From Candidatus Stackebrandtia excrementipullorum (lineage in GTDB: Bacteria > Actinomycetota > Actinomycetes > Mycobacteriales > Micromonosporaceae), in the NCBI GenBank assembly GCA_019113825.1, contig DXGR01000128.1, positions 1-51,307 of the forward strand: a stretch of 51,307 bases of DNA. The letters run 5' to 3'. Every line of letters starts with the position of its first letter. Position 1 is the first letter of the stretch. The notes beneath the pieces are model-generated. The model had not been told where the DNA came from. It saw nothing but the letters and a program-made list of their open reading frames with translations, and made no database searches. Shown one piece after another: positions 1 to 51,307 of this stretch. Position numbers and translations under genes: made by a program.

Positions 1-205
1 TGACCGTCGACGTGTTTCCGCTCGCGACGTTGTCGATGAGCAACCCCAACAGCCACGGTGCGCCCAAACCCGTTGCCGCTGCTGCGGAGTACAGGAGGAT
101 GGTGGTCACCAGCTGTCGTCGGTGACCGGCAACGATGCGTCCGGCGTGCCGGATGCTGTCTTTGGCCGACGCGACGGGTAGACCCGTCGGGTTCTGACCG
201 CTCAT
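1..205 (-). CDS. ABC exporter subunit, N-terminal fragment (cut by window edge)
   Basis: Only the first 68 codons are inside the window. The protein begins MSGQNPTGLPVASAKDS and goes on to a first membrane segment (about residues 33-60: TTILLYSAAATGLGAPWLL), as expected for the transmembrane half of a type I ABC exporter. The start ATG overlaps the stop of the preceding 577-residue ABC gene in an ATGA arrangement, so the two are translationally coupled and probably form a heterodimer. The partner's ATPase site is badly degenerate, so this subunit is expected to carry the working Walker A and B motifs. That part lies outside the window and is an inference. Substrate unknown. Confidence 0.8.
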   Translation of the reverse strand, partial: MSGQNPTGLPVASAKDSIRHAGRIVAGHRRQLVTTILLYSAAAATGLGAPWLLGLLIDNVASGNTSTV

Positions 206-1935
206 GCGGGTACCTCCTCGGCGTCGACCGCTTCGGAGTCTCGTGAAATGAGCGCCCGATAGTCGGTGTTGGTGGTCATGAGTTCGCGGTGTGAGCCGCC
301 GTCTTGGGCTTTGCCGTCGTCGACGAACAGCACCTGGTCGGCCTGTTCGAGCATCAAAGGCGAGGTGGTGAGAACCACCGTTGTACGGCCTTTTCGGTGT
401 TCGCGCAGTCGTTGCGCGATCAGGGCCTCGGTGTGTGCGTCGACCGCCGACGTCGGTTCGATGAGGTACAGGTTTTCGGGGGCGGCCAACAGAGCCCGTA
501 CCAGTCTCAGTCGTTGGCGTTGCCCACCGGAGATGTTTCGTGCCTCGGCGTCCAGGTAACCGTCGAAGCCGCCGAGCCCGTCCACGGCGTCGTGCGCGAC
601 CGCGGTGTGAACGGCCGGTTGCAGCCTGTCGTCGGCCCCGCTGCCGTGTGGATCGAGTTGGTCGCGCAGTCGGCCGGCGAAGAAGTAGGCGTCGTTGTCG
701 CAGACCATGACGAGGCGCCGGATGTCGTCGAGCCGGATGCCGTCGAGCCGTTGCTCGTCGGCCGTGGCGTCCGAGTCGACATAGCGGGCGATCCGATCGA
801 CGATACGGACGCCCTCGGCGGTGTCGGTGCAGGCCACGGCAGTGAGGAGGCCGGGTTCCGGTTGAAGGCCCGACCGTGGGTCGTGCAGCCGGGCGATGCT
901 GTCGACGGTGATCGCGTCGGGAGCATCGGATACGGCCGGTTCGACGTTGAGGAGAGCAACCACCCGGCGCGCCGCGGCGTGGGCGGCGGTGTATTTGCGT
1001 GCGGTCTCCAGGAAAACGCTCATGGGCATCATCAAAAAGGCCGTGTATCCGAACACGGCGACGAGTTCACCGGCTGAGATCCGCCCCGAAGCGGTCAGGT
1101 GAGCTCCGATCCAGGTGACGGCCACCAGTAGCGAGCCCGGCAGCAGCACCTGTAGACCCTTCATGAGTGCACCGGCGGCGGCGACCCGAAACCCGAAGCG
1201 TTTCACCTCCTGTGACTTCTGCCGGTAGCGTTCCGCGAAGAGCTCTTCGCCGCCTATTCCCCGTAGGACACGAAGCCCGGTGACGATGTCGTTGGCGCGT
1301 GAGGTCAATTTTCCCTGTTCCTCGCGGTATGCGTGCTCGCGGTTCTGCAGCGGCTTCAGCAGCGGGCCGACGACGAGTCCCTGCAGGGGCAGACCGATCA
1401 ATATGACCGTGCCGAGCATGGGGGAGATGTTCAGTAGAACGACGGCGACGGCGACGAACGTCACGATCGAACCGATGGTGCGTCCGATGACGTCGAGGGC
1501 CATGCCGATGGCGGCCGGGTCTGTGCTGCCGACGGAGACGACTTCTCCGGTGGCGATACGGCGAGGTAGCGCCGCTCCCACACGAGTGGTGTGTCGTGTG
1601 GTCACCTGCACGGTTCGATAGGCACCGTTGAGGAAGTTGTAGACCGCGAGTCGGTGGCGGATGACCGCCATGACACCCATCGTGATGGCGAGGGCGACGA
1701 TGATGCCCGACCATAGAAGAACCGCGGAGGTGTCCTTCGCGGAGACACCGAGGTCGATGCCGTAACCGATGGCGCCGGGTAGGGCGCCGATGCACCCCAT
1801 CCAGGCGGTGCCGAACACACCGGCCAATAGGAGGTGGGGAGCTTGGACCCGCAGAAGCCACAGGAGATAGCGCATCGCCGACCGCGAGTCGGGTTCTCCG
1901 GGGTCTGCCAGTGGCATTGGTTTGATGAGACGCAT
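202..1935 (-). CDS. ABC exporter subunit with degenerate nucleotide-binding domain
   Basis: 577 residues. A six-helix exporter-type membrane domain (about residues 25-320) is followed by an ATP-binding-cassette domain. The signature motif is intact (NISGGQRQR), and the D-loop region reads EPTSAVD. The Walker A P-loop is missing: the expected place reads ACTDTAEGVRIV. The Walker B aspartate is replaced (LYLIEPT), the Q-loop glutamine is replaced (CDNDAYFF), and the switch histidine is lost (LTTSPL). The protein can therefore hardly bind ATP itself, but it can supply its signature motif to a partner. Its stop overlaps the start of the next exporter gene by four bases (ATGA). A TAGCGT box lies 9 nt before the ATG, so the leader is absent or very short. 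Substrate unknown. Confidence 0.88.
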   Translation of the reverse strand: MRLIKPMPLADPGEPDSRSAMRYLLWLLRVQAPHLLLAGVFGTAWMGCIGALPGAIGYGIDLGVSAKDTSAVLLWSGIIVALAITMGVMAVIRHRLAVYNFLNGAYRTVQVTTRHTTRVGAALPRRIATGEVVSVGSTDPAAIGMALDVIGRTIGSIVTFVAVAVVLLNISPMLGTVILIGLPLQGLVVGPLLKPLQNREHAYREEQGKLTSRANDIVTGLRVLRGIGGEELFAERYRQKSQEVKRFGFRVAAAGALMKGLQVLLPGSLLVAVTWIGAHLTASGRISAGELVAVFGYTAFLMMPMSVFLETARKYTAAHAAARRVVALLNVEPAVSDAPDAITVDSIARLHDPRSGLQPEPGLLTAVACTDTAEGVRIVDRIARYVDSDATADEQRLDGIRLDDIRRLVMVCDNDAYFFAGRLRDQLDPHGSGADDRLQPAVHTAVAHDAVDGLGGFDGYLDAEARNISGGQRQRLRLVRALLAAPENLYLIEPTSAVDAHTEALIAQRLREHRKGRTTVVLTTSPLMLEQADQVLFVDDGKAQDGGSHRELMTTNTDYRALISRDSEAVDAEEVPA

Positions 1936-2070
1936 AGCAGCTCGACGCTACGAAAGGCTTCTTGCGTCGGCAAGCGATATACACGTGGTGCTGGTCTCCC
2001 GGATGCCGGTTTTGAGCCCCGCTCGTGGTGGGCTGCCGGTTCCGGCGTGTGGACGGGGAAACGGAGAAGG

Positions 2071-2091
2071 CCCGGCTCACCCGGTGCCGGG
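2071..2091 (-). terminator. Probable terminator of the lldD2-like gene
   Basis: Short GC-rich hairpin CCCGGC...GCCGGG with a 9-nt loop, directly after the stop of the lactate dehydrogenase gene on the minus strand and followed there by CCTTCTCC. Only six base pairs and no real U-tract, so a modest call. Confidence 0.4.
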
Positions 2092-3330
2092 TCAGTCGAT
2101 TTCGCGCGGTGCCAGCCGGTGTAGTTGCGTGACGTGCTGCGGTTCCAGCTCCTCGAGGCTGTTGACCCCCAACAGCCGCATCGTGCGCACCACTTGGTCG
2201 GCCAGAATGGAGATCGCCTTGTCCGCCCCGGCGCGGCCGCCCGCCATCAGACCGTACAGGTAGGCGCGGCCCACCAGGGTGAATCGGGCGCCCTTGGCGA
2301 CGGCGGCGACGATGTCGGCGCCCGACATGATGCCGGTGTCGAGGTGTACCTCCAGGTCGTTGCCCACTTCGCGCACCACCTCGGGGAGCAGGTGGAAGGG
2401 GATGGGCGCCCGGTCCAGTTGGCGGCCGCCGTGATTGGACAGGACGATGCCGTCGACCCCCAGGTCGGCCAGACGTTTGGCGTCGGCGACGTTTTGGACG
2501 CCCTTCACCACGAGTTTCCCGGGCCAGCGCTCCTTGACCCACATGAGGTCGTCGAAGTCGACGGTCGGGTCGAACATCGTGTCGAGCAGTTCGGCCACCG
2601 TGCCCGGCCATCGCTGAAACGATGCGAAGGTCAACGGTTCGGTGGTGAGAAGGTTGAACCACCAGGCCGGGCGTGCCGCCGCGTTTGCCACCGTTTTGAG
2701 GGTCAGTTGCGGAGGAATCGAGAAACCGTTGCGGCGGTCCCGCAGGCGGGCGCCTGCCACCGGGGCGTCCACGGTGACCAACAGTGTGTCGTAACCGGCG
2801 GAGGCGGCTCGTTCCACCAGTTCCATGGAACGTTCCCTGTCCTTCCACATGTACAACTGAAACCAGTTGCGGCCTCCCGGGTTGGCTTTCTTCACGTCCT
2901 CGATGGATGTCGTCCCGAGAGTCGACAGAGAGAACGGGATGCCGGCCGCGCCGGCCGCCGCGGCACCGGCGCGTTCCCCTTCGGTCTGCATGAGCCGTGT
3001 GAACCCGGTCGGTGCGATGCCGAACGGCAACGAGACCGGGCCTCCCAGCACTTCCCAGCCGGTGTTGACCTCTGACACGTCACGCAGGACGGATGGATTG
3101 AACTGGACGTCGTCGAACGCCTGACGTGCCCGCGTCAGACTGACCTCGTTCTCGGCGGCGCCGTCGGTGTAGTCGAATGCGGCGCGAGGGGTTCGCCTCT
3201 TCGCGGCTTCGCGCAGGTCGCCGATCGTCACCGCCGACTCCAGGCGCCTGCGTACCCCCGAGACCTGCGGGGTGCGGAACCGAATGAGCGGCCGAAAGTC
3301 CTTGGGGCGCGGAAAGCGGCGCTGGGTCAT
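2092..3330 (-). CDS. lldD2: FMN-dependent alpha-hydroxy-acid dehydrogenase (LldD2-type L-lactate dehydrogenase)
   Basis: 412 residues, full length for the glycolate oxidase/lactate dehydrogenase family, which oxidises L-2-hydroxy acids with FMN and passes electrons to quinone or oxygen. Diagnostic segments are [15 protein letters not shown] (catalytic histidine and substrate-binding arginine), [13 protein letters not shown] (FMN phosphate site) and [12 protein letters not shown]. The wording is very close to mycobacterial LldD2 (Rv1872c) as I recall it. The ATG at 3330 is chosen because GGAGATC lies 3 nt before it; upstream in-frame codons look non-coding. Monocistronic. A mycofactocin-linked MftD-type role is possible in this family, but no mycofactocin genes are in the window. 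Confidence 0.9.
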
Positions 3331-3610
3331 GGTGATCTCCAATGGATGGACGGACGACGAGGTCGGATGCGCGACGTCGGGGCTGTGACCGCCGCACGCG
3401 GGCATGGGCGCCCCGCGATGGGTCGGCTTGGGCGGCGGGCGGTGTGTACGGTGCGTGTTGTCACCCTTCATCACCTGCCCCACAACGGCCGCGTCGGCTC
3501 CGGTTTGGTCACCCCATGATGACCCGCTTTGCGGCGGGGCGACCGTCAATTACGCAATGTGCGGAGAGCTTTACGGTGGCATCGACTGTGGGGCGTGTCA
3601 ACCGACGGTG

Positions 3611-4585
3611 TCAATGGCTTTCGGGGTAACCGAGCGTGGGGGCGGAGATGTCGGCCAGCGCCAGCCGGATTTCGGGTGGAAGAGCGACGGCTTCGGCGGC
3701 CAGAGCGGCGCGCAACTGTGCGGCGTTTCTGGCGCCGACGATGGCACTGGTCACGCCGGGTTGATCGCGCACCCAGGCCAGCGAGACGTCCAGCGGGGTG
3801 ACTCCCAGTCCGTCCGCCGCAGTGGCGACCGCCTCGACGATGCCGGCGCTGCGCTCGTCCAGGTACGACGAAACGAACCTGCTCCACTGTGGTGATGAGG
3901 CCCGCGAGTCGGCGGGCCGACCGAACCGGTACTTGCCGGTCAGGACTCCACGCCCCAACGGGGACCACGCCAACAGGCCTACGTCCATGGCCAGGCAGGC
4001 CGGCAGGACCTCTCGTTCAATGCCACGCTGCACGAGAGAGTATTCGACCTGGGCGGCCACGATCGGAGCCCGCCCCGGCCACGCCCGCTGCCAGGTGGCG
4101 GCGCGAGCCGTCTGCCAGCCCGTGTGATTGGACAGTCCGACGTAGCGGGCACGGCCGCTGGAGACGGCGGCGTCCAAGGTCGCCAGTGTCTCGTCGGTCG
4201 GGGTGTCGGGGTCGTTGACGTGCAACTGCCACAAGTCGACGTAATCGGTCCGGAGTCGCGACAGGGAGGCGTCCAAAGCCGCCAGCAGGTGCCCGCGCGA
4301 GGTGTTGCGGCGTCGTTGCCCCTGGGCGACCACACCGGATTTGGTGGCGATGTGAACGTCGTATCGCTGCACCACCGTGCCGATGAGTTCCCCGAGAACC
4401 GACTCCGAGGCTCCCTGGCCGTAGACGTCCGCGGTGTCGATAAGGGTGCCTCCGCTGTCGGTGAAAACCTTCAGCTGGGCTGCGGCGTCGTCGGCGTCGA
4501 AGTCGATCCCGGTGCCCCATGTCATGGTTCCCAGACCGAGTCTGGAGATTTCCAAGCCGCTCAGGCCCAACGGTCGCTGCTCCAC
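3611..4585 (-). CDS. Aldo/keto reductase
   Basis: 324 residues, typical length for an NADPH-dependent aldo/keto reductase with a TIM-barrel fold. The N-terminus MEQRPLGLSGLEISRLGLGTM is the classic opening. The tetrad residues are visible: Asp in LIDTADVYG with its Tyr, Lys in IATKSG, and His in LWQLHVND. The C-terminus has the cofactor-binding pattern AIVGARNAAQLRAA. It starts with GTG at 4585. A TAGGTT box ends exactly 6 nt before that GTG, so the mRNA is probably leaderless. It is separated from lldD2 by 280 bp with no gene. The substrate cannot be read from sequence. Confidence 0.9.
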   Translation of the reverse strand: MEQRPLGLSGLEISRLGLGTMTWGTGIDFDADDAAAQLKVFTDSGGTLIDTADVYGQGASESVLGELIGTVVQRYDVHIATKSGVVAQGQRRRNTSRGHLLAALDASLSRLRTDYVDLWQLHVNDPDTPTDETLATLDAAVSSGRARYVGLSNHTGWQTARAATWQRAWPGRAPIVAAQVEYSLVQRGIEREVLPACLAMDVGLLAWSPLGRGVLTGKYRFGRPADSRASSPQWSRFVSSYLDERSAGIVEAVATAADGLGVTPLDVSLAWVRDQPGVTSAIVGARNAAQLRAALAAEAVALPPEIRLALADISAPTLGYPESH

Positions 4586-4591
4586 AGCCTG

Positions 4592-4597
4592 AACCTA
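4592..4597 (-). promoter_or_regulatory. -10 box for leaderless aldo/keto reductase mRNA
   Basis: TAGGTT on the minus strand followed by 6 nt and the GTG start. This fits the actinobacterial leaderless layout in which the start codon is the transcription start. Confidence 0.5.
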
Positions 4598-4740
4598 CCC
4601 GTCGACGATCGAGCTTCATCACCGTGTCCGTTGCCCTACTGCGCCAGAGGCGCGGCCTGCGCCAACCGTTCGGGGGCGAACACTGTCTGTGTGGGGAGAG
4701 ATGCCGATACCCGGTGGCGAAAGAGCGGTGAGGGCTCGCT

Positions 4741-4746
4741 TAGGCT
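4741..4746 (+). promoter_or_regulatory. Probable -10 box of the F420-oxidoreductase/uppP operon
   Basis: TAGGCT, identical to the boxes in front of mshC and metH. Transcription would begin near 4753, giving an 80-nt leader that ends in GGAG before the ATG at 4833. No convincing -35 element. Confidence 0.4.
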
Positions 4747-4832
4747 GGTCCGGTTCGTGCCAATGGTCCAACGATGCCGGGTCCGGCCACATAAGTGACG
4801 CGAGAACCTCGAAGGACGAATCGGAGATTGTC

Positions 4833-5882
4833 ATGCGCCTGGGACTGAGCCTGGGATATTGGGGAAGCGGAACAGATCCGCGAGTTAACGTCACGGCCGC
4901 AAAGGAGGCCGAGCGGCTCGGCTACTCGGTGGTGTGGGCAGCCGAGGCGTACGGGTCGGATTCGGTCACGATGCTCAGCTGGTTGGCCGCGCAGATCGAC
5001 CGTATCGACGTGGGGTCTGCGGTCATGCAGATCCCGGCGCGCGCCGCCACCATGACGGCCATGACGGCCGCAAGCCTGGACACCCTGTCCCGGGGGCGGT
5101 TCCGGCTGGGGCTGGGGGTGTCGGGGCCGCAGGTCTCGGAAGGCTGGTACGGCGTGCCGTTTGCCAAGCCGTTGGCTCGCACCCGTGAGTACATCGACGT
5201 CGTTCGTCGAACCCTCCGGTCGGAGACCGTGGAGTACTCCGGCAACCACATTCGACTTCCGCTGCCCGACGGCCCGGGTAAGCCGTTGCGGCTGGGGATG
5301 AGGCCGTACCGGTCGCAGATCCCGGTGTACCTGGCCGTCATCGGGCCTAAGAATCTTGAGCTGGCCGGTGAGGTTGCCGACGGTTGGCTGGCGATGTTCT
5401 TCGCGCCCGAGTTCGCCTCCGAGCAACGGGATCGCATCGCGGCCGGCACCCGGAAAGGCGGCCGTGACCTCGCCGAGTTCGATGTCGTTCCGACGGTTCC
5501 GGTGGTCGTGGGGGACGACCCCCGAGTCTGCGCCGACGCCGTGCGCTCCTACTGCGCGCTCTACATCGGAGGAATGGGGAGTCGGGACCAGAATTTCTAC
5601 AATCAGCTGGTTACCCGCATGGGGTACGGCGAAGCCGCCGAGCGGATCCAGAACCTGTACCTCGACCGGAAGCATCGTGAAGCCGCCGAGGCGGTGCCGT
5701 TCGAGTTCATCGACCGCACATGTCTGCTGGGGTCACGCGAACGCATCGCCGACCGTATGCAGGCGTTCGCGCAAGCCGGTGTGACGACGCTGTCCGTGTC
5801 GACCTTTACACGCGACGAACAGGAACGACTTCAAACCCTACGGGTAGTGGCCGAGGCCGCCGATGCGGCGGGGGTGTCCTGA
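4833..5882 (+). CDS. LLM-class F420-dependent oxidoreductase
   Basis: 349 residues of the luciferase-like monooxygenase superfamily, F420-using branch, with a TIM barrel. Recognisable segments are MRLGLSLGYWG at the start, the conserved GSAVMQIPARAATMTAMTAA block, LDTLSRGRFRLGLGVSGPQV, and the C-terminal RERIADRMQAFAQAGVTTLSV. The hydride carrier would be coenzyme F420 and the substrate is unknown. The ATG at 4833 is preferred over longer versions because GGAG precedes it and similarity begins there. Its TGA is followed after one base by the ATG of uppP, so the two genes are co-transcribed. This pairing recurs in actinobacteria, as I recall. Confidence 0.88.
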   Translation: MRLGLSLGYWGSGTDPRVNVTAAKEAERLGYSVVWAAEAYGSDSVTMLSWLAAQIDRIDVGSAVMQIPARAATMTAMTAASLDTLSRGRFRLGLGVSGPQVSEGWYGVPFAKPLARTREYIDVVRRTLRSETVEYSGNHIRLPLPDGPGKPLRLGMRPYRSQIPVYLAVIGPKNLELAGEVADGWLAMFFAPEFASEQRDRIAAGTRKGGRDLAEFDVVPTVPVVVGDDPRVCADAVRSYCALYIGGMGSRDQNFYNQLVTRMGYGEAAERIQNLYLDRKHREAAEAVPFEFIDRTCLLGSRERIADRMQAFAQAGVTTLSVSTFTRDEQERLQTLRVVAEAADAAGVS

Positions 5883-5883
5883 C

Positions 5884-6711
5884 ATGGAGATCTGGCAAGC
5901 CGTCGTTCTCGGCATCGTCGAAGGACTCACCGAGTTTCTGCCGATCTCGTCGACCGGTCACCTTGCGGTCGTCAGCCAGTGGCTCGGGCTGGACCCCGCG
6001 GCTCCGGAGGTCATCGGTTTCAACGCGATCATCCAGACTGCCGCCGTTGTGGCTCTGTTGGTGTACTTCGCCAAGGACATCTGGGGCATCGTCACGGGTT
6101 TCTTCAAGGGCCTTTTCTCCGCTGAGCACCGTCAGGTGTTCGAGTACCGGTTCGGTTGGTACATCATCATCGGGTCCCTGCCCATCGTGTTGGCCGGTCT
6201 GTTCGCCGAAGACGCCGTCGACAGTCTGTTCAACAGCCTGTGGTTCGTGGCCATCGGCATGATCGGGTGGAGCTTCGTCCTCTGGTTCGCCGAGTACGCG
6301 GCGACGAATCAACGCTCCGAACGTCAGATCAACGTCAAGGACGCGCTTTTTGTCGGTGTTCTGCAGTGCGCGGCCCTGTTTCCGGGAGTGTCTCGGTCGG
6401 GTGCGGCGATGTCGGCGGGAATGTTGCGTGACCTCGATCGGGTCTCGGCGACTCGACTGGCGTTCTTTCTCGGTATTCCGGCGTTGACCGGTGCCGGGGT
6501 GTTGAAGGCCAAGGACGCCTTCGACACCGAGGTGGGAATGCTGCCGGTCATCGTCGGTATGGTTGTGAGCGCTTTGGTGGCCTACGTGGCGGTGGCGTGG
6601 CTGTTGAAATTCGTTTCGCGCAGTAGTTTGATGCCGTTCGTCTGGTATCGGATCGGTTTCGGCGTCGTTCTGATGGGCCTGTTGGCCACGGGAGTGCTTG
6701 AATCCGGCTGA
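5884..6711 (+). CDS. uppP: Undecaprenyl-diphosphatase (BacA/UppP)
   Basis: 275 residues, integral membrane protein. It dephosphorylates undecaprenyl pyrophosphate so the lipid carrier can be reused in peptidoglycan and wall-polymer synthesis; it also gives bacitracin tolerance. Both BacA signatures are present: EGLTEFLPISSTGHL at residues 13-27 (Glu17, Ser22, Thr24 and His26 in the usual places) and PGVSRSGA further on. About eight hydrophobic helices, ending in the family's usual RIGFGVVLMGLLATGVL. It begins one base after the stop of the F420-dependent enzyme, so expression is coupled. Confidence 0.95.
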   Translation: MEIWQAVVLGIVEGLTEFLPISSTGHLAVVSQWLGLDPAAPEVIGFNAIIQTAAVVALLVYFAKDIWGIVTGFFKGLFSAEHRQVFEYRFGWYIIIGSLPIVLAGLFAEDAVDSLFNSLWFVAIGMIGWSFVLWFAEYAATNQRSERQINVKDALFVGVLQCAALFPGVSRSGAAMSAGMLRDLDRVSATRLAFFLGIPALTGAGVLKAKDAFDTEVGMLPVIVGMVVSALVAYVAVAWLLKFVSRSSLMPFVWYRIGFGVVLMGLLATGVLESG

Positions 6712-6773
6712 TTTTCGTCGTGATGAGACTCTCGGCACAACCGCACCGGCCGTGTATCGGCCTCGAAAGGTTT

Positions 6774-6779
6774 TAGGCT
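6774..6779 (+). promoter_or_regulatory. -10 box for leaderless mshC mRNA
   Basis: TAGGCT followed by 7 nt (CACAGGC) and the ATG of mshC. There is no usable Shine-Dalgarno sequence, so a leaderless transcript is inferred. Identical in box and spacing to metH. Confidence 0.6.
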
Positions 6780-6786
6780 CACAGGC

Positions 6787-8025
6787 ATGGAATCTTGGCA
6801 GTCTCCTTCGTTTCGCCGGCTCCCCCGTGCCGGAACGTCTCCCCGGTTGTACGACACCGCCCGCGGTGTCGTCTCCGAGGCGGTACCGGCGTTCGGAGCC
6901 GCTCGAATGTATGTGTGCGGCATTACGCCCTACGACGCCACGCACCTGGGACACGCGGCGACGATGATCACGTTTGACGTGCTCAACCGGGTCTGGCGAG
7001 ACAACGGTTTCGACGTGAACTATGTCCAAAACGTCACCGACATCGACGATCCGCTCTTCGAGCGCGCCGACCGGGACGGTGTCGACTGGGCCGACCTGGG
7101 GCGGCGTGAAACGGCGTTGTTCCGGGAGGACATGGAGGCGTTGTCGATCCTGGCGCCGAGGTCCTATATCGGCGCGGTGGAGTCGATGGACGAGATCGTG
7201 GCGTTGGTCGAGCGGCTGAGCGACCTCGGGGCGGCCTACCGGCTCGAGGACGGCAGCGGCGACCATTATTTCCCCGTGGCGGCCGCACCCGGCTTCGGTG
7301 GGGAATCGAGGTACGACCGGGCGACCATGCTCAAGTTCTTCGCCGAACGCGGCGGTGACCCCGACCGACCGGGCAAGCGGGACGCATTGGACGCGTTGCT
7401 GTGGCGGGGTGAGCGTGACGGTGAACCGAGTTGGCCGTCGCCTTGGGGACCGGGGCGGCCCGGTTGGCACATTGAATGTGCTGCGATCGCGATGCACTAT
7501 CTCGGAGATCAGATCGATGTCCAGGGTGGCGGAAACGATCTTATCTTTCCGCATCACGAGATGTCGGCGGCGCATGTCCAGGTCGCGACGAAGCAGGTGC
7601 CGTTTGCGCAGCACTATGTTCACGCCGGAATGATCGGTTTGAACGGCGAGAAGATGTCGAAAAGCGACGGAAATCTTGTTTTCGTGTCACACCTGCGTCG
7701 TGAGGGCGTGGACCCGGCTGCGATCCGGCTCGGCCTGATGGCCGACCACTACCGCAGTGATCGGCAGTGGACGGATGAGGTGCTGCGGGTGGCGCAGCGA
7801 CGCGTGGACGTTTGGCGGAGTGCGGTGGCGTTGCCGTCCGGCCCCGACACCGACGACATGCTGGAAGAGGTGCGAGAGTGTTTGGCGAACGATCTCGACA
7901 CCACCGGCGCACTCAAGGCCGTCGACGAGTGGGCGGCGGCGGCGCTGGCCGACACCGGCGACGATGCGGAGGCACCGATGTTGGTCGGGAACGTGATTAC
8001 ACAGCTTCTGGGTGTTCCTTTGTAG
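6787..8025 (+). CDS. mshC: Mycothiol biosynthesis ligase MshC (Cys to GlcN-Ins)
   Basis: 412 residues, the usual size. It joins L-cysteine to 1-D-myo-inosityl-2-amino-2-deoxy-alpha-D-glucopyranoside using ATP, the third step of mycothiol synthesis. It is a class I cysteinyl-tRNA-synthetase relative without the tRNA-binding tail. Visible motifs are [16 protein letters not shown] at residues 41-56 (zinc Cys44, HLGH adenylation motif), the zinc-site region [24 protein letters not shown], and KMSKSDGN at 289-296. [10 protein letters not shown] distinguishes MshC from CysS. The gene is separated from uppP by 75 bp and has its own leaderless promoter. It implies that the host uses mycothiol. Confidence 0.95.
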
Positions 8026-8255
8026 AGGGCGTCGGCGACCTCCGTCCTCCGCAAATGGTCTGTCGCGTAAATGACGGACTCTGAGTACGTTGAGCGCCAG
8101 GGAAACGACGCGAACATGGCTTCAACGGCCAGTGTCGGCGTGCCGGTGCAATCGCGCTAAAGTGATCACGCTGCTGCCTATCGGTTGATTTCCGATATGT
8201 CTGACACGGCACGTTTCGGCGGTTTCGTCATTCCCCTCGTGAAGGAGAGCCACTC

Positions 8256-9950
8256 GTGAAGATCCTCCTGCTGGTATCGGCGTTCAACGGTCTGACTCAG
8301 CGAGCCTGGTGCGCGCTGCGGGCAGCCGGTCACCATGTGACCGTTGAACTGGCGCCGACCTATCGGGACCCCGACTCGTTGACCAATGCGGTCGCGGCCA
8401 TAGCACCGGAGCTGATTCTGTGCCCGTTCCTCAAGCATCGTGTGCCCGAGGAGGTGTGGCGCAAATGGCCGACCGTGGTCATTCACCCCGGGCCGGTCGG
8501 GGACAGGGGACCCTCCTCGTTGGACTATGCGATTGAGGATAATGAGCCGATGTGGGGTGTAACCGCGTTGTCGGCAGTGGAGGAGATGGACGCCGGCCCC
8601 ATTTGGGGGTCGCGAGTCTTCGGAATGCCCACGACTCCCGTGAGCAAAGCGGCCCTGTACAACGGACCGGTGGCCGACGCGGCACTCGAGCTGGTGAACG
8701 AGGTCGTGGCCAAGGCGGCCGACCCCGGTTTCACACCCGTGCCACAGGACGAGACCCCTCGACCGGTACCTCACGCATGTGAGCGACCGACGATGAAACA
8801 GGCCGACCGTGCGTTCGCGTGGGATCACCCTGCCGCCCACATCGTCAAGAAGATTCGGGCCGCGGATTCGTCACCGGGTGTGCGAGTGAACATCGAAGGA
8901 CGCACGGTCCTCGTGTACGACGCCGCGGTCGGTGAACAACGGTCGGAACAACACCGGCCGGGCACGATCGTGGGGCGCGGAGAAGACGCGATTGCGGTTG
9001 CGGCGGCGGACCGCATCGTCTGGATCGGCCACGCGAAGGTCCCGCGTAATGCCGGAGGAAACGGGATCAAACTGCCCGCCGGCATGATCTTCGACGTACC
9101 GGTGGCGGAGATGCCGGTACCACCGGCGATGCGTGAAGTGGACTATCGGCGTCACGGCGATGTCGGTTATTTCACCGTGCGTGCCTACAACGGTGCGATG
9201 TCGACCCGCCGGTGTCACCGGATCGCCGACGCGCTGGAGACGGCGTTGGCGCAGGACACGAAGGTGTTGGTGTTCCAGGGAACGCCGTCCACGTTTTCCA
9301 ACGGCATACACCTCAACGTCATCGAAGCGGCGGCGTCGCCCGCTCGCGAGGCGTGGGACAACATTGTCGCCATCAACCGTCTGTGCACCGCGTTGGTTTC
9401 GTGCACGAACCAGTTGACGATCGCCGCGGTCACCGCGAATGCGGGAGCCGGCGGCGTCATGTTGGCGTTGGCGGCCGATGTTGTCGTCGCGCGAAACGGC
9501 GTGGTGTTGAACCCCTACTACGACATGGGTTTGTACGGCTCCGAACTACACACGTACACACTTCCTCGTCGTGTCGGCCAGGCGACGGCATCTCGTCTGC
9601 TCATCGACAAACTGCCCGTGGACGCGCATGCGGCGGCGGGGTTGGGGCTGATCGACGTCGCCGGTCCGGGGGACGCCGTCCGGTTCAACGAATGGGTGCG
9701 GCAACTGGCCACCTCCTATACCGATCCGCAGTGGTACGAGGGGGCTCTCGCTGCGAAGCGGCAGGCGTTGGAGGCGGTGCATCCTCCCGCCTACTTCGAA
9801 GCCGGCGAACTGGCCGAGATGGCCAAGGACATGTTCGACGACCGCAGCGGATTCGCCGCGGCCCGGGAGGCGTTCGTCCACAAGGCCACGCCGCAGGAAA
9901 CGCCGCACCGGCTGGCCGAACACCGGTGGAAACTGACCGGGGCACGCTGA
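8256..9950 (+). CDS. hoxX: HoxX-type hydrogenase maturation protein (formyltransferase + crotonase)
   Basis: 564 residues, full length. The N-terminal part (about 1-260) is a formyl-transferase-like fold with the HoxX hallmark VIHPGPVGDRGPSSLDYAI. The C-terminal part (about 280-550) is an enoyl-CoA-hydratase fold with FQGTPSTFSNGIHLNVIEA and NAGAGGVMLALAADVV. Known HoxX proteins take a formyl group from N10-formyl-tetrahydrofolate via formyl-CoA and release CO, which becomes the active-site ligand of oxygen-tolerant [NiFe]-hydrogenase. The GTG start is chosen for GAAGGAG 6 nt upstream. No hydrogenase structural or hyp gene is within 8 kb upstream or 40 kb downstream, so it is an orphan here. 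Confidence 0.85.
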   Translation: MKILLLVSAFNGLTQRAWCALRAAGHHVTVELAPTYRDPDSLTNAVAAIAPELILCPFLKHRVPEEVWRKWPTVVIHPGPVGDRGPSSLDYAIEDNEPMWGVTALSAVEEMDAGPIWGSRVFGMPTTPVSKAALYNGPVADAALELVNEVVAKAADPGFTPVPQDETPRPVPHACERPTMKQADRAFAWDHPAAHIVKKIRAADSSPGVRVNIEGRTVLVYDAAVGEQRSEQHRPGTIVGRGEDAIAVAAADRIVWIGHAKVPRNAGGNGIKLPAGMIFDVPVAEMPVPPAMREVDYRRHGDVGYFTVRAYNGAMSTRRCHRIADALETALAQDTKVLVFQGTPSTFSNGIHLNVIEAAASPAREAWDNIVAINRLCTALVSCTNQLTIAAVTANAGAGGVMLALAADVVVARNGVVLNPYYDMGLYGSELHTYTLPRRVGQATASRLLIDKLPVDAHAAAGLGLIDVAGPGDAVRFNEWVRQLATSYTDPQWYEGALAAKRQALEAVHPPAYFEAGELAEMAKDMFDDRSGFAAAREAFVHKATPQETPHRLAEHRWKLTGAR

Positions 9951-9957
9951 GCACGCT

Positions 9958-9994
9958 CCACAGGGGTGACGTGAATGCTCACGTCACCCTGTGG
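9958..9994. terminator. Bidirectional terminator between hoxX and the MBL hydrolase
   Basis: A 16-bp stem with one bulged G (CCACAGG..GTGACGTGA against TCACGTCACCCTGTGG) and a 4-nt loop, placed exactly between two converging genes. No U-tract in either direction. Confidence 0.7.
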
Positions 9995-9997
9995 GCG

Positions 9998-10714
9998 TCA
10001 CTTGGCGGCGCGTGCAACCATCCGTTTGGCGCGCCACCGTCGATGCGGTGGTGAATGTGAGTCCACGTACCACTTGTAGCCTCCTTCGAGGAGATCGCCG
10101 ACCATCCCCATGTCGGGAGCGTCGTCCGGTGTGCGCAGATGGTGCGGCGGGGGGTAGAAACAGTCTCCGAGAAAGACCACCTTGGACCGTGACGCGACGA
10201 CGATCGTCGAATCGGGTGCGTGTTGTCCACCGACGTGGCGGACCTCGACGCCGCCGGGGAGGGTGAGACGGTCGGTGAAGACCCGTTGGGGAGGCACGAC
10301 GGTGAATTCGTCCCAGTCGTTCTCCATGACCCGGGCGCGTGCTCGGTAACCGGGTCTCAACGAGGAGTCTTCGGCCATCCGTTGGGTGAGATATTCGTTG
10401 CTCCACGGGATCTCGGCTTCGGCGCGGAGGAGGTCACGACCGGTTTCATGCCCGATGATCTCGACGTCGGGCCACGCACAGGCGCCCCATGTGTGGTCCC
10501 AGTGGTGATGCGTGTAGACCACGTGTGTGGCGGGAGGTAGGCCCGCTTCGGCCATGGAGCTTTGGACCCGGCGCGCATGCCGGGGGCTGTTTCCCGCGTC
10601 GACGACCACACTCCCCTCGTCGGTCACGATGACCCCGACGCCTCCGGTGACGCTGGGCGACCGGGAATCGGCGAGGTACCACCACGTGCGACGAGCCAGT
10701 TTGACGATAGGCAT
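9998..10714 (-). CDS. MBL-fold metallo-hydrolase
   Basis: 238 residues with a metallo-beta-lactamase fold. The metal-binding motif THHHWDH (His69, His71, Asp73, His74) is followed by a later His in VGGQHAPDSTIV and an Asp in VVFLGDCFY, giving a complete dinuclear zinc set. The tail HSPPHRRWRAKRMVARAAK is unusual but short. MBL proteins hydrolyse esters, thioesters, lactones or phosphodiesters; the substrate cannot be told. It converges on hoxX across a strong hairpin and lies 53 bp downstream of the PAC2 gene on the same strand, so some co-transcription is possible. Confidence 0.85.
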   Translation of the reverse strand: MPIVKLARRTWWYLADSRSPSVTGGVGVIVTDEGSVVVDAGNSPRHARRVQSSMAEAGLPPATHVVYTHHHWDHTWGACAWPDVEIIGHETGRDLLRAEAEIPWSNEYLTQRMAEDSSLRPGYRARARVMENDWDEFTVVPPQRVFTDRLTLPGGVEVRHVGGQHAPDSTIVVASRSKVVFLGDCFYPPPHHLRTPDDAPDMGMVGDLLEGGYKWYVDSHSPPHRRWRAKRMVARAAK

Positions 10715-10767
10715 GGCTCAAGTCTGACCCATGCCCGAAGGGGCGACGTCCAACGGCGTCGGCGAAC

Positions 10768-11619
10768 CTATTCCTCGTCGTTCTGCGGGCCCCTTCGACG
10801 CAGATATCGTTCGAAGTCACGAGCGATGTCGTCGCCGGAAGGCTCCTTGGGCGTGTCTTGAGCGTCTTCGAGTGAACTGATGTATTCGGCGATGTCGCTG
10901 TCGGCTTCGACCAGCTCCGTCACCTCGTTCTCCCATTCGGCGGTCTGCTCGACGAGCGCGCCGGTGGGAACGGGTAGGTCGAGGAGCTCCTCGATGCGAT
11001 GCAGCAGACTCAAGGTGGCTTTGGGGCACGGTGATGTGGCCGCGTAGTGGGGAACATGCACCCAGCACGACGTGACCGGTATACCGATGTGTTGAAAAGT
11101 CTTGTGAAGAACCGCGATGATGCCTGCCGGGCCCTCGTAGTCGACCTCGTCCATCTGCAGTCGGTTTGTCACCGCAGGGTCGTTGGAGGTACCGGAGACC
11201 GGCAACGGCTTGGCATATCCCACGTCGGCCATCAGGGAACCCAACAGGATCACCTGATCGATCTCCAGACTGTGGCAGATCTCGCTGATCTCCTCACAGA
11301 ATCCCCGCCAGTGCATGCTCGGCTCGGCACCGGTCAGGAGCACGACGTCGCGGTCGGCGTCGTCGGGGCTGGCGACGGCGAAGCCGCTGAACGGCCAGTC
11401 GATGCGTTGAACGCCGTTGGCGTTGATTTGCACCGTGGGACGCGCCATCTGGAAGTCGTAGTAGGGATCGGGGTCGATGGTGGCGACGTGGCGGGCCTGC
11501 CACTTCTCGGTGAGGTGGGTGATGACGTGGCTCGCCGAATCCGCGGCGTCATTCCACCCGGTGAAGGCCGCGATCAGAATGGGAGACCGCAGCACCGGTA
11601 GTCCGTCGAACTCTGTCAC
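10768..11619 (-). CDS. PAC2-family protein (proteasome-assembly-chaperone-like)
   Basis: 283 residues. The PAC2 family is recognised by the opening LPVLRSPILIAAFTGWNDAADSA, the central QVILLGSLMADVGYAKPLPVSG and GIIAVLHKTFQHIGIPVTSCWVHVPHYA. It is homologous to mycobacterial Rv2125, which also lies beside metH. The biochemical role is not established; the name comes from an archaeal/eukaryotic proteasome chaperone relationship. The tail is acidic and ends RRRGPQNDEE. The second of two GTG codons (11619) is chosen because a TACGCT box ends 6 nt before it. The first GTG at 11622 would be only 3 nt from that box. Divergent from metH across about 85 bp. Confidence 0.85.
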   Translation of the reverse strand: MTEFDGLPVLRSPILIAAFTGWNDAADSASHVITHLTEKWQARHVATIDPDPYYDFQMARPTVQINANGVQRIDWPFSGFAVASPDDADRDVVLLTGAEPSMHWRGFCEEISEICHSLEIDQVILLGSLMADVGYAKPLPVSGTSNDPAVTNRLQMDEVDYEGPAGIIAVLHKTFQHIGIPVTSCWVHVPHYAATSPCPKATLSLLHRIEELLDLPVPTGALVEQTAEWENEVTELVEADSDIAEYISSLEDAQDTPKEPSGDDIARDFERYLRRRGPQNDEE

Positions 11620-11625
11620 CACGCC

Positions 11626-11631
11626 AGCGTA
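11626..11631 (-). promoter_or_regulatory. -10 box for leaderless PAC2 mRNA
   Basis: TACGCT on the minus strand, 6 nt before the GTG at 11619, with no Shine-Dalgarno sequence. Confidence 0.45.
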
Positions 11632-11691
11632 CGTGTCTCACTCCATACGCCCACAGGTTGGTACAAGCGCGGCGAAATCGGTCGATGCCGT

Positions 11692-11697
11692 TAGGCT
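11692..11697 (+). promoter_or_regulatory. -10 box for leaderless metH mRNA
   Basis: TAGGCT, then 7 nt, then the ATG of metH. There is no room for a cobalamin riboswitch: the metH leader is predicted to have length zero. Confidence 0.6.
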
Positions 11698-11704
11698 TGT
11701 TCGC

Positions 11705-14700
11705 ATGTCTGCTAGCCGGTTTCTTGACGCTTTGCGTGAACGGGTCCTCGTCGCCGACGGCGCCATGGGAACGATGTTGCAGGCCGCCGACCTGGGGCTT
11801 GACGACTTTCAAGGGCTCGAAGGCTGTAACGAGATACTTAATGTGACCCGGCCCGACGTCGTGCGTCATATTCACGATGCCTACCTGAAAGCGGGAGCCG
11901 ACTGCGTCGAGACGAACAGTTTCGGTTCCAACCTCCCGAACCTCGATGAATACGGCATAGCAGACCGTATCCGGGAACTGGCACGTTCCAGCGCCGAACT
12001 GGCCGCCGAGGTCGCCGCGGGTTACTCGACGGCGGACCGTCGCCGGTTCGTGCTCGGCGCGATGGGGCCCGGCACGAAACTGCCCACGCTGGGGCATGCC
12101 CCGTACCACCGGTTGAGGGACGCCTACGTGGAATGTGCCCTGGGGTTGATCGAAGGCGGCGCGGACGCGTTGATCGTGGAGACCTCCCAGGACCTTCTGC
12201 AGACGAAAGCCGGCGTGATCGGTGCGCAACGTGCCGCGAGGCAACTCGGCGTCGAGGTCCCGGTGATTGCTTCGGTAACGGTGGAAACGACCGGCACCAT
12301 GTTGGTCGGCAGCGAGATCGGTGCCGCGTTGACGGCGCTGACCGCGTTGAAGGTGGACGTCATCGGCCTCAACTGCGCCACCGGCCCCACAGAGATGAGT
12401 GAGCATCTTCGGTACCTGGCACGGCATTCGCCGATACCGTTGTCGGTCATGCCGAATGCGGGGCTGCCGGAGTTGGGTCCCGACGGTGCCGTGTATCCGT
12501 TGACGGCCCCGGAGATGGCCGACGCGTTGGAGGGCTTCGCCGACGAGTTCAATGTGAATCTGGTCGGAGGATGTTGCGGAAGCACCCCGGAGCACATTCG
12601 CCAACTGGCCGAGCGCATGGCGGGGCGCTCTCCCGGGCGCCGCGAGCCCGTGATCGAGCCGGGCATCGCCTCGTCGTACCACCACGTCCCGTTTCAGCAG
12701 GACGCCACGATCCTCATGGTGGGGGAACGTACCAATGCCAACGGGTCGAAGGCTTTCCGTGAAGCGATGTTGGGCGGCGATTGGGACCGTTGCGTCGAGA
12801 TCGCCAGGAGTCAGGCGCGGGGCGGCTCGCACGTGCTGGATCTGTGCGTCGACTACGTCGGTAGGGACGGCGCCGGCGACATGAGGGAACTGGCCGCCCG
12901 ATTCGCGACCGCGTCGACGCTACCGGTGATGTTGGACTCGACCGAGCCCGACGTGATCCGTGCGGGGCTGGAAGCCTTGGGTGGCCGGTGCATCGTGAAC
13001 TCGGTCAACTTTGAGGACGGTGACGGCCCGGACTCACGTTACGCCCGGGCGCTGCCGGCGATCGTGGAGCACGGCGCGGCGGTCGTCGTCATGTGCATCG
13101 ACGAGGAGGGGCAGGCTCGGACCGCCGACCGGAAGGTGGAGATCGCCTCACGCACGATCGATGATCTGGTCGAGAACTGGGGGATGAGTCTGCCCGACAT
13201 CTTCATCGACACGTTGACGTTCCCGATCTCGACCGGTCAGGAAGAGACCCGCCGCGACGGTCTTGAGACGATCGAGGCGATTCGACGTATTTCGCAGCTG
13301 TACCCGGGTGTCAACTTCACCTTGGGGATCTCGAACATCTCCTTCGGGCTGAATGCCGCCTCACGCCAGGTCTTGAACTCGGTGTTCCTGAACGAGTGCG
13401 TCGACGCGGGACTGACGAGCGCTATCGTGCACGCCTCCAAGATTCTGCCTATGGCGCGCATCCCCGAGGAGCAGCGTCAGGTCGCGTTGGACATGGTGTA
13501 CGACCGTCGGAGCGAGGGGTATGACCCGCTGCAGCGGCTCATCCAGCTGTTCGAGGGCGTCGACGTCGCGTCGGCGAGGGCGTCCCGTGCCGAGGAACTG
13601 GCGTCTCTTCCTCTCAACGAGCGACTTGCTCGGCGGATCGTCGACGGCGAACGGAACGGTCTGGAACCGGACCTGGACGCCGCCTTGGCGCAGATGTCCG
13701 CGTTGGAGATTGTCAACGACGTACTCCTCAACGGTATGAAGACCGTCGGTGAACTGTTCGGGTCCGGGCAGATGCAGTTGCCGTTCGTGTTGCAGTCGGC
13801 CGAGGTCATGAAGGCGGCGGTGGCCTACCTGGAGCCGCACATGGAGAAGACCGACGCCGGCGGTAAGGGCACGATCGTGCTGGCCACGGTCAAGGGCGAC
13901 GTACACGACATCGGTAAGAACCTTGTGGACATCATTTTGTCCAACAACGGTTACAGCGTCGTCAACATCGGTATCAAGCAGCCCATCAACGCCATAGTGG
14001 AAGCCGCCGATCAGCACGACGCCGACGCCATCGGCATGTCCGGGCTGCTGGTGAAAAGCACCGTGATCATGAAGGAGAACCTCGCCGAAATGATGGCTCG
14101 CGGCCTGGCGTCGCGGTGGCCGGTCATGCTTGGCGGGGCGGCGCTGACCCGTCCCTATGTTGAGGACGACCTGCGGGAGATGTTCGCCGACGGGGAGGTC
14201 CACTACGCGAAGGACGCGTTCGAAGGCCTGTCGTTGATGGACAAGGTCATGGAGTCGCGTCGTACGGGGGTTCCCGTGGTGGATCCCGAACGGCAGGCCA
14301 AGATCGAGCAGCGTCGCGCCCGGCGCGCCAAACACGCCGCCATGGTGGCGCAGTCGGCACCGGCGTTGGACGACGAATCGGTACGGTCGGACATCAGGCG
14401 TGACGTACCCGTTCCGCAGGCTCCGTTCCACGGGACCCGGGTCGTCAAGGGACTGGCCACGGCCGATTACGCGGCCATGTTGGATGAACGTGCCACGTTC
14501 CTGGGCCAGTGGGGTCTGAAACCGTCGCGCGACAAGGACGGGCCGACCTATGACGAACTGGTCGAGACCGAGGGCCGACCACGGTTGCGTTACTGGTTGG
14601 ACCGCCTCGCCACCGACAAGGTGTTGGAGGCGGCGGTCGTCTACGGATATTTCCCGTGTTACTCGCAAGGCAATACGCTCGTGGTGCTCGACGAAAACGG

Positions 14701-15241
14701 GCACGAGGAACGTGCCCGGTTCACCTTCCCGAGGCAACGTCACGAGCGTCGACTGTGCATCGCCGACTTCTTCCGCAGTCGAGAGGAGGTCGACGACCAC
14801 GGCGGCGAGTACGACGTGCTCGGGCTGCAGTTGGTCACGATCGGACAAAGCGCGAGCGAGTACACCGCGAAGCTGTTCGCCCAACACGCTTACCGCGACT
14901 ACCTGGAGGTGCACGGTCTCAGTGTTCAGTTGACCGAGGCGTTGGCCGAGTACTGGCACAAGAGGATGCGTGACGAACTGGTGTTGCCCGACGGTTCCAC
15001 GGTCGGAGGCGCGGACCCGCAGGATCTGGCGGGCATGCTCAAAGTGGACTATCACGGCTGCCGGTACTCGTTCGGTTATGCGGCCTGCCCCGAACTGGAG
15101 GACCGGAAGAAGACGGTCGCGATGTTGCGTCCGGAACGTATCGGTGTCGAGTTGACCGAAGAGCTGCAGCTGACACCGGAACAGTCCACCGATGCACTGG
15201 TCGTCCACCACCCCGACGCGTCCTACTTCAACGCGAAGTAA
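11705..15241 (+). CDS. metH: Cobalamin-dependent methionine synthase
   Basis: 1178 residues, full length and four-module. The homocysteine domain (about 1-310) has zinc ligands Cys224 in GLNCATGP and Cys290/Cys291 in GGCCGS. The methyltetrahydrofolate domain runs about 330-600 (VGERTNANGSKAF). The B12 cap and binding domain is about 640-880, with Asp732 and His734 in DVHDIGKN as the lower axial cobalt ligand motif. The AdoMet reactivation domain is about 900-1178, with SFGYAACPELEDR. It makes methionine and regenerates tetrahydrofolate. The ATG is chosen because it sits 7 nt after a TAGGCT box and similarity starts there. It is divergent from PAC2, as in mycobacteria, and probably monocistronic. 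Confidence 0.97.
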   Translation: MSASRFLDALRERVLVADGAMGTMLQAADLGLDDFQGLEGCNEILNVTRPDVVRHIHDAYLKAGADCVETNSFGSNLPNLDEYGIADRIRELARSSAELAAEVAAGYSTADRRRFVLGAMGPGTKLPTLGHAPYHRLRDAYVECALGLIEGGADALIVETSQDLLQTKAGVIGAQRAARQLGVEVPVIASVTVETTGTMLVGSEIGAALTALTALKVDVIGLNCATGPTEMSEHLRYLARHSPIPLSVMPNAGLPELGPDGAVYPLTAPEMADALEGFADEFNVNLVGGCCGSTPEHIRQLAERMAGRSPGRREPVIEPGIASSYHHVPFQQDATILMVGERTNANGSKAFREAMLGGDWDRCVEIARSQARGGSHVLDLCVDYVGRDGAGDMRELAARFATASTLPVMLDSTEPDVIRAGLEALGGRCIVNSVNFEDGDGPDSRYARALPAIVEHGAAVVVMCIDEEGQARTADRKVEIASRTIDDLVENWGMSLPDIFIDTLTFPISTGQEETRRDGLETIEAIRRISQLYPGVNFTLGISNISFGLNAASRQVLNSVFLNECVDAGLTSAIVHASKILPMARIPEEQRQVALDMVYDRRSEGYDPLQRLIQLFEGVDVASARASRAEELASLPLNERLARRIVDGERNGLEPDLDAALAQMSALEIVNDVLLNGMKTVGELFGSGQMQLPFVLQSAEVMKAAVAYLEPHMEKTDAGGKGTIVLATVKGDVHDIGKNLVDIILSNNGYSVVNIGIKQPINAIVEAADQHDADAIGMSGLLVKSTVIMKENLAEMMARGLASRWPVMLGGAALTRPYVEDDLREMFADGEVHYAKDAFEGLSLMDKVMESRRTGVPVVDPERQAKIEQRRARRAKHAAMVAQSAPALDDESVRSDIRRDVPVPQAPFHGTRVVKGLATADYAAMLDERATFLGQWGLKPSRDKDGPTYDELVETEGRPRLRYWLDRLATDKVLEAAVVYGYFPCYSQGNTLVVLDENGHEERARFTFPRQRHERRLCIADFFRSREEVDDHGGEYDVLGLQLVTIGQSASEYTAKLFAQHAYRDYLEVHGLSVQLTEALAEYWHKRMRDELVLPDGSTVGGADPQDLAGMLKVDYHGCRYSFGYAACPELEDRKKTVAMLRPERIGVELTEELQLTPEQSTDALVVHHPDASYFNAK

Positions 15242-15251
15242 ACAACGGACG

Positions 15252-15271
15252 CACCGGCTGTTATTCCGGTG
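15252..15271 (+). terminator. Weak hairpin after metH
   Basis: CACCGG / CCGGTG stem with an 8-nt loop, ten bases after the metH stop and followed by TTGTCATGTTGTG. Six base pairs only. Confidence 0.3.
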
Positions 15272-15405
15272 TTGTCATGTTGTGTGTGCGACGGACGTAG
15301 TAAGGAGGGGAGACCGCGACCGCCGGTCGGCAAGCGTATGCCGAGGGCTATGTTGTACCTCCCGCCTGCGAAAACCTCCTTTGAAGGAAGCCCAGAGACA
15401 GCTCG

Positions 15406-16095
15406 ATGGATACCACGACGATGCCGCCTGAACGGTTGACCGCTGTTTTGTTCGACATGGACGGAACACTCCTCGACAGTGAAAAGCTGTGGGATGTCGG
15501 CCTGTACGATCTGGCCGCCCATGTGGGCCGCACCCTGGACCCGGCCACGAGGGCGCGCATGATCGGCATGGACCAGACCGAATCGGTGGCGCTGCTGCAC
15601 CGAGAGTGGGACCTGCCGCTTCTCGATGTCCCGGCCAACACCACCTGGCTGATCCGTCGAATGCATACGATCTTCGCCGGTGGGGTCGTGTGGCAGCCCG
15701 GCGCACGGGAACTGCTGGCGGCGGTGAAGGCGGCCGGCTTGACGACCGCCTTGGTCACCGCCACCGGTCGTGACCTGGTCAACGTCATCATCGGCACCAT
15801 CGGTGAGCAGAACTTCGACGTGACGATCTGCGGGGACGAGGTCGCACGCAACAAACCCGACCCGGAGCCCTACCTGACAGCGATGACGGAGCTGGGCCTG
15901 CGGCCTGCGCAGTGCCTGGCGATCGAGGACTCACCGACCGGTGTGTCGTCGGCGGTGGGCGCCGGGCTCAGGGTCCTGGGGGTTCCCAGCGAGGTGCCGT
16001 TGGCGTCCGCCGAGCGGGTCACGATCGTGGATTCGTTGACGGGTATCGACGTCGCGACCCTGATAGAGGTTCACCGGGGAACGCTCGTGGCATGA
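15406..16095 (+). CDS. HAD-family hydrolase (beta-phosphoglucomutase-like phosphatase)
   Basis: 229 residues. HAD motif I is FDMDGTLLD (nucleophile Asp17, acid/base Asp19). Motif II is the Thr in VTATGRD, motif III the Lys in ARNKPDPEPY, and motif IV ends AIEDSPTGVSSA. The helical cap between residues 25 and 90 places it in the subfamily I phosphatases/phosphoglucomutases. It lies 164 bp after metH on the same strand. The nearest purine-rich element GAAGGAAG is about 16 nt upstream of the ATG, so the second Met (15421) is a possible alternative start. Substrate unknown. Confidence 0.85.
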   Translation: MDTTTMPPERLTAVLFDMDGTLLDSEKLWDVGLYDLAAHVGRTLDPATRARMIGMDQTESVALLHREWDLPLLDVPANTTWLIRRMHTIFAGGVVWQPGARELLAAVKAAGLTTALVTATGRDLVNVIIGTIGEQNFDVTICGDEVARNKPDPEPYLTAMTELGLRPAQCLAIEDSPTGVSSAVGAGLRVLGVPSEVPLASAERVTIVDSLTGIDVATLIEVHRGTLVA

Positions 16096-16218
16096 CCGGT
16101 GTTTCCGGGAAATGACGTAACGGGCCGCTGTTCACGCGTACGGAGTTTCCATGGGCCGCTCGAACCTGCCAAGGCACGGACAGCGGGCCGCGGCGTCTCG
16201 AGTCGTTGATAGAGGAAA

Positions 16219-16247
16219 CGGCGCCGGACGTCGTTCGTCCGGCGCCG
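16219..16247. terminator. Bidirectional terminator between the HAD and kamA-like genes
   Basis: Perfect 12-bp stem CGGCGCCGGACG / CGTCCGGCGCCG with a 5-nt loop between two converging genes. Confidence 0.75.
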
Positions 16248-16273
16248 CTGTCACATGTCTGGACGGGTACGCG

Positions 16274-17566
16274 TTACTGGAACGGGAAGCGATCCGCGAA
16301 GGCGGGTTTGAGGTCGTCGACCCACACCGCGTTCTCGTCGTACTTGGCGAAGAACGGCCGCCCGACGAGCTCGGGGTCGCGGGCCTGGAGCATGCGCAGT
16401 GCGATGACCTTTTCGCCGTTGATGTCGACGACACCGTCCACGGCGACCTTTCCGGGCGTGGCGGACATGGACGGTCCACGGACCGTACGGCACAGCCCCG
16501 AGACCTGGCTGAACGCTTCGCGGTAGATTTCCCACGCCTTCACCAGCGGGACGGAGAAGTAGTCCTGCGGGCCGGTGTCCCGTTCGACGAACATGTAGTA
16601 GGGGATCATCCCCATCTTGTGCTGTGTCCGCCACATCTGTGCCCACTGATCAGCGGTGTCGTTGATGCTGCGGATCATCGGGGCCTGGGTTCGGATCGTC
16701 GCGCCGGTGGCGATGATGCGACGCACGGCTTCGGCGACGAGGTCCGATTCGAGTTCCCGGTGATGCGAGAAGTGCGCCATGAACGCCAGGTTCCGGCCGG
16801 ACTTGACGACCTCTTCGAACAACCGCAGTGTCGCGTCGGCATCGGGGTCGGTGACGAACCGCTGCGGCCAGTAGGCCAGTGCCTTCGAACCGATCCGTAC
16901 GGATTCGACGTGGTCGATGCCGAGGAGCGGTTCGATGTAACGCCGCAACACGGGCTCACCCATGATCATGGGGTCACCGCCGGTGAGGAGGACGCTGGAG
17001 ACCTCTTCATGTCGGCGAACGTAGCCCGACAGCTGCTCAACATCGTTGTTGGCGATCTTCAGGTCGCTGATGCCGACGAACTGTGCCCACCGGAAGCAGT
17101 AGGTGCAGTAGGCATGGCAGGTCTGGCCCTGTTGAGGGAAGAACAGCACGGTTTCCTTGTATTTGTGCTGAAGGCCCTCGACGGATTCCTCATCGGAATT
17201 GGGGATGTTGAGCTGTATCTGGCCGGCCGGGTGCGGATTCAGGTTGAAACGAACCCGGTTGGCGGCCTGGAGAAGATCTTTTTTGGGAGCGTCGGCCTTC
17301 ATGAGCTCCACGATGTGGTCGACGTCCTCGGCGGGAAGCATGTCCTCTTGAGGAAACACCAGCCGGTACATCGGGTCGTCGGGGGCGTTGTCCCAGTTGA
17401 CGAGGCTGTCGACGACATACTCGTTGGTCCGAAACGGCAGTACGTTGGCGACGGCCCGGGCACGCAGTCGCTGCTCGTCGGAGAGGCTCGCACGTTTCAA
17501 GAGGTCGTCGAGGTGCCGGGTGGTGTAGGCACGGAACCGGCGTCCCTCGGTGGTGGGTGCGGTCAA
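16274..17566 (-). CDS. KamA-family radical SAM protein (lysine 2,3-aminomutase-like)
   Basis: 430 residues. The radical-SAM iron-sulfur motif is CHAYCTYC (C-x3-C-x2-C), followed by FRW as in KamA. LLTGGDPM is the AdoMet-binding GGE-type motif. The region GPSMSATPGKVAVDG aligns with the PLP-lysine segment (PGGGGK in clostridial KamA), so the lysine appears kept but the glycine stretch is altered. True KamA converts L-lysine to L-beta-lysine, but actinobacterial relatives of this length are not characterised. The start appears to be TTG at 17566, with GAGGAGG 10 nt before it and no better in-frame ATG. The upstream AT-rich region holds a TTGACA and a palindrome. Confidence 0.8.
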   Translation of the reverse strand: MTAPTTEGRRFRAYTTRHLDDLLKRASLSDEQRLRARAVANVLPFRTNEYVVDSLVNWDNAPDDPMYRLVFPQEDMLPAEDVDHIVELMKADAPKKDLLQAANRVRFNLNPHPAGQIQLNIPNSDEESVEGLQHKYKETVLFFPQQGQTCHAYCTYCFRWAQFVGISDLKIANNDVEQLSGYVRRHEEVSSVLLTGGDPMIMGEPVLRRYIEPLLGIDHVESVRIGSKALAYWPQRFVTDPDADATLRLFEEVVKSGRNLAFMAHFSHHRELESDLVAEAVRRIIATGATIRTQAPMIRSINDTADQWAQMWRTQHKMGMIPYYMFVERDTGPQDYFSVPLVKAWEIYREAFSQVSGLCRTVRGPSMSATPGKVAVDGVVDINGEKVIALRMLQARDPELVGRPFFAKYDENAVWVDDLKPAFADRFPFQ

Positions 17567-17692
17567 CGTTGAACAGCCTCCTCTGGGTGGTGATGGCGAC
17601 GAACCTCGATGGCTGGCGCGGTTCGCCGATGTCTACAACGGATTCCCGGCCGTAGCCGGTCGGTCGGCGGCCGGGATGTGGTCGGCGACCGT

Positions 17693-17707
17693 GAATACGG
17701 TGTATTC
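17693..17707. promoter_or_regulatory. Palindrome upstream of the kamA-like gene
   Basis: GAATAC-GGT-GTATTC, a perfect 6+6 inverted repeat with a 3-bp centre in an unusually AT-rich stretch (17690-17760). A TTGACA lies 24 bp further upstream on the minus strand (17731-17736). Possible operator in the kamA-like promoter; the regulator is not identified. Confidence 0.35.
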
Positions 17708-17810
17708 AGCAAACCGTAAGAAGTTCCTATTGTCAACACCGGAAAAACTTATGCTTAAGGGGTTGCGGCTGGCCGAAACTTCACCACAGAGGACTTGGGT
17801 GGGCAAAAAG

Positions 17811-17850
17811 GCGGGTGGGGGCGCCGGAAGACTCCGGCACCCCCACCCGC
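17811..17850 (-). terminator. Intrinsic terminator of the osmC-like gene
   Basis: 18-bp stem with one mismatch (GCGGGTGGGGGCGCCGGA against TCCGGCACCCCCACCCGC), 4-nt loop, followed on the minus strand by CTTTTTG. The clearest rho-independent terminator in the window. Confidence 0.85.
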
Positions 17851-17862
17851 AACGTGACGCGA

Positions 17863-18291
17863 TTAATCCAATACAGCCTGCAACGTGATCGTCGTGGCCG
17901 CAAGGGCTTTGCTGACCGGACAGTTGGCCTTGGCCGACTCCGCAGTGTCGAGAAACTCCGACGCCGACAGGTTCGGAATCTTACCGTGAACCGTCAGATG
18001 GATACCCGTAATGCCGCCCGCCGCCGGGTCGAACGTCACGTCGGCCTTGGTGTCGAGGCTCTCCGGCGGGTTACCGGCTTTGGCCAGCGCCGCCGACAGG
18101 GCCATCGAGAAACACGCCGAGTGAGCCGCGGCGATCAGTTCCTCCGGGCTGGTCTTGCCGTTGGCCTCCTGTGACCGGGCCACCCACGTCACGTCGGCGT
18201 CGGCGAGCCCGGACGATTCGAAGCGGACGGTCCCCTTACCTGATTGCAGGTCGCCGTCCCAATTGGTGCGAGCGGTGCGAACTGTTGCCAT
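17863..18291 (-). CDS. OsmC-family peroxiredoxin-like protein
   Basis: 142 residues, OsmC/Ohr fold. The two redox cysteines are in the expected places: one in AAAHSACFSMALSAAL after the conserved TSPEELIAAAHS, the other in AKANCPVSKAL. OsmC subgroup proteins of this pattern reduce organic hydroperoxides. The ATG at 18291 is supported by AAGGAG 11 nt upstream and the usual opening MATVRTARTNWDGDLQSG. The gene is followed by a strong terminator. The electron donor is not known; mycothiol or lipoyl systems are possible. Confidence 0.92.
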   Translation of the reverse strand: MATVRTARTNWDGDLQSGKGTVRFESSGLADADVTWVARSQEANGKTSPEELIAAAHSACFSMALSAALAKAGNPPESLDTKADVTFDPAAGGITGIHLTVHGKIPNLSASEFLDTAESAKANCPVSKALAATTITLQAVLD

Positions 18292-18503
18292 GGTGATGAA
18301 TCTCCTTGGCCGAGACAATGAATAAGCCGGTCGCAGCCGACATCGGCAGGCTAACACCCAAATCGTGTCCGCCCGGCCTGCTCGCGACAAGAAGTCCTTC
18401 CGAGAGACCTGTATCGTCCGGCGTTGCGGTCATGCGGCGCGGTGAAACCGCCTGCACGTGGCCGTTCGGCACTCGGGGTTCGCGTCCGGGGCGGACACCG
18501 TGG

Positions 18504-18785
18504 TCAGCGCCTCTTCCTGCCCTTGTCCTTCTTATGTTGAAAGTAGACGAACAGGCGCCCGAAGTTCTTGGAGTCCTTGTCGATCCGGTGATAGAGCGCC
18601 TTGATCTCCTTCTGCTCCAGGAAACGGATGACCTTCTTCTTCAGCTGGCCCGATCCCTTTCCCGGAATGATCTCGACGGTGGCGATCTTCTTGTCGATCG
18701 CCTCGTCGATGATGTTGCGCAACGCTTTGTCGATCAGGTCGCCCTTGTTGTAGATGTCGTGCAGATCAAGGACAAGTTTCGCCAT
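18504..18785 (-). CDS. Small Smr-domain protein
   Basis: 93 residues forming a single Smr domain. LVLDLHDIYNKGDL matches the LDLHG motif, and VEIIPGKGSGQLKKKV matches the HGxGxG-type loop (first residue Pro instead of His). The tail is highly basic (KKDKGRKRR). Smr domains of MutS2 and stand-alone proteins bind or nick branched nucleic acid or act on RNA in ribosome rescue. The protein is lysine- and isoleucine-rich and of lower GC than its neighbours, but complete. It is followed by a 212-bp gap before the osmC-like gene in which I see no further gene. Confidence 0.85.
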   Translation of the reverse strand: MAKLVLDLHDIYNKGDLIDKALRNIIDEAIDKKIATVEIIPGKGSGQLKKKVIRFLEQKEIKALYHRIDKDSKNFGRLFVYFQHKKDKGRKRR

Positions 18786-18935
18786 CGGTCCATGTTCTCA
18801 CGTTCACTCGATCACGTGGTCCGACCGTCTGTGGCCGCATCGGCGACGAAGACCTCCAAGGCTCGCCACCTCGCGGCGGTGAGCTCACCGCTTCGCCGAA
18901 TCTCCACGATCCGACCCGACCGGGATGTCAAGCCC

Positions 18936-19640
18936 TCACCGGGGACCCTCGCCGTACAGGTTCTCCCACAGGGAGTCGTCGCCGGCGGCGGGAAAGTCCT
19001 TCTTCAGTTGTCGACAAACGGGTGCCTGTCGGCGTCCGGTAGGTGGGGGACACCGATGTGGAAGGTTTTTGGGTCGTCGGCGTTGCCCGGTTCGTATACC
19101 GCGAACAACGGATGATGCCGACAAGCGTGGGTGACGGTGGACGGCACGTCGTGGCGAGCTCCCCGCTCGTCGTGGAACGTGACCGCGACCGTGCCCCGAT
19201 CGCCGTCGCCGGGCTCCCAACCGTGTGAGCGAGCCGGGGGCGTTGACATGTGACCGGCACAGCCGATGGGGATATCCATTTGTGATTTGCCAGTGGTCTG
19301 AGGCTGCGAACGAACAGAACCCGGCGCCGCCGCCGAGCAACACCAACACCGCCTCAAACGTCTTGGTAATCGAACCGATGCGGTATCGGTGTAGAACGGA
19401 CAGGCGTTTTCTTGCCGCAGCCGGTGGCGCCGAGTTTGACCGCGGGCCGGAAGACGAGATCCAATACCGAATCACGCCCATGAGACCGATCCGGCCGACG
19501 ACGTCGTCGAGCGCAACCCTGGGGTGATGTATCGACGCGATCCAGCCGAGCCCGGCACCCATGGCGGCTACCGCCATCACCGGAAACAGGCCCGTGACGA
19601 ACAGCTGTCGGCGGTGAACAGGGTGAAGGCGAGACGGGCG
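18936..19640 (-). pseudogene. Decayed membrane-protein gene, several frameshifts
   Basis: No single frame is open, but consecutive minus-strand frames give protein-like pieces in the right order. First is a hydrophobic segment FVTGLFPVMAVAAMGAGLGWI. Then comes another, FEAVLVLLGGGAGFCSFAASDHW. Then a soluble part, TVAVTFHDERGARHDVPSTV with PLFAVYEPGNADDPKTFHIG, and finally a C-terminus LKKDFPAAGDDSLWENLYG. The order of membrane helices plus a 'valid field/duration' segment resembles DUF3592-type proteins, but that assignment is tentative. At least three frame changes are needed, so this is a pseudogene or an assembly-error region. Flanking genes are intact, which favours true decay. Confidence 0.4.
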
Positions 19641-19867
19641 GCGGGCAGAAGAATCGACTGTCGGCGGTCGGTCGAGTAGGAACCGTTACCGCCCTGCCGG
19701 TGGACAAGGGCAGCTCTCGGGTCCCGAAGAACGCACACGTGCCCAAAGGGGAACGGCAGGAAGGCGTTGGCCACCAAGTCGGTGAATCTCAGCCGGTTGT
19801 CCCATCGGGAAGGGGTGCCTGGCCGGCGTCCTTGCCGGAGGGCCGCTACTGTGATCAACGTTTTCCC

Positions 19868-20373
19868 GTGAGGAAGGCAATCGCCGTGAGCCGACCGTTC
19901 GGGCCCGACGTAACTGGCGACCTGTTCGTCTCCGGCGTCGTTCGCACGATCGCCGCCGACACACCGGCCGTTCTCCCGGCGCCCGACCCGGTGAACATGT
20001 GCGCGGTGTTGCTGCTCGTACTGCTGTGGTTGCCGAAAAGCATCCGCAGGTATCGCCGAGATCAAAAAATCCGGGCGACGGCCCAACCGGCCGAGTACCG
20101 ATTCGGTCGGGTGACCCGTCACCGATCTGGAACACGACGGTGAGACCACCGAAGACACCGAGTACCTCTACCGCGGCCACGCCGTTCCCACCTCCGGTGG
20201 GGACCGGATTCACTTGCCGTCCAAGCCTTACACCGACGACGAGTTGGCGATCCCGAGATCAGGCCACCCGGTGCCCGTCGAATACCGTCTGTCAACCCGA
20301 AGCGGTCGTCAAAGTTCACACCGACCTGCTGAAACTCGTCTTGGAACGTAACTACCCGGTACCAGAAGGCTGA
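19868..20373 (+). pseudogene. Decayed gene for a one-helix membrane protein, two frameshifts
   Basis: Starting at GTG 19868 the frame gives VRKAIAVSRPFGPDVTG, then a membrane helix (MCAVLLLVLLWLP), then SIRRYRRDQKIRATAQPAEYRFGR. The sense then continues in the next frame as VTDLEHDGETTEDTEYLYRG and IHLPSKPYTDDELAIP. It ends in a third frame as VVKVHTDLLKLVLERNYPVPEG. The layout (helix, basic stretch, acidic beta-rich domain) is like a small DUF3592-type protein, perhaps a paralogue of the decayed gene just upstream on the opposite strand. Two frame changes are required. Confidence 0.38.
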
Positions 20374-20410
20374 ACTCAGGTGTGGCATCACCACCCGAAC
20401 ACCGGTTCGC

Positions 20411-20416
20411 TAATCT
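20411..20416 (+). promoter_or_regulatory. -10 box for leaderless mRNA of the MazF-like gene
   Basis: TAATCT followed by 6 nt and ATG at 20423; no Shine-Dalgarno sequence. Confidence 0.4.
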
Positions 20417-20422
20417 CCAGTG

Positions 20423-20869
20423 ATGTCAGGAGAATCCGCCCCCAAAGTTCGTGAAATCTACTCTCACGCACACGCCGCCACGATCGAGTACTCGCCGGAA
20501 CTGGACGGACAAGCCGACCCCGGCGAAGTCGTCTGGTCCTGGGTCCCCTACGAGGAGGACCCCACCCAGGGCAAAGACCGTCCTCTCCTGGTCGTCGGAC
20601 GAAAAGGTCACAAAGGCCTGCTTCTGGGCATGATGCTGTCCAGCCGTGGAGAAGACGACCACCCCGACTGGCTGCCCTTGGGTTCAGGAGCCTGGGATCG
20701 CAACGGGCGCCCCTCTTACCTGCGCCTCGACCGCGTGTTCGCGCTCGATGAAGACGACATACGCCGCGAAGGTTCCGTGCTGGACCCCGACAGGTTCGCG
20801 CGGGTTGCGGCGGCTCTCATCCGTGAATACGGCTGGCAACCCGTCCGCGCCGCCCAGGCACGCTCCTGA
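20423..20869 (+). CDS. PemK/MazF-like protein
   Basis: 148 residues. The central segment PGEVVWSWVPYEEDPTQGKDRPLLVVG carries the PemK/MazF pattern (G-x-V-x-W...D...K-x-RP-x-L-V/I) and is followed by LLGMMLSSRG and LRLDRVFALDED. MazF relatives are single-strand RNA endoribonucleases. This actinobacterial branch is usually a solitary, longer protein, and its activity is not established. No antitoxin-sized gene lies next to it: upstream is the decayed region, downstream a terminator. GTG at 20420 is an alternative start. It may equally be a housekeeping RNA-binding protein. Confidence 0.75.
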   Translation: MSGESAPKVREIYSHAHAATIEYSPELDGQADPGEVVWSWVPYEEDPTQGKDRPLLVVGRKGHKGLLLGMMLSSRGEDDHPDWLPLGSGAWDRNGRPSYLRLDRVFALDEDDIRREGSVLDPDRFARVAAALIREYGWQPVRAAQARS

Positions 20870-20975
20870 CCGTGTGGCTGTCGCGCCCACTTGCCGGGGC
20901 GTGTGTCGGCGTCGTGTCGAGCCCGTGCCTGGTTCGGTACCGGGTTGCACACACACCGCCTGCTCCGGGACGAAA

Positions 20976-21009
20976 GACCGTACGGGACCCGACCGGGCCC
21001 CGTACGGTC
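20976..21009. terminator. Bidirectional terminator between the MazF-like and serine hydrolase genes
   Basis: Perfect 11-bp stem GACCGTACGGG / CCCGTACGGTC with a 12-nt loop, followed on the minus strand by CTTTCG. Confidence 0.75.
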
Positions 21010-21013
21010 GTGA

Positions 21014-22798
21014 TCAGTCGGGTGACTTCTCCCAGCCGTCGGTGACGATGGTGGCCTCGTCGCGGGGCCGGGTGCTGGTGAACACCAATCGAGGGCCCTC
21101 GAATACACGGATCTCGTCGAGGTAGACACCACGGCCCTGTTGAGTGGGGTCGGTCGTGTAACGCCAGCGCAGTCCACCGACGCCGACCGGGAGAACCCCG
21201 GTACATTCGATCCACTGCCGCCCGGAGAATCCCGAGAACTCACCGTCGTTGTTCCACCGGTGGTTTTTCACCGCCAGGCTCATCGGTATCGGCGTCCAGG
21301 TTCCGTCGACCTCGGCTTCCAGGACACACGTGTCGCTGGGTTCGGTGTCGTACCACAGTCGAAACGTTGTTCGGCCTGCCGCGTTGAGATCCAACGGCAC
21401 CGTCAGGCTCGTCTCGGTGGCGTCGGTCTGGCCACCGAACCAGGCGCCGCGCCGGTGACGTGCGCGTACCGGTAGCGACCGTGCCAGGTGGCGTATCGCC
21501 GCTCGTCGGTAGTCGCTGACGGCGCCCCGTTCACGCGTGGGGTGGACGCGGTTCGTCAGCAGGATGAACTGGGTACCCGACAGCGGGTCCAGCACGATCG
21601 AGGTTCCCGTGTAACCGGTGTGGCCGGTCGAAACGGGAGACGTCAACGCGTCCATGAAGAACCGCTGATCCAGTTGCCAGCCGAGCCCGCGCGCCGCGCC
21701 CGCCCCGAAGGCGGTGTTGCGGTTGGTGAGCATGGACCGAACCGACTCCTCCGAGAGGATCCGTTCACCTTCGTAAACTCCGCCGTTGAGGACCATCTGC
21801 CCGAAGACGGCCAGGTCACGTGCCGTACCGAACACGCCGGCGTGCCCGGCCACGCCTCCGAAGGACCACGCGTTCTCGTCGTGAACGGAGCCTCGGATCA
21901 TGCCGCGATCGGTCCACGGCTGGTACTCGGTCGCGGCGACGCGATCCCACAGCGACGGTGGCGGGTTGTACATCGTGTCGCTCATGCCCAACGGTTCGGT
22001 GATCCGTTCGGCGACCACCCGGTCGAGGCTGGAACCGGTGACGTTCTCGATCGCGGTCGCGGCGATGATGAGGTTGAGGTCGGAGTAGACGTAGTCGTTT
22101 CCGGGTTCGAACACGAGCGGTTCGGCGAAAATCGCCTGCATGCGGGCTTCGTTGTCGGGCAGGCTGTACAGGTTGATGAAGGCCTTCTGCCCTGCGGTGT
22201 GCGTCAGGAGCTGTTCGACGACGATGTCGGCTTTGGCGGGGTCGAGTGAGGCGAATTCGGGTACGTACCGCGTCACCGGAGCCGACAGATCGATCAGGCC
22301 CTCCTCGGCCAGTTGAATCACGGCGACCGACGTGAACAGTTTCGACACCGACGCCATGTCGAAGATCGTGTCGACGGACGTGGTCTGCCACTCGTCCTCG
22401 GGCAGCTCCACAGGCTCTTGGGCCTCTTCGTCCCACGACTCGTAGCGGAGTGCGTGACCGCCGGCGGCGTGTTCGACGACGACACCGTCCCGGGCGGCCA
22501 ACACCGCGTATCCGGGGTACGACGGGTGATCGCGGTCATCTCCGGGACGCATGTACTCGTCGCATGCCCGGCGGATGCGCGCGACATGCTCGGCGATCAG
22601 ATCGACATCGCCGGGTGTGCCGCGCCGCAACCTGTGAGGCCTGCGGGGAAACACCAGGTCGTCGGGCGTCACGGTCGGGGGTGTTCCGGCGGTCACGGCG
22701 GCCGAGGCAGGCGTGGCGGTATCGAGGTTCAACAGGGCGCCCGACGACACGGCCAGTGCCCCGCCGAGCAGGATCCTACGTCTCATGTGTGTTCCCAT
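21014..22798 (-). CDS. Secreted beta-lactamase-family serine hydrolase with C-terminal beta domain
   Basis: 594 residues. The twin-arginine-like signal MRRRILLGGALAVSSGALL is followed by a type-C beta-lactamase/CubicO domain (about 65-435). SVSK at 150-153 holds the nucleophile Ser150 and Lys153, YSDLN gives the tyrosine motif, and HTGYTG the third motif. The remaining 150 residues form a jelly-roll-like module (LTVPLDLNAAGRTTFRLWYD ... VYLDEIRVFEG), probably wall- or carbohydrate-binding. It lies just downstream of the NagZ-like gene, as in the Bacillus nagZ-amiE-ybbE cluster. A role in trimming wall peptides during recycling is inferred. Start: ATG 22798; ATG 22786 directly before RRR is an alternative. 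The hairpin at 22809-22844 separates it from nagZ. Confidence 0.85.
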   Translation of the reverse strand: MGTHMRRRILLGGALAVSSGALLNLDTATPASAAVTAGTPPTVTPDDLVFPRRPHRLRRGTPGDVDLIAEHVARIRRACDEYMRPGDDRDHPSYPGYAVLAARDGVVVEHAAGGHALRYESWDEEAQEPVELPEDEWQTTSVDTIFDMASVSKLFTSVAVIQLAEEGLIDLSAPVTRYVPEFASLDPAKADIVVEQLLTHTAGQKAFINLYSLPDNEARMQAIFAEPLVFEPGNDYVYSDLNLIIAATAIENVTGSSLDRVVAERITEPLGMSDTMYNPPPSLWDRVAATEYQPWTDRGMIRGSVHDENAWSFGGVAGHAGVFGTARDLAVFGQMVLNGGVYEGERILSEESVRSMLTNRNTAFGAGAARGLGWQLDQRFFMDALTSPVSTGHTGYTGTSIVLDPLSGTQFILLTNRVHPTRERGAVSDYRRAAIRHLARSLPVRARHRRGAWFGGQTDATETSLTVPLDLNAAGRTTFRLWYDTEPSDTCVLEAEVDGTWTPIPMSLAVKNHRWNNDGEFSGFSGRQWIECTGVLPVGVGGLRWRYTTDPTQQGRGVYLDEIRVFEGPRLVFTSTRPRDEATIVTDGWEKSPD

Positions 22799-22808
22799 CA
22801 CTGTGATG

Positions 22809-22844
22809 GGGCCGCCCCGCCGTACTTGAACTGCGGGGCGGCCC
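22809..22844 (-). terminator. Hairpin between the nagZ-like and serine hydrolase genes
   Basis: Perfect 12-bp stem GGGCCGCCCCGC / GCGGGGCGGCCC with a 12-nt loop, 11 bp after the nagZ-like stop. No U-tract, so it may also act as a processing or attenuation site. Confidence 0.65.
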
Positions 22845-22855
22845 GGTGTATCGGG

Positions 22856-24661
22856 TCAGGCGTAGTTCAGCCCGTGGCCGAGTTCGTATAGGACTTCGTC
22901 GGGTTGCCCGGCGACCGGAATCATGACCGGGAGGGAACCACTCGGGTTGACCTCGCCGAACATCACCGAGGCGGTCGCCTTGATCGAGGGGGCGGTGGTG
23001 GAGTACACCGCAAGGTAGTCGTCGACTTCGGTCATGTCGGCGACATCGTAGGGCACGTTCACCGAAACCGCGATCACGGTGACTCCGGCGTCGATCAGGG
23101 CGTCGGCCAGCGCCACCTGGCCCGGGTTCGCCTGGGCGTTACTGGTGACCATGACCGTGGCGTCGTGGGTGGCGGCGGCCGCGACGACGTCGGCGATGGC
23201 GGCATCGTCGGGGTTTGCTCCGCTGGGTAGGGCTTCGGCGGTAACGCCGCGGTTGGTGGCCTGCTCGGCCAACCCGTTCACGACACCGGTGTGAGCGCCG
23301 GTGACCAGGATGTCGCCCGACTGCGACGACAGCGGTAGCGGGCCGTCGTTCTTCACCAACGTGATCGAACGGTTCGACAACGCCTGGGCGGCCGCAAGGT
23401 GCAGCCACGTCCCCACGACGCGGTCGATCCTGTCGGAGTCGACGAACGGTTCGTCCATGATCCCGCGGTCGGCCTTGACGGTCAGGATGCGTTCCACCGA
23501 TTCGTCGATACGGGCTTCGGTCAGCCGACCTTCGTCGACGGCGTCGAGTACGGCGTTGTACGCAAGGTCGAGGTCCGGCGGCATGAGCAGCATGTCGACA
23601 CCGGCTTCGATGGCGCGCACCGGGATTTCGGCGTCGGAGTACAGTTCCCGCACACCTGCCATGGCGAGCGAGTCGGTCACGATGAGGCCGTCAAATCCCA
23701 TCTGTTCGCGAAGCAGGTCGGTCATGATCGGCTTCGACAACGTGGCGGGGTCCATGGACGCGTCCAACGCGGGGAACTGAATGTGTGCCGTCATGATCGA
23801 GTCGATGCCGGCGTCCATCGCGGCCTCGAACGGCGGTGCGTCTATCTCCAGCCACTCGTCGTACGTGTGCGGAATGCTCGGCAGCTCGTCATGACTGTCC
23901 TGATCGGTGTTGCCGTGGCCGGGGAAGTGCTTCGCGGTGGCGGTGACGCCCCCGTGGTGCTGGTATCCGGTGACCTGGGCGGCGGTCATGTCGGCGGTCA
24001 ACTGTGGGTCGGAGCTGAAGGCCCGCACACCGATCACGGGGTTGCTCGGGTTGACGTTGACGTCGGCGATGGGCGCGAAATTCTGATTGATGCCGACGGC
24101 GCGTAGCTCCTGCCCGGCGATGTAACCGGCCAGTTCGGCGCCGATGGTGGAACCGGTCGATCCCAGAGCCATGCTGCCGGGGAACTGGGTGGCGGGCGGC
24201 CCAAACCGGGTGACGACGCCGTGCTCCTGGTCGGTGGAGATCAGTAGCGGCACCCCGTCGGGTTGGGCAAGAGCCGCCTCCTGTAGACCGTTCGAGAGTC
24301 CGGCGATCTGCTCGGGGTCGTTCAGGTTGTTCGACCATGCAAAGTAGATGACGCCGCCGGGACGGTAGGTCTCGATGAGTTCGTCACCGTTGTCGACGCC
24401 GAGCCAGGACTGATTGGACGCGATGTCACCGGGGTCGGTCGTGTCGGAGCTGTCACCGTAGACATAGGTGACGAAAAGCTGACCTACCTTCTCTTCCAAC
24501 GACATCGTTGACAGCTGCTGTTGTATCCACGGCTCGGTGGTCTCGGCCGTCGCGGTTCCCGGGGCCAGGATTCCCGCGGTCAGTGCGGCCGCCGTGATGG
24601 TGGCGGCCAGCGGTCGAAGTTTCCGAGTGGGCCGTGGTGGGCTGGGGGACGTGGTGATCAT
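22856..24661 (-). CDS. nagZ: Secreted beta-N-acetylglucosaminidase, glycoside hydrolase family 3 (NagZ-like)
   Basis: 601 residues. A signal peptide ends near GTATA (about residue 39). The GH3 barrel carries the NagZ signature KHFPGHG (244-250) followed by DSH (255-257), which holds the His/Asp general acid-base dyad, and VTDSLAM with the nucleophile Asp330. A second alpha/beta domain runs about 390-600 (VTGAHTGVVNGLAEQAT, GSLPVMIP). It removes beta-1,4 GlcNAc from muropeptides or chitin oligomers outside the cell. The ATG at 24661 is supported by GGAG 6 nt upstream; a TTG four codons earlier is less likely. The partner serine hydrolase follows. Confidence 0.93.
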   Translation of the reverse strand: MITTSPSPPRPTRKLRPLAATITAAALTAGILAPGTATAETTEPWIQQQLSTMSLEEKVGQLFVTYVYGDSSDTTDPGDIASNQSWLGVDNGDELIETYRPGGVIYFAWSNNLNDPEQIAGLSNGLQEAALAQPDGVPLLISTDQEHGVVTRFGPPATQFPGSMALGSTGSTIGAELAGYIAGQELRAVGINQNFAPIADVNVNPSNPVIGVRAFSSDPQLTADMTAAQVTGYQHHGGVTATAKHFPGHGNTDQDSHDELPSIPHTYDEWLEIDAPPFEAAMDAGIDSIMTAHIQFPALDASMDPATLSKPIMTDLLREQMGFDGLIVTDSLAMAGVRELYSDAEIPVRAIEAGVDMLLMPPDLDLAYNAVLDAVDEGRLTEARIDESVERILTVKADRGIMDEPFVDSDRIDRVVGTWLHLAAAQALSNRSITLVKNDGPLPLSSQSGDILVTGAHTGVVNGLAEQATNRGVTAEALPSGANPDDAAIADVVAAAATHDATVMVTSNAQANPGQVALADALIDAGVTVIAVSVNVPYDVADMTEVDDYLAVYSTTAPSIKATASVMFGEVNPSGSLPVMIPVAGQPDEVLYELGHGLNYA

Positions 24662-24879
24662 TTTCCACTCCAATGCGAACCGGTAGTTCGGGCACGAACA
24701 TCATGGCGGAAACCTTCACCGGAATTCAAGATTGCGAATGTAGCCGTCGTTTCGACGCGCACGGTGTGCGTTGCCGACGACCCGTTACTCGGGGGGTTTC
24801 GTTGCCGTGCAGGGGTTCAGGGCGTCCCGATGCGCGTAGGCGCGCGTGTTGAGACGTCGAATCGACCGGCCAGGACCTC

Positions 24880-25740
24880 CTACTTCAGAAGTCGCGACAT
24901 GCGGCGATCGGCCAGTGGCTTGCCACCGGTCTGACAGGTGGGGCAGTACTGGAGGCTCGAGTCGGCGAAGGACACCTGGGCGATGGTGTCGCCACATACC
25001 GGGCACGGCAGGCCGGTGCGGCCGTGTACCCGCAGCAGTTCCTTCTTGTGCGCCTTGACGTGACCGGCGGCCAGGTCGGCCGAGGCTTCGACTGCGGTTC
25101 GCAGCGTTTCCCGGATCGCCTCGTACAGCCGGGACGTCTCGGCATCGTCCATGGTGGCGGCGATTTTGAACGGCGACAGGCGTGCGGCGTGCAGGACCTC
25201 GTCGGAGTAGGCGTTACCGATACCGGCGATCGTCTTCTGTTGTCTGAGAAGGCCTTTGATCTGCTGTCTCGTGCCGGTCAACAGTCCGGTGAAGGCTTCG
25301 AGGGTGAATTCGGATGACAGCGGTTCGATTCCGAGTGAGGCCACGCCGGGCACGTCCATCGGATCTTCGACGATGTGGGCGGCCATGCGTTTCGCGGTGC
25401 CGGCCTCGCTCAGGTCGAATCCTGCACCGTCCTCGAAGGTCAAGCGCAGGGCGATGGGATGTCGGCCCGGGCGTAGCGGCGTGGTGGGCAGCTCCTCGCG
25501 CCATCGTAGCCAGCCGGCTTTGGCGAGGTGGATGACGAGATGAAGGTCGTTGAAGGTGAGGTCGAGGAACTTGCCGTGTCGGTCGACGGAGATCAGTTCC
25601 CGTCCCGTCAGCGCGGTGGCGGGCGGATCGAATGTCTTGAGGACCTGTATCGAGGTGACGTCGACGCGTTTGACACGGTGCCCGACGGCGCGGCGGTCGA
25701 GAAAAGCGGCCAGGGCGGTGACCTCGGGAAGCTCCGGCAT
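24880..25740 (-). CDS. Fpg/Nei-family DNA glycosylase
   Basis: 286 residues. The N-terminus MPELPEV provides the catalytic Pro2 and Glu3, and Lys57 in RHGKFLD completes the active site. The helix-two-turn-helix segment is GLLRQQKTIAGIGNAYSDEVL. A four-cysteine zinc finger ends the protein (CPVCG...YCPTCQ). It excises oxidised bases and cleaves the abasic site. The sequence is of the actinobacterial Fpg-like paralogue type rather than the main MutM, so I give no symbol. The tail after the zinc finger (TGGKPLADRRMSRLLK) is extra. No operon partner. Confidence 0.92.
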   Translation of the reverse strand: MPELPEVTALAAFLDRRAVGHRVKRVDVTSIQVLKTFDPPATALTGRELISVDRHGKFLDLTFNDLHLVIHLAKAGWLRWREELPTTPLRPGRHPIALRLTFEDGAGFDLSEAGTAKRMAAHIVEDPMDVPGVASLGIEPLSSEFTLEAFTGLLTGTRQQIKGLLRQQKTIAGIGNAYSDEVLHAARLSPFKIAATMDDAETSRLYEAIRETLRTAVEASADLAAGHVKAHKKELLRVHGRTGLPCPVCGDTIAQVSFADSSLQYCPTCQTGGKPLADRRMSRLLK

Positions 25741-25780
25741 GTGTTCAGTCTCGCACCGTCGGGTGGGGCGGGCACGTGGT

Positions 25781-26026
25781 TCAGGCGGGTAGGTCGACCT
25801 CGGCGAGTTCGTTGAGGGACAAATCGTATACGCGGCACAATGCGGTGACGGTGAAGAAGGACGGGCTCGGCAGCCGCCCCGTTTCGATCTTGCGGAGAGT
25901 TTCGGGTGATATGCCCGCTGACGTGGCGGCGTCTGTCAGGCTGGTTTGGCCTCTGGCCTGTCTGAGCCGTGCGCCGAGTGCGCGACCGCGGGAACGTTCT
26001 TCGGGGGTCAACGGGCGCCTGATCAT
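25781..26026 (-). CDS. XRE-family transcriptional regulator
   Basis: 81 residues, essentially one Cro/C1-type helix-turn-helix: LRQARGQTSLTDAATSAGISPETLRKIETGRLPSPSF is the DNA-binding core, with SPETLRKIETG as the recognition helix region. It is divergent from the methionine aminopeptidase gene. A consensus TATAAT lies 6 nt before its ATG, so its mRNA is leaderless. That box overlaps a half-site of the palindrome between the two genes, which suggests that it represses itself and its neighbour. Confidence 0.9.
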   Translation of the reverse strand: MIRRPLTPEERSRGRALGARLRQARGQTSLTDAATSAGISPETLRKIETGRLPSPSFFTVTALCRVYDLSLNELAEVDLPA

Positions 26027-26060
26027 ATCGGTATTATAATAACGGTATTTAAATACCGTT
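26027..26060. promoter_or_regulatory. Divergent promoter/operator between the XRE and map genes
   Basis: A perfect 20-bp palindrome AACGGTATTTAAATACCGTT (26041-26060) with an extra copy of the half-site CGGTATT at 26029-26035. TATAAT boxes occur on both strands inside the same stretch (minus 26033-26038, plus 26035-26040). Operator and both -10 boxes are interlocked, so a bound regulator should block both directions. Confidence 0.75.
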
Positions 26061-26073
26061 GATTGAGTGGAAC

Positions 26074-26853
26074 ATGATCGAGCTGAAGACCGCCAACGAG
26101 ATCGAACGCATGCAACCGGCAGGCCGACTCGTGGCCGCCATCCTGACCGAGTTGACCGCTGTAGCCGATGTGGGCGTCAACCTTCTGGATCTGGAACATC
26201 GCGCCCGTGAGCTCGTTCGTGACAACAACGCAACCTCCTGCTACTGGGACTATGCCCCGTCCTTTGGCAACGGTCCGTTCCGCAACGTCGTCTGCACCTC
26301 CGTCAACGACGCCGTACTTCACGGGCTCCCGCACGACTACGTCCTCGCGGACGGCGACCTTCTCAGTCTCGACCTGGCCGTCGAGGTCGACGGTTGGGTG
26401 GCGGACTCGGCCGTGAGCGTGATCGTCGGAGAACCGCGTCCGGCCGACGTCAAACTCATCGGCGCCACCAGGGTGGCGCTGGAAGCGGGCATCGCCGCGG
26501 CCACAGTCGGCAACCGCATCGGCGACATCTCGGCGGCCATCGGGCGGGTCGCCGCCGACTACGGTTATCGCCCCAACACGCGGTACGGCGGACACGGTGT
26601 CGGACGCACCATGCACGAAGACCCCAGCGTCCCCAACAACGGAACCGCGGGCCGCGGTTTCCCCCTCCGGCCTGGCCTGGTCATTGCGATCGAACCCTGG
26701 TTCTTGACCGGCGGCGACCGGATTCGTCACGACCGTGACGGCTGGACCATTCGATCTGCCGACGGATCCCGCGGAGCCCACAGTGAACACACTGTGGCCG
26801 TGACAGAGGACGGCCCGCGGGTGCTGACCCGCCGGGACTCCGAATACCCGTGA
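26074..26853 (+). CDS. map: Type I methionine aminopeptidase
   Basis: 259 residues. It removes the initiator methionine from new proteins. All five metal ligands are visible: Asp100 (LSLDLAV), Asp111 (VADSAV), His174 (GGHGVG), Glu207 (AIEPWF) and Glu238 (SEHT); the substrate-contacting His83 is in VLHGLPH. It lacks the N-terminal SH3-binding zinc extension of mycobacterial MapB. The neighbouring XRE gene and shared operator suggest it is a regulated second MetAP, not the constitutive one of the ribosomal-protein operon. ATG at 26074 is chosen; a TTG at 26059 inside the operator is unlikely. Confidence 0.92.
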   Translation: MIELKTANEIERMQPAGRLVAAILTELTAVADVGVNLLDLEHRARELVRDNNATSCYWDYAPSFGNGPFRNVVCTSVNDAVLHGLPHDYVLADGDLLSLDLAVEVDGWVADSAVSVIVGEPRPADVKLIGATRVALEAGIAAATVGNRIGDISAAIGRVAADYGYRPNTRYGGHGVGRTMHEDPSVPNNGTAGRGFPLRPGLVIAIEPWFLTGGDRIRHDRDGWTIRSADGSRGAHSEHTVAVTEDGPRVLTRRDSEYP

Positions 26854-27024
26854 AGCGAGTAGCCGCATCCTGCGGTCGAGGTCCATGAAGGCCGAAGCCG
26901 CGTTCATCCCCCGAACCGCCGACGCGACGGCGGGGTTAGGCGAAGCGCATTTCAACCTGTTACCGCCCGATGTGGCCGTTGAACGGTTTACCGTGATGTT
27001 CGGAGTCCGTCGATCGGGGGAACG

Positions 27025-28482
27025 ATGAGCACGTCCGCCAATGGTCAAACCGGTCACAGCCACCGGCTGGCGATCATGTCCGCCACGGGTGCTGCGGTGG
27101 GGGGTTTCCTGTTCGGATACGACACCTCCGTGATCAACGGAGCCGTCGGTGCCATCGAAGAGGAGTTCGGCATCGGCGCCGTCGCTTTGGGGCTGGTCGT
27201 CTCCTCGGCCTTGTTGGGAGCGATGGTCGGAGCATGGTTTGCCGGACCGTTGTCGAACCGGCTGGGCCGCATCAAGGTCATGATCATCGCCGCGGTCCTC
27301 TTCTTCCTCAGCGCCGTCGGTGCCGGCCTCGCGTTTCACCCCGTCGATTTGACGATATGGCGAGTCGTCGGCGGCCTGGGAGTGGGAATGGCCTCCGTTA
27401 TCGCCCCCTCCTACATCGCCGAGGTCGCACCGGCGCATCTTCGTGGCCGTCTCGGGTCGCTGCAGCAACTCGCGATCGTGACCGGGATCTTCGCGGCGTT
27501 GCTGGTCGACTATGTCATCGCATTGGCGGCGGGCGGCGCGGGTGAGGAGACACCCTGGGGTGGCACCGCGTGGCGTTGGATGTTCGCCTCCTGCGCGGTT
27601 CCCGCGGTGGTGTACGCGCTGGTGGCGATCAAGATCCCCGAGTCGCCGCGGTACCTCGTGGCCAAGGGCCAGGTGCGCAAGGCGACCAAGAACCTGCAGA
27701 ACCTCATCGGCGGCAATGTGGATGCTCGCATCGACGAGATCCAACGGTCCCTGAAAAGCGACAAGCCCGTTCGTCTCAGGGATGTGAAGGGGCCTTTCCT
27801 CGGGTTGATGCCGATCGTGTGGGTCGGCATTCTGCTGTCGGTGTTTCAACAGTTCGTCGGCATCAACGTGATCTTCTACTACTCGTCGGTGCTGTGGTCG
27901 TCGGTCGGTTTCAGTTCCGAAGACTCCATGCTGATCACGGTCATCACCTCGGTCACCAACATCGTCACCACGCTCGTCGCGATCGGGCTGATCGACAAGG
28001 TGGGCCGCAAACCGCTGCTCATGGTCGGTGCCGCTGCGATGACCGTCAGCCTGGGAACCATGGCGGTACTGTTCGCCTCCGCGCCGCTCGTTGAGGCCGC
28101 CGACGGCAGCATGCAACCGGCGTTGCAGGGGGCGGCAGGGCCGATCGCTCTGATCGCCGCAAACGTGTTCGTATTCGGGTACGGGGCGTCCTGGGGACCG
28201 GTCGTGTGGGTGCTGTTGGGTGAGATGTTCGGAAACCGGATCCGTGCATCGGCGTTGGCGATCGCCGCGGCCGCTCAGTGGCTCGCCAACTGGATCATTT
28301 CGACGACGTTCCCCGGTCTGGCCGAGATCGGCCTCGGGTTGGCGTACGGGTTGTACGCGATGTTCGCGCTATTGGCGTTCGTGTTCGTGTGGCGGGTGGT
28401 CCGCGAGACCAAGGGCCGCGAGCTGGAGGATATGGACCGGCTGATGGACTCGAAGACCACGCGGGCGGAGCGCGGACGGTGA
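27025..28482 (+). CDS. MFS sugar permease (glucose/xylose-type proton symporter)
   Basis: 485 residues, twelve membrane helices. Sugar-porter signatures are FGYDTSVINGA (helix 1), GPLSNRLGRIKVM (loop 2-3), PSYIAEVAPAHLRGRLGSLQQL (PS00217-like), IPESPRYLV, QQFVGINVIFYYSSVLW (helix 7 sugar site), DKVGRKPLL and RETKGRELEDMD at the C-terminus. It resembles Streptomyces GlcP. GGGGGA lies 3 nt before the ATG. It is followed by a 19-bp terminator hairpin. The 170-bp gap upstream holds a possible -10 (TACCGT near 26990) and no gene. Confidence 0.93.
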   Translation: MSTSANGQTGHSHRLAIMSATGAAVGGFLFGYDTSVINGAVGAIEEEFGIGAVALGLVVSSALLGAMVGAWFAGPLSNRLGRIKVMIIAAVLFFLSAVGAGLAFHPVDLTIWRVVGGLGVGMASVIAPSYIAEVAPAHLRGRLGSLQQLAIVTGIFAALLVDYVIALAAGGAGEETPWGGTAWRWMFASCAVPAVVYALVAIKIPESPRYLVAKGQVRKATKNLQNLIGGNVDARIDEIQRSLKSDKPVRLRDVKGPFLGLMPIVWVGILLSVFQQFVGINVIFYYSSVLWSSVGFSSEDSMLITVITSVTNIVTTLVAIGLIDKVGRKPLLMVGAAAMTVSLGTMAVLFASAPLVEAADGSMQPALQGAAGPIALIAANVFVFGYGASWGPVVWVLLGEMFGNRIRASALAIAAAAQWLANWIISTTFPGLAEIGLGLAYGLYAMFALLAFVFVWRVVRETKGRELEDMDRLMDSKTTRAERGR

Positions 28483-28483
28483 A

Positions 28484-28529
28484 ACCACGACGGGCGGGTA
28501 CCGGTGTGTCGGTACCCGCCCGTCGTGGT
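28484..28529. terminator. Bidirectional terminator between the sugar permease and ABC permease genes
   Basis: Perfect 19-bp stem ACCACGACGGGCGGGTACC with an 8-nt loop, between two converging genes. Confidence 0.85.
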
Positions 28530-28540
28530 GCGTGGATTCC

Positions 28541-31087
28541 CTAATCGTGTGAGATCGCGTTCAACACGTTGAGCTTGTTCGCGCGAAACGCCGGTATCAG
28601 GGCGGCGAGGGCGCCGATGATCACAGCGGCGACGAGGTAGCCGATCATGGTGCCCCACGGCATGGCCAACACGTCGAGGAACTCGTCTTTCAGTATCTGC
28701 TGGGCCGCGATGCCCAGGCCGGACCCGATGGCCAGACCGAGAATCGCGCCGAACAGCGAGATGACGATCGACTCCACGACCACCATGCCGGTCACCTGGC
28801 CGCGGCTCATACCGACGGCACGGAGCAGTCCCAGTTCGCGGGTTCGTTCCAGCACCGACAGAGTCAGCGTGTTGACGACACCGATGACGGCGATCAACAT
28901 CGCCACACCCAACAGGATCTGCACGACCATGAGCATGACGTCGAAGATCACGCCCAACTGGTCGGTCAGGATGCCGATGTCGGCGGCGGCGACCTCGGGG
29001 TTGTCGGCGAAGATCTCGTTGATCTCTTCGATGACGGCCTGTTTGTCGGCCCCTTCGGTCAACTGCACGTATGCCTGAGACGGGTGCGGGAGACCGAAGT
29101 TCTCCGACTGTTCGGCCGAGGCGATCAGGCCGGTGTTGTCCTGCGAGGATTCGATCACCGCGGTGATGGTGAGCTGTTGGGTGTCTCCCTTGGAGAAGGC
29201 CACCGCCACGGTGTCGCCGACCTCGAGGTCATGCCGGTCGGCGAACCCCTCGTACACGATGAGGTCGTCGGCACCGAAGTTCGTGACGTCCCCGTCTTCG
29301 ACGGTCTCCCCGGTCATGTCGAACAGGGCGGCGGCGTCGTCGGTGGCCTGGAGGAAGGTTTTTCGACCGTCGACGGTGACCTCGTCGAGGTACATGGCCG
29401 AGACCTTTTCCACCTCCGGCATGTCTCGGACCTCGTCGGTCAGAGCGGCGTCGAAGGTCGGGACCGTCATGCTGGTCTGGGTGCCGGCGATGAGAACGTC
29501 CGCTGACATCGAGTTTTCGAAGTACTTCGAAATGCTCGCCTGCGCCGAGGAGAACAACACACCCACGGCGGTGACCAGGGTGATGCCGATCATCAGAGCC
29601 GAGGCCGTGATCGCCGTACGACGCGGGTTCCGCGACGAATTGCGGCGCCCCAGCTTGCCCGGCATCGACCACGACATGATCGCGCCGATGAACGACACCA
29701 GCGGCTTGGCCAGCACCGGGGTGAAGATGATCGCTCCGATGAACAGAACCGCCAACGCCCCGAAAGTGCCCAGGACCCTGTTGTCGCCGTCCTCTCCGAA
29801 GGTGCCGGTGAAGCCCAGCACCAAACCGACCCCACCCAGCGCCAGCAGCAGACCGCCGATGACGGCGAACCAGGTGACCGGTCGGGCGGTGCTGGAGGCT
29901 TCCCGCAACGCGGCGATCGGAGCCACGCGTGAGGCGTTAACGGCGGGCAGCAGCGCGGCGAGCATGGTGACGCCGACCCCGACGGCGATGGCCGCGATGA
30001 TCGCCGAAACCGGCACGGACAGCTCCGCCGTCATGGCGTCGGCCGTGGTACTGGACAGTGCGACCGTACCGCCGTAACCGATGGCGATGCCCAAGCCCAA
30101 CCCGACCACACCCGACAGGATCCCGATGAGGAGCGCCTCGATGAGAACGGAGAACGTGATCTGGCCGCGGCCGGCCCCCAACGCTCGAAACAGGGCGAGT
30201 TCGCGGGTGCGTTGCGCGACGATGATCGAGAACGTGTTGATGATGAGGAAGACGCTCACGATCAACGCAACCGCCCCGAAGCCCAGCAACAGGTAGTTGA
30301 AGAACGACAACAGTTCGGCGAACATCTCGGTCTGCTCGGCGGCGAGGTCTTCACCGGTCTCGACGATGTACTCGTCGCCCAGTTGTGCAGCGATCGTGTC
30401 ACGCAGTCCGGACATGTCGACGCCGTCGGCGGCTTTCACGTCGATCGTGGTGAAGGAGTCGGGAACGTCCATCAGGTTGGCACGTGCGGCGTCCAACGTG
30501 AACGCGATGGTCTGTTCACCCGATATCGAGTCTCGTCCGCCGGAGTACCCGAACACTCCCACGATCTCGTACTCGGCGACCTCCGGGTTGATCGTGATGA
30601 GCGGCACGTTGTCGCCCAGTTGGTACCCGGTGGCGCTGAGCATCGCGGCGTTGACCGCGATCTCGTCGTCGGCCTGCGGTGCACGGCCGTCCCGCATTTC
30701 CAGCGGTTCCTCTTCACCGGGCCAGTTGGTGCCGATCACCGGACTGAAGTTCGGAACGACCTTCCCGTTCTTCCCGACGATGCGCACGATGCCGGTGCCG
30801 TCTTCGACCAGACCGGTGGCTTCGGCGACGCCGTCGATGTCGGCGATCTTGTCGACCACGTCGGCATCGATGGGCGCGGGTCCACCGAACACATTCTGCT
30901 CGGCCGGTTGCACCTGAACGTCGACCGACTCGTACACCGACGTGAACATCGACTCGACGGTCTTACCCAGCGACGAGTTGAGAACCAGCGCCCCGGAAAT
31001 GAACGTGACGCCGAGGATGACCGCGATGCCCGACAGCAGAAGGCGGGCCTTACGGGACAGGAGACTCTTGAAGGTTGCGCGCAGCAT
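28541..31087 (-). CDS. ABC transporter permease with two FtsX-like domains
   Basis: 848 residues. The N-terminal helix ARLLLSGIAVILGVTFISGALVL is followed by a large extracytoplasmic MacB-type domain (about 45-250), a first FtsX three-helix block (about 265-400), two more helices, a second periplasmic domain (about 520-710) and a second FtsX block (about 720-848), ending in FRANKLNVLNAISHD. Such permeases work with a dedicated ATPase either in efflux of lipids or peptides or as mechanotransmitters. Its ATG overlaps the TAA of the ATPase gene by one base (TAATG). The two-component system upstream suggests an envelope-stress or antibiotic-sensing role (inference). Confidence 0.92.
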   Translation of the reverse strand: MLRATFKSLLSRKARLLLSGIAVILGVTFISGALVLNSSLGKTVESMFTSVYESVDVQVQPAEQNVFGGPAPIDADVVDKIADIDGVAEATGLVEDGTGIVRIVGKNGKVVPNFSPVIGTNWPGEEEPLEMRDGRAPQADDEIAVNAAMLSATGYQLGDNVPLITINPEVAEYEIVGVFGYSGGRDSISGEQTIAFTLDAARANLMDVPDSFTTIDVKAADGVDMSGLRDTIAAQLGDEYIVETGEDLAAEQTEMFAELLSFFNYLLLGFGAVALIVSVFLIINTFSIIVAQRTRELALFRALGAGRGQITFSVLIEALLIGILSGVVGLGLGIAIGYGGTVALSSTTADAMTAELSVPVSAIIAAIAVGVGVTMLAALLPAVNASRVAPIAALREASSTARPVTWFAVIGGLLLALGGVGLVLGFTGTFGEDGDNRVLGTFGALAVLFIGAIIFTPVLAKPLVSFIGAIMSWSMPGKLGRRNSSRNPRRTAITASALMIGITLVTAVGVLFSSAQASISKYFENSMSADVLIAGTQTSMTVPTFDAALTDEVRDMPEVEKVSAMYLDEVTVDGRKTFLQATDDAAALFDMTGETVEDGDVTNFGADDLIVYEGFADRHDLEVGDTVAVAFSKGDTQQLTITAVIESSQDNTGLIASAEQSENFGLPHPSQAYVQLTEGADKQAVIEEINEIFADNPEVAAADIGILTDQLGVIFDVMLMVVQILLGVAMLIAVIGVVNTLTLSVLERTRELGLLRAVGMSRGQVTGMVVVESIVISLFGAILGLAIGSGLGIAAQQILKDEFLDVLAMPWGTMIGYLVAAVIIGALAALIPAFRANKLNVLNAISHD

Positions 31088-31860
31088 TACCGGCGCTCCT
31101 CGTTCTTGGCGGAGCCCACGATCTCATCGAAGCGTTTGAGCTCGTCGAGCACCCGGTCTGCGGTCGGGTCGAACATCTCGTCGACGACCTGACCGTCGGC
31201 CAGGAACAGGACACGGTCGGCGTAGGAGGCGGCGACCGGGTCGTGTGTGACCATGACGATGGTCTGCCCGAATTCGTCGACCGACCGCCGAAGGAACTTG
31301 AGGACCTCGGTACCCGACTTCGAGTCGAGGTTTCCGGTGGGTTCATCGGCGAAGATGACCTCGGGGCGCTGAACGAGGGCTCGGGCGCACGCGACGCGCT
31401 GTTGCTGCCCTCCCGACAGTTCGGTGGGTTTGTGGTGCAACCGGTCGCGCAGGCCCACGGTCTCGACGACCTGGTCGAACCACGCGCGGTCCGGTTTGCG
31501 CTTGCCGATCGACAGCGGCAGCAGGATGTTCTCTTCCGCGGTCAGGGTCGGCAGAAGGTTGAACTGTTGGAAGATGAACCCGACCTTGTCGCGGCGGAGT
31601 TTCGTGAGTCCACGGTCCGACAGTCCGGTGACCCGAGTTTCTCCAATGTGAATTTCGCCCCGGTTGGTGAAGTCAAGGCCGGCCAGACAGTGCATGAGTG
31701 TGGACTTCCCCGAGCCCGACGGTCCCATGATGGCGGTGAACTGACCGGCGACAAACTCGACGGTAACACCGTGCAACGCGATGACCTGAGCCTCTCCGGT
31801 GCCGTAAACCTTCCAAACGTCCGCGGCTTTCGCCGCGGAGGCGCGGGTTGCTGTGGTCAC
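31087..31860 (-). CDS. ABC transporter ATP-binding protein (LolD/MacB type)
   Basis: 257 residues. Walker A is GPSGSGKST (46-54), the signature LSGGQQQR and Walker B VIFADEPTGNLDS. QFNLLPTLTAEENILLPL gives the Q-loop and is typical of the LolD/MacB/BceA group. The last 35 residues (ADRVLDELKRFDEIVGSAKNEERR) form a tail. It starts with GTG; AGGGAAG lies 6 nt upstream. It is translationally coupled to the FtsX permease. A TACGGT box at 31912-31917 on the minus strand could be its -10 with a leader of about 45 nt. Confidence 0.93.
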   Translation of the reverse strand: MTTATRASAAKAADVWKVYGTGEAQVIALHGVTVEFVAGQFTAIMGPSGSGKSTLMHCLAGLDFTNRGEIHIGETRVTGLSDRGLTKLRRDKVGFIFQQFNLLPTLTAEENILLPLSIGKRKPDRAWFDQVVETVGLRDRLHHKPTELSGGQQQRVACARALVQRPEVIFADEPTGNLDSKSGTEVLKFLRRSVDEFGQTIVMVTHDPVAASYADRVLFLADGQVVDEMFDPTADRVLDELKRFDEIVGSAKNEERR

Positions 31861-32036
31861 GTGTCTTCCCTTTCAACGGTCTGTTGACACTTTCGTGAGT
31901 TGCTGTTGTTAACCGTATGGGCGGACACGGTCTCCGCCGTCGTGCGTCGGCACGATATTCGTCGGTTACCAACGTCCTGAGCGCGGAGGGCGGTCACCGC
32001 CGAAGGAGGACCGGTGCTCGACACGGAGGAGGAAAC

Positions 32037-32060
32037 GTCTCTACTTCTTAAGGAGTAGAC
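32037..32060 (-). terminator. Possible weak terminator after the response regulator
   Basis: On the minus strand GTCTACT...AGTAGA(ga)C forms a 7-bp stem with a 2-nt bulge and is followed by GTTTCC. Located 17-40 bp after the regulator stop. If real, the ABC genes need their own promoter. Confidence 0.3.
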
Positions 32061-32076
32061 AACGTCGTTCGGCGGG

Positions 32077-32757
32077 TTACCGGCTCGGCTTGACCAGGCC
32101 GCTTTCGTATGCCAGAACCACGGCCTGCACCCTGTCGCGCAGCCCCAACTTCGTGAGGACGTGCCCGACATGAGTTTTCACGGTCGTTTCGCTGACCGTC
32201 AGCTCTTTGGCGATTTCGGCGTTGGACATTCCGCGCGCGACCAACATCAACACCTCTCGCTCACGGTCGGTGAGGACTTCGATGCTGGTGGGCGTGTCGC
32301 CGGCCGGGTCGGGCAGGCGGTCGACGAACTTTTCGAGGAGCCGGCGCAGGATTCTGGGCGCTACGACGGCTTCACCTGCGGCGACCGACCGGATTGCCGA
32401 GACGAGGTCGTCGGCGGGCACGTCTTTGGCGAGGAAGCCGCTGGCGCCGGCGCGTAGTGCCCCCACGATGTACTCGTCGAGGTCGAATGTGGTCAAAATG
32501 AGGACCTTGACGGGGAGTTTCGCGTCCACGATCGCCTTGGTGGCGGCGACACCGTCCATCCGGGGCATGCGGATGTCCATGAGGATGACGTCGGGTAGTA
32601 GGCGTCGTGCCAGGTCGACGGCTTCGATGCCGTCACCGGCCTCGGATACGACGTCGATGTCGGACTCGGCGCCCAACACCATACGGAAACCGGTACGCAG
32701 CAGCGGCTGGTCGTCAACCAGCATTACTTTTATGGGTCGATCTCCGCTGTCGCTCAA
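32077..32757 (-). CDS. NarL/LuxR-family response regulator
   Basis: 226 residues. The receiver domain (about 9-125) has the acidic pair in VDDQ, phospho-acceptor Asp61 in LMDIRMP, Thr in ILTTF and Lys in LAKDVPADD. The LuxR helix-turn-helix is at about 160-222 (LTDREREVLMLVARGMSNAEIAKELTVSE). It is encoded directly after its kinase. The TTG start at 32757 overlaps the kinase stop as TTGA, and GGAGG lies about 6 nt before it. This start is inferred, since no ATG or GTG is available before the conserved region. Likely target: the downstream ABC transporter operon. Confidence 0.92.
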   Translation of the reverse strand: MSDSGDRPIKVMLVDDQPLLRTGFRMVLGAESDIDVVSEAGDGIEAVDLARRLLPDVILMDIRMPRMDGVAATKAIVDAKLPVKVLILTTFDLDEYIVGALRAGASGFLAKDVPADDLVSAIRSVAAGEAVVAPRILRRLLEKFVDRLPDPAGDTPTSIEVLTDREREVLMLVARGMSNAEIAKELTVSETTVKTHVGHVLTKLGLRDRVQAVVLAYESGLVKPSR

Positions 32758-34013
32758 TGGTCGCCTCCGGTTTCAGTGCCCAACGGGACAGTGGAATTAT
32801 CGACGGGAATCATTGCGTGCACTCGGAATCCGCCGCCGGGACGCGGCCCTGTGCGTAGGGTGCCACCGTACAGGGCCACACGTTCACGCATTCCGACCAG
32901 TCCGTGGCCCACGCGGCCGATCGTGGTCGTTGTGGCGCGCGGCCCGACACCGGTGTCGGCGACCTCGAGTTCGAGGGTTTCGTGGCCGTAGGTGATGCGT
33001 ACACCCGCGCGCGCCGGACCGGCGTGCTTGAGTGTGTTCGTGAGTCCTTCTTGGACTATTCGGTAGACGGTGAGCGCGATGCCCGGGTCGAGGTCGTGCG
33101 GTTCGCCCTCCACGACCAGATTGACCGCGAGACCCGCGTCTCGGATCTGCGCCACGAGCGCGTGCACGGCATCCAGCCCCGGCTGTGGCGCAAGATCGTC
33201 GTCGTCCTCCGCCTCGTCACTGGACCGCAGCACGTCCAACAGCCGCCGCATCTCACGAAGCGTGGTGCGGCCGGTGGTTTCGATGGTGGCCAGTGTCTCG
33301 TCGGCCTTGTCGGGGTCCTTGGTCAGGACACGGCGTGCTCCGGTGGCCAGGACACCCATCACCGAAATGTGGTGAGCCACGACGTCGTGCAGTTCGCGGG
33401 CTATTCGCCGACGCTCATCGTTGATGGCCTGCCGCACCATGGTGGCCTGGTTCTCCTCGGCGACACGGGCCCGATTGCTCATTTCGGTGAACCGGTTGCG
33501 ACGTGAGTGCACCATCCGACCGATCGCGAACAGGACAAGGGCCGAGATGTAGTTGAAGATCAATGCGGCTTCGGCGCTCATCCCGAGCTCGTCGGCGGGG
33601 ATCACCGACACGATCAACACCGAAATACTGCCCCACAGTAGGACTGATGCGGCCACGGCCTGCCGGAACGAAAAGTGAGCGGCGGCGGTGTATGCGAGGA
33701 CGAGAATCGTGTAGTTCAATCCCATCCACAGCAGCGGAAACAGAATCGCCACGAGCATCAGCGCCGCCGTGGCGGCGATGGCCCCCCACGGGAAGAGCCG
33801 CCGTACGGCTATGGGCGCCAGTCCCGCGGTCATCCACAGCACCGACTCCGGTTGCATCGAGGGAAAGGCCTCGTCGGTGGCGGAAAGGACGAGCTGGAGG
33901 CCCATGATCACTATAAAAAGGACGGCCAAAAGGCTGTCGGAGAGCACCACGTGCCGCGCGAACCAACCGGTAAATCGGTTGCCGCCGGTGGGACGAGGCG
34001 CACTGCTGATCAC
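32754..34013 (-). CDS. Sensor histidine kinase, HisKA_3 (NarL-type) family
   Basis: 419 residues. Five or six membrane helices in the first 165 residues have only short loops, so the sensor is probably intramembrane. A dimerisation helix with phospho-acceptor His209 (RELHDVVAHHISVMG) follows, then an HATPase domain with N-box GLTNTLKHAG and DTGVG / GHGLVGMRERV. Such kinases with little extracytoplasmic sensing part often watch the membrane or a partner transporter. It starts with GTG at 34013, with a TAACTT box 6 nt upstream, so a leaderless mRNA is likely. It is coupled by a four-base overlap to the response regulator. Confidence 0.92.
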   Translation of the reverse strand: MISSAPRPTGGNRFTGWFARHVVLSDSLLAVLFIVIMGLQLVLSATDEAFPSMQPESVLWMTAGLAPIAVRRLFPWGAIAATAALMLVAILFPLLWMGLNYTILVLAYTAAAHFSFRQAVAASVLLWGSISVLIVSVIPADELGMSAEAALIFNYISALVLFAIGRMVHSRRNRFTEMSNRARVAEENQATMVRQAINDERRRIARELHDVVAHHISVMGVLATGARRVLTKDPDKADETLATIETTGRTTLREMRRLLDVLRSSDEAEDDDDLAPQPGLDAVHALVAQIRDAGLAVNLVVEGEPHDLDPGIALTVYRIVQEGLTNTLKHAGPARAGVRITYGHETLELEVADTGVGPRATTTTIGRVGHGLVGMRERVALYGGTLRTGPRPGGGFRVHAMIPVDNSTVPLGTETGGDH

Positions 34014-34019
34014 TCCACG

Positions 34020-34025
34020 AAGTTA
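34020..34025 (-). promoter_or_regulatory. -10 box for leaderless kinase/regulator mRNA
   Basis: TAACTT on the minus strand, 6 nt before the GTG start. A small hairpin with AACCCC/GGGGTT arms lies just upstream. Confidence 0.4.
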
Positions 34026-34103
34026 ACCCCTGATCACGGGGGTTTTCTCCGCGTGCCGGTGGATCTGTGACTCATCCTTAAGTCGGACGAAACGCCTTGG
34101 CGA

Positions 34104-35309
34104 TCATGCCGCGGGGAGCCGGTCGTCGGGTGGGCCGCTGCGTCGGCCGAAGTGGTGCTGAAACAGGCTGAGCACATCGTCGTTGACGAGGGCGTCGGAG
34201 TCGGGGTGTTTCAGTATGTACTCACACACGCGACACCACGCATGACCGGCCGCTTTGGCGACCATCGCCGAACCGGTGCCGGCCGCTGCGGCAACGACGA
34301 CGTTGGCCACCGGGATCAGCCGGGCCCCCAGCTTCGAGGTTTCTCGCGTGGCGAGTTTGGCCACCTGTTTACCCGACATTTTCACGATCGCCGAACTGGT
34401 GACGGTGGCCGCGCCTCCCGTCACCAGGACCGCCGCGGCCAACCGGGCCAACTGTTTCTTTTTGAAGGGGATCCCGTAGGCGGCGCTGATCCGCGCGAAC
34501 ATGCGGGTGAGGCTTCCGGTGACGAGTACGAGGTCGGCCAGGGGCACAGGCGTGGCCCCCGCTGCCGCCGAGGTCAACGTGAACCGGTTGACGATCCGGG
34601 ACGCCGCCCGTCTTTTACGCTCCATATCGAGCCGTTGGGCGGCCACCAGCGCCTCGTGCAGTTCTCGCGGTATCGCTTGAAACGTTGCTTCCAGCAGTGT
34701 GTTCAAACCGTGCTCCGGGTCGCCGAGCTCCGGATCGGCCACGGCGTTGACGAGGAAAACCGTTGAGGGCGGCGTGAGAGGAAGACTACGGTCGACAATG
34801 GATCGTGCGAGGTTCTTGGTGGCGGTGGTGGGTTTACCCGCGGGGGTTCGACGTACGCGGGTCAGGACCATCATCACCGGGACTCCCGAGGAGGCCAGCT
34901 TCTGGACGAGAGCGGCCTGGGCGTCCACGAAACGACTGGTCTGCGAGTTCTCGACGAACCACACCGCGTGGATCCGCTCGGACAGTGGCTTGCGGTCGTT
35001 GTCGGCGAAAACCTGGTCGATCTCGGACAGAAGGGTGTCTTGCCCCGCTCCCGTCTCGAAGCCGGGCGTGTCGTAGACACCGAGAGGTTCGGGCGCTCCG
35101 CCGTGATATTGGATGTGGGCGGTTACCGCATCGCCGGCGCCGGTGGCGGCGAGGTCTTTACCGAAGACGGCGTTGAGCAGCGTGCTTTTGCCCACGCCGG
35201 TGTTGCCGAAAACGGCGATGTTCACCGTCCCCAGCTCGTACCGCGCTTGAGCGACCTCCTCGCCGAAACGCCGGGTGATGCCGTCGAAGTCCGGGTTGCC
35301 CGTGGCCAT
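34104..35309 (-). CDS. Era/YcjF-like GTPase with C-terminal membrane-associated region
   Basis: 401 residues. The GTPase domain (about 25-215) has G1 GNTGVGKST at 35-43, a Thr-rich switch I, G3 DTPG at 80-83 and a G4-like LTRVRR in place of NKxD. The C-terminal half has alanine-rich hydrophobic segments (FTLTSAAAGATPVPLADLVLV, LARLAAAVLVTGGAATV, ANVVVAAAAGTGSAMVAKAAG) typical of the DUF697/YcjF group. The role is unknown; related proteins are linked to envelope stress or membrane remodelling. The ATG at 35309 has AAGGAGG 7 nt upstream; the open frame upstream of it is not coding. The G4 motif departs from consensus, so nucleotide specificity should not be assumed. Confidence 0.85.
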   Translation of the reverse strand: MATGNPDFDGITRRFGEEVAQARYELGTVNIAVFGNTGVGKSTLLNAVFGKDLAATGAGDAVTAHIQYHGGAPEPLGVYDTPGFETGAGQDTLLSEIDQVFADNDRKPLSERIHAVWFVENSQTSRFVDAQAALVQKLASSGVPVMMVLTRVRRTPAGKPTTATKNLARSIVDRSLPLTPPSTVFLVNAVADPELGDPEHGLNTLLEATFQAIPRELHEALVAAQRLDMERKRRAASRIVNRFTLTSAAAGATPVPLADLVLVTGSLTRMFARISAAYGIPFKKKQLARLAAAVLVTGGAATVTSSAIVKMSGKQVAKLATRETSKLGARLIPVANVVVAAAAGTGSAMVAKAAGHAWCRVCEYILKHPDSDALVNDDVLSLFQHHFGRRSGPPDDRLPAA

Positions 35310-35519
35310 GGTGAGCCCTCCTTGAAAGCGGTCGTGCGTTCCTCGTCCGTGGTGAGCGGTCGTCCGGGCGTGCATCGCCGGTGGCGAAACCTCGCGTGAA
35401 GGACCCGTCGACACGCCGCACGGTGGGCGCCGAACACGCGCAACGTGACCGCGGTGCAGACCCTCGGCGAGCCGACCTGCCATTGTATTGCGCCGCACCG
35501 AGATCGCCTCGAAGATGAG

Positions 35520-36173
35520 ATGGTGACCGATGTATTGACCTCGGCGGTGTACAACAACGTCGCATGGTGCGCGTCGATGTGCCGGGTGCACGGCATCACC
35601 TCGACGTATGACGACGACGTGTGGGCGAGTCATCGGCCGAGCCCGAGGTGGTTTCCCGACGCGATCTGTCTGCGACCCACCGTGGCGGCGGACACCGTGG
35701 TCGCGGCGTTGACGCCGCGCCGACACGCGTCGGTGAAGGACTGCTTCGCCGACGTCGACCTGTCCGGCCACGGCTTCGAGCGACTGTTCGAGGCGCGGTG
35801 GATCGCTGCGCCGCCGGCGTCGACGGGAGAAGGCGCCGCGTGGAGCATCGTGCGCGGTACCGAAGAGCTGAACGTCTGGGGTGCGTCCGGTGTCGGAGAG
35901 GTCATCGTTCCGGCTCTGCTGAACGATCCGACGGTGACCGTCGTGGCCGAGTTCGACGGTGCCGTGCTGAACCTCGCCGCCGATGTGGTGGGCGTGTCGA
36001 ATGTCTTCGACACCGCCGGGGTATCGGTAGCCACGTGGGGGGCGGTGGCGAGCACGGCCGCAACCGTGTGGCCGGGCACTCCGTTGGTCGGCTACGAGGC
36101 CGACGACGATGCAGCCGCCGCGTGCACGGCCGGGTTCACCGATGTGGGAGTGCTACGCGTCTGGGCACGCTAG
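35520..36173 (+). CDS. Conserved hypothetical protein (GNAT-like)
   Basis: 217 residues. It begins MVTDVLTSAVYNNVAWCASMCRVHG and contains WASHRPSPRWFPDAICLRP, SVKDCFADVDLSGHGFERLFEARWI and LNVWGASGVGEVIVPALL. The pattern is widespread in actinobacteria and recalls an acetyltransferase-like fold, but I see no clear acetyl-CoA loop (Q/RxxGxG/A), so catalysis is doubtful. The start is uncertain between ATG 35520 and GTG 35523; neither has a good Shine-Dalgarno sequence. Divergent from the GTPase across 210 bp that hold no gene. A TACAAT hexamer on the minus strand at 35482-35487 might serve the GTPase. Confidence 0.7.
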   Translation: MVTDVLTSAVYNNVAWCASMCRVHGITSTYDDDVWASHRPSPRWFPDAICLRPTVAADTVVAALTPRRHASVKDCFADVDLSGHGFERLFEARWIAAPPASTGEGAAWSIVRGTEELNVWGASGVGEVIVPALLNDPTVTVVAEFDGAVLNLAADVVGVSNVFDTAGVSVATWGAVASTAATVWPGTPLVGYEADDDAAAACTAGFTDVGVLRVWAR

Positions 36174-36241
36174 AGATTGTCTGTGGACCCGTGACAGCGG
36201 GTTTGGGGGCGGCTTCCTCGAACCGTTAGCGCCAGACGGGG

Positions 36242-37075
36242 TCAGCTCAACGGCATGCCGTCCAGCGCTATCGGCAGCGGGTAGGGCGGCGGCGTGCCGC
36301 CGAACTCGGGGCAGTACTCCCGGTAGGCGCACCAGCCGCACAACGGCCCCTTGCGGGGCTTGAAGTCGCCGGTGGCCACGGCCTGATCGATCGCACGCCA
36401 CAGCGCCGTCACCGTTCTTTCGAGGCGCCGCAGCTCGCCCTCGTCGGGGGAGTAGTCGAGGACCTGACCGTCCTTCAGGTACAAAAGTCGCAGGACCGTG
36501 GGGACGACGCCGCGGGTGCGCCACAACGCCAACGCGTAAAACTTCAACTGGAACAGCGCCTGAGCCTGGAAAGCCGGCTTGGGGGACGAACCGGTCTTGT
36601 AGTCGACAACACGAATTTGCCCACCGGGAGCGATGTCGAGCCGGTCGATGAAACCGCGCATGCGGATGCCGTTGTCCAGTTTGGCCTCGATGAGACACTC
36701 GCGTTCGGCGGGGGCCAGTCGCGTCGGGTCTTCGACGGTGAAGTACGACTCGACGAGGACCGCCGCCTCCGCCAACCAGCGACGTTCCGCCTCGCCGTCG
36801 TCGAACAGCGACTCGGCTTCGGGGCTGCGCTGCCGGAGTCTGTCCCACTCCGGCTCAAGGAGGGACGTGGCGCGCTTGGCCGTCCGGTCGACGGCGGAGA
36901 AGTCGTACAGCCGCTCGAGGACGGCATGGACCAGGGTCCCCTTCATCTGCGCCGGGGTCGTCGGTTCGGGCAACCGATCGATCGCTCGAAAGCGGTACAT
37001 GAGCGGACAGGTCTTGAAATCCGACGCACGTGACGGGGACAGCGTGCTGGGCGCGCGCACCGGGGACTTCGACAT
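36242..37075 (-). CDS. RecB-family PD-(D/E)XK nuclease (Rv2119-like)
   Basis: 277 residues. The nuclease core is visible: FIDRLD (Asp144), then VVDYKTG (Asp158, Lys160). A probable iron-sulfur cluster is formed by Cys23 (KTCPLMYRF) and the C-terminal set CGWCAYREYC, as in AddB and Cas4. The conserved opening LSPSRASDFKTCPLMYRF fits the stand-alone actinobacterial RecB-like exonuclease that neighbours trmI in mycobacteria. The ATG at 37075 is preferred over an upstream start because a TATCGT box ends 7 nt before it. Divergent from the site-2 protease gene, 98 bp between the two starts. Confidence 0.88.
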   Translation of the reverse strand: MSKSPVRAPSTLSPSRASDFKTCPLMYRFRAIDRLPEPTTPAQMKGTLVHAVLERLYDFSAVDRTAKRATSLLEPEWDRLRQRSPEAESLFDDGEAERRWLAEAAVLVESYFTVEDPTRLAPAERECLIEAKLDNGIRMRGFIDRLDIAPGGQIRVVDYKTGSSPKPAFQAQALFQLKFYALALWRTRGVVPTVLRLLYLKDGQVLDYSPDEGELRRLERTVTALWRAIDQAVATGDFKPRKGPLCGWCAYREYCPEFGGTPPPYPLPIALDGMPLS

Positions 37076-37082
37076 GCGCCAT

Positions 37083-37088
37083 ACGATA
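37083..37088 (-). promoter_or_regulatory. -10 box for leaderless recB-like mRNA
   Basis: TATCGT on the minus strand, then 7 nt, then ATG. Confidence 0.5.
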
Positions 37089-37160
37089 GTCGCGGCATGT
37101 GACACTTTTCGAACCCGTGTGGCTTCGCCCGTCGTCGGAGGGCACGGTTTCGCTACGAAT

Positions 37161-37166
37161 TAGTAT
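37161..37166 (+). promoter_or_regulatory. -10 box for leaderless site-2 protease mRNA
   Basis: TAGTAT, then 7 nt, then ATG at 37174; it drives the site-2 protease/trmI operon. Confidence 0.55.
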
Positions 37167-37173
37167 CGACGCG

Positions 37174-39230
<2,057 letters not shown>

Positions 39231-39423
39231 TATCCCGGGCCAAACGGTCCGAAATCAGACACATTGATGTTCATCGATATTAAGTATCGTCTGATCACCG
39301 TCTGTACTCCTTAATTGGCATTAAGGATGTTGCGTGGTGGCAAAACGTCGGTGTCACGGCTTAACCTGTTAGCTCTCAACCGGCTACGGTTAAGGCAGGA
39401 TCCTCGAGTGAGAGGTGGGACAA

Positions 39424-41217
39424 ATGCCACGTAATGACGACGAGCACGCCCGCAGTGACCGCTTGGAGCGGGAAAGCCAGGACCTCTCCACCCAGGTGGC
39501 CTATTTGCAGGAGGAGCTGGCGCTCGCGCGCCGGAAGCTCACCGAAACGCCCCGGCACGTCCGTCTGTTGGAGGAAAGACTTGCCGCCACGCAGGGGCAG
39601 ATCGAGAAGATGTCCGAACAGAACGAACGCCTGGTCGCGACGCTGAAGGACGCCCGTGAACAGATCGTGACCCTCAAGGAGGAGATCGATCGCCTGGCTC
39701 AGCCGCCCAGCGGATACGGCGTCTTCATCGATGCGAGAGAAGACGGCACCGTCGACGTGTTCACCGGCGGCCGCAAGATGCGTGTCGCCGTGTCGCCGTC
39801 CATAGAGATCGAATCAATGCGGCGAGGCCAGGAGGTCCTGCTCAACGACGCCCTCAACGTCGTGGAGAACCTCGGCTTTGAAACCGCCGGCGACGTGGTC
39901 ACGTTGAAAGAACTGTTGGAAAACGACGAAGGCTTCCCGGACCGGGCGCTGGTGACCTCCCACGCCGATGAGGAACGGGTCGTCCACCTGGCGGACACGC
40001 TGGTCAACGCGCCGCTTCGCGCGGGAGACTCCCTACTCATCGAGCCTCGCGCCGGATACGCCTACGAGCGCATCCAGAAAAGTGAGGTCGAGGAGCTGGT
40101 CCTCGAGGAGGTGCCCGACGTCGACTACGAGTCGATCGGTGGCCTCGACGGTCAGATCGAGCTCATTCGCGATGCGGTCGAGTTGCCGTTTCTCCATGCG
40201 GACCTGTTTGCCGAGTACCAGCTGCGGCCGCCCAAGGGCGTCCTGTTGTACGGGCCTCCCGGCTGCGGTAAGACCCTCATCGCGAAGGCAGTGGCCAACT
40301 CGTTGGCCAAAAAGGTCGCCGAAGCGCGAGGCGACGAGCAGAACGCCGACACTCGCGGCCGGAGCTACTTCTTGAACATCAAGGGGCCGGAGCTTCTCAA
40401 CAAGTACGTGGGTGAGACCGAACGGCACATTCGTTTGGTGTTCCAGCGGGCACGGGAGAAGGCCAGCGAGGGCCAGCCGGTCATCGTGTTCTTCGACGAG
40501 ATGGACTCGGTCTTCCGTACCCGTGGTTCGGGGGTTTCGTCCGACGTCGAGAACACGATCGTTCCTCAGCTGCTGTCCGAGATCGACGGTGTCGAGGGAC
40601 TCGAGAACGTGATCGTCATCGGTGCCTCCAACCGTGAGGACATGATCGACCCGGCGATCCTTCGGCCCGGCCGGTTGGACGTCAAGATCAAGATCGAACG
40701 TCCCGACGCCGAATCGGCGCGTGACATCTTCTCGAAGTACATCACCACCGATCTCCCGCTCAACGACAAGGACGTCGAAGAGCAGGGTGGTAGCCGTGAA
40801 GCCTGCGTTCAGGACATGATCCAGGCGGCGGTGGAGCGCATGTACACCGAGACCGAGGAGAACCGTTTCCTCGAGGTCACCTACGCCGACGGCGACAAGG
40901 AGGTCCTGTACTTCAAGGACTTCAACTCCGGCGCGATGATTCAGAACATCGTCGACCGCGCCAAGAAGATGGCCATCAAGGAGAACCTGAACTCGGGTCA
41001 ACGCGGTATCCGGTTGCATCACCTGCTGGACGCCTGTGTGGACGAGTTCCGTGAGAACGAGGACCTGCCCAACACGACCAACCCGGACGACTGGGCTCGC
41101 ATCTCCGGTAAGAAGGGCGAACGCATCGTCTACATCCGGACGCTGGTGTCGGGTGGTAAGGGCGATGAGTCGGGCCGTTCCATCGACACGGTCAACAGCA
41201 CGGGACAGTACCTGTAA
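39424..41217 (+). CDS. mpa: Proteasome-associated AAA+ ATPase (Mpa/ARC)
   Basis: 597 residues. The N-terminal coiled coil (about 10-85) that captures Pup is followed by tandem OB domains (about 95-235). The AAA+ module has Walker A GPPGCGKT at 277-284, Walker B FFDEMDS (Asp358, Glu359) and Arg-finger region [10 protein letters not shown]. The C-terminus STGQYL carries the penultimate-tyrosine tail that docks on and opens the 20S core. It unfolds pupylated proteins. ATG 39424 with GAGAGGTGG just upstream is preferred over GTG 39415. dop, pup and prcBA, which normally follow, are not in this window. A TACGGT box at 39385-39390 may be the -10. Confidence 0.96.
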
Positions 41218-41272
41218 ACGAGTGACGTCCCAGAGCCGTCGTTAAGCCCGTTGTTCGGGGACGGCGTCGTCG

Positions 41273-41307
41273 AAGGTCCTGCATACGGCATCGGTATGCA
41301 GGACCTT
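41273..41307 (+). terminator. Terminator after mpa
   Basis: Perfect 14-bp stem AAGGTCCTGCATAC / GTATGCAGGACCTT with a 7-nt loop, 56 bp after the mpa stop and followed by CTCGTG. Confidence 0.8.
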
Positions 41308-41429
41308 CTCGTGTCGTGAGCCGCACCGAGTCGTGAGCATGGGGTTCACAGACGGGTACTTCGCGGACCGGAGAGCGGTGCCCCGTCTACTTCCCTTGCT
41401 GCGACGGCAAACAAGTCGACTCGGGTGGG

Positions 41430-41458
41430 TTGACGATGCGGACCGGGAACGATAATTT
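41430..41458 (+). promoter_or_regulatory. Promoter of the cysteine-rich peptide gene
   Basis: TTGACG (41430-41435), 17-bp spacer, TAATTT (41453-41458). Predicted start near 41465, so the leader is about 50 nt. One of the few places in the window with both a -35 and a -10 box. Confidence 0.6.
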
Positions 41459-41469
41459 CAACGGCTGCA

Positions 41470-41493
41470 ACACCTCTCACCCCGGAGAGGTGT
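41470..41493 (+). promoter_or_regulatory. Leader hairpin before the cysteine-rich peptide gene
   Basis: Perfect 9-bp stem ACACCTCTC / GAGAGGTGT with a 6-nt loop in the untranslated leader, ending 9 nt before the AAGGAG ribosome binding site. Could stabilise the 5' end or act as an attenuator. Confidence 0.55.
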
Positions 41494-41515
41494 CACCAAC
41501 CCAAGGAGCGCCACG

Positions 41516-41716
41516 ATGTTTTCCCTACTGACCGGTATCGGCGACAGGATGTTGGAACGACTCGCGCCGCGTTCTGAGGCATCGGCCAGGCCCGACTGCT
41601 GGGTCGACTCGCAGTTGCAGGGGTGCGGCCCCGGCAAGTTGCGTCTGTGCAAGCGCACGTGTTGCTACGACGGCAGCTGCTCCGCCTGGAGCTGCGGCGG
41701 CTGCAGCACCCCGTAG
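41516..41716 (+). CDS. Small cysteine-rich peptide (8 Cys), possible RiPP-type precursor or secreted/metal-binding peptide
   Basis: 66 residues. I do not recognise the family. The first 24 residues (MFSLLTGIGDRMLERLAPRS...) look like an amphipathic leader. The remaining 42 residues hold all eight cysteines in the spacing C-x8-C-x6-C-x3-C-C-x4-C-x4-C-x2-C, with many Gly, Ser and Trp. Expression evidence is strong: AAGGAG 7 nt before the ATG, a TTGACG/TAATTT promoter, a leader hairpin and its own terminator. No maturase, protease or transporter is adjacent; the nearest gene is a glutamine amidotransferase. Metal binding, disulfide-rich secretion or post-translational modification are all possible. 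No standard Sec signal peptide is visible. Confidence 0.8.
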   Translation: MFSLLTGIGDRMLERLAPRSEASARPDCWVDSQLQGCGPGKLRLCKRTCCYDGSCSAWSCGGCSTP

Positions 41717-41733
41717 CGCCGACCTGCAACGTC

Positions 41734-41767
41734 GACGTGGGCCGGCCGCGCAAGGCCCGCCCACGTC
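41734..41767 (+). terminator. Terminator of the cysteine-rich peptide gene
   Basis: 14-bp stem with one mismatch (GACGTGGGCCGGCC against GGCCCGCCCACGTC), 6-nt loop, then CTTCGC; 17 bp after the stop. Confidence 0.75.
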
Positions 41768-41804
41768 CTTCGCTATACGGTGCGGGCCTTGTTGACCCCG
41801 TAGG

Positions 41805-41810
41805 TAGGTT
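41805..41810 (+). promoter_or_regulatory. -10 box for leaderless amidotransferase mRNA
   Basis: TAGGTT, 7 nt, then ATG at 41818. Confidence 0.5.
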
Positions 41811-41817
41811 GGTCGGC

Positions 41818-42522
41818 ATGCCGAGCGTTCTCTTCATTCAACACACCCCGACAGGCGGCCCGCGACGAGTCGCGACATGGCTGGAGGAAGCCGGAGTCGA
41901 TGTAGCCGTCGTCAAGGGCTTCGAAGGCATGCCCTCCGAGGTGCCCGCGCACGACGGTCTGATCGTGCTCGGCGGCGGATACCTGCCCGACGCCGATGAC
42001 CGTGCGCCGTGGCTCGCACCCACGCGTGACCTTGTGGAGCAGGCCCTCAAGGCGGAGATTCCGGTGCTGGGCATCTGCCTCGGCGGACAAATGCTGGCCC
42101 ACGTCGCCGGTGGCGCCGTGGCCGGTGACGTCGGCGCACCGGAGAAGGGGAGCACCCCCGTCACGATGCGCTCCGAAACGTCGCAGGATCCGCTGTTTCA
42201 CGGGTTCCCGCAAACGGTCGCCGCGATGGAGCACCACATCGACGCGATCACCGAACTTCCCGCGGGCGCAACATGGCTGGCGGAGACGGAACGCTGTCCG
42301 TACCAGGCGTTTCGCGTGGGCCCCGCCGCCTGGGGGTTGCAGTTTCACCCGGAGGTTCTGCCGGAGACGATCCTTAACTGGAACCCCGATGTCTTGGCCG
42401 AACAGGGATTCGACCGTGATGAACTGTACCGACGGGCCGTCGCCGACGAGCCCACGTCCACGCCCGTCTGGCGCACACTGATCGACCGTTTCGCCGAGCA
42501 GGTACACAAGACCGCAGCCTGA
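41818..42522 (+). CDS. Class I glutamine amidotransferase-like protein
   Basis: 234 residues. Triad: Cys87 in GICLGGQ, and His177 with Glu179 in QFHPEV. The first strand VLFIQHTPTGGPRRVATWLEEAG and LIVLGGGYLPD match stand-alone GMP-synthase-type amidotransferase domains, often annotated as GuaA-like or gamma-glutamyl hydrolases. It would release ammonia from glutamine or hydrolyse a gamma-glutamyl bond; the partner is unknown. The ATG sits 7 nt after a TAGGTT box. It follows the terminator of the cysteine-rich peptide gene, so the two are not obviously one operon. Confidence 0.88.
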   Translation: MPSVLFIQHTPTGGPRRVATWLEEAGVDVAVVKGFEGMPSEVPAHDGLIVLGGGYLPDADDRAPWLAPTRDLVEQALKAEIPVLGICLGGQMLAHVAGGAVAGDVGAPEKGSTPVTMRSETSQDPLFHGFPQTVAAMEHHIDAITELPAGATWLAETERCPYQAFRVGPAAWGLQFHPEVLPETILNWNPDVLAEQGFDRDELYRRAVADEPTSTPVWRTLIDRFAEQVHKTAA

Positions 42523-42533
42523 GAAGCCGTCGT

Positions 42534-42573
42534 GTGCGGCGGATCCGGGCAGGCGTCTTCGGCGCCGCCGCAC
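42534..42573 (+). terminator. Possible terminator after the amidotransferase gene
   Basis: Perfect 9-bp stem GTGCGGCGG / CCGCCGCAC with a long 22-nt loop, 12 bp after the stop, followed by CTTCAC. Confidence 0.45.
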
Positions 42574-42736
42574 CTTCACATCGTCCTGGTGCCGTATGCG
42601 CGAGATCCTTGACGGCGCCTTAGAACACCGTGGAACCGATCCGTTGGTTGACGGCGGTTTTTCAAGCGGTCGGACATCGGAGCGGCCATTGCAGCCCTTT
42701 ACCGAATGCAGGTAGACCAATCGTCCAGGTTGGAAC

Positions 42737-43350
42737 TCAAGACGAGACCTCGACGATGAACGGGGCCTGCATCCCGTTGCTCGGGTGACCTTCTCGAATA
42801 TCGCGGTGTCGTCGGGCTCGGAGGTTGCACGACCGTCGACGTGGTGTCACCCGTCGCGGTGGCACAGGAACCGGACGACGTTGAAGAGCGCCGTGGGCGT
42901 GCCACCGACACGGGACACCGTCAGACACACGATCACGTATACGCGTTGCCTTGTTACCGACGCCGGTGACGCCGACGTCCATGGAGCAGCTGCCGACCGA
43001 GGACGCCGCGTCGACAAACTCGTCGGGCCACGCCCGGGAACGGTTGTTCCACAGCCGGACCACGACCTCCGGGAACAGCCCTTCTCGGTGTTTCCACGTG
43101 GTGTCGGCCCGTCGCCGCGGTGTCGCGAACCGTTGAGACGGGACTCCGGGGAGGGGCCGTCGCCACCTCCACGCGGGAGCACATCACCGGGCCGGGCTCC
43201 CGAAACCGAGGACGTGCTCACGGCCGACAGCAACACGGTGCGAATGCGCGGCAGCCGTGGAGCCCCGCCCGATGGGGTGGGGGAGCGGCCGGTTGGTGCC
43301 GATGGGGACGTCTGTGTGGTCATGAAGCAGGTGTCGGACGGCAACAGGAG
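42737..43350 (-). pseudogene. Gene-less stretch with a probable decayed minus-strand gene
   Basis: The 957 bp from 42523 to 43479 hold no convincing intact gene. On the minus strand three frames each give short protein-like pieces in order. First is a hydrophobic N-terminus (RIRTVLLSAVSTSSVSGA, signal-like), then WKHREGLFPEVVVRLWNN with AWPDEFVDAASSVGSCSMDV. After that comes GTPTALFNVVRFLCHRDG in one frame, and NLRARRHRDIREGHPSNGMQ ending APFIVEVSS in another. At least two frame changes are needed. It may be a former secreted protein; the family is not recognised. Confidence 0.25.
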
Positions 43351-43479
43351 AAGGCGGGCAATCGAACACGCGATCGCCGTGTCGTCTTCGGAATCCGCCG
43401 AAAGACCACCGGTGCGGGGTCGGTTACGCCTGCCGCTACGGTGTACCGGTCGTTGTTTGCGCGTAGAGGATGGTCAGAC

Positions 43480-44487
43480 GTGTTCGAACCCGGTACCACC
43501 GGAACCGACGAGGTCGTGTTCGCCCGCAAGGGAGTACTCGGTCAGGTGATGTTGAACCGCCCCAAGGCGATCAACGCGTTGACACCGGCCATGATCGAGG
43601 CGCTCCATGTGCGTCTGCGGGAATGGGCCGACGACGATCGCGTCGCCGTGGTGTCTATTCAGGGGGCCGGAGAACGTGGCCTGTGCGCGGGAGGGGACGT
43701 CCGGCGCATCCGTGAGGGGCTTCTCGACGGCACCGGTGACGCCGTGCGATTCTGGCGCAGCGAATACACCGTCAACGAACAGATCGCGACCTATCCTAAG
43801 CCGATCGTGGCGATCATGGACGGGGTCACGATGGGAGGCGGACTCGGTATCTCGGCGCACGCCTCCACCCGGTTGACCACCGAACGATCCCGCATCGCGA
43901 TGCCCGAAACCGCCATCGGGTTTTTTCCCGACGTCGGTATGTGCCACCTACTGGCCGCGGCACCCCACGAACTGGGCACACACATGGCGATGACGGGCGC
44001 CACGATCTCCGGTGCGGAGGCCGTCGGCGCAGGTTTGGCCGACACCGTCGTCGATTCCGGCGACATCCCCACAGTCATCGAACGTCTCCGGTCGGGGGAA
44101 CCCGCTTCCACCCTTATCGCATCGCCGACCACCGGAGACACGCCGCCGGAGTGGATCGCCCGCTGCTACACCGGTGACGACCCGGCCGCCGTTTTCGAGG
44201 CGTTGAACGGCGATGCGGAACCGGCGGCACGTCAGGCGGCGGAACTCATGGCGACACGGGCCCCGCTGTCGGTCGCGGTTGCTCTGGAGGCCGTGCGGCG
44301 CGCCGCGCCGATGACGCTCACGCAGGTCCTGGAACAGGACCTGCGGGTGGGTGCGGCTCTCAGCAGCCGACCCGACTTCGTCGAAGGAGTCAGAGCCGTT
44401 CTCGTGGACAAGGACCACGCCCCGAAGTGGACGCACGCATCGTTGGCGGACGTGACACGGGACGAGGTCCTCGCCGTCTTCGGGTAA
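43480..44487 (+). CDS. Crotonase family, 3-hydroxyisobutyryl-CoA hydrolase type
   Basis: 335 residues. GLCAGGDVRRI and MGGGLGISAHASTRLTTERSRIAMPETAIGFFPDVGM are the signature of the HIBYL-CoA hydrolase branch (ECH_2), with the catalytic Glu in MPETAIG. These enzymes release 3-hydroxyisobutyrate in valine breakdown; some act as enoyl-CoA hydratases. GTG at 43480 is chosen: AGAGGA lies about 10 nt upstream and homology begins with EVVFARKGVLGQVMLNRPKAINAL. Its 3' half is overlapped on the other strand by the open C-terminal extension of the helicase gene. Confidence 0.9.
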   Translation: MFEPGTTGTDEVVFARKGVLGQVMLNRPKAINALTPAMIEALHVRLREWADDDRVAVVSIQGAGERGLCAGGDVRRIREGLLDGTGDAVRFWRSEYTVNEQIATYPKPIVAIMDGVTMGGGLGISAHASTRLTTERSRIAMPETAIGFFPDVGMCHLLAAAPHELGTHMAMTGATISGAEAVGAGLADTVVDSGDIPTVIERLRSGEPASTLIASPTTGDTPPEWIARCYTGDDPAAVFEALNGDAEPAARQAAELMATRAPLSVAVALEAVRRAAPMTLTQVLEQDLRVGAALSSRPDFVEGVRAVLVDKDHAPKWTHASLADVTRDEVLAVFG

Positions 44488-47400
44488 CGACTGACGCACC
44501 GCCGTGATCGCCCTGGTCAACGCTTCGACGATGCGTGGGCCACGGCGACTGAAACCAAGCGCCTTGATCGCGTCCCGGATCAGTTCGTCATCCGTGCGCA
44601 GCCGCCGGTCCTCGTTGATCCACTGGATGAGCATCACCAATTCGCCGTCGGAGTAGTTGCGGATACTTTTGCGAGGCGTCTTGATCGGACACTTGCGCCG
44701 CGACCGTGGTTTCGGTGCCACCGCCTCGGGCGTCCGAGGTGCCGGTGGCCGGACGGACGCCGTGTCGGGTTTGTCGGCGTCCACGATGGCCGCGTTGTAG
44801 GCCTCGCGTGCTTTGAGGACCTCGGCCATCGGATCGGCGAACCAGTCCGGTGACCAGATGCGGTGCACGGCCCAACCGAGGCGCGACAGCACATGGCCAC
44901 GCAGGCGGTCCCGGTCACGAACCGACAGGTCGTCGGGCAACCCCAATCCGTCGACGTCGATGGCGAGTACCATGCGATCGCGGTCCCGAGGATGCGGGAC
45001 GGCGATGTCGATGCGGTGCCTGGAGGCCCCGTACCGGGCGATGACCGGCATTTCAGCCGCCGCCAGGCGTTCCCGCACATCCCGTTCGAACGCGTTGAGC
45101 GGCTCACTCGACGACAGGGACCGTGCCGCCGCGGCGCCCCCCGCCGCGGCGTACTCCAGGTAACCGCGCAGCATGCGGGCGCCTGCCGCGTTGAGACGCT
45201 GCGGATCCAGGTCGTCGGCTCCGAACGTGCTGACTGTGACCATCCGACGCTTCGCACGTGTCACCGCGACATTGAGGCGACGATGCCCTCCGTCGTGGTT
45301 CAACGGCCCGAAGTGGTGCCGCATGCGGCCTTGTGGGCTCTTGGCGTAACCGAGCGACATGATGATCGCGTCACGCTCGTCACCCTGTACACGTTCCAGG
45401 TTTTTCACGAAAAACGGCTCGACGTTGTCCGGTGCGAAGAACCGGTCGAGTTCCGGCCGTCCCGCCCTCGCCCGCTCCAGGGCGTCGTCGATCCGCCGGG
45501 CGTGCTTGACGTTCATCGTGATCACCCCCAATGTCTCGTCGGGGTGGGCATGGGCGTGCTCGAGAATCAGCTCGACGACGCGGTCGACCTCGGCCTGCAC
45601 CGGAGACTCGTCGTCGTGGCACAGGATGTGCCGCACCGCCGCGGGTTCCCGTCCCGCGAAGGTGATCAGCCGTCCGTTGTAAACGTGGCGGTTGGAGAAG
45701 TCGATCAGCCGTTCGTCCCGGCTGCGGTAATGCCACGTCAGCGTACGCGTCGGCAACAGCACCTCCAGCGACTCCAGAATCGACTCGAGGCCGGACGCGA
45801 CCGACAGGTCCTCGTCGTCGGTCTCCTGTTCCGCCGACGCGAAGAACCGGGTCGGCGGCAACTGGCGGGTATCGCCGGTGACGACGACCCGGTCGGCGCG
45901 CATGATCGACGGCACCGCATCCGATACCGGTATCTGACTGGCCTCGTCGAACACGACGACGTCGAACAGTCGGCGCGCGGGAAGCTGCTGGCTGACCACC
46001 AACGGAGACATCGCCACACACGGCGTCACGGCGGTGACGATGTCGGGCGCCTGGTCGAACAGGACACGAAGCGACGCCTGTCGGCGTTTGCGTACCAACT
46101 GTTTGCGCAGAAACGTCTCCTGCGTCGGATGACGATCACGTGCCGCGTACAGCCGTTCCGCAGCGATGCGCCTGATTCGGCCCGGGTTGGAGGCGACATG
46201 TTCGGCGTCCGCGGTGACGAACTCCTCGCGCGCGGCCCGCAGCACCTCACCCGAGACGCGGTGGAACCGCGGGTCGTCTTTCGCGACCCGGTCGACCAGG
46301 GCGCGGGCAAACGACCGATCGAAGACCACGACCGGGTCGTTCGTTGTCGTCAACGTCTCCAAGCCCACAGCGTCAAGACGCTGCCGCAACTGCCGCAGCC
46401 GCGCCACCAACGGCGGGCTCACCCGGTCGGACGCCAACTGTTTGGCCCACACCACCACATCGGACAACGGCAGCTTCTCAAGACCGGTGCGGTCGAACAC
46501 CGTGGCGAGTTTGGCAAGGTGTGTTTCGATCTGCTTCAACAGCTCGGTGTCGGCGGGCAGATCTGCGGGGACAAACGGTGTGGTCCCGTCACGGGACACG
46601 TCGTTCCACGCGTCAAGCCGGTCGGCGACGTCACTCAACCGTTCGTGCAGGACGCGCCGTGAAGTCTCGCCCTTGGCGACCGCGGCTATCTGACGGCGCA
46701 GCCGCCGACGGCGCAGCCACCGCATGGACACGTCGTGGTCGGCCCGCCAACGTCGGGTGCCGGTGGCGGCCAACCATTCCGGCAGGGGCACCGACCACAC
46801 GATCGGATCGAACAGTTTCTCGGTGCGCGCGATTCCGTTCAGCAGCTCCAGACGTTGGGCGAACCCGTCGATGCTCGCGGCCAGGCGGGTTCGTGTCGTC
46901 GTCGCGACGCGAGCGATCGCCTCTTCCAGCCGGGGAAGCAGTTGCACGAGCTCGTCGGCGATGGTCAACGCCCGTGTCACCTCGTCGACGTCGGACAGGT
47001 GAGCCCCGAACCAGGCGGTGTCGTCTGTGGACATGGTCAATCCGCCCAGGTCGACGTATTCGCGCAGGGCCTTGCGCACGTTTTCGGCCGTGTGCGGATC
47101 GAGACGGTCCAGTGTGTCGTCATCGACGGGCACGGTCGGCCCGTCGCCCAGTTCGAGCAACCGGCACTGAGCGGCGAAAACCGAACGCTCCCACGGTTTC
47201 CGAGTGCCGAAGACGGTTTCGCGGTACGTCTGCAGTGTTTCGCTTGACCGACGCAGGCTCTTCTGCAGCTTTTCGACGTCGGGCTTGCCGACGTCGCCGG
47301 CCTTGTCCAGAGTGTTCTTCAGCTTGTCGACGATGCGGTGCCGTGCCGTTGCGCCGTCATGCGCGTCCATCACCAGATCGTCCAGTCCCAGCTCGGTGAT

Positions 47401-48504
47401 GCGACGCATGACGACGTCGATGGCGGCGCGTTTCTCGGCGACGAACAATACTCGTTTACCCTGCGCGATCATCGTCGCGATGAGGTTCACAATGGTTTGG
47501 CTTTTCCCCGTGCCCGGGGGACCTTGGACGACCAGGCTGTGGCCGGCTGCGGCCGCGTTGACGGCTTCGCTTTGCGAGGAATCGGCGTCGAGAACCAGGA
47601 ACTCGTTCTCGACGTCGGGCGCTACGACCGGGTCGGTCGATGTTGAACGCAGCCGTTGTTGAGCCTGAGCGTCACCGCTGACGGCCGCGATCACGTCGTG
47701 GTCGCGTAGGAGCGCTCCTGCGGCTTCCAGGTCCTTCACCATCGGTAGCTTGGCGTAACTGAACGCCGCCACCACCTGCCGACGGTGAATACGGAACCCG
47801 GTCATGCGTCCGTCGGTCGACCGCAACAACTGTCGCGATACCAGGCTCAGTAGTGAATCGGGGTTTGCGTCGGTCGGGATGGGGAATTGGTCGTCGCCGA
47901 TGTCGATGCCGGCCTGTGTGGCCAGGTACTCCAAGAGCACCGGGTTGACCGCGGGGTCGTCGTCGATTTCGAGCCGGAAGTCGGCGTGCCGGGATCCGGT
48001 CGGTGTGATGTCCACCGGGTACAGCAACACCGGAGCCGCCGGCTGGTATCCCGGATCGTGCCAGGTGGCCATACCCAACGCGAGATAGCCCGCGCGGACC
48101 CCTCGCTCCTCGGCCAGTGCCGCGACCTTTCGGTGGATCGCACGCAGCCGCCGCACCGCGTCGTCCCGTTTCCCCGCCGTGGTCGACTCGTTGAACAGGT
48201 CGCCCACGCGAAGTGACTTGCCTTTGACCAGCGACGTGACGACCTCGGACGGCACGGACTCCAGGTCCAGCGTCGATGCCGACAAATCCTTGTAGTACAA
48301 CAGCGGATTGCGGCGGCTCAGGTCGATCAAGGCCGCCTGCCAGTCGCGTACCGCCGCGCCGACTCCTGTCGCCCCGAGGGAGGGGCCCTCTGTACCGGCC
48401 ATGTCCACATCGTCCTTACCGTCGGTGGGGTCGGGGACTTCAACGCCCACCGAACCACTCGCACCGCAGGTTACTTGATAGGCGCCCACGCCACCGTCGT
48501 CCAT
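43948..48504 (-). CDS. DUF4011 / superfamily 1 helicase / Vsr-like nuclease fusion protein
   Basis: 1518 residues as an open frame. The N-terminal DUF4011-type region contains WQAALIDLSRRNPLLYYKDL (about 55-75). The helicase has Walker A GPPGTGKS at 328-335, motif II DEAS followed by QIPVSD, motif III TGDTRQLPP and motif VI AVTRAKRR. The C-terminal nuclease-like domain (MTES_1575/Vsr type) is seen in YGASRHRIDIAVPHP, LAIDVDGLG, RDRDRLRGHVLSRLGW and HRIWSPDWF. The family usually ends near ALGFSRRGPRIVEALTRAI, which falls at about 44500. Here no stop follows, and 180 more residues are read antisense to the crotonase gene. ATG 48504 follows GGGGG; ATG 48402 is an alternative. Probably a phage-defence or nucleic-acid-surveillance protein (inference). 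Confidence 0.85.
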   Translation of the reverse strand: MDDGGVGAYQVTCGASGSVGVEVPDPTDGKDDVDMAGTEGPSLGATGVGAAVRDWQAALIDLSRRNPLLYYKDLSASTLDLESVPSEVVTSLVKGKSLRVGDLFNESTTAGKRDDAVRRLRAIHRKVAALAEERGVRAGYLALGMATWHDPGYQPAAPVLLYPVDITPTGSRHADFRLEIDDDPAVNPVLLEYLATQAGIDIGDDQFPIPTDANPDSLLSLVSRQLLRSTDGRMTGFRIHRRQVVAAFSYAKLPMVKDLEAAGALLRDHDVIAAVSGDAQAQQRLRSTSTDPVVAPDVENEFLVLDADSSQSEAVNAAAAGHSLVVQGPPGTGKSQTIVNLIATMIAQGKRVLFVAEKRAAIDVVMRRITELGLDDLVMDAHDGATARHRIVDKLKNTLDKAGDVGKPDVEKLQKSLRRSSETLQTYRETVFGTRKPWERSVFAAQCRLLELGDGPTVPVDDDTLDRLDPHTAENVRKALREYVDLGGLTMSTDDTAWFGAHLSDVDEVTRALTIADELVQLLPRLEEAIARVATTTRTRLAASIDGFAQRLELLNGIARTEKLFDPIVWSVPLPEWLAATGTRRWRADHDVSMRWLRRRRLRRQIAAVAKGETSRRVLHERLSDVADRLDAWNDVSRDGTTPFVPADLPADTELLKQIETHLAKLATVFDRTGLEKLPLSDVVVWAKQLASDRVSPPLVARLRQLRQRLDAVGLETLTTTNDPVVVFDRSFARALVDRVAKDDPRFHRVSGEVLRAAREEFVTADAEHVASNPGRIRRIAAERLYAARDRHPTQETFLRKQLVRKRRQASLRVLFDQAPDIVTAVTPCVAMSPLVVSQQLPARRLFDVVVFDEASQIPVSDAVPSIMRADRVVVTGDTRQLPPTRFFASAEQETDDEDLSVASGLESILESLEVLLPTRTLTWHYRSRDERLIDFSNRHVYNGRLITFAGREPAAVRHILCHDDESPVQAEVDRVVELILEHAHAHPDETLGVITMNVKHARRIDDALERARAGRPELDRFFAPDNVEPFFVKNLERVQGDERDAIIMSLGYAKSPQGRMRHHFGPLNHDGGHRRLNVAVTRAKRRMVTVSTFGADDLDPQRLNAAGARMLRGYLEYAAAGGAAAARSLSSSEPLNAFERDVRERLAAAEMPVIARYGASRHRIDIAVPHPRDRDRMVLAIDVDGLGLPDDLSVRDRDRLRGHVLSRLGWAVHRIWSPDWFADPMAEVLKAREAYNAAIVDADKPDTASVRPPAPRTPEAVAPKPRSRRKCPIKTPRKSIRNYSDGELVMLIQWINEDRRLRTDDELIRDAIKALGFSRRGPRIVEALTRAITAVRQSLPEDGEDLVPCHVRQRCVRPLRGVVLVHENGSDSFDEVGSAAESRTHPQVLFQDLRERHRRGAPHGLQSNRDRQRGPCRHEFRRLTCRRFRIAVQRLENGGRVVTGVAAGDPLRRRVSGGRRCDKGGSGFPRPETFDDCGDVAGIDDGVGQTCADGLRTGDRGARHRHVCAQFVGCRGQ

Positions 48505-48585
48505 GTTTCCCCCTTCGACCACAGCAATATCACGATCGGTGGTCGAAGTCGTGGTTCTGGCCGCTCAACGCGCCCCGGGTCGGCG

Positions 48586-49383
48586 TTAACGCGTGGACCG
48601 ACCGTGGTGCTGCACCATCCGGTCGAGCCAGTCGGTGAAGAGTGTCGCCGTCACCGAAGGCTGTTCGAGGTGCGCCATGTGGCCGGCGGCGTCGACGACC
48701 GCGAACGTGGCCCGAGGGTAGTGCTCCAGTCGTCGCCACGCGTCGACGTATCCGACGACGTGATCCTGCCTTCCACACAGGATCAACGTTGGTCTGTCGA
48801 ACGGGCCCGATGCGGTGTCTTCGGGGTCGGCATCCAATGCGTACGCCTGTGACACGCGTTCCAGAGCCGCCTCGTCGACGGCGTCGATGCCCGGCTTCAG
48901 ATGGCGGCGAAACGCCTCGAGGTTGGTGGGGGACTGGACGACGGCCTCCTGCCGGTAATCGTCCAACACGGATGCGTCGGCCTCCAGACCGGGATCCACT
49001 CGCAGCACCGTGGGCTCGGGGACGGTCCGGTTGTCGTGCTCGGCGACGAAGACACCCACGAGCACGGCCAACCCCAGCACCTGGTCGCCGAAGTCGTGCG
49101 CGAGGCGTCGCGCCATCATGCCGCCGTATGAGTTGCCCACCAGGGCGAACGGTTCGTCTCCGAGCTCGGCGCGCAATCGTTTTCGAGCGTGTTCGGCCAT
49201 CTCCTCGCTGGAGGACACCGCGCCGATCGGAGTGCCCGCCGTACCGGGGAGGTCCACATAAAGGCGACGCCAGTCCCCGTGGTTGTCGAACACCGGGTCC
49301 AGCGGCAAAAGGACTCGATGATCGACGCCGAAACCGTGGATCAAAACGATGGGCGTCCCAGTGCCGCGTTGCATTATCCGCAT
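48586..49383 (-). CDS. Alpha/beta-fold hydrolase
   Basis: 265 residues. Oxyanion region LIHGFGVD, nucleophile Ser85 in GNSYGG, acid in LCGRQDHVVG and His in AAGHMAHLEQP give a full triad. Substrate unknown; esterases, C-C hydrolases and haloperoxidases share this fold. ATG 49383 is chosen because a TAGCGT box ends 7 nt before it and similarity starts at MRIMQRGTGTPIVLIHG. The longer frame begins with TTG at 49428. It lies 81 bp upstream of the helicase gene on the same strand, so read-through into that gene is possible. Confidence 0.88.
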   Translation of the reverse strand: MRIMQRGTGTPIVLIHGFGVDHRVLLPLDPVFDNHGDWRRLYVDLPGTAGTPIGAVSSSEEMAEHARKRLRAELGDEPFALVGNSYGGMMARRLAHDFGDQVLGLAVLVGVFVAEHDNRTVPEPTVLRVDPGLEADASVLDDYRQEAVVQSPTNLEAFRRHLKPGIDAVDEAALERVSQAYALDADPEDTASGPFDRPTLILCGRQDHVVGYVDAWRRLEHYPRATFAVVDAAGHMAHLEQPSVTATLFTDWLDRMVQHHGRSTR

Positions 49384-49390
49384 GTCCTGC

Positions 49391-49396
49391 ACGCTA
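49391..49396 (-). promoter_or_regulatory. -10 box for leaderless alpha/beta hydrolase mRNA
   Basis: TAGCGT on the minus strand, 7 nt, then ATG; it decides the start codon of the gene. Confidence 0.5.
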
Positions 49397-49517
49397 GCAG
49401 CAGGCCGTTTTTGCTCGTCGTTCTCCAAACGCGACGCGTGCCCGGTGGCGTCGTCGGTGCGGGGGCGTCACCGGTAGCCTGACTGCGGGTCGCCGGCGAG
49501 GAACGGGCAGGACACGC

Positions 49518-49826
49518 GTGGACATTGAGCAGCAGCTGGACGAGGTGGCCGAAACCGACCGGTTCGCCGTGGAGGTTCAAACCCGGATCCTGGAGGCCAG
49601 GGGACGGTTCGTGAAGCTTCTCCCTCAGTTCATGGCGGTGCGGGCGACCGGCAGCGCCAGCGAGAAACGTGACGCCGAGCGGTTGTTGCCCGACGTGTTG
49701 GGCACGCTCGACTACATCGACTCCTGTATGGAACATGCGCGGACGGTTCGCGCCGACATGGCCCGACTCCACTACGAACTCACCATGCAGAGGGACGGGC
49801 GTGACTACACCGCCCGTGACGCGTGA
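49518..49826 (+). CDS. Small helical hypothetical protein
   Basis: 102 residues, GTG start. Almost entirely charged and helical (MDIEQQLDEVAETDRFAVEVQ ... YIDSCMEHARTVRADMARLHYEL), with a coiled-coil look and no signal peptide or membrane segment. I do not recognise the family. Codon use is strongly GC-rich in third positions, like the real genes here, and it is divergent from the alpha/beta hydrolase. A weak AGGAC lies 5 nt before the start, and a TAGCCT at about 49474 could be its -10. Confidence 0.6.
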   Translation: MDIEQQLDEVAETDRFAVEVQTRILEARGRFVKLLPQFMAVRATGSASEKRDAERLLPDVLGTLDYIDSCMEHARTVRADMARLHYELTMQRDGRDYTARDA

Positions 49827-50329
49827 ACGCCCTGGGCGACTCGTCAATCACATTTCCGACAACCCGGGGGCCTGGAGAGCGAGGGGCGAGACCGAACACC
49901 ATGGACCATGGTGAGAAACGGTTCGGCTCACACCCGCATCCTGTGCGGGAGGCCACGGAAGGTGGAACTCGGGCCCTGCCGTAATCCCGTCAAGAGCTTG
50001 TTGGAAGCCTGCCACCACCATCGCGGGCTCCCGAGACTGCACCGCGTTCCATGGACGGTCCCTGCCGGTTCGGTGCATGTTCGTCCGGTTCTTGTGCATC
50101 GTCGTGCCCGCCGGAGCCGACGCGGTCGTGGCCTCGAGCGCCAGGCGTCGCCCTGGTCTCTGTGGCCGGACCAGCTGACGTATACGTCCAGCCAGGGGCG
50201 CGGCATCATGGCCGTCGGTGGGCTCGAGCAGGTCGGCAAGGGCGACCGACCACGTCGGGTGGGCGTTCGACGCGGTCGTGTCGCGCGCCGCGAGACCGAT
50301 GCCGAATCCTGGTCGCAGTTGCTCGAGCG
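49827..50329. other. 503-bp stretch without a confident gene
   Basis: A minus-strand frame (49848-50438) is open and has GC-rich third positions in its middle part (FGIGLAARDTTASNAHPTW ... LEPTDGHDAAPLAGRI). It has no recognisable start region, no domain and no ribosome binding site. It may be the remnant of a gene or chance. No repeat or RNA element seen. Confidence 0.35.
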
Positions 50330-50803
50330 ATGCTCGACACGAAGAAACGGCTACACGCGCTTGTGGCCGAGGGATTTGCTCGGGTCGTGACCGACGAAGA
50401 GAAGGAACTTGCAGCCGCCGTCGCCATGTGTATCCCACTGCCGGGGACGGGCGACGTCGTCGTGGCGGCGAGGGTTCTTCAGTTGGCGGGCATGTGTCTG
50501 TGTTTGGCCGCCGGAGTCCGGCTTGATCGGTGCCCGTGTGTCGTCGACGTGGTTGAACGCGAGGGCCGACATGTGATTCGCGACGTTCTGGTCAACGGTA
50601 AAACCGATTGGCACGGCCTTGCGGATGTGGAGCCCGCGTTAGGGACGCTCGCCGGTGTCGCGTTTGCGGCTTCGGGGCTTCGCGGCGACCGGAAACCCGT
50701 GGTCGGTGAGCGAGCGAACGTGACGCAGCACCGCGTGCGGAGCCGAATCGAGCCGGTCGGTGAGCCCTTTGTCGGTGCGTGCGGTTTGCAGGCGCAACCG
50801 TAG
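50330..50803 (+). CDS. Hypothetical protein, low confidence
   Basis: 157 residues from ATG 50330. It begins MLDTKKRLHALVAEGFARVV and continues TDEEKELAAAVAMCIPLPG, a hydrophobic middle (GDVVVAARVLQLAGMCLCLAAG) and VVDVVEREGRHVIRDVLVNG. Third-position GC is moderately high and the composition is protein-like, but there is no clear ribosome binding site and no family I recognise. It could be the surviving end of a larger decayed gene. The 176 bp after it hold only the promoter of the next gene. Confidence 0.35.
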   Translation: MLDTKKRLHALVAEGFARVVTDEEKELAAAVAMCIPLPGTGDVVVAARVLQLAGMCLCLAAGVRLDRCPCVVDVVEREGRHVIRDVLVNGKTDWHGLADVEPALGTLAGVAFAASGLRGDRKPVVGERANVTQHRVRSRIEPVGEPFVGACGLQAQP

Positions 50804-50967
50804 GATGCGTCGGCGACGGAGTTCGGCCCGTTGCCGGACGAGACCCCTCGTCAGGCTAAAGACGGCCCCGCCGCTTCGCCGTCTCCAGCCGCGCCGGACG
50901 CCCTCGGAACGTGCACCGAGCTACGTTGTTCACTCCGCACCGCCACGACGCTTTTGGCATATGTCGA

Positions 50968-50973
50968 TATGTT
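50968..50973 (+). promoter_or_regulatory. -10 box for leaderless mRNA of the Hsp70-like gene
   Basis: TATGTT, 6 nt, then ATG at 50980; the surroundings are locally AT-rich. Confidence 0.45.
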
Positions 50974-50979
50974 GTGAAC

Positions 50980-51307
50980 ATGCCCGCCGCACCACACCTC
51001 GGCGTCGACTTCGGGACGTCCCATACCGTCGCCGTCCTCCGCGACGGCGACACCGTGACGCCACTGCTGTTCGACGGCTCGCCCCTCCTGCCGTCGGCCG
51101 TCTACGCCGCCGCCGACGGCCGGCTGCTGACCGGACGCGACGCCCTCCACGCCGTACGCGTCGATCCCGCTCGATGTGAACCGCATCCGAAACGACGCGT
51201 CGACGACGGTGTACTCCTCCTGGGCGACACCGAAATCCCGATCACCGTCGCTTGGGCGGCCGTCCTCGACCGCGTGCGACACGAATGCCTTCGCGTAGCA
51301 GGGACAC
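50980..51307 (+). CDS. Hsp70/actin-fold ATPase, N-terminal fragment (cut by window edge)
   Basis: 109 complete codons are inside the window. MPAAPHLGVDFGTSHTVAVLRDGD contains the phosphate-1 loop of the Hsp70/actin/hexokinase fold (G-V-D-F-G-T-S-x-T), followed by PSAVYAAADGRLLTGRDAL, the usual DnaK-like continuation (xPSxVxF...vG..A). Actinobacterial proteins of this sort often carry long variable tails and are not true DnaK. A leaderless promoter fixes the start. Function and length cannot be judged from the fragment. Confidence 0.8.
   Translation, partial: MPAAPHLGVDFGTSHTVAVLRDGDTVTPLLFDGSPLLPSAVYAAADGRLLTGRDALHAVRVDPARCEPHPKRRVDDGVLLLGDTEIPITVAWAAVLDRVRHECLRVAGT

Follow-up and report, generated by a model that had tools for sequence, protein, structure and literature searches.

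Prochlorosins combine a conserved leader with variable cores, and a single promiscuous machine, ProcM, serves many such substrates. MauE and MauD are helper proteins in the maturation of methylamine dehydrogenase, where the substrate is an enzyme subunit. In Streptomyces, the genome-mining tool decRiPPter returned three candidate RiPP families with mauE, one of which also has mauD (Kloosterman et al., 2020; PMC7794033). The precursors of these clusters carry at least eight Cys residues, and a role for mauE and mauD in precursor modification was suggested, that of MauE in disulfide formation being reported as speculation (PMC7794033). Small disulfide-rich peptides, again including some from Actinobacteria, are also described as cis-defensins and actifensin, the latter with up to seven copies per operon (PMC11561630, PMC6989792); the published search for cis-defensins used the pattern CX(2,18)CX(3)CX(2,12)CX(4,17)CXC and further required a predicted signal peptide (PMC11561630).

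The window analysed here, a whole stretch of 51,307 nucleotides from Candidatus Stackebrandtia excrementipullorum, holds a gene for a small Cys-rich peptide. This gene probably encodes a precursor belonging to a large family of actinobacterial peptides that are exported under the direction of a leader and predicted to carry disulfide bridges. Its features and immediate flanks are the following.

39415-41217: mpa, 5' of the peptide unit
41430-41458, + strand: promoter-like site TTGACG (41430-41435)-N17-TAATTT (41453-41458), read directly
41470-41493, + strand: 9-bp hairpin in the 5' leader RNA (RNA fold, -14.4 kcal/mol)
41503-41508, + strand: ribosome-binding site AAGGAG, from the sequence
41516-41716, + strand: precursor peptide gene, 66 amino acids with 8 Cys, ATG at 41516 and TAG at 41714-41716 (open reading frame and family membership)
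41516-41587, + strand: leader, residues 1-24, ending A22-S23-A24 (conserved segment; AlphaFold2 pLDDT <50)
41588-41713, + strand: predicted disulfide-rich core, residues 25-66 (8 Cys; AlphaFold2 strands)
41734-41767, + strand: terminator-like hairpin of 13 pairs with no T-run (RNA fold)
41818-42522: class I glutamine amidotransferase, 3' of the peptide unit

The 66-codon frame with its ribosome-binding site, promoter-like site, and 5' and downstream hairpins is a confirmed observation. The description of a self-contained transcription unit in an earlier note on this DNA fits it: promoter, 9-bp leader hairpin, AAGGAG and frame are all read directly as that note had described them, and the downstream hairpin is present too, but it has 13 rather than 14 pairs and no T-run. 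The Cys spacing given there was wrong at the second gap, which is x7 and not x6, so that the window peptide reads C-x8-C-x7-C-x3-CC-x4-C-x4-C-x2-C. A strict consensus scanner called neither a promoter nor a terminator on the peptide unit, and these two elements are therefore plausible and not strong on their own.

A starting set of relatives was gathered by tblastn, which gave further copies in the peptide's own genome and, in 61 genomes, many more with noise mixed in. The 61-genome search gave 28 loci of relatives, from which L010-L015 and L017-L029 were discarded as noise on reading; 13 peptides with the common leader, a Cys-rich core and a ribosome-binding site plausible by eye were kept after their translations had been read. 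A profile search was then positive in 62 of 150 genomes of the same family at E <= 0.01. At E <= 0.1 it gave 14 matches in the window's genome (G000), 35 in G001, 21 in G003, 61 in G010 and 36 in G029, and the same-genus genomes G002 and G004 had one match each, at E about 0.03, which may be chance. The 14 matches in G000 appeared likewise in class-wide (296 genomes) and phylum-wide (246 genomes) scans; 12 of these copies were read whole, one (L071) is cut by a contig edge, and one, on contig C19, lies outside the set. At the class level, 21 of the 296 genomes were positive at E <= 0.001, counting the window's own and a false match in G491, which holds no Cys-rich peptide and was dropped before the redoxin comparison described below. 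The class-wide matches in family f34 span only profile positions 25-60, and 18 genomes of a single family from the same order were negative in that scan. At E <= 0.0001, five of the 246 phylum-level genomes were positive: the window's own, a second one from its class, and three from outside the class (f69) whose weak matches are putative. Judged by sequence, the window peptide is thus a member of a large paralogous family and not a lone peptide. The earlier note had named a lack of homologues with conserved Cys as the finding that would sink its proposal; the search returned homologues with conserved leader and Cys in many genomes, and the idea survived.

Family-wide features were counted in 94 members, taken from stretches fetched around the matches after removal of overlapping frames and of one copy at a contig edge. 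The motif D-[RAGSKTLV] occurs within residues 4-16 in 92 of the 94, and A-x-A between residues 15 and 32 in 84. Mean pairwise identity among 71 members was 39% for the leader and 28% for the core, falling to 13% when the shared Cys of the core are left aside. The cores vary in length and in Cys spacing, with 79 distinct frameworks among the 94 members and from 4 to 10 Cys in each, and yet 88 of the 94 members, and 73 of the 79 frameworks, have an even number of Cys; all 12 members read whole in G000 have 6, 8 or 10. As a control, ten other residues were counted after residue 24; the members with an even number ranged from 33 for R to 60 for T, out of 94. Cys counted only after residue 24 is even in 74 of 94 rather than 88, since in some members the first Cys of the core falls on that residue or ahead of it. 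The even numbers of Cys point to disulfides.

Searches of Pfam and NCBIfam with the window peptide and 34 members, and of PDB sequences, found no relatives above chance; weak profile matches with E of 0.029 or more, none of them found in more than one of the 34 members, were judged to be chance; one of these, at E 0.03, was to a family of Cys-rich targets of radical-SAM enzymes. The large predicted repertoire has no Pfam or NCBIfam model. The Nif11-type leader was likewise not matched by the 24-residue window leader in the Pfam and NCBIfam searches (window peptide and 34 members). These results also bear on the notion of a cytoplasmic peptide or regulator that binds Zn or Fe-S, for which the CC and CxxC spacings, the small size and the isolated genes may be cited. 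Several observations speak against metal binding, one of three options in the earlier note: the even Cys numbers, which extend over 73 of 79 frameworks with no fixed four-Cys ligand pattern, the A-x-A at the leader end, the association with exporter and peptidase genes, and the lack of any Pfam or NCBIfam match above chance; we regard it as highly improbable. The interpretation in that note is supported in part: the option of a disulfide-rich secreted peptide with a leader, whose logic is like that of RiPPs, finds support in the Cys parity, the division into leader and core, and the association with the MauE, MauD-like, ABC and S26 genes described below.

Signals around the genes were also examined across the family. 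A promoter-like site is present within 200 nt upstream in 7 of 94 members, against 0.67 expected. The 5' leader hairpin is not family-wide (mean upstream fold z -0.4; below -2 in 12 of 94), whereas the 70 nt downstream of the genes are unusually foldable (mean z -2.7; below -2 in 59 of 94). Pentamers of the ribosome-binding type stand just before the chosen start in 73 of 94 members and in none of the 94 at the control position 60-75 nt upstream, the former figure being biased upwards because the quality of this site entered the choice of start.

With AlphaFold2, run on nine alignment rows, residues 1-24 of the window peptide were predicted to be disordered (pLDDT <50) and the core, residues 25-66, to form a confident three-stranded sheet with strands at 28-38, 41-50 and 59-64, pLDDT by block being 82-93 across residues 31-66. 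The split between disorder and fold in this model coincides with the expected S26 cut between ASA and R. C45 and C60 are both missing in homologue L099, which keeps the other six Cys, and this concerted change leads to the prediction that the two form one disulfide pair; homologue L102 lacks C45, C60 and also C50, leaving an odd count. An automatic comparison of Cys changes over 137 pairs contained many poor alignments, and for this reason the pair of the window peptide and L099 alone was used. Comparison of the core model with solved chains gave no clear match among those compared; the laterosporulins (PDB 4ozk, 6lwy, 6lwz), short bacteriocins, align over the whole of residues 25-66, and no solved fold stands out. 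The cis-defensin pattern fits 15 of 94 members, the majority of them near relatives of each other; shuffled cores give an expectation of 4.4 and, over 300 rounds, no more than 10. It is found in two siblings from G000 (L067:8156-8314 and L064:7849-8016). The window peptide does not fit it, and its charged leader differs from the predicted signal peptide of the published cis-defensins. A pattern scan for viral relatives found none.

Genes beside the peptides differ with copy number. Across 41 stretches, a part of all copies in five high-copy genomes, no common neighbour was found other than members of widespread families and flanks that are orthologous; four or more of the stretches in G000 have flanks in common with G003 or G001. 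At 20 loci of low-copy genomes, an S26 peptidase was present in at least 14, a MauD-like redoxin in at least 13 and MauE in at least 9, all of them lower bounds because the ORF caller missed some genes, such as the MauD-like gene in G133. A cluster of ABC proteins, which also holds unrelated ones, was represented at 18 of these loci and a regulator cluster at 11; all five kinds of gene occur together at 5 or 6. Pfam searches with ten neighbour proteins supported MauE (9e-29), Peptidase_S26 (1e-22), ABC proteins and BTAD-type regulators; "MauD-like" is a label given here, Pfam showing only weak AhpC-TSA or Redoxin matches. Related large proteins forming one cluster are encoded near L102, L103, L105, L106, L109, L110, L112, L114, L117, L119, L120 and L121; the two of them that were scanned are BTAD/NB-ARC/TPR regulators, and the gene is sometimes divergent and adjoins the peptide.

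The redoxin was present in 60 of the 62 peptide-positive genomes of the same family, against a base rate of 84 in 200 sampled. The peptide scan sampled 150 genomes and the redoxin scan 200, the 60 of 62 being counted among the redoxin matches; the co-occurrence p-values presume that the smaller sample is nested within the larger, and nine MauD-positive genomes of the 200 fall beyond the peptide scan. Outside the family, all 19 peptide-positive genomes have the redoxin, compared with 1 of 20 controls (a weak match), 18 of these controls belonging to one family. There, a redoxin gene is no more than 5 kb away from 45 of 47 peptides, and a peptide no more than 5 kb away from 38 of 39 redoxin genes. 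The MauE and MauD-like profiles match one open frame in three of the four f34 genomes read (L240, L242 and L243, in G280, G333 and G354); this single frame, which stands beside a Cys-rich peptide with a different leader, suggests a natural fusion.

Signal peptidase prefers A-x-A, and the leader end of the family resembles such a site. One could accordingly suppose that the peptides leave through Sec with no dedicated machine and fold spontaneously, and 10 of 94 leaders do contain an 11-residue stretch of mean hydropathy >= 1.6. The leader is charged, with a mean best hydropathy over the 94 members of 0.94, and from genome to genome the family goes with the redoxin gene and stands next to genes for ABC and S26 proteins, all of which makes export of this kind very unlikely.

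In the window's own genome, contig C74 (locus L155) carries one operon with MauE, redoxin, ABC and S26 genes, whose order and surroundings are the same as in G001 and G003. A peptide gene stands directly before MauE in G001; none was found there in G000, and no family member lies on C74 among the matches listed. Both CxxC and Ser/Lys motifs have catalytic roles, and those of the C74 operon are intact: the Ser and Lys of S26, CSAC in the redoxin and CACF in MauE. The conserved partner gene that the earlier note had proposed to look for exists, but in the window's genome it is on another contig, the peptide gene being unlinked to its processing genes. Given one operon on C74 and no peptide found beside it, this machine probably serves the 14 scattered peptides of G000 in trans. 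G004 has no MauE match, only a weak redoxin match (9.6e-7) and one marginal peptide match, and in G002 MauE, redoxin and S26 genes stand beside a small divergent peptide (L160:10986-11141) with a leader-like start and Cys, which the family profile missed; in this small set, peptide presence therefore follows the machine.

The preferred reading, that of a leader-directed, exported and disulfide-bridged peptide, may be put as a sequence of steps whose order is itself proposed. A dedicated ABC exporter would recognise the charged, amphipathic leader of 24 residues. While the peptide is exported or afterwards, its core would receive four disulfides from a MauD-like CxxC redoxin that is anchored in the membrane and would in turn be recharged by the membrane protein MauE. 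The S26 protease of the operon, of the signal-peptidase type, would cut after A22-S23-A24 and release a disulfide miniprotein of roughly 42 residues with three strands. The four maturation genes on C74 would then form one machine for a scattered repertoire, acting in trans. Antagonism of competitors is our guess for the role of the peptides.

The Cys residues might instead enter some other cross-link, such as lanthionine or sactionine, made by an enzyme encoded elsewhere, with MauD and MauE only setting the thiol redox state. The leader and core layout is common to many RiPPs, the cores contain Ser and Thr, one member has the weak radical-SAM target match noted above, and LanC-like proteins are present in G000. 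The LanC-like counts do not track the peptides (2 matches in G000, 7 in G004 with its marginal peptide match, none in G002), lanthionines join Cys to Ser or Thr and would not force the even Cys numbers of 88 in 94 members, and the genes that adjoin the peptides are redox genes; we consider such a cross-link rather unlikely. The LanC-like domains of G000 (C137:15402-16460 and C124:44106-44984) lie in frames of 1408 and 975 amino acids, which, by their domains, are named here as lanthipeptide-type synthetases.

Compared with the decRiPPter candidates, the enzyme-guided disulfide family proposed here is likewise actinobacterial and associated with mauE and mauD, and the 8 Cys of the window peptide agree with precursors of at least 8. 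As published, those candidates are uncharacterised and lie inside clusters, whereas here a superfamily is defined by its leader and, in some genomes, consists of solo, scattered genes; an ABC exporter and an S26 peptidase also belong to the machine here, which sets it apart from the published description (PMC7794033). MauE in the cluster of the precursor, the decRiPPter trait, is seen at 9 or more of the 20 low-copy loci, but not for the window gene itself, where MauE is on C74. Likewise, a leader-core precursor with linked processing genes, as in RiPPs, is found for the family, the processing genes of the window member being unlinked. One machine for many substrates recalls ProcM, but that is a lanthipeptide synthetase working on Nif11-family precursors, whereas the machine here would be one of redox, export and protease functions; relative to methylamine dehydrogenase maturation, the helper proteins are related and the substrate is a small peptide rather than an enzyme subunit. 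A published definition of the family, a scattered repertoire of this kind or a later characterisation was not found in the literature searched, which was mostly non-subscription.

If this reading is true, one small machine would fold and export many unrelated disulfide frameworks behind one leader, the leader and four genes would be candidates for a general means of producing disulfide-rich peptides in bacterial hosts, and a large peptide repertoire would be exposed. A MauE/MauD-type role in disulfide formation would become testable on a small substrate. The repertoire of this bacterium, about fourteen Cys-rich peptides behind a common start tag, may be likened to a bacterial counterpart of venom. 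A bolder form, which we would give an even chance, holds that this is a separate ribosomal product class with enzyme-guided disulfides only, in which one MauE/MauD/ABC/S26 machine serves dozens of unlinked precursors, each transcribed on its own, and that the combinatorial, venom-like repertoire, which in some actinobacteria would reach about 60 miniproteins, some of them defensin-patterned, has spread by insertion of whole units into intergenic slots.

Copy number varies greatly between genomes, and relatives have mpa and the amidotransferase with no peptide gene, as might be expected if the genes were decayed or neutral small frames spread as cassettes, with no product today. Pooled over 14 close pairs chosen by hand, dN/dS was about 0.36 for the leader and 0.46 for the core, indicating purifying selection; core pN was about equal to or above pS in 3 of the 14, and positive selection on the cores was considered and is unsupported by the pooled codon-change counts. 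Although those three pairs would suit neutral frames, the pooled core value, the downstream hairpins and the conservation of orthologous cores between species (87% and 76% identity in two examples) oppose them, and we hold this account to be highly improbable. Several pairs combine diverged cores with leaders that are near-identical even at synonymous sites, a pattern suggestive of homogenised leaders or exchanged cores; near-identical leader DNA with strongly diverged cores was noted for L097, L085, L016/L039 and L102/L099.

At the site itself, mpa lies near the amidotransferase with no detectable peptide gene in G001, G002 and G003, so that gain or loss at this site concerned the complete window unit; no amidotransferase was found next to mpa in G004. 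The earlier note had drawn attention to the position right behind mpa, and no functional meaning was seen in it: a link to mpa is unsupported, neither Mpa nor the amidotransferase being recovered by tblastn from the 75 stretches around other members and operons. Elsewhere in the window, the reverse strand at 43948-48522 encodes a 1524-amino-acid protein with DUF4011, AAA_11/AAA_12 helicase and REase_MTES_1575 domains, which we take to resemble a helicase-nuclease of the kind found among defence genes.
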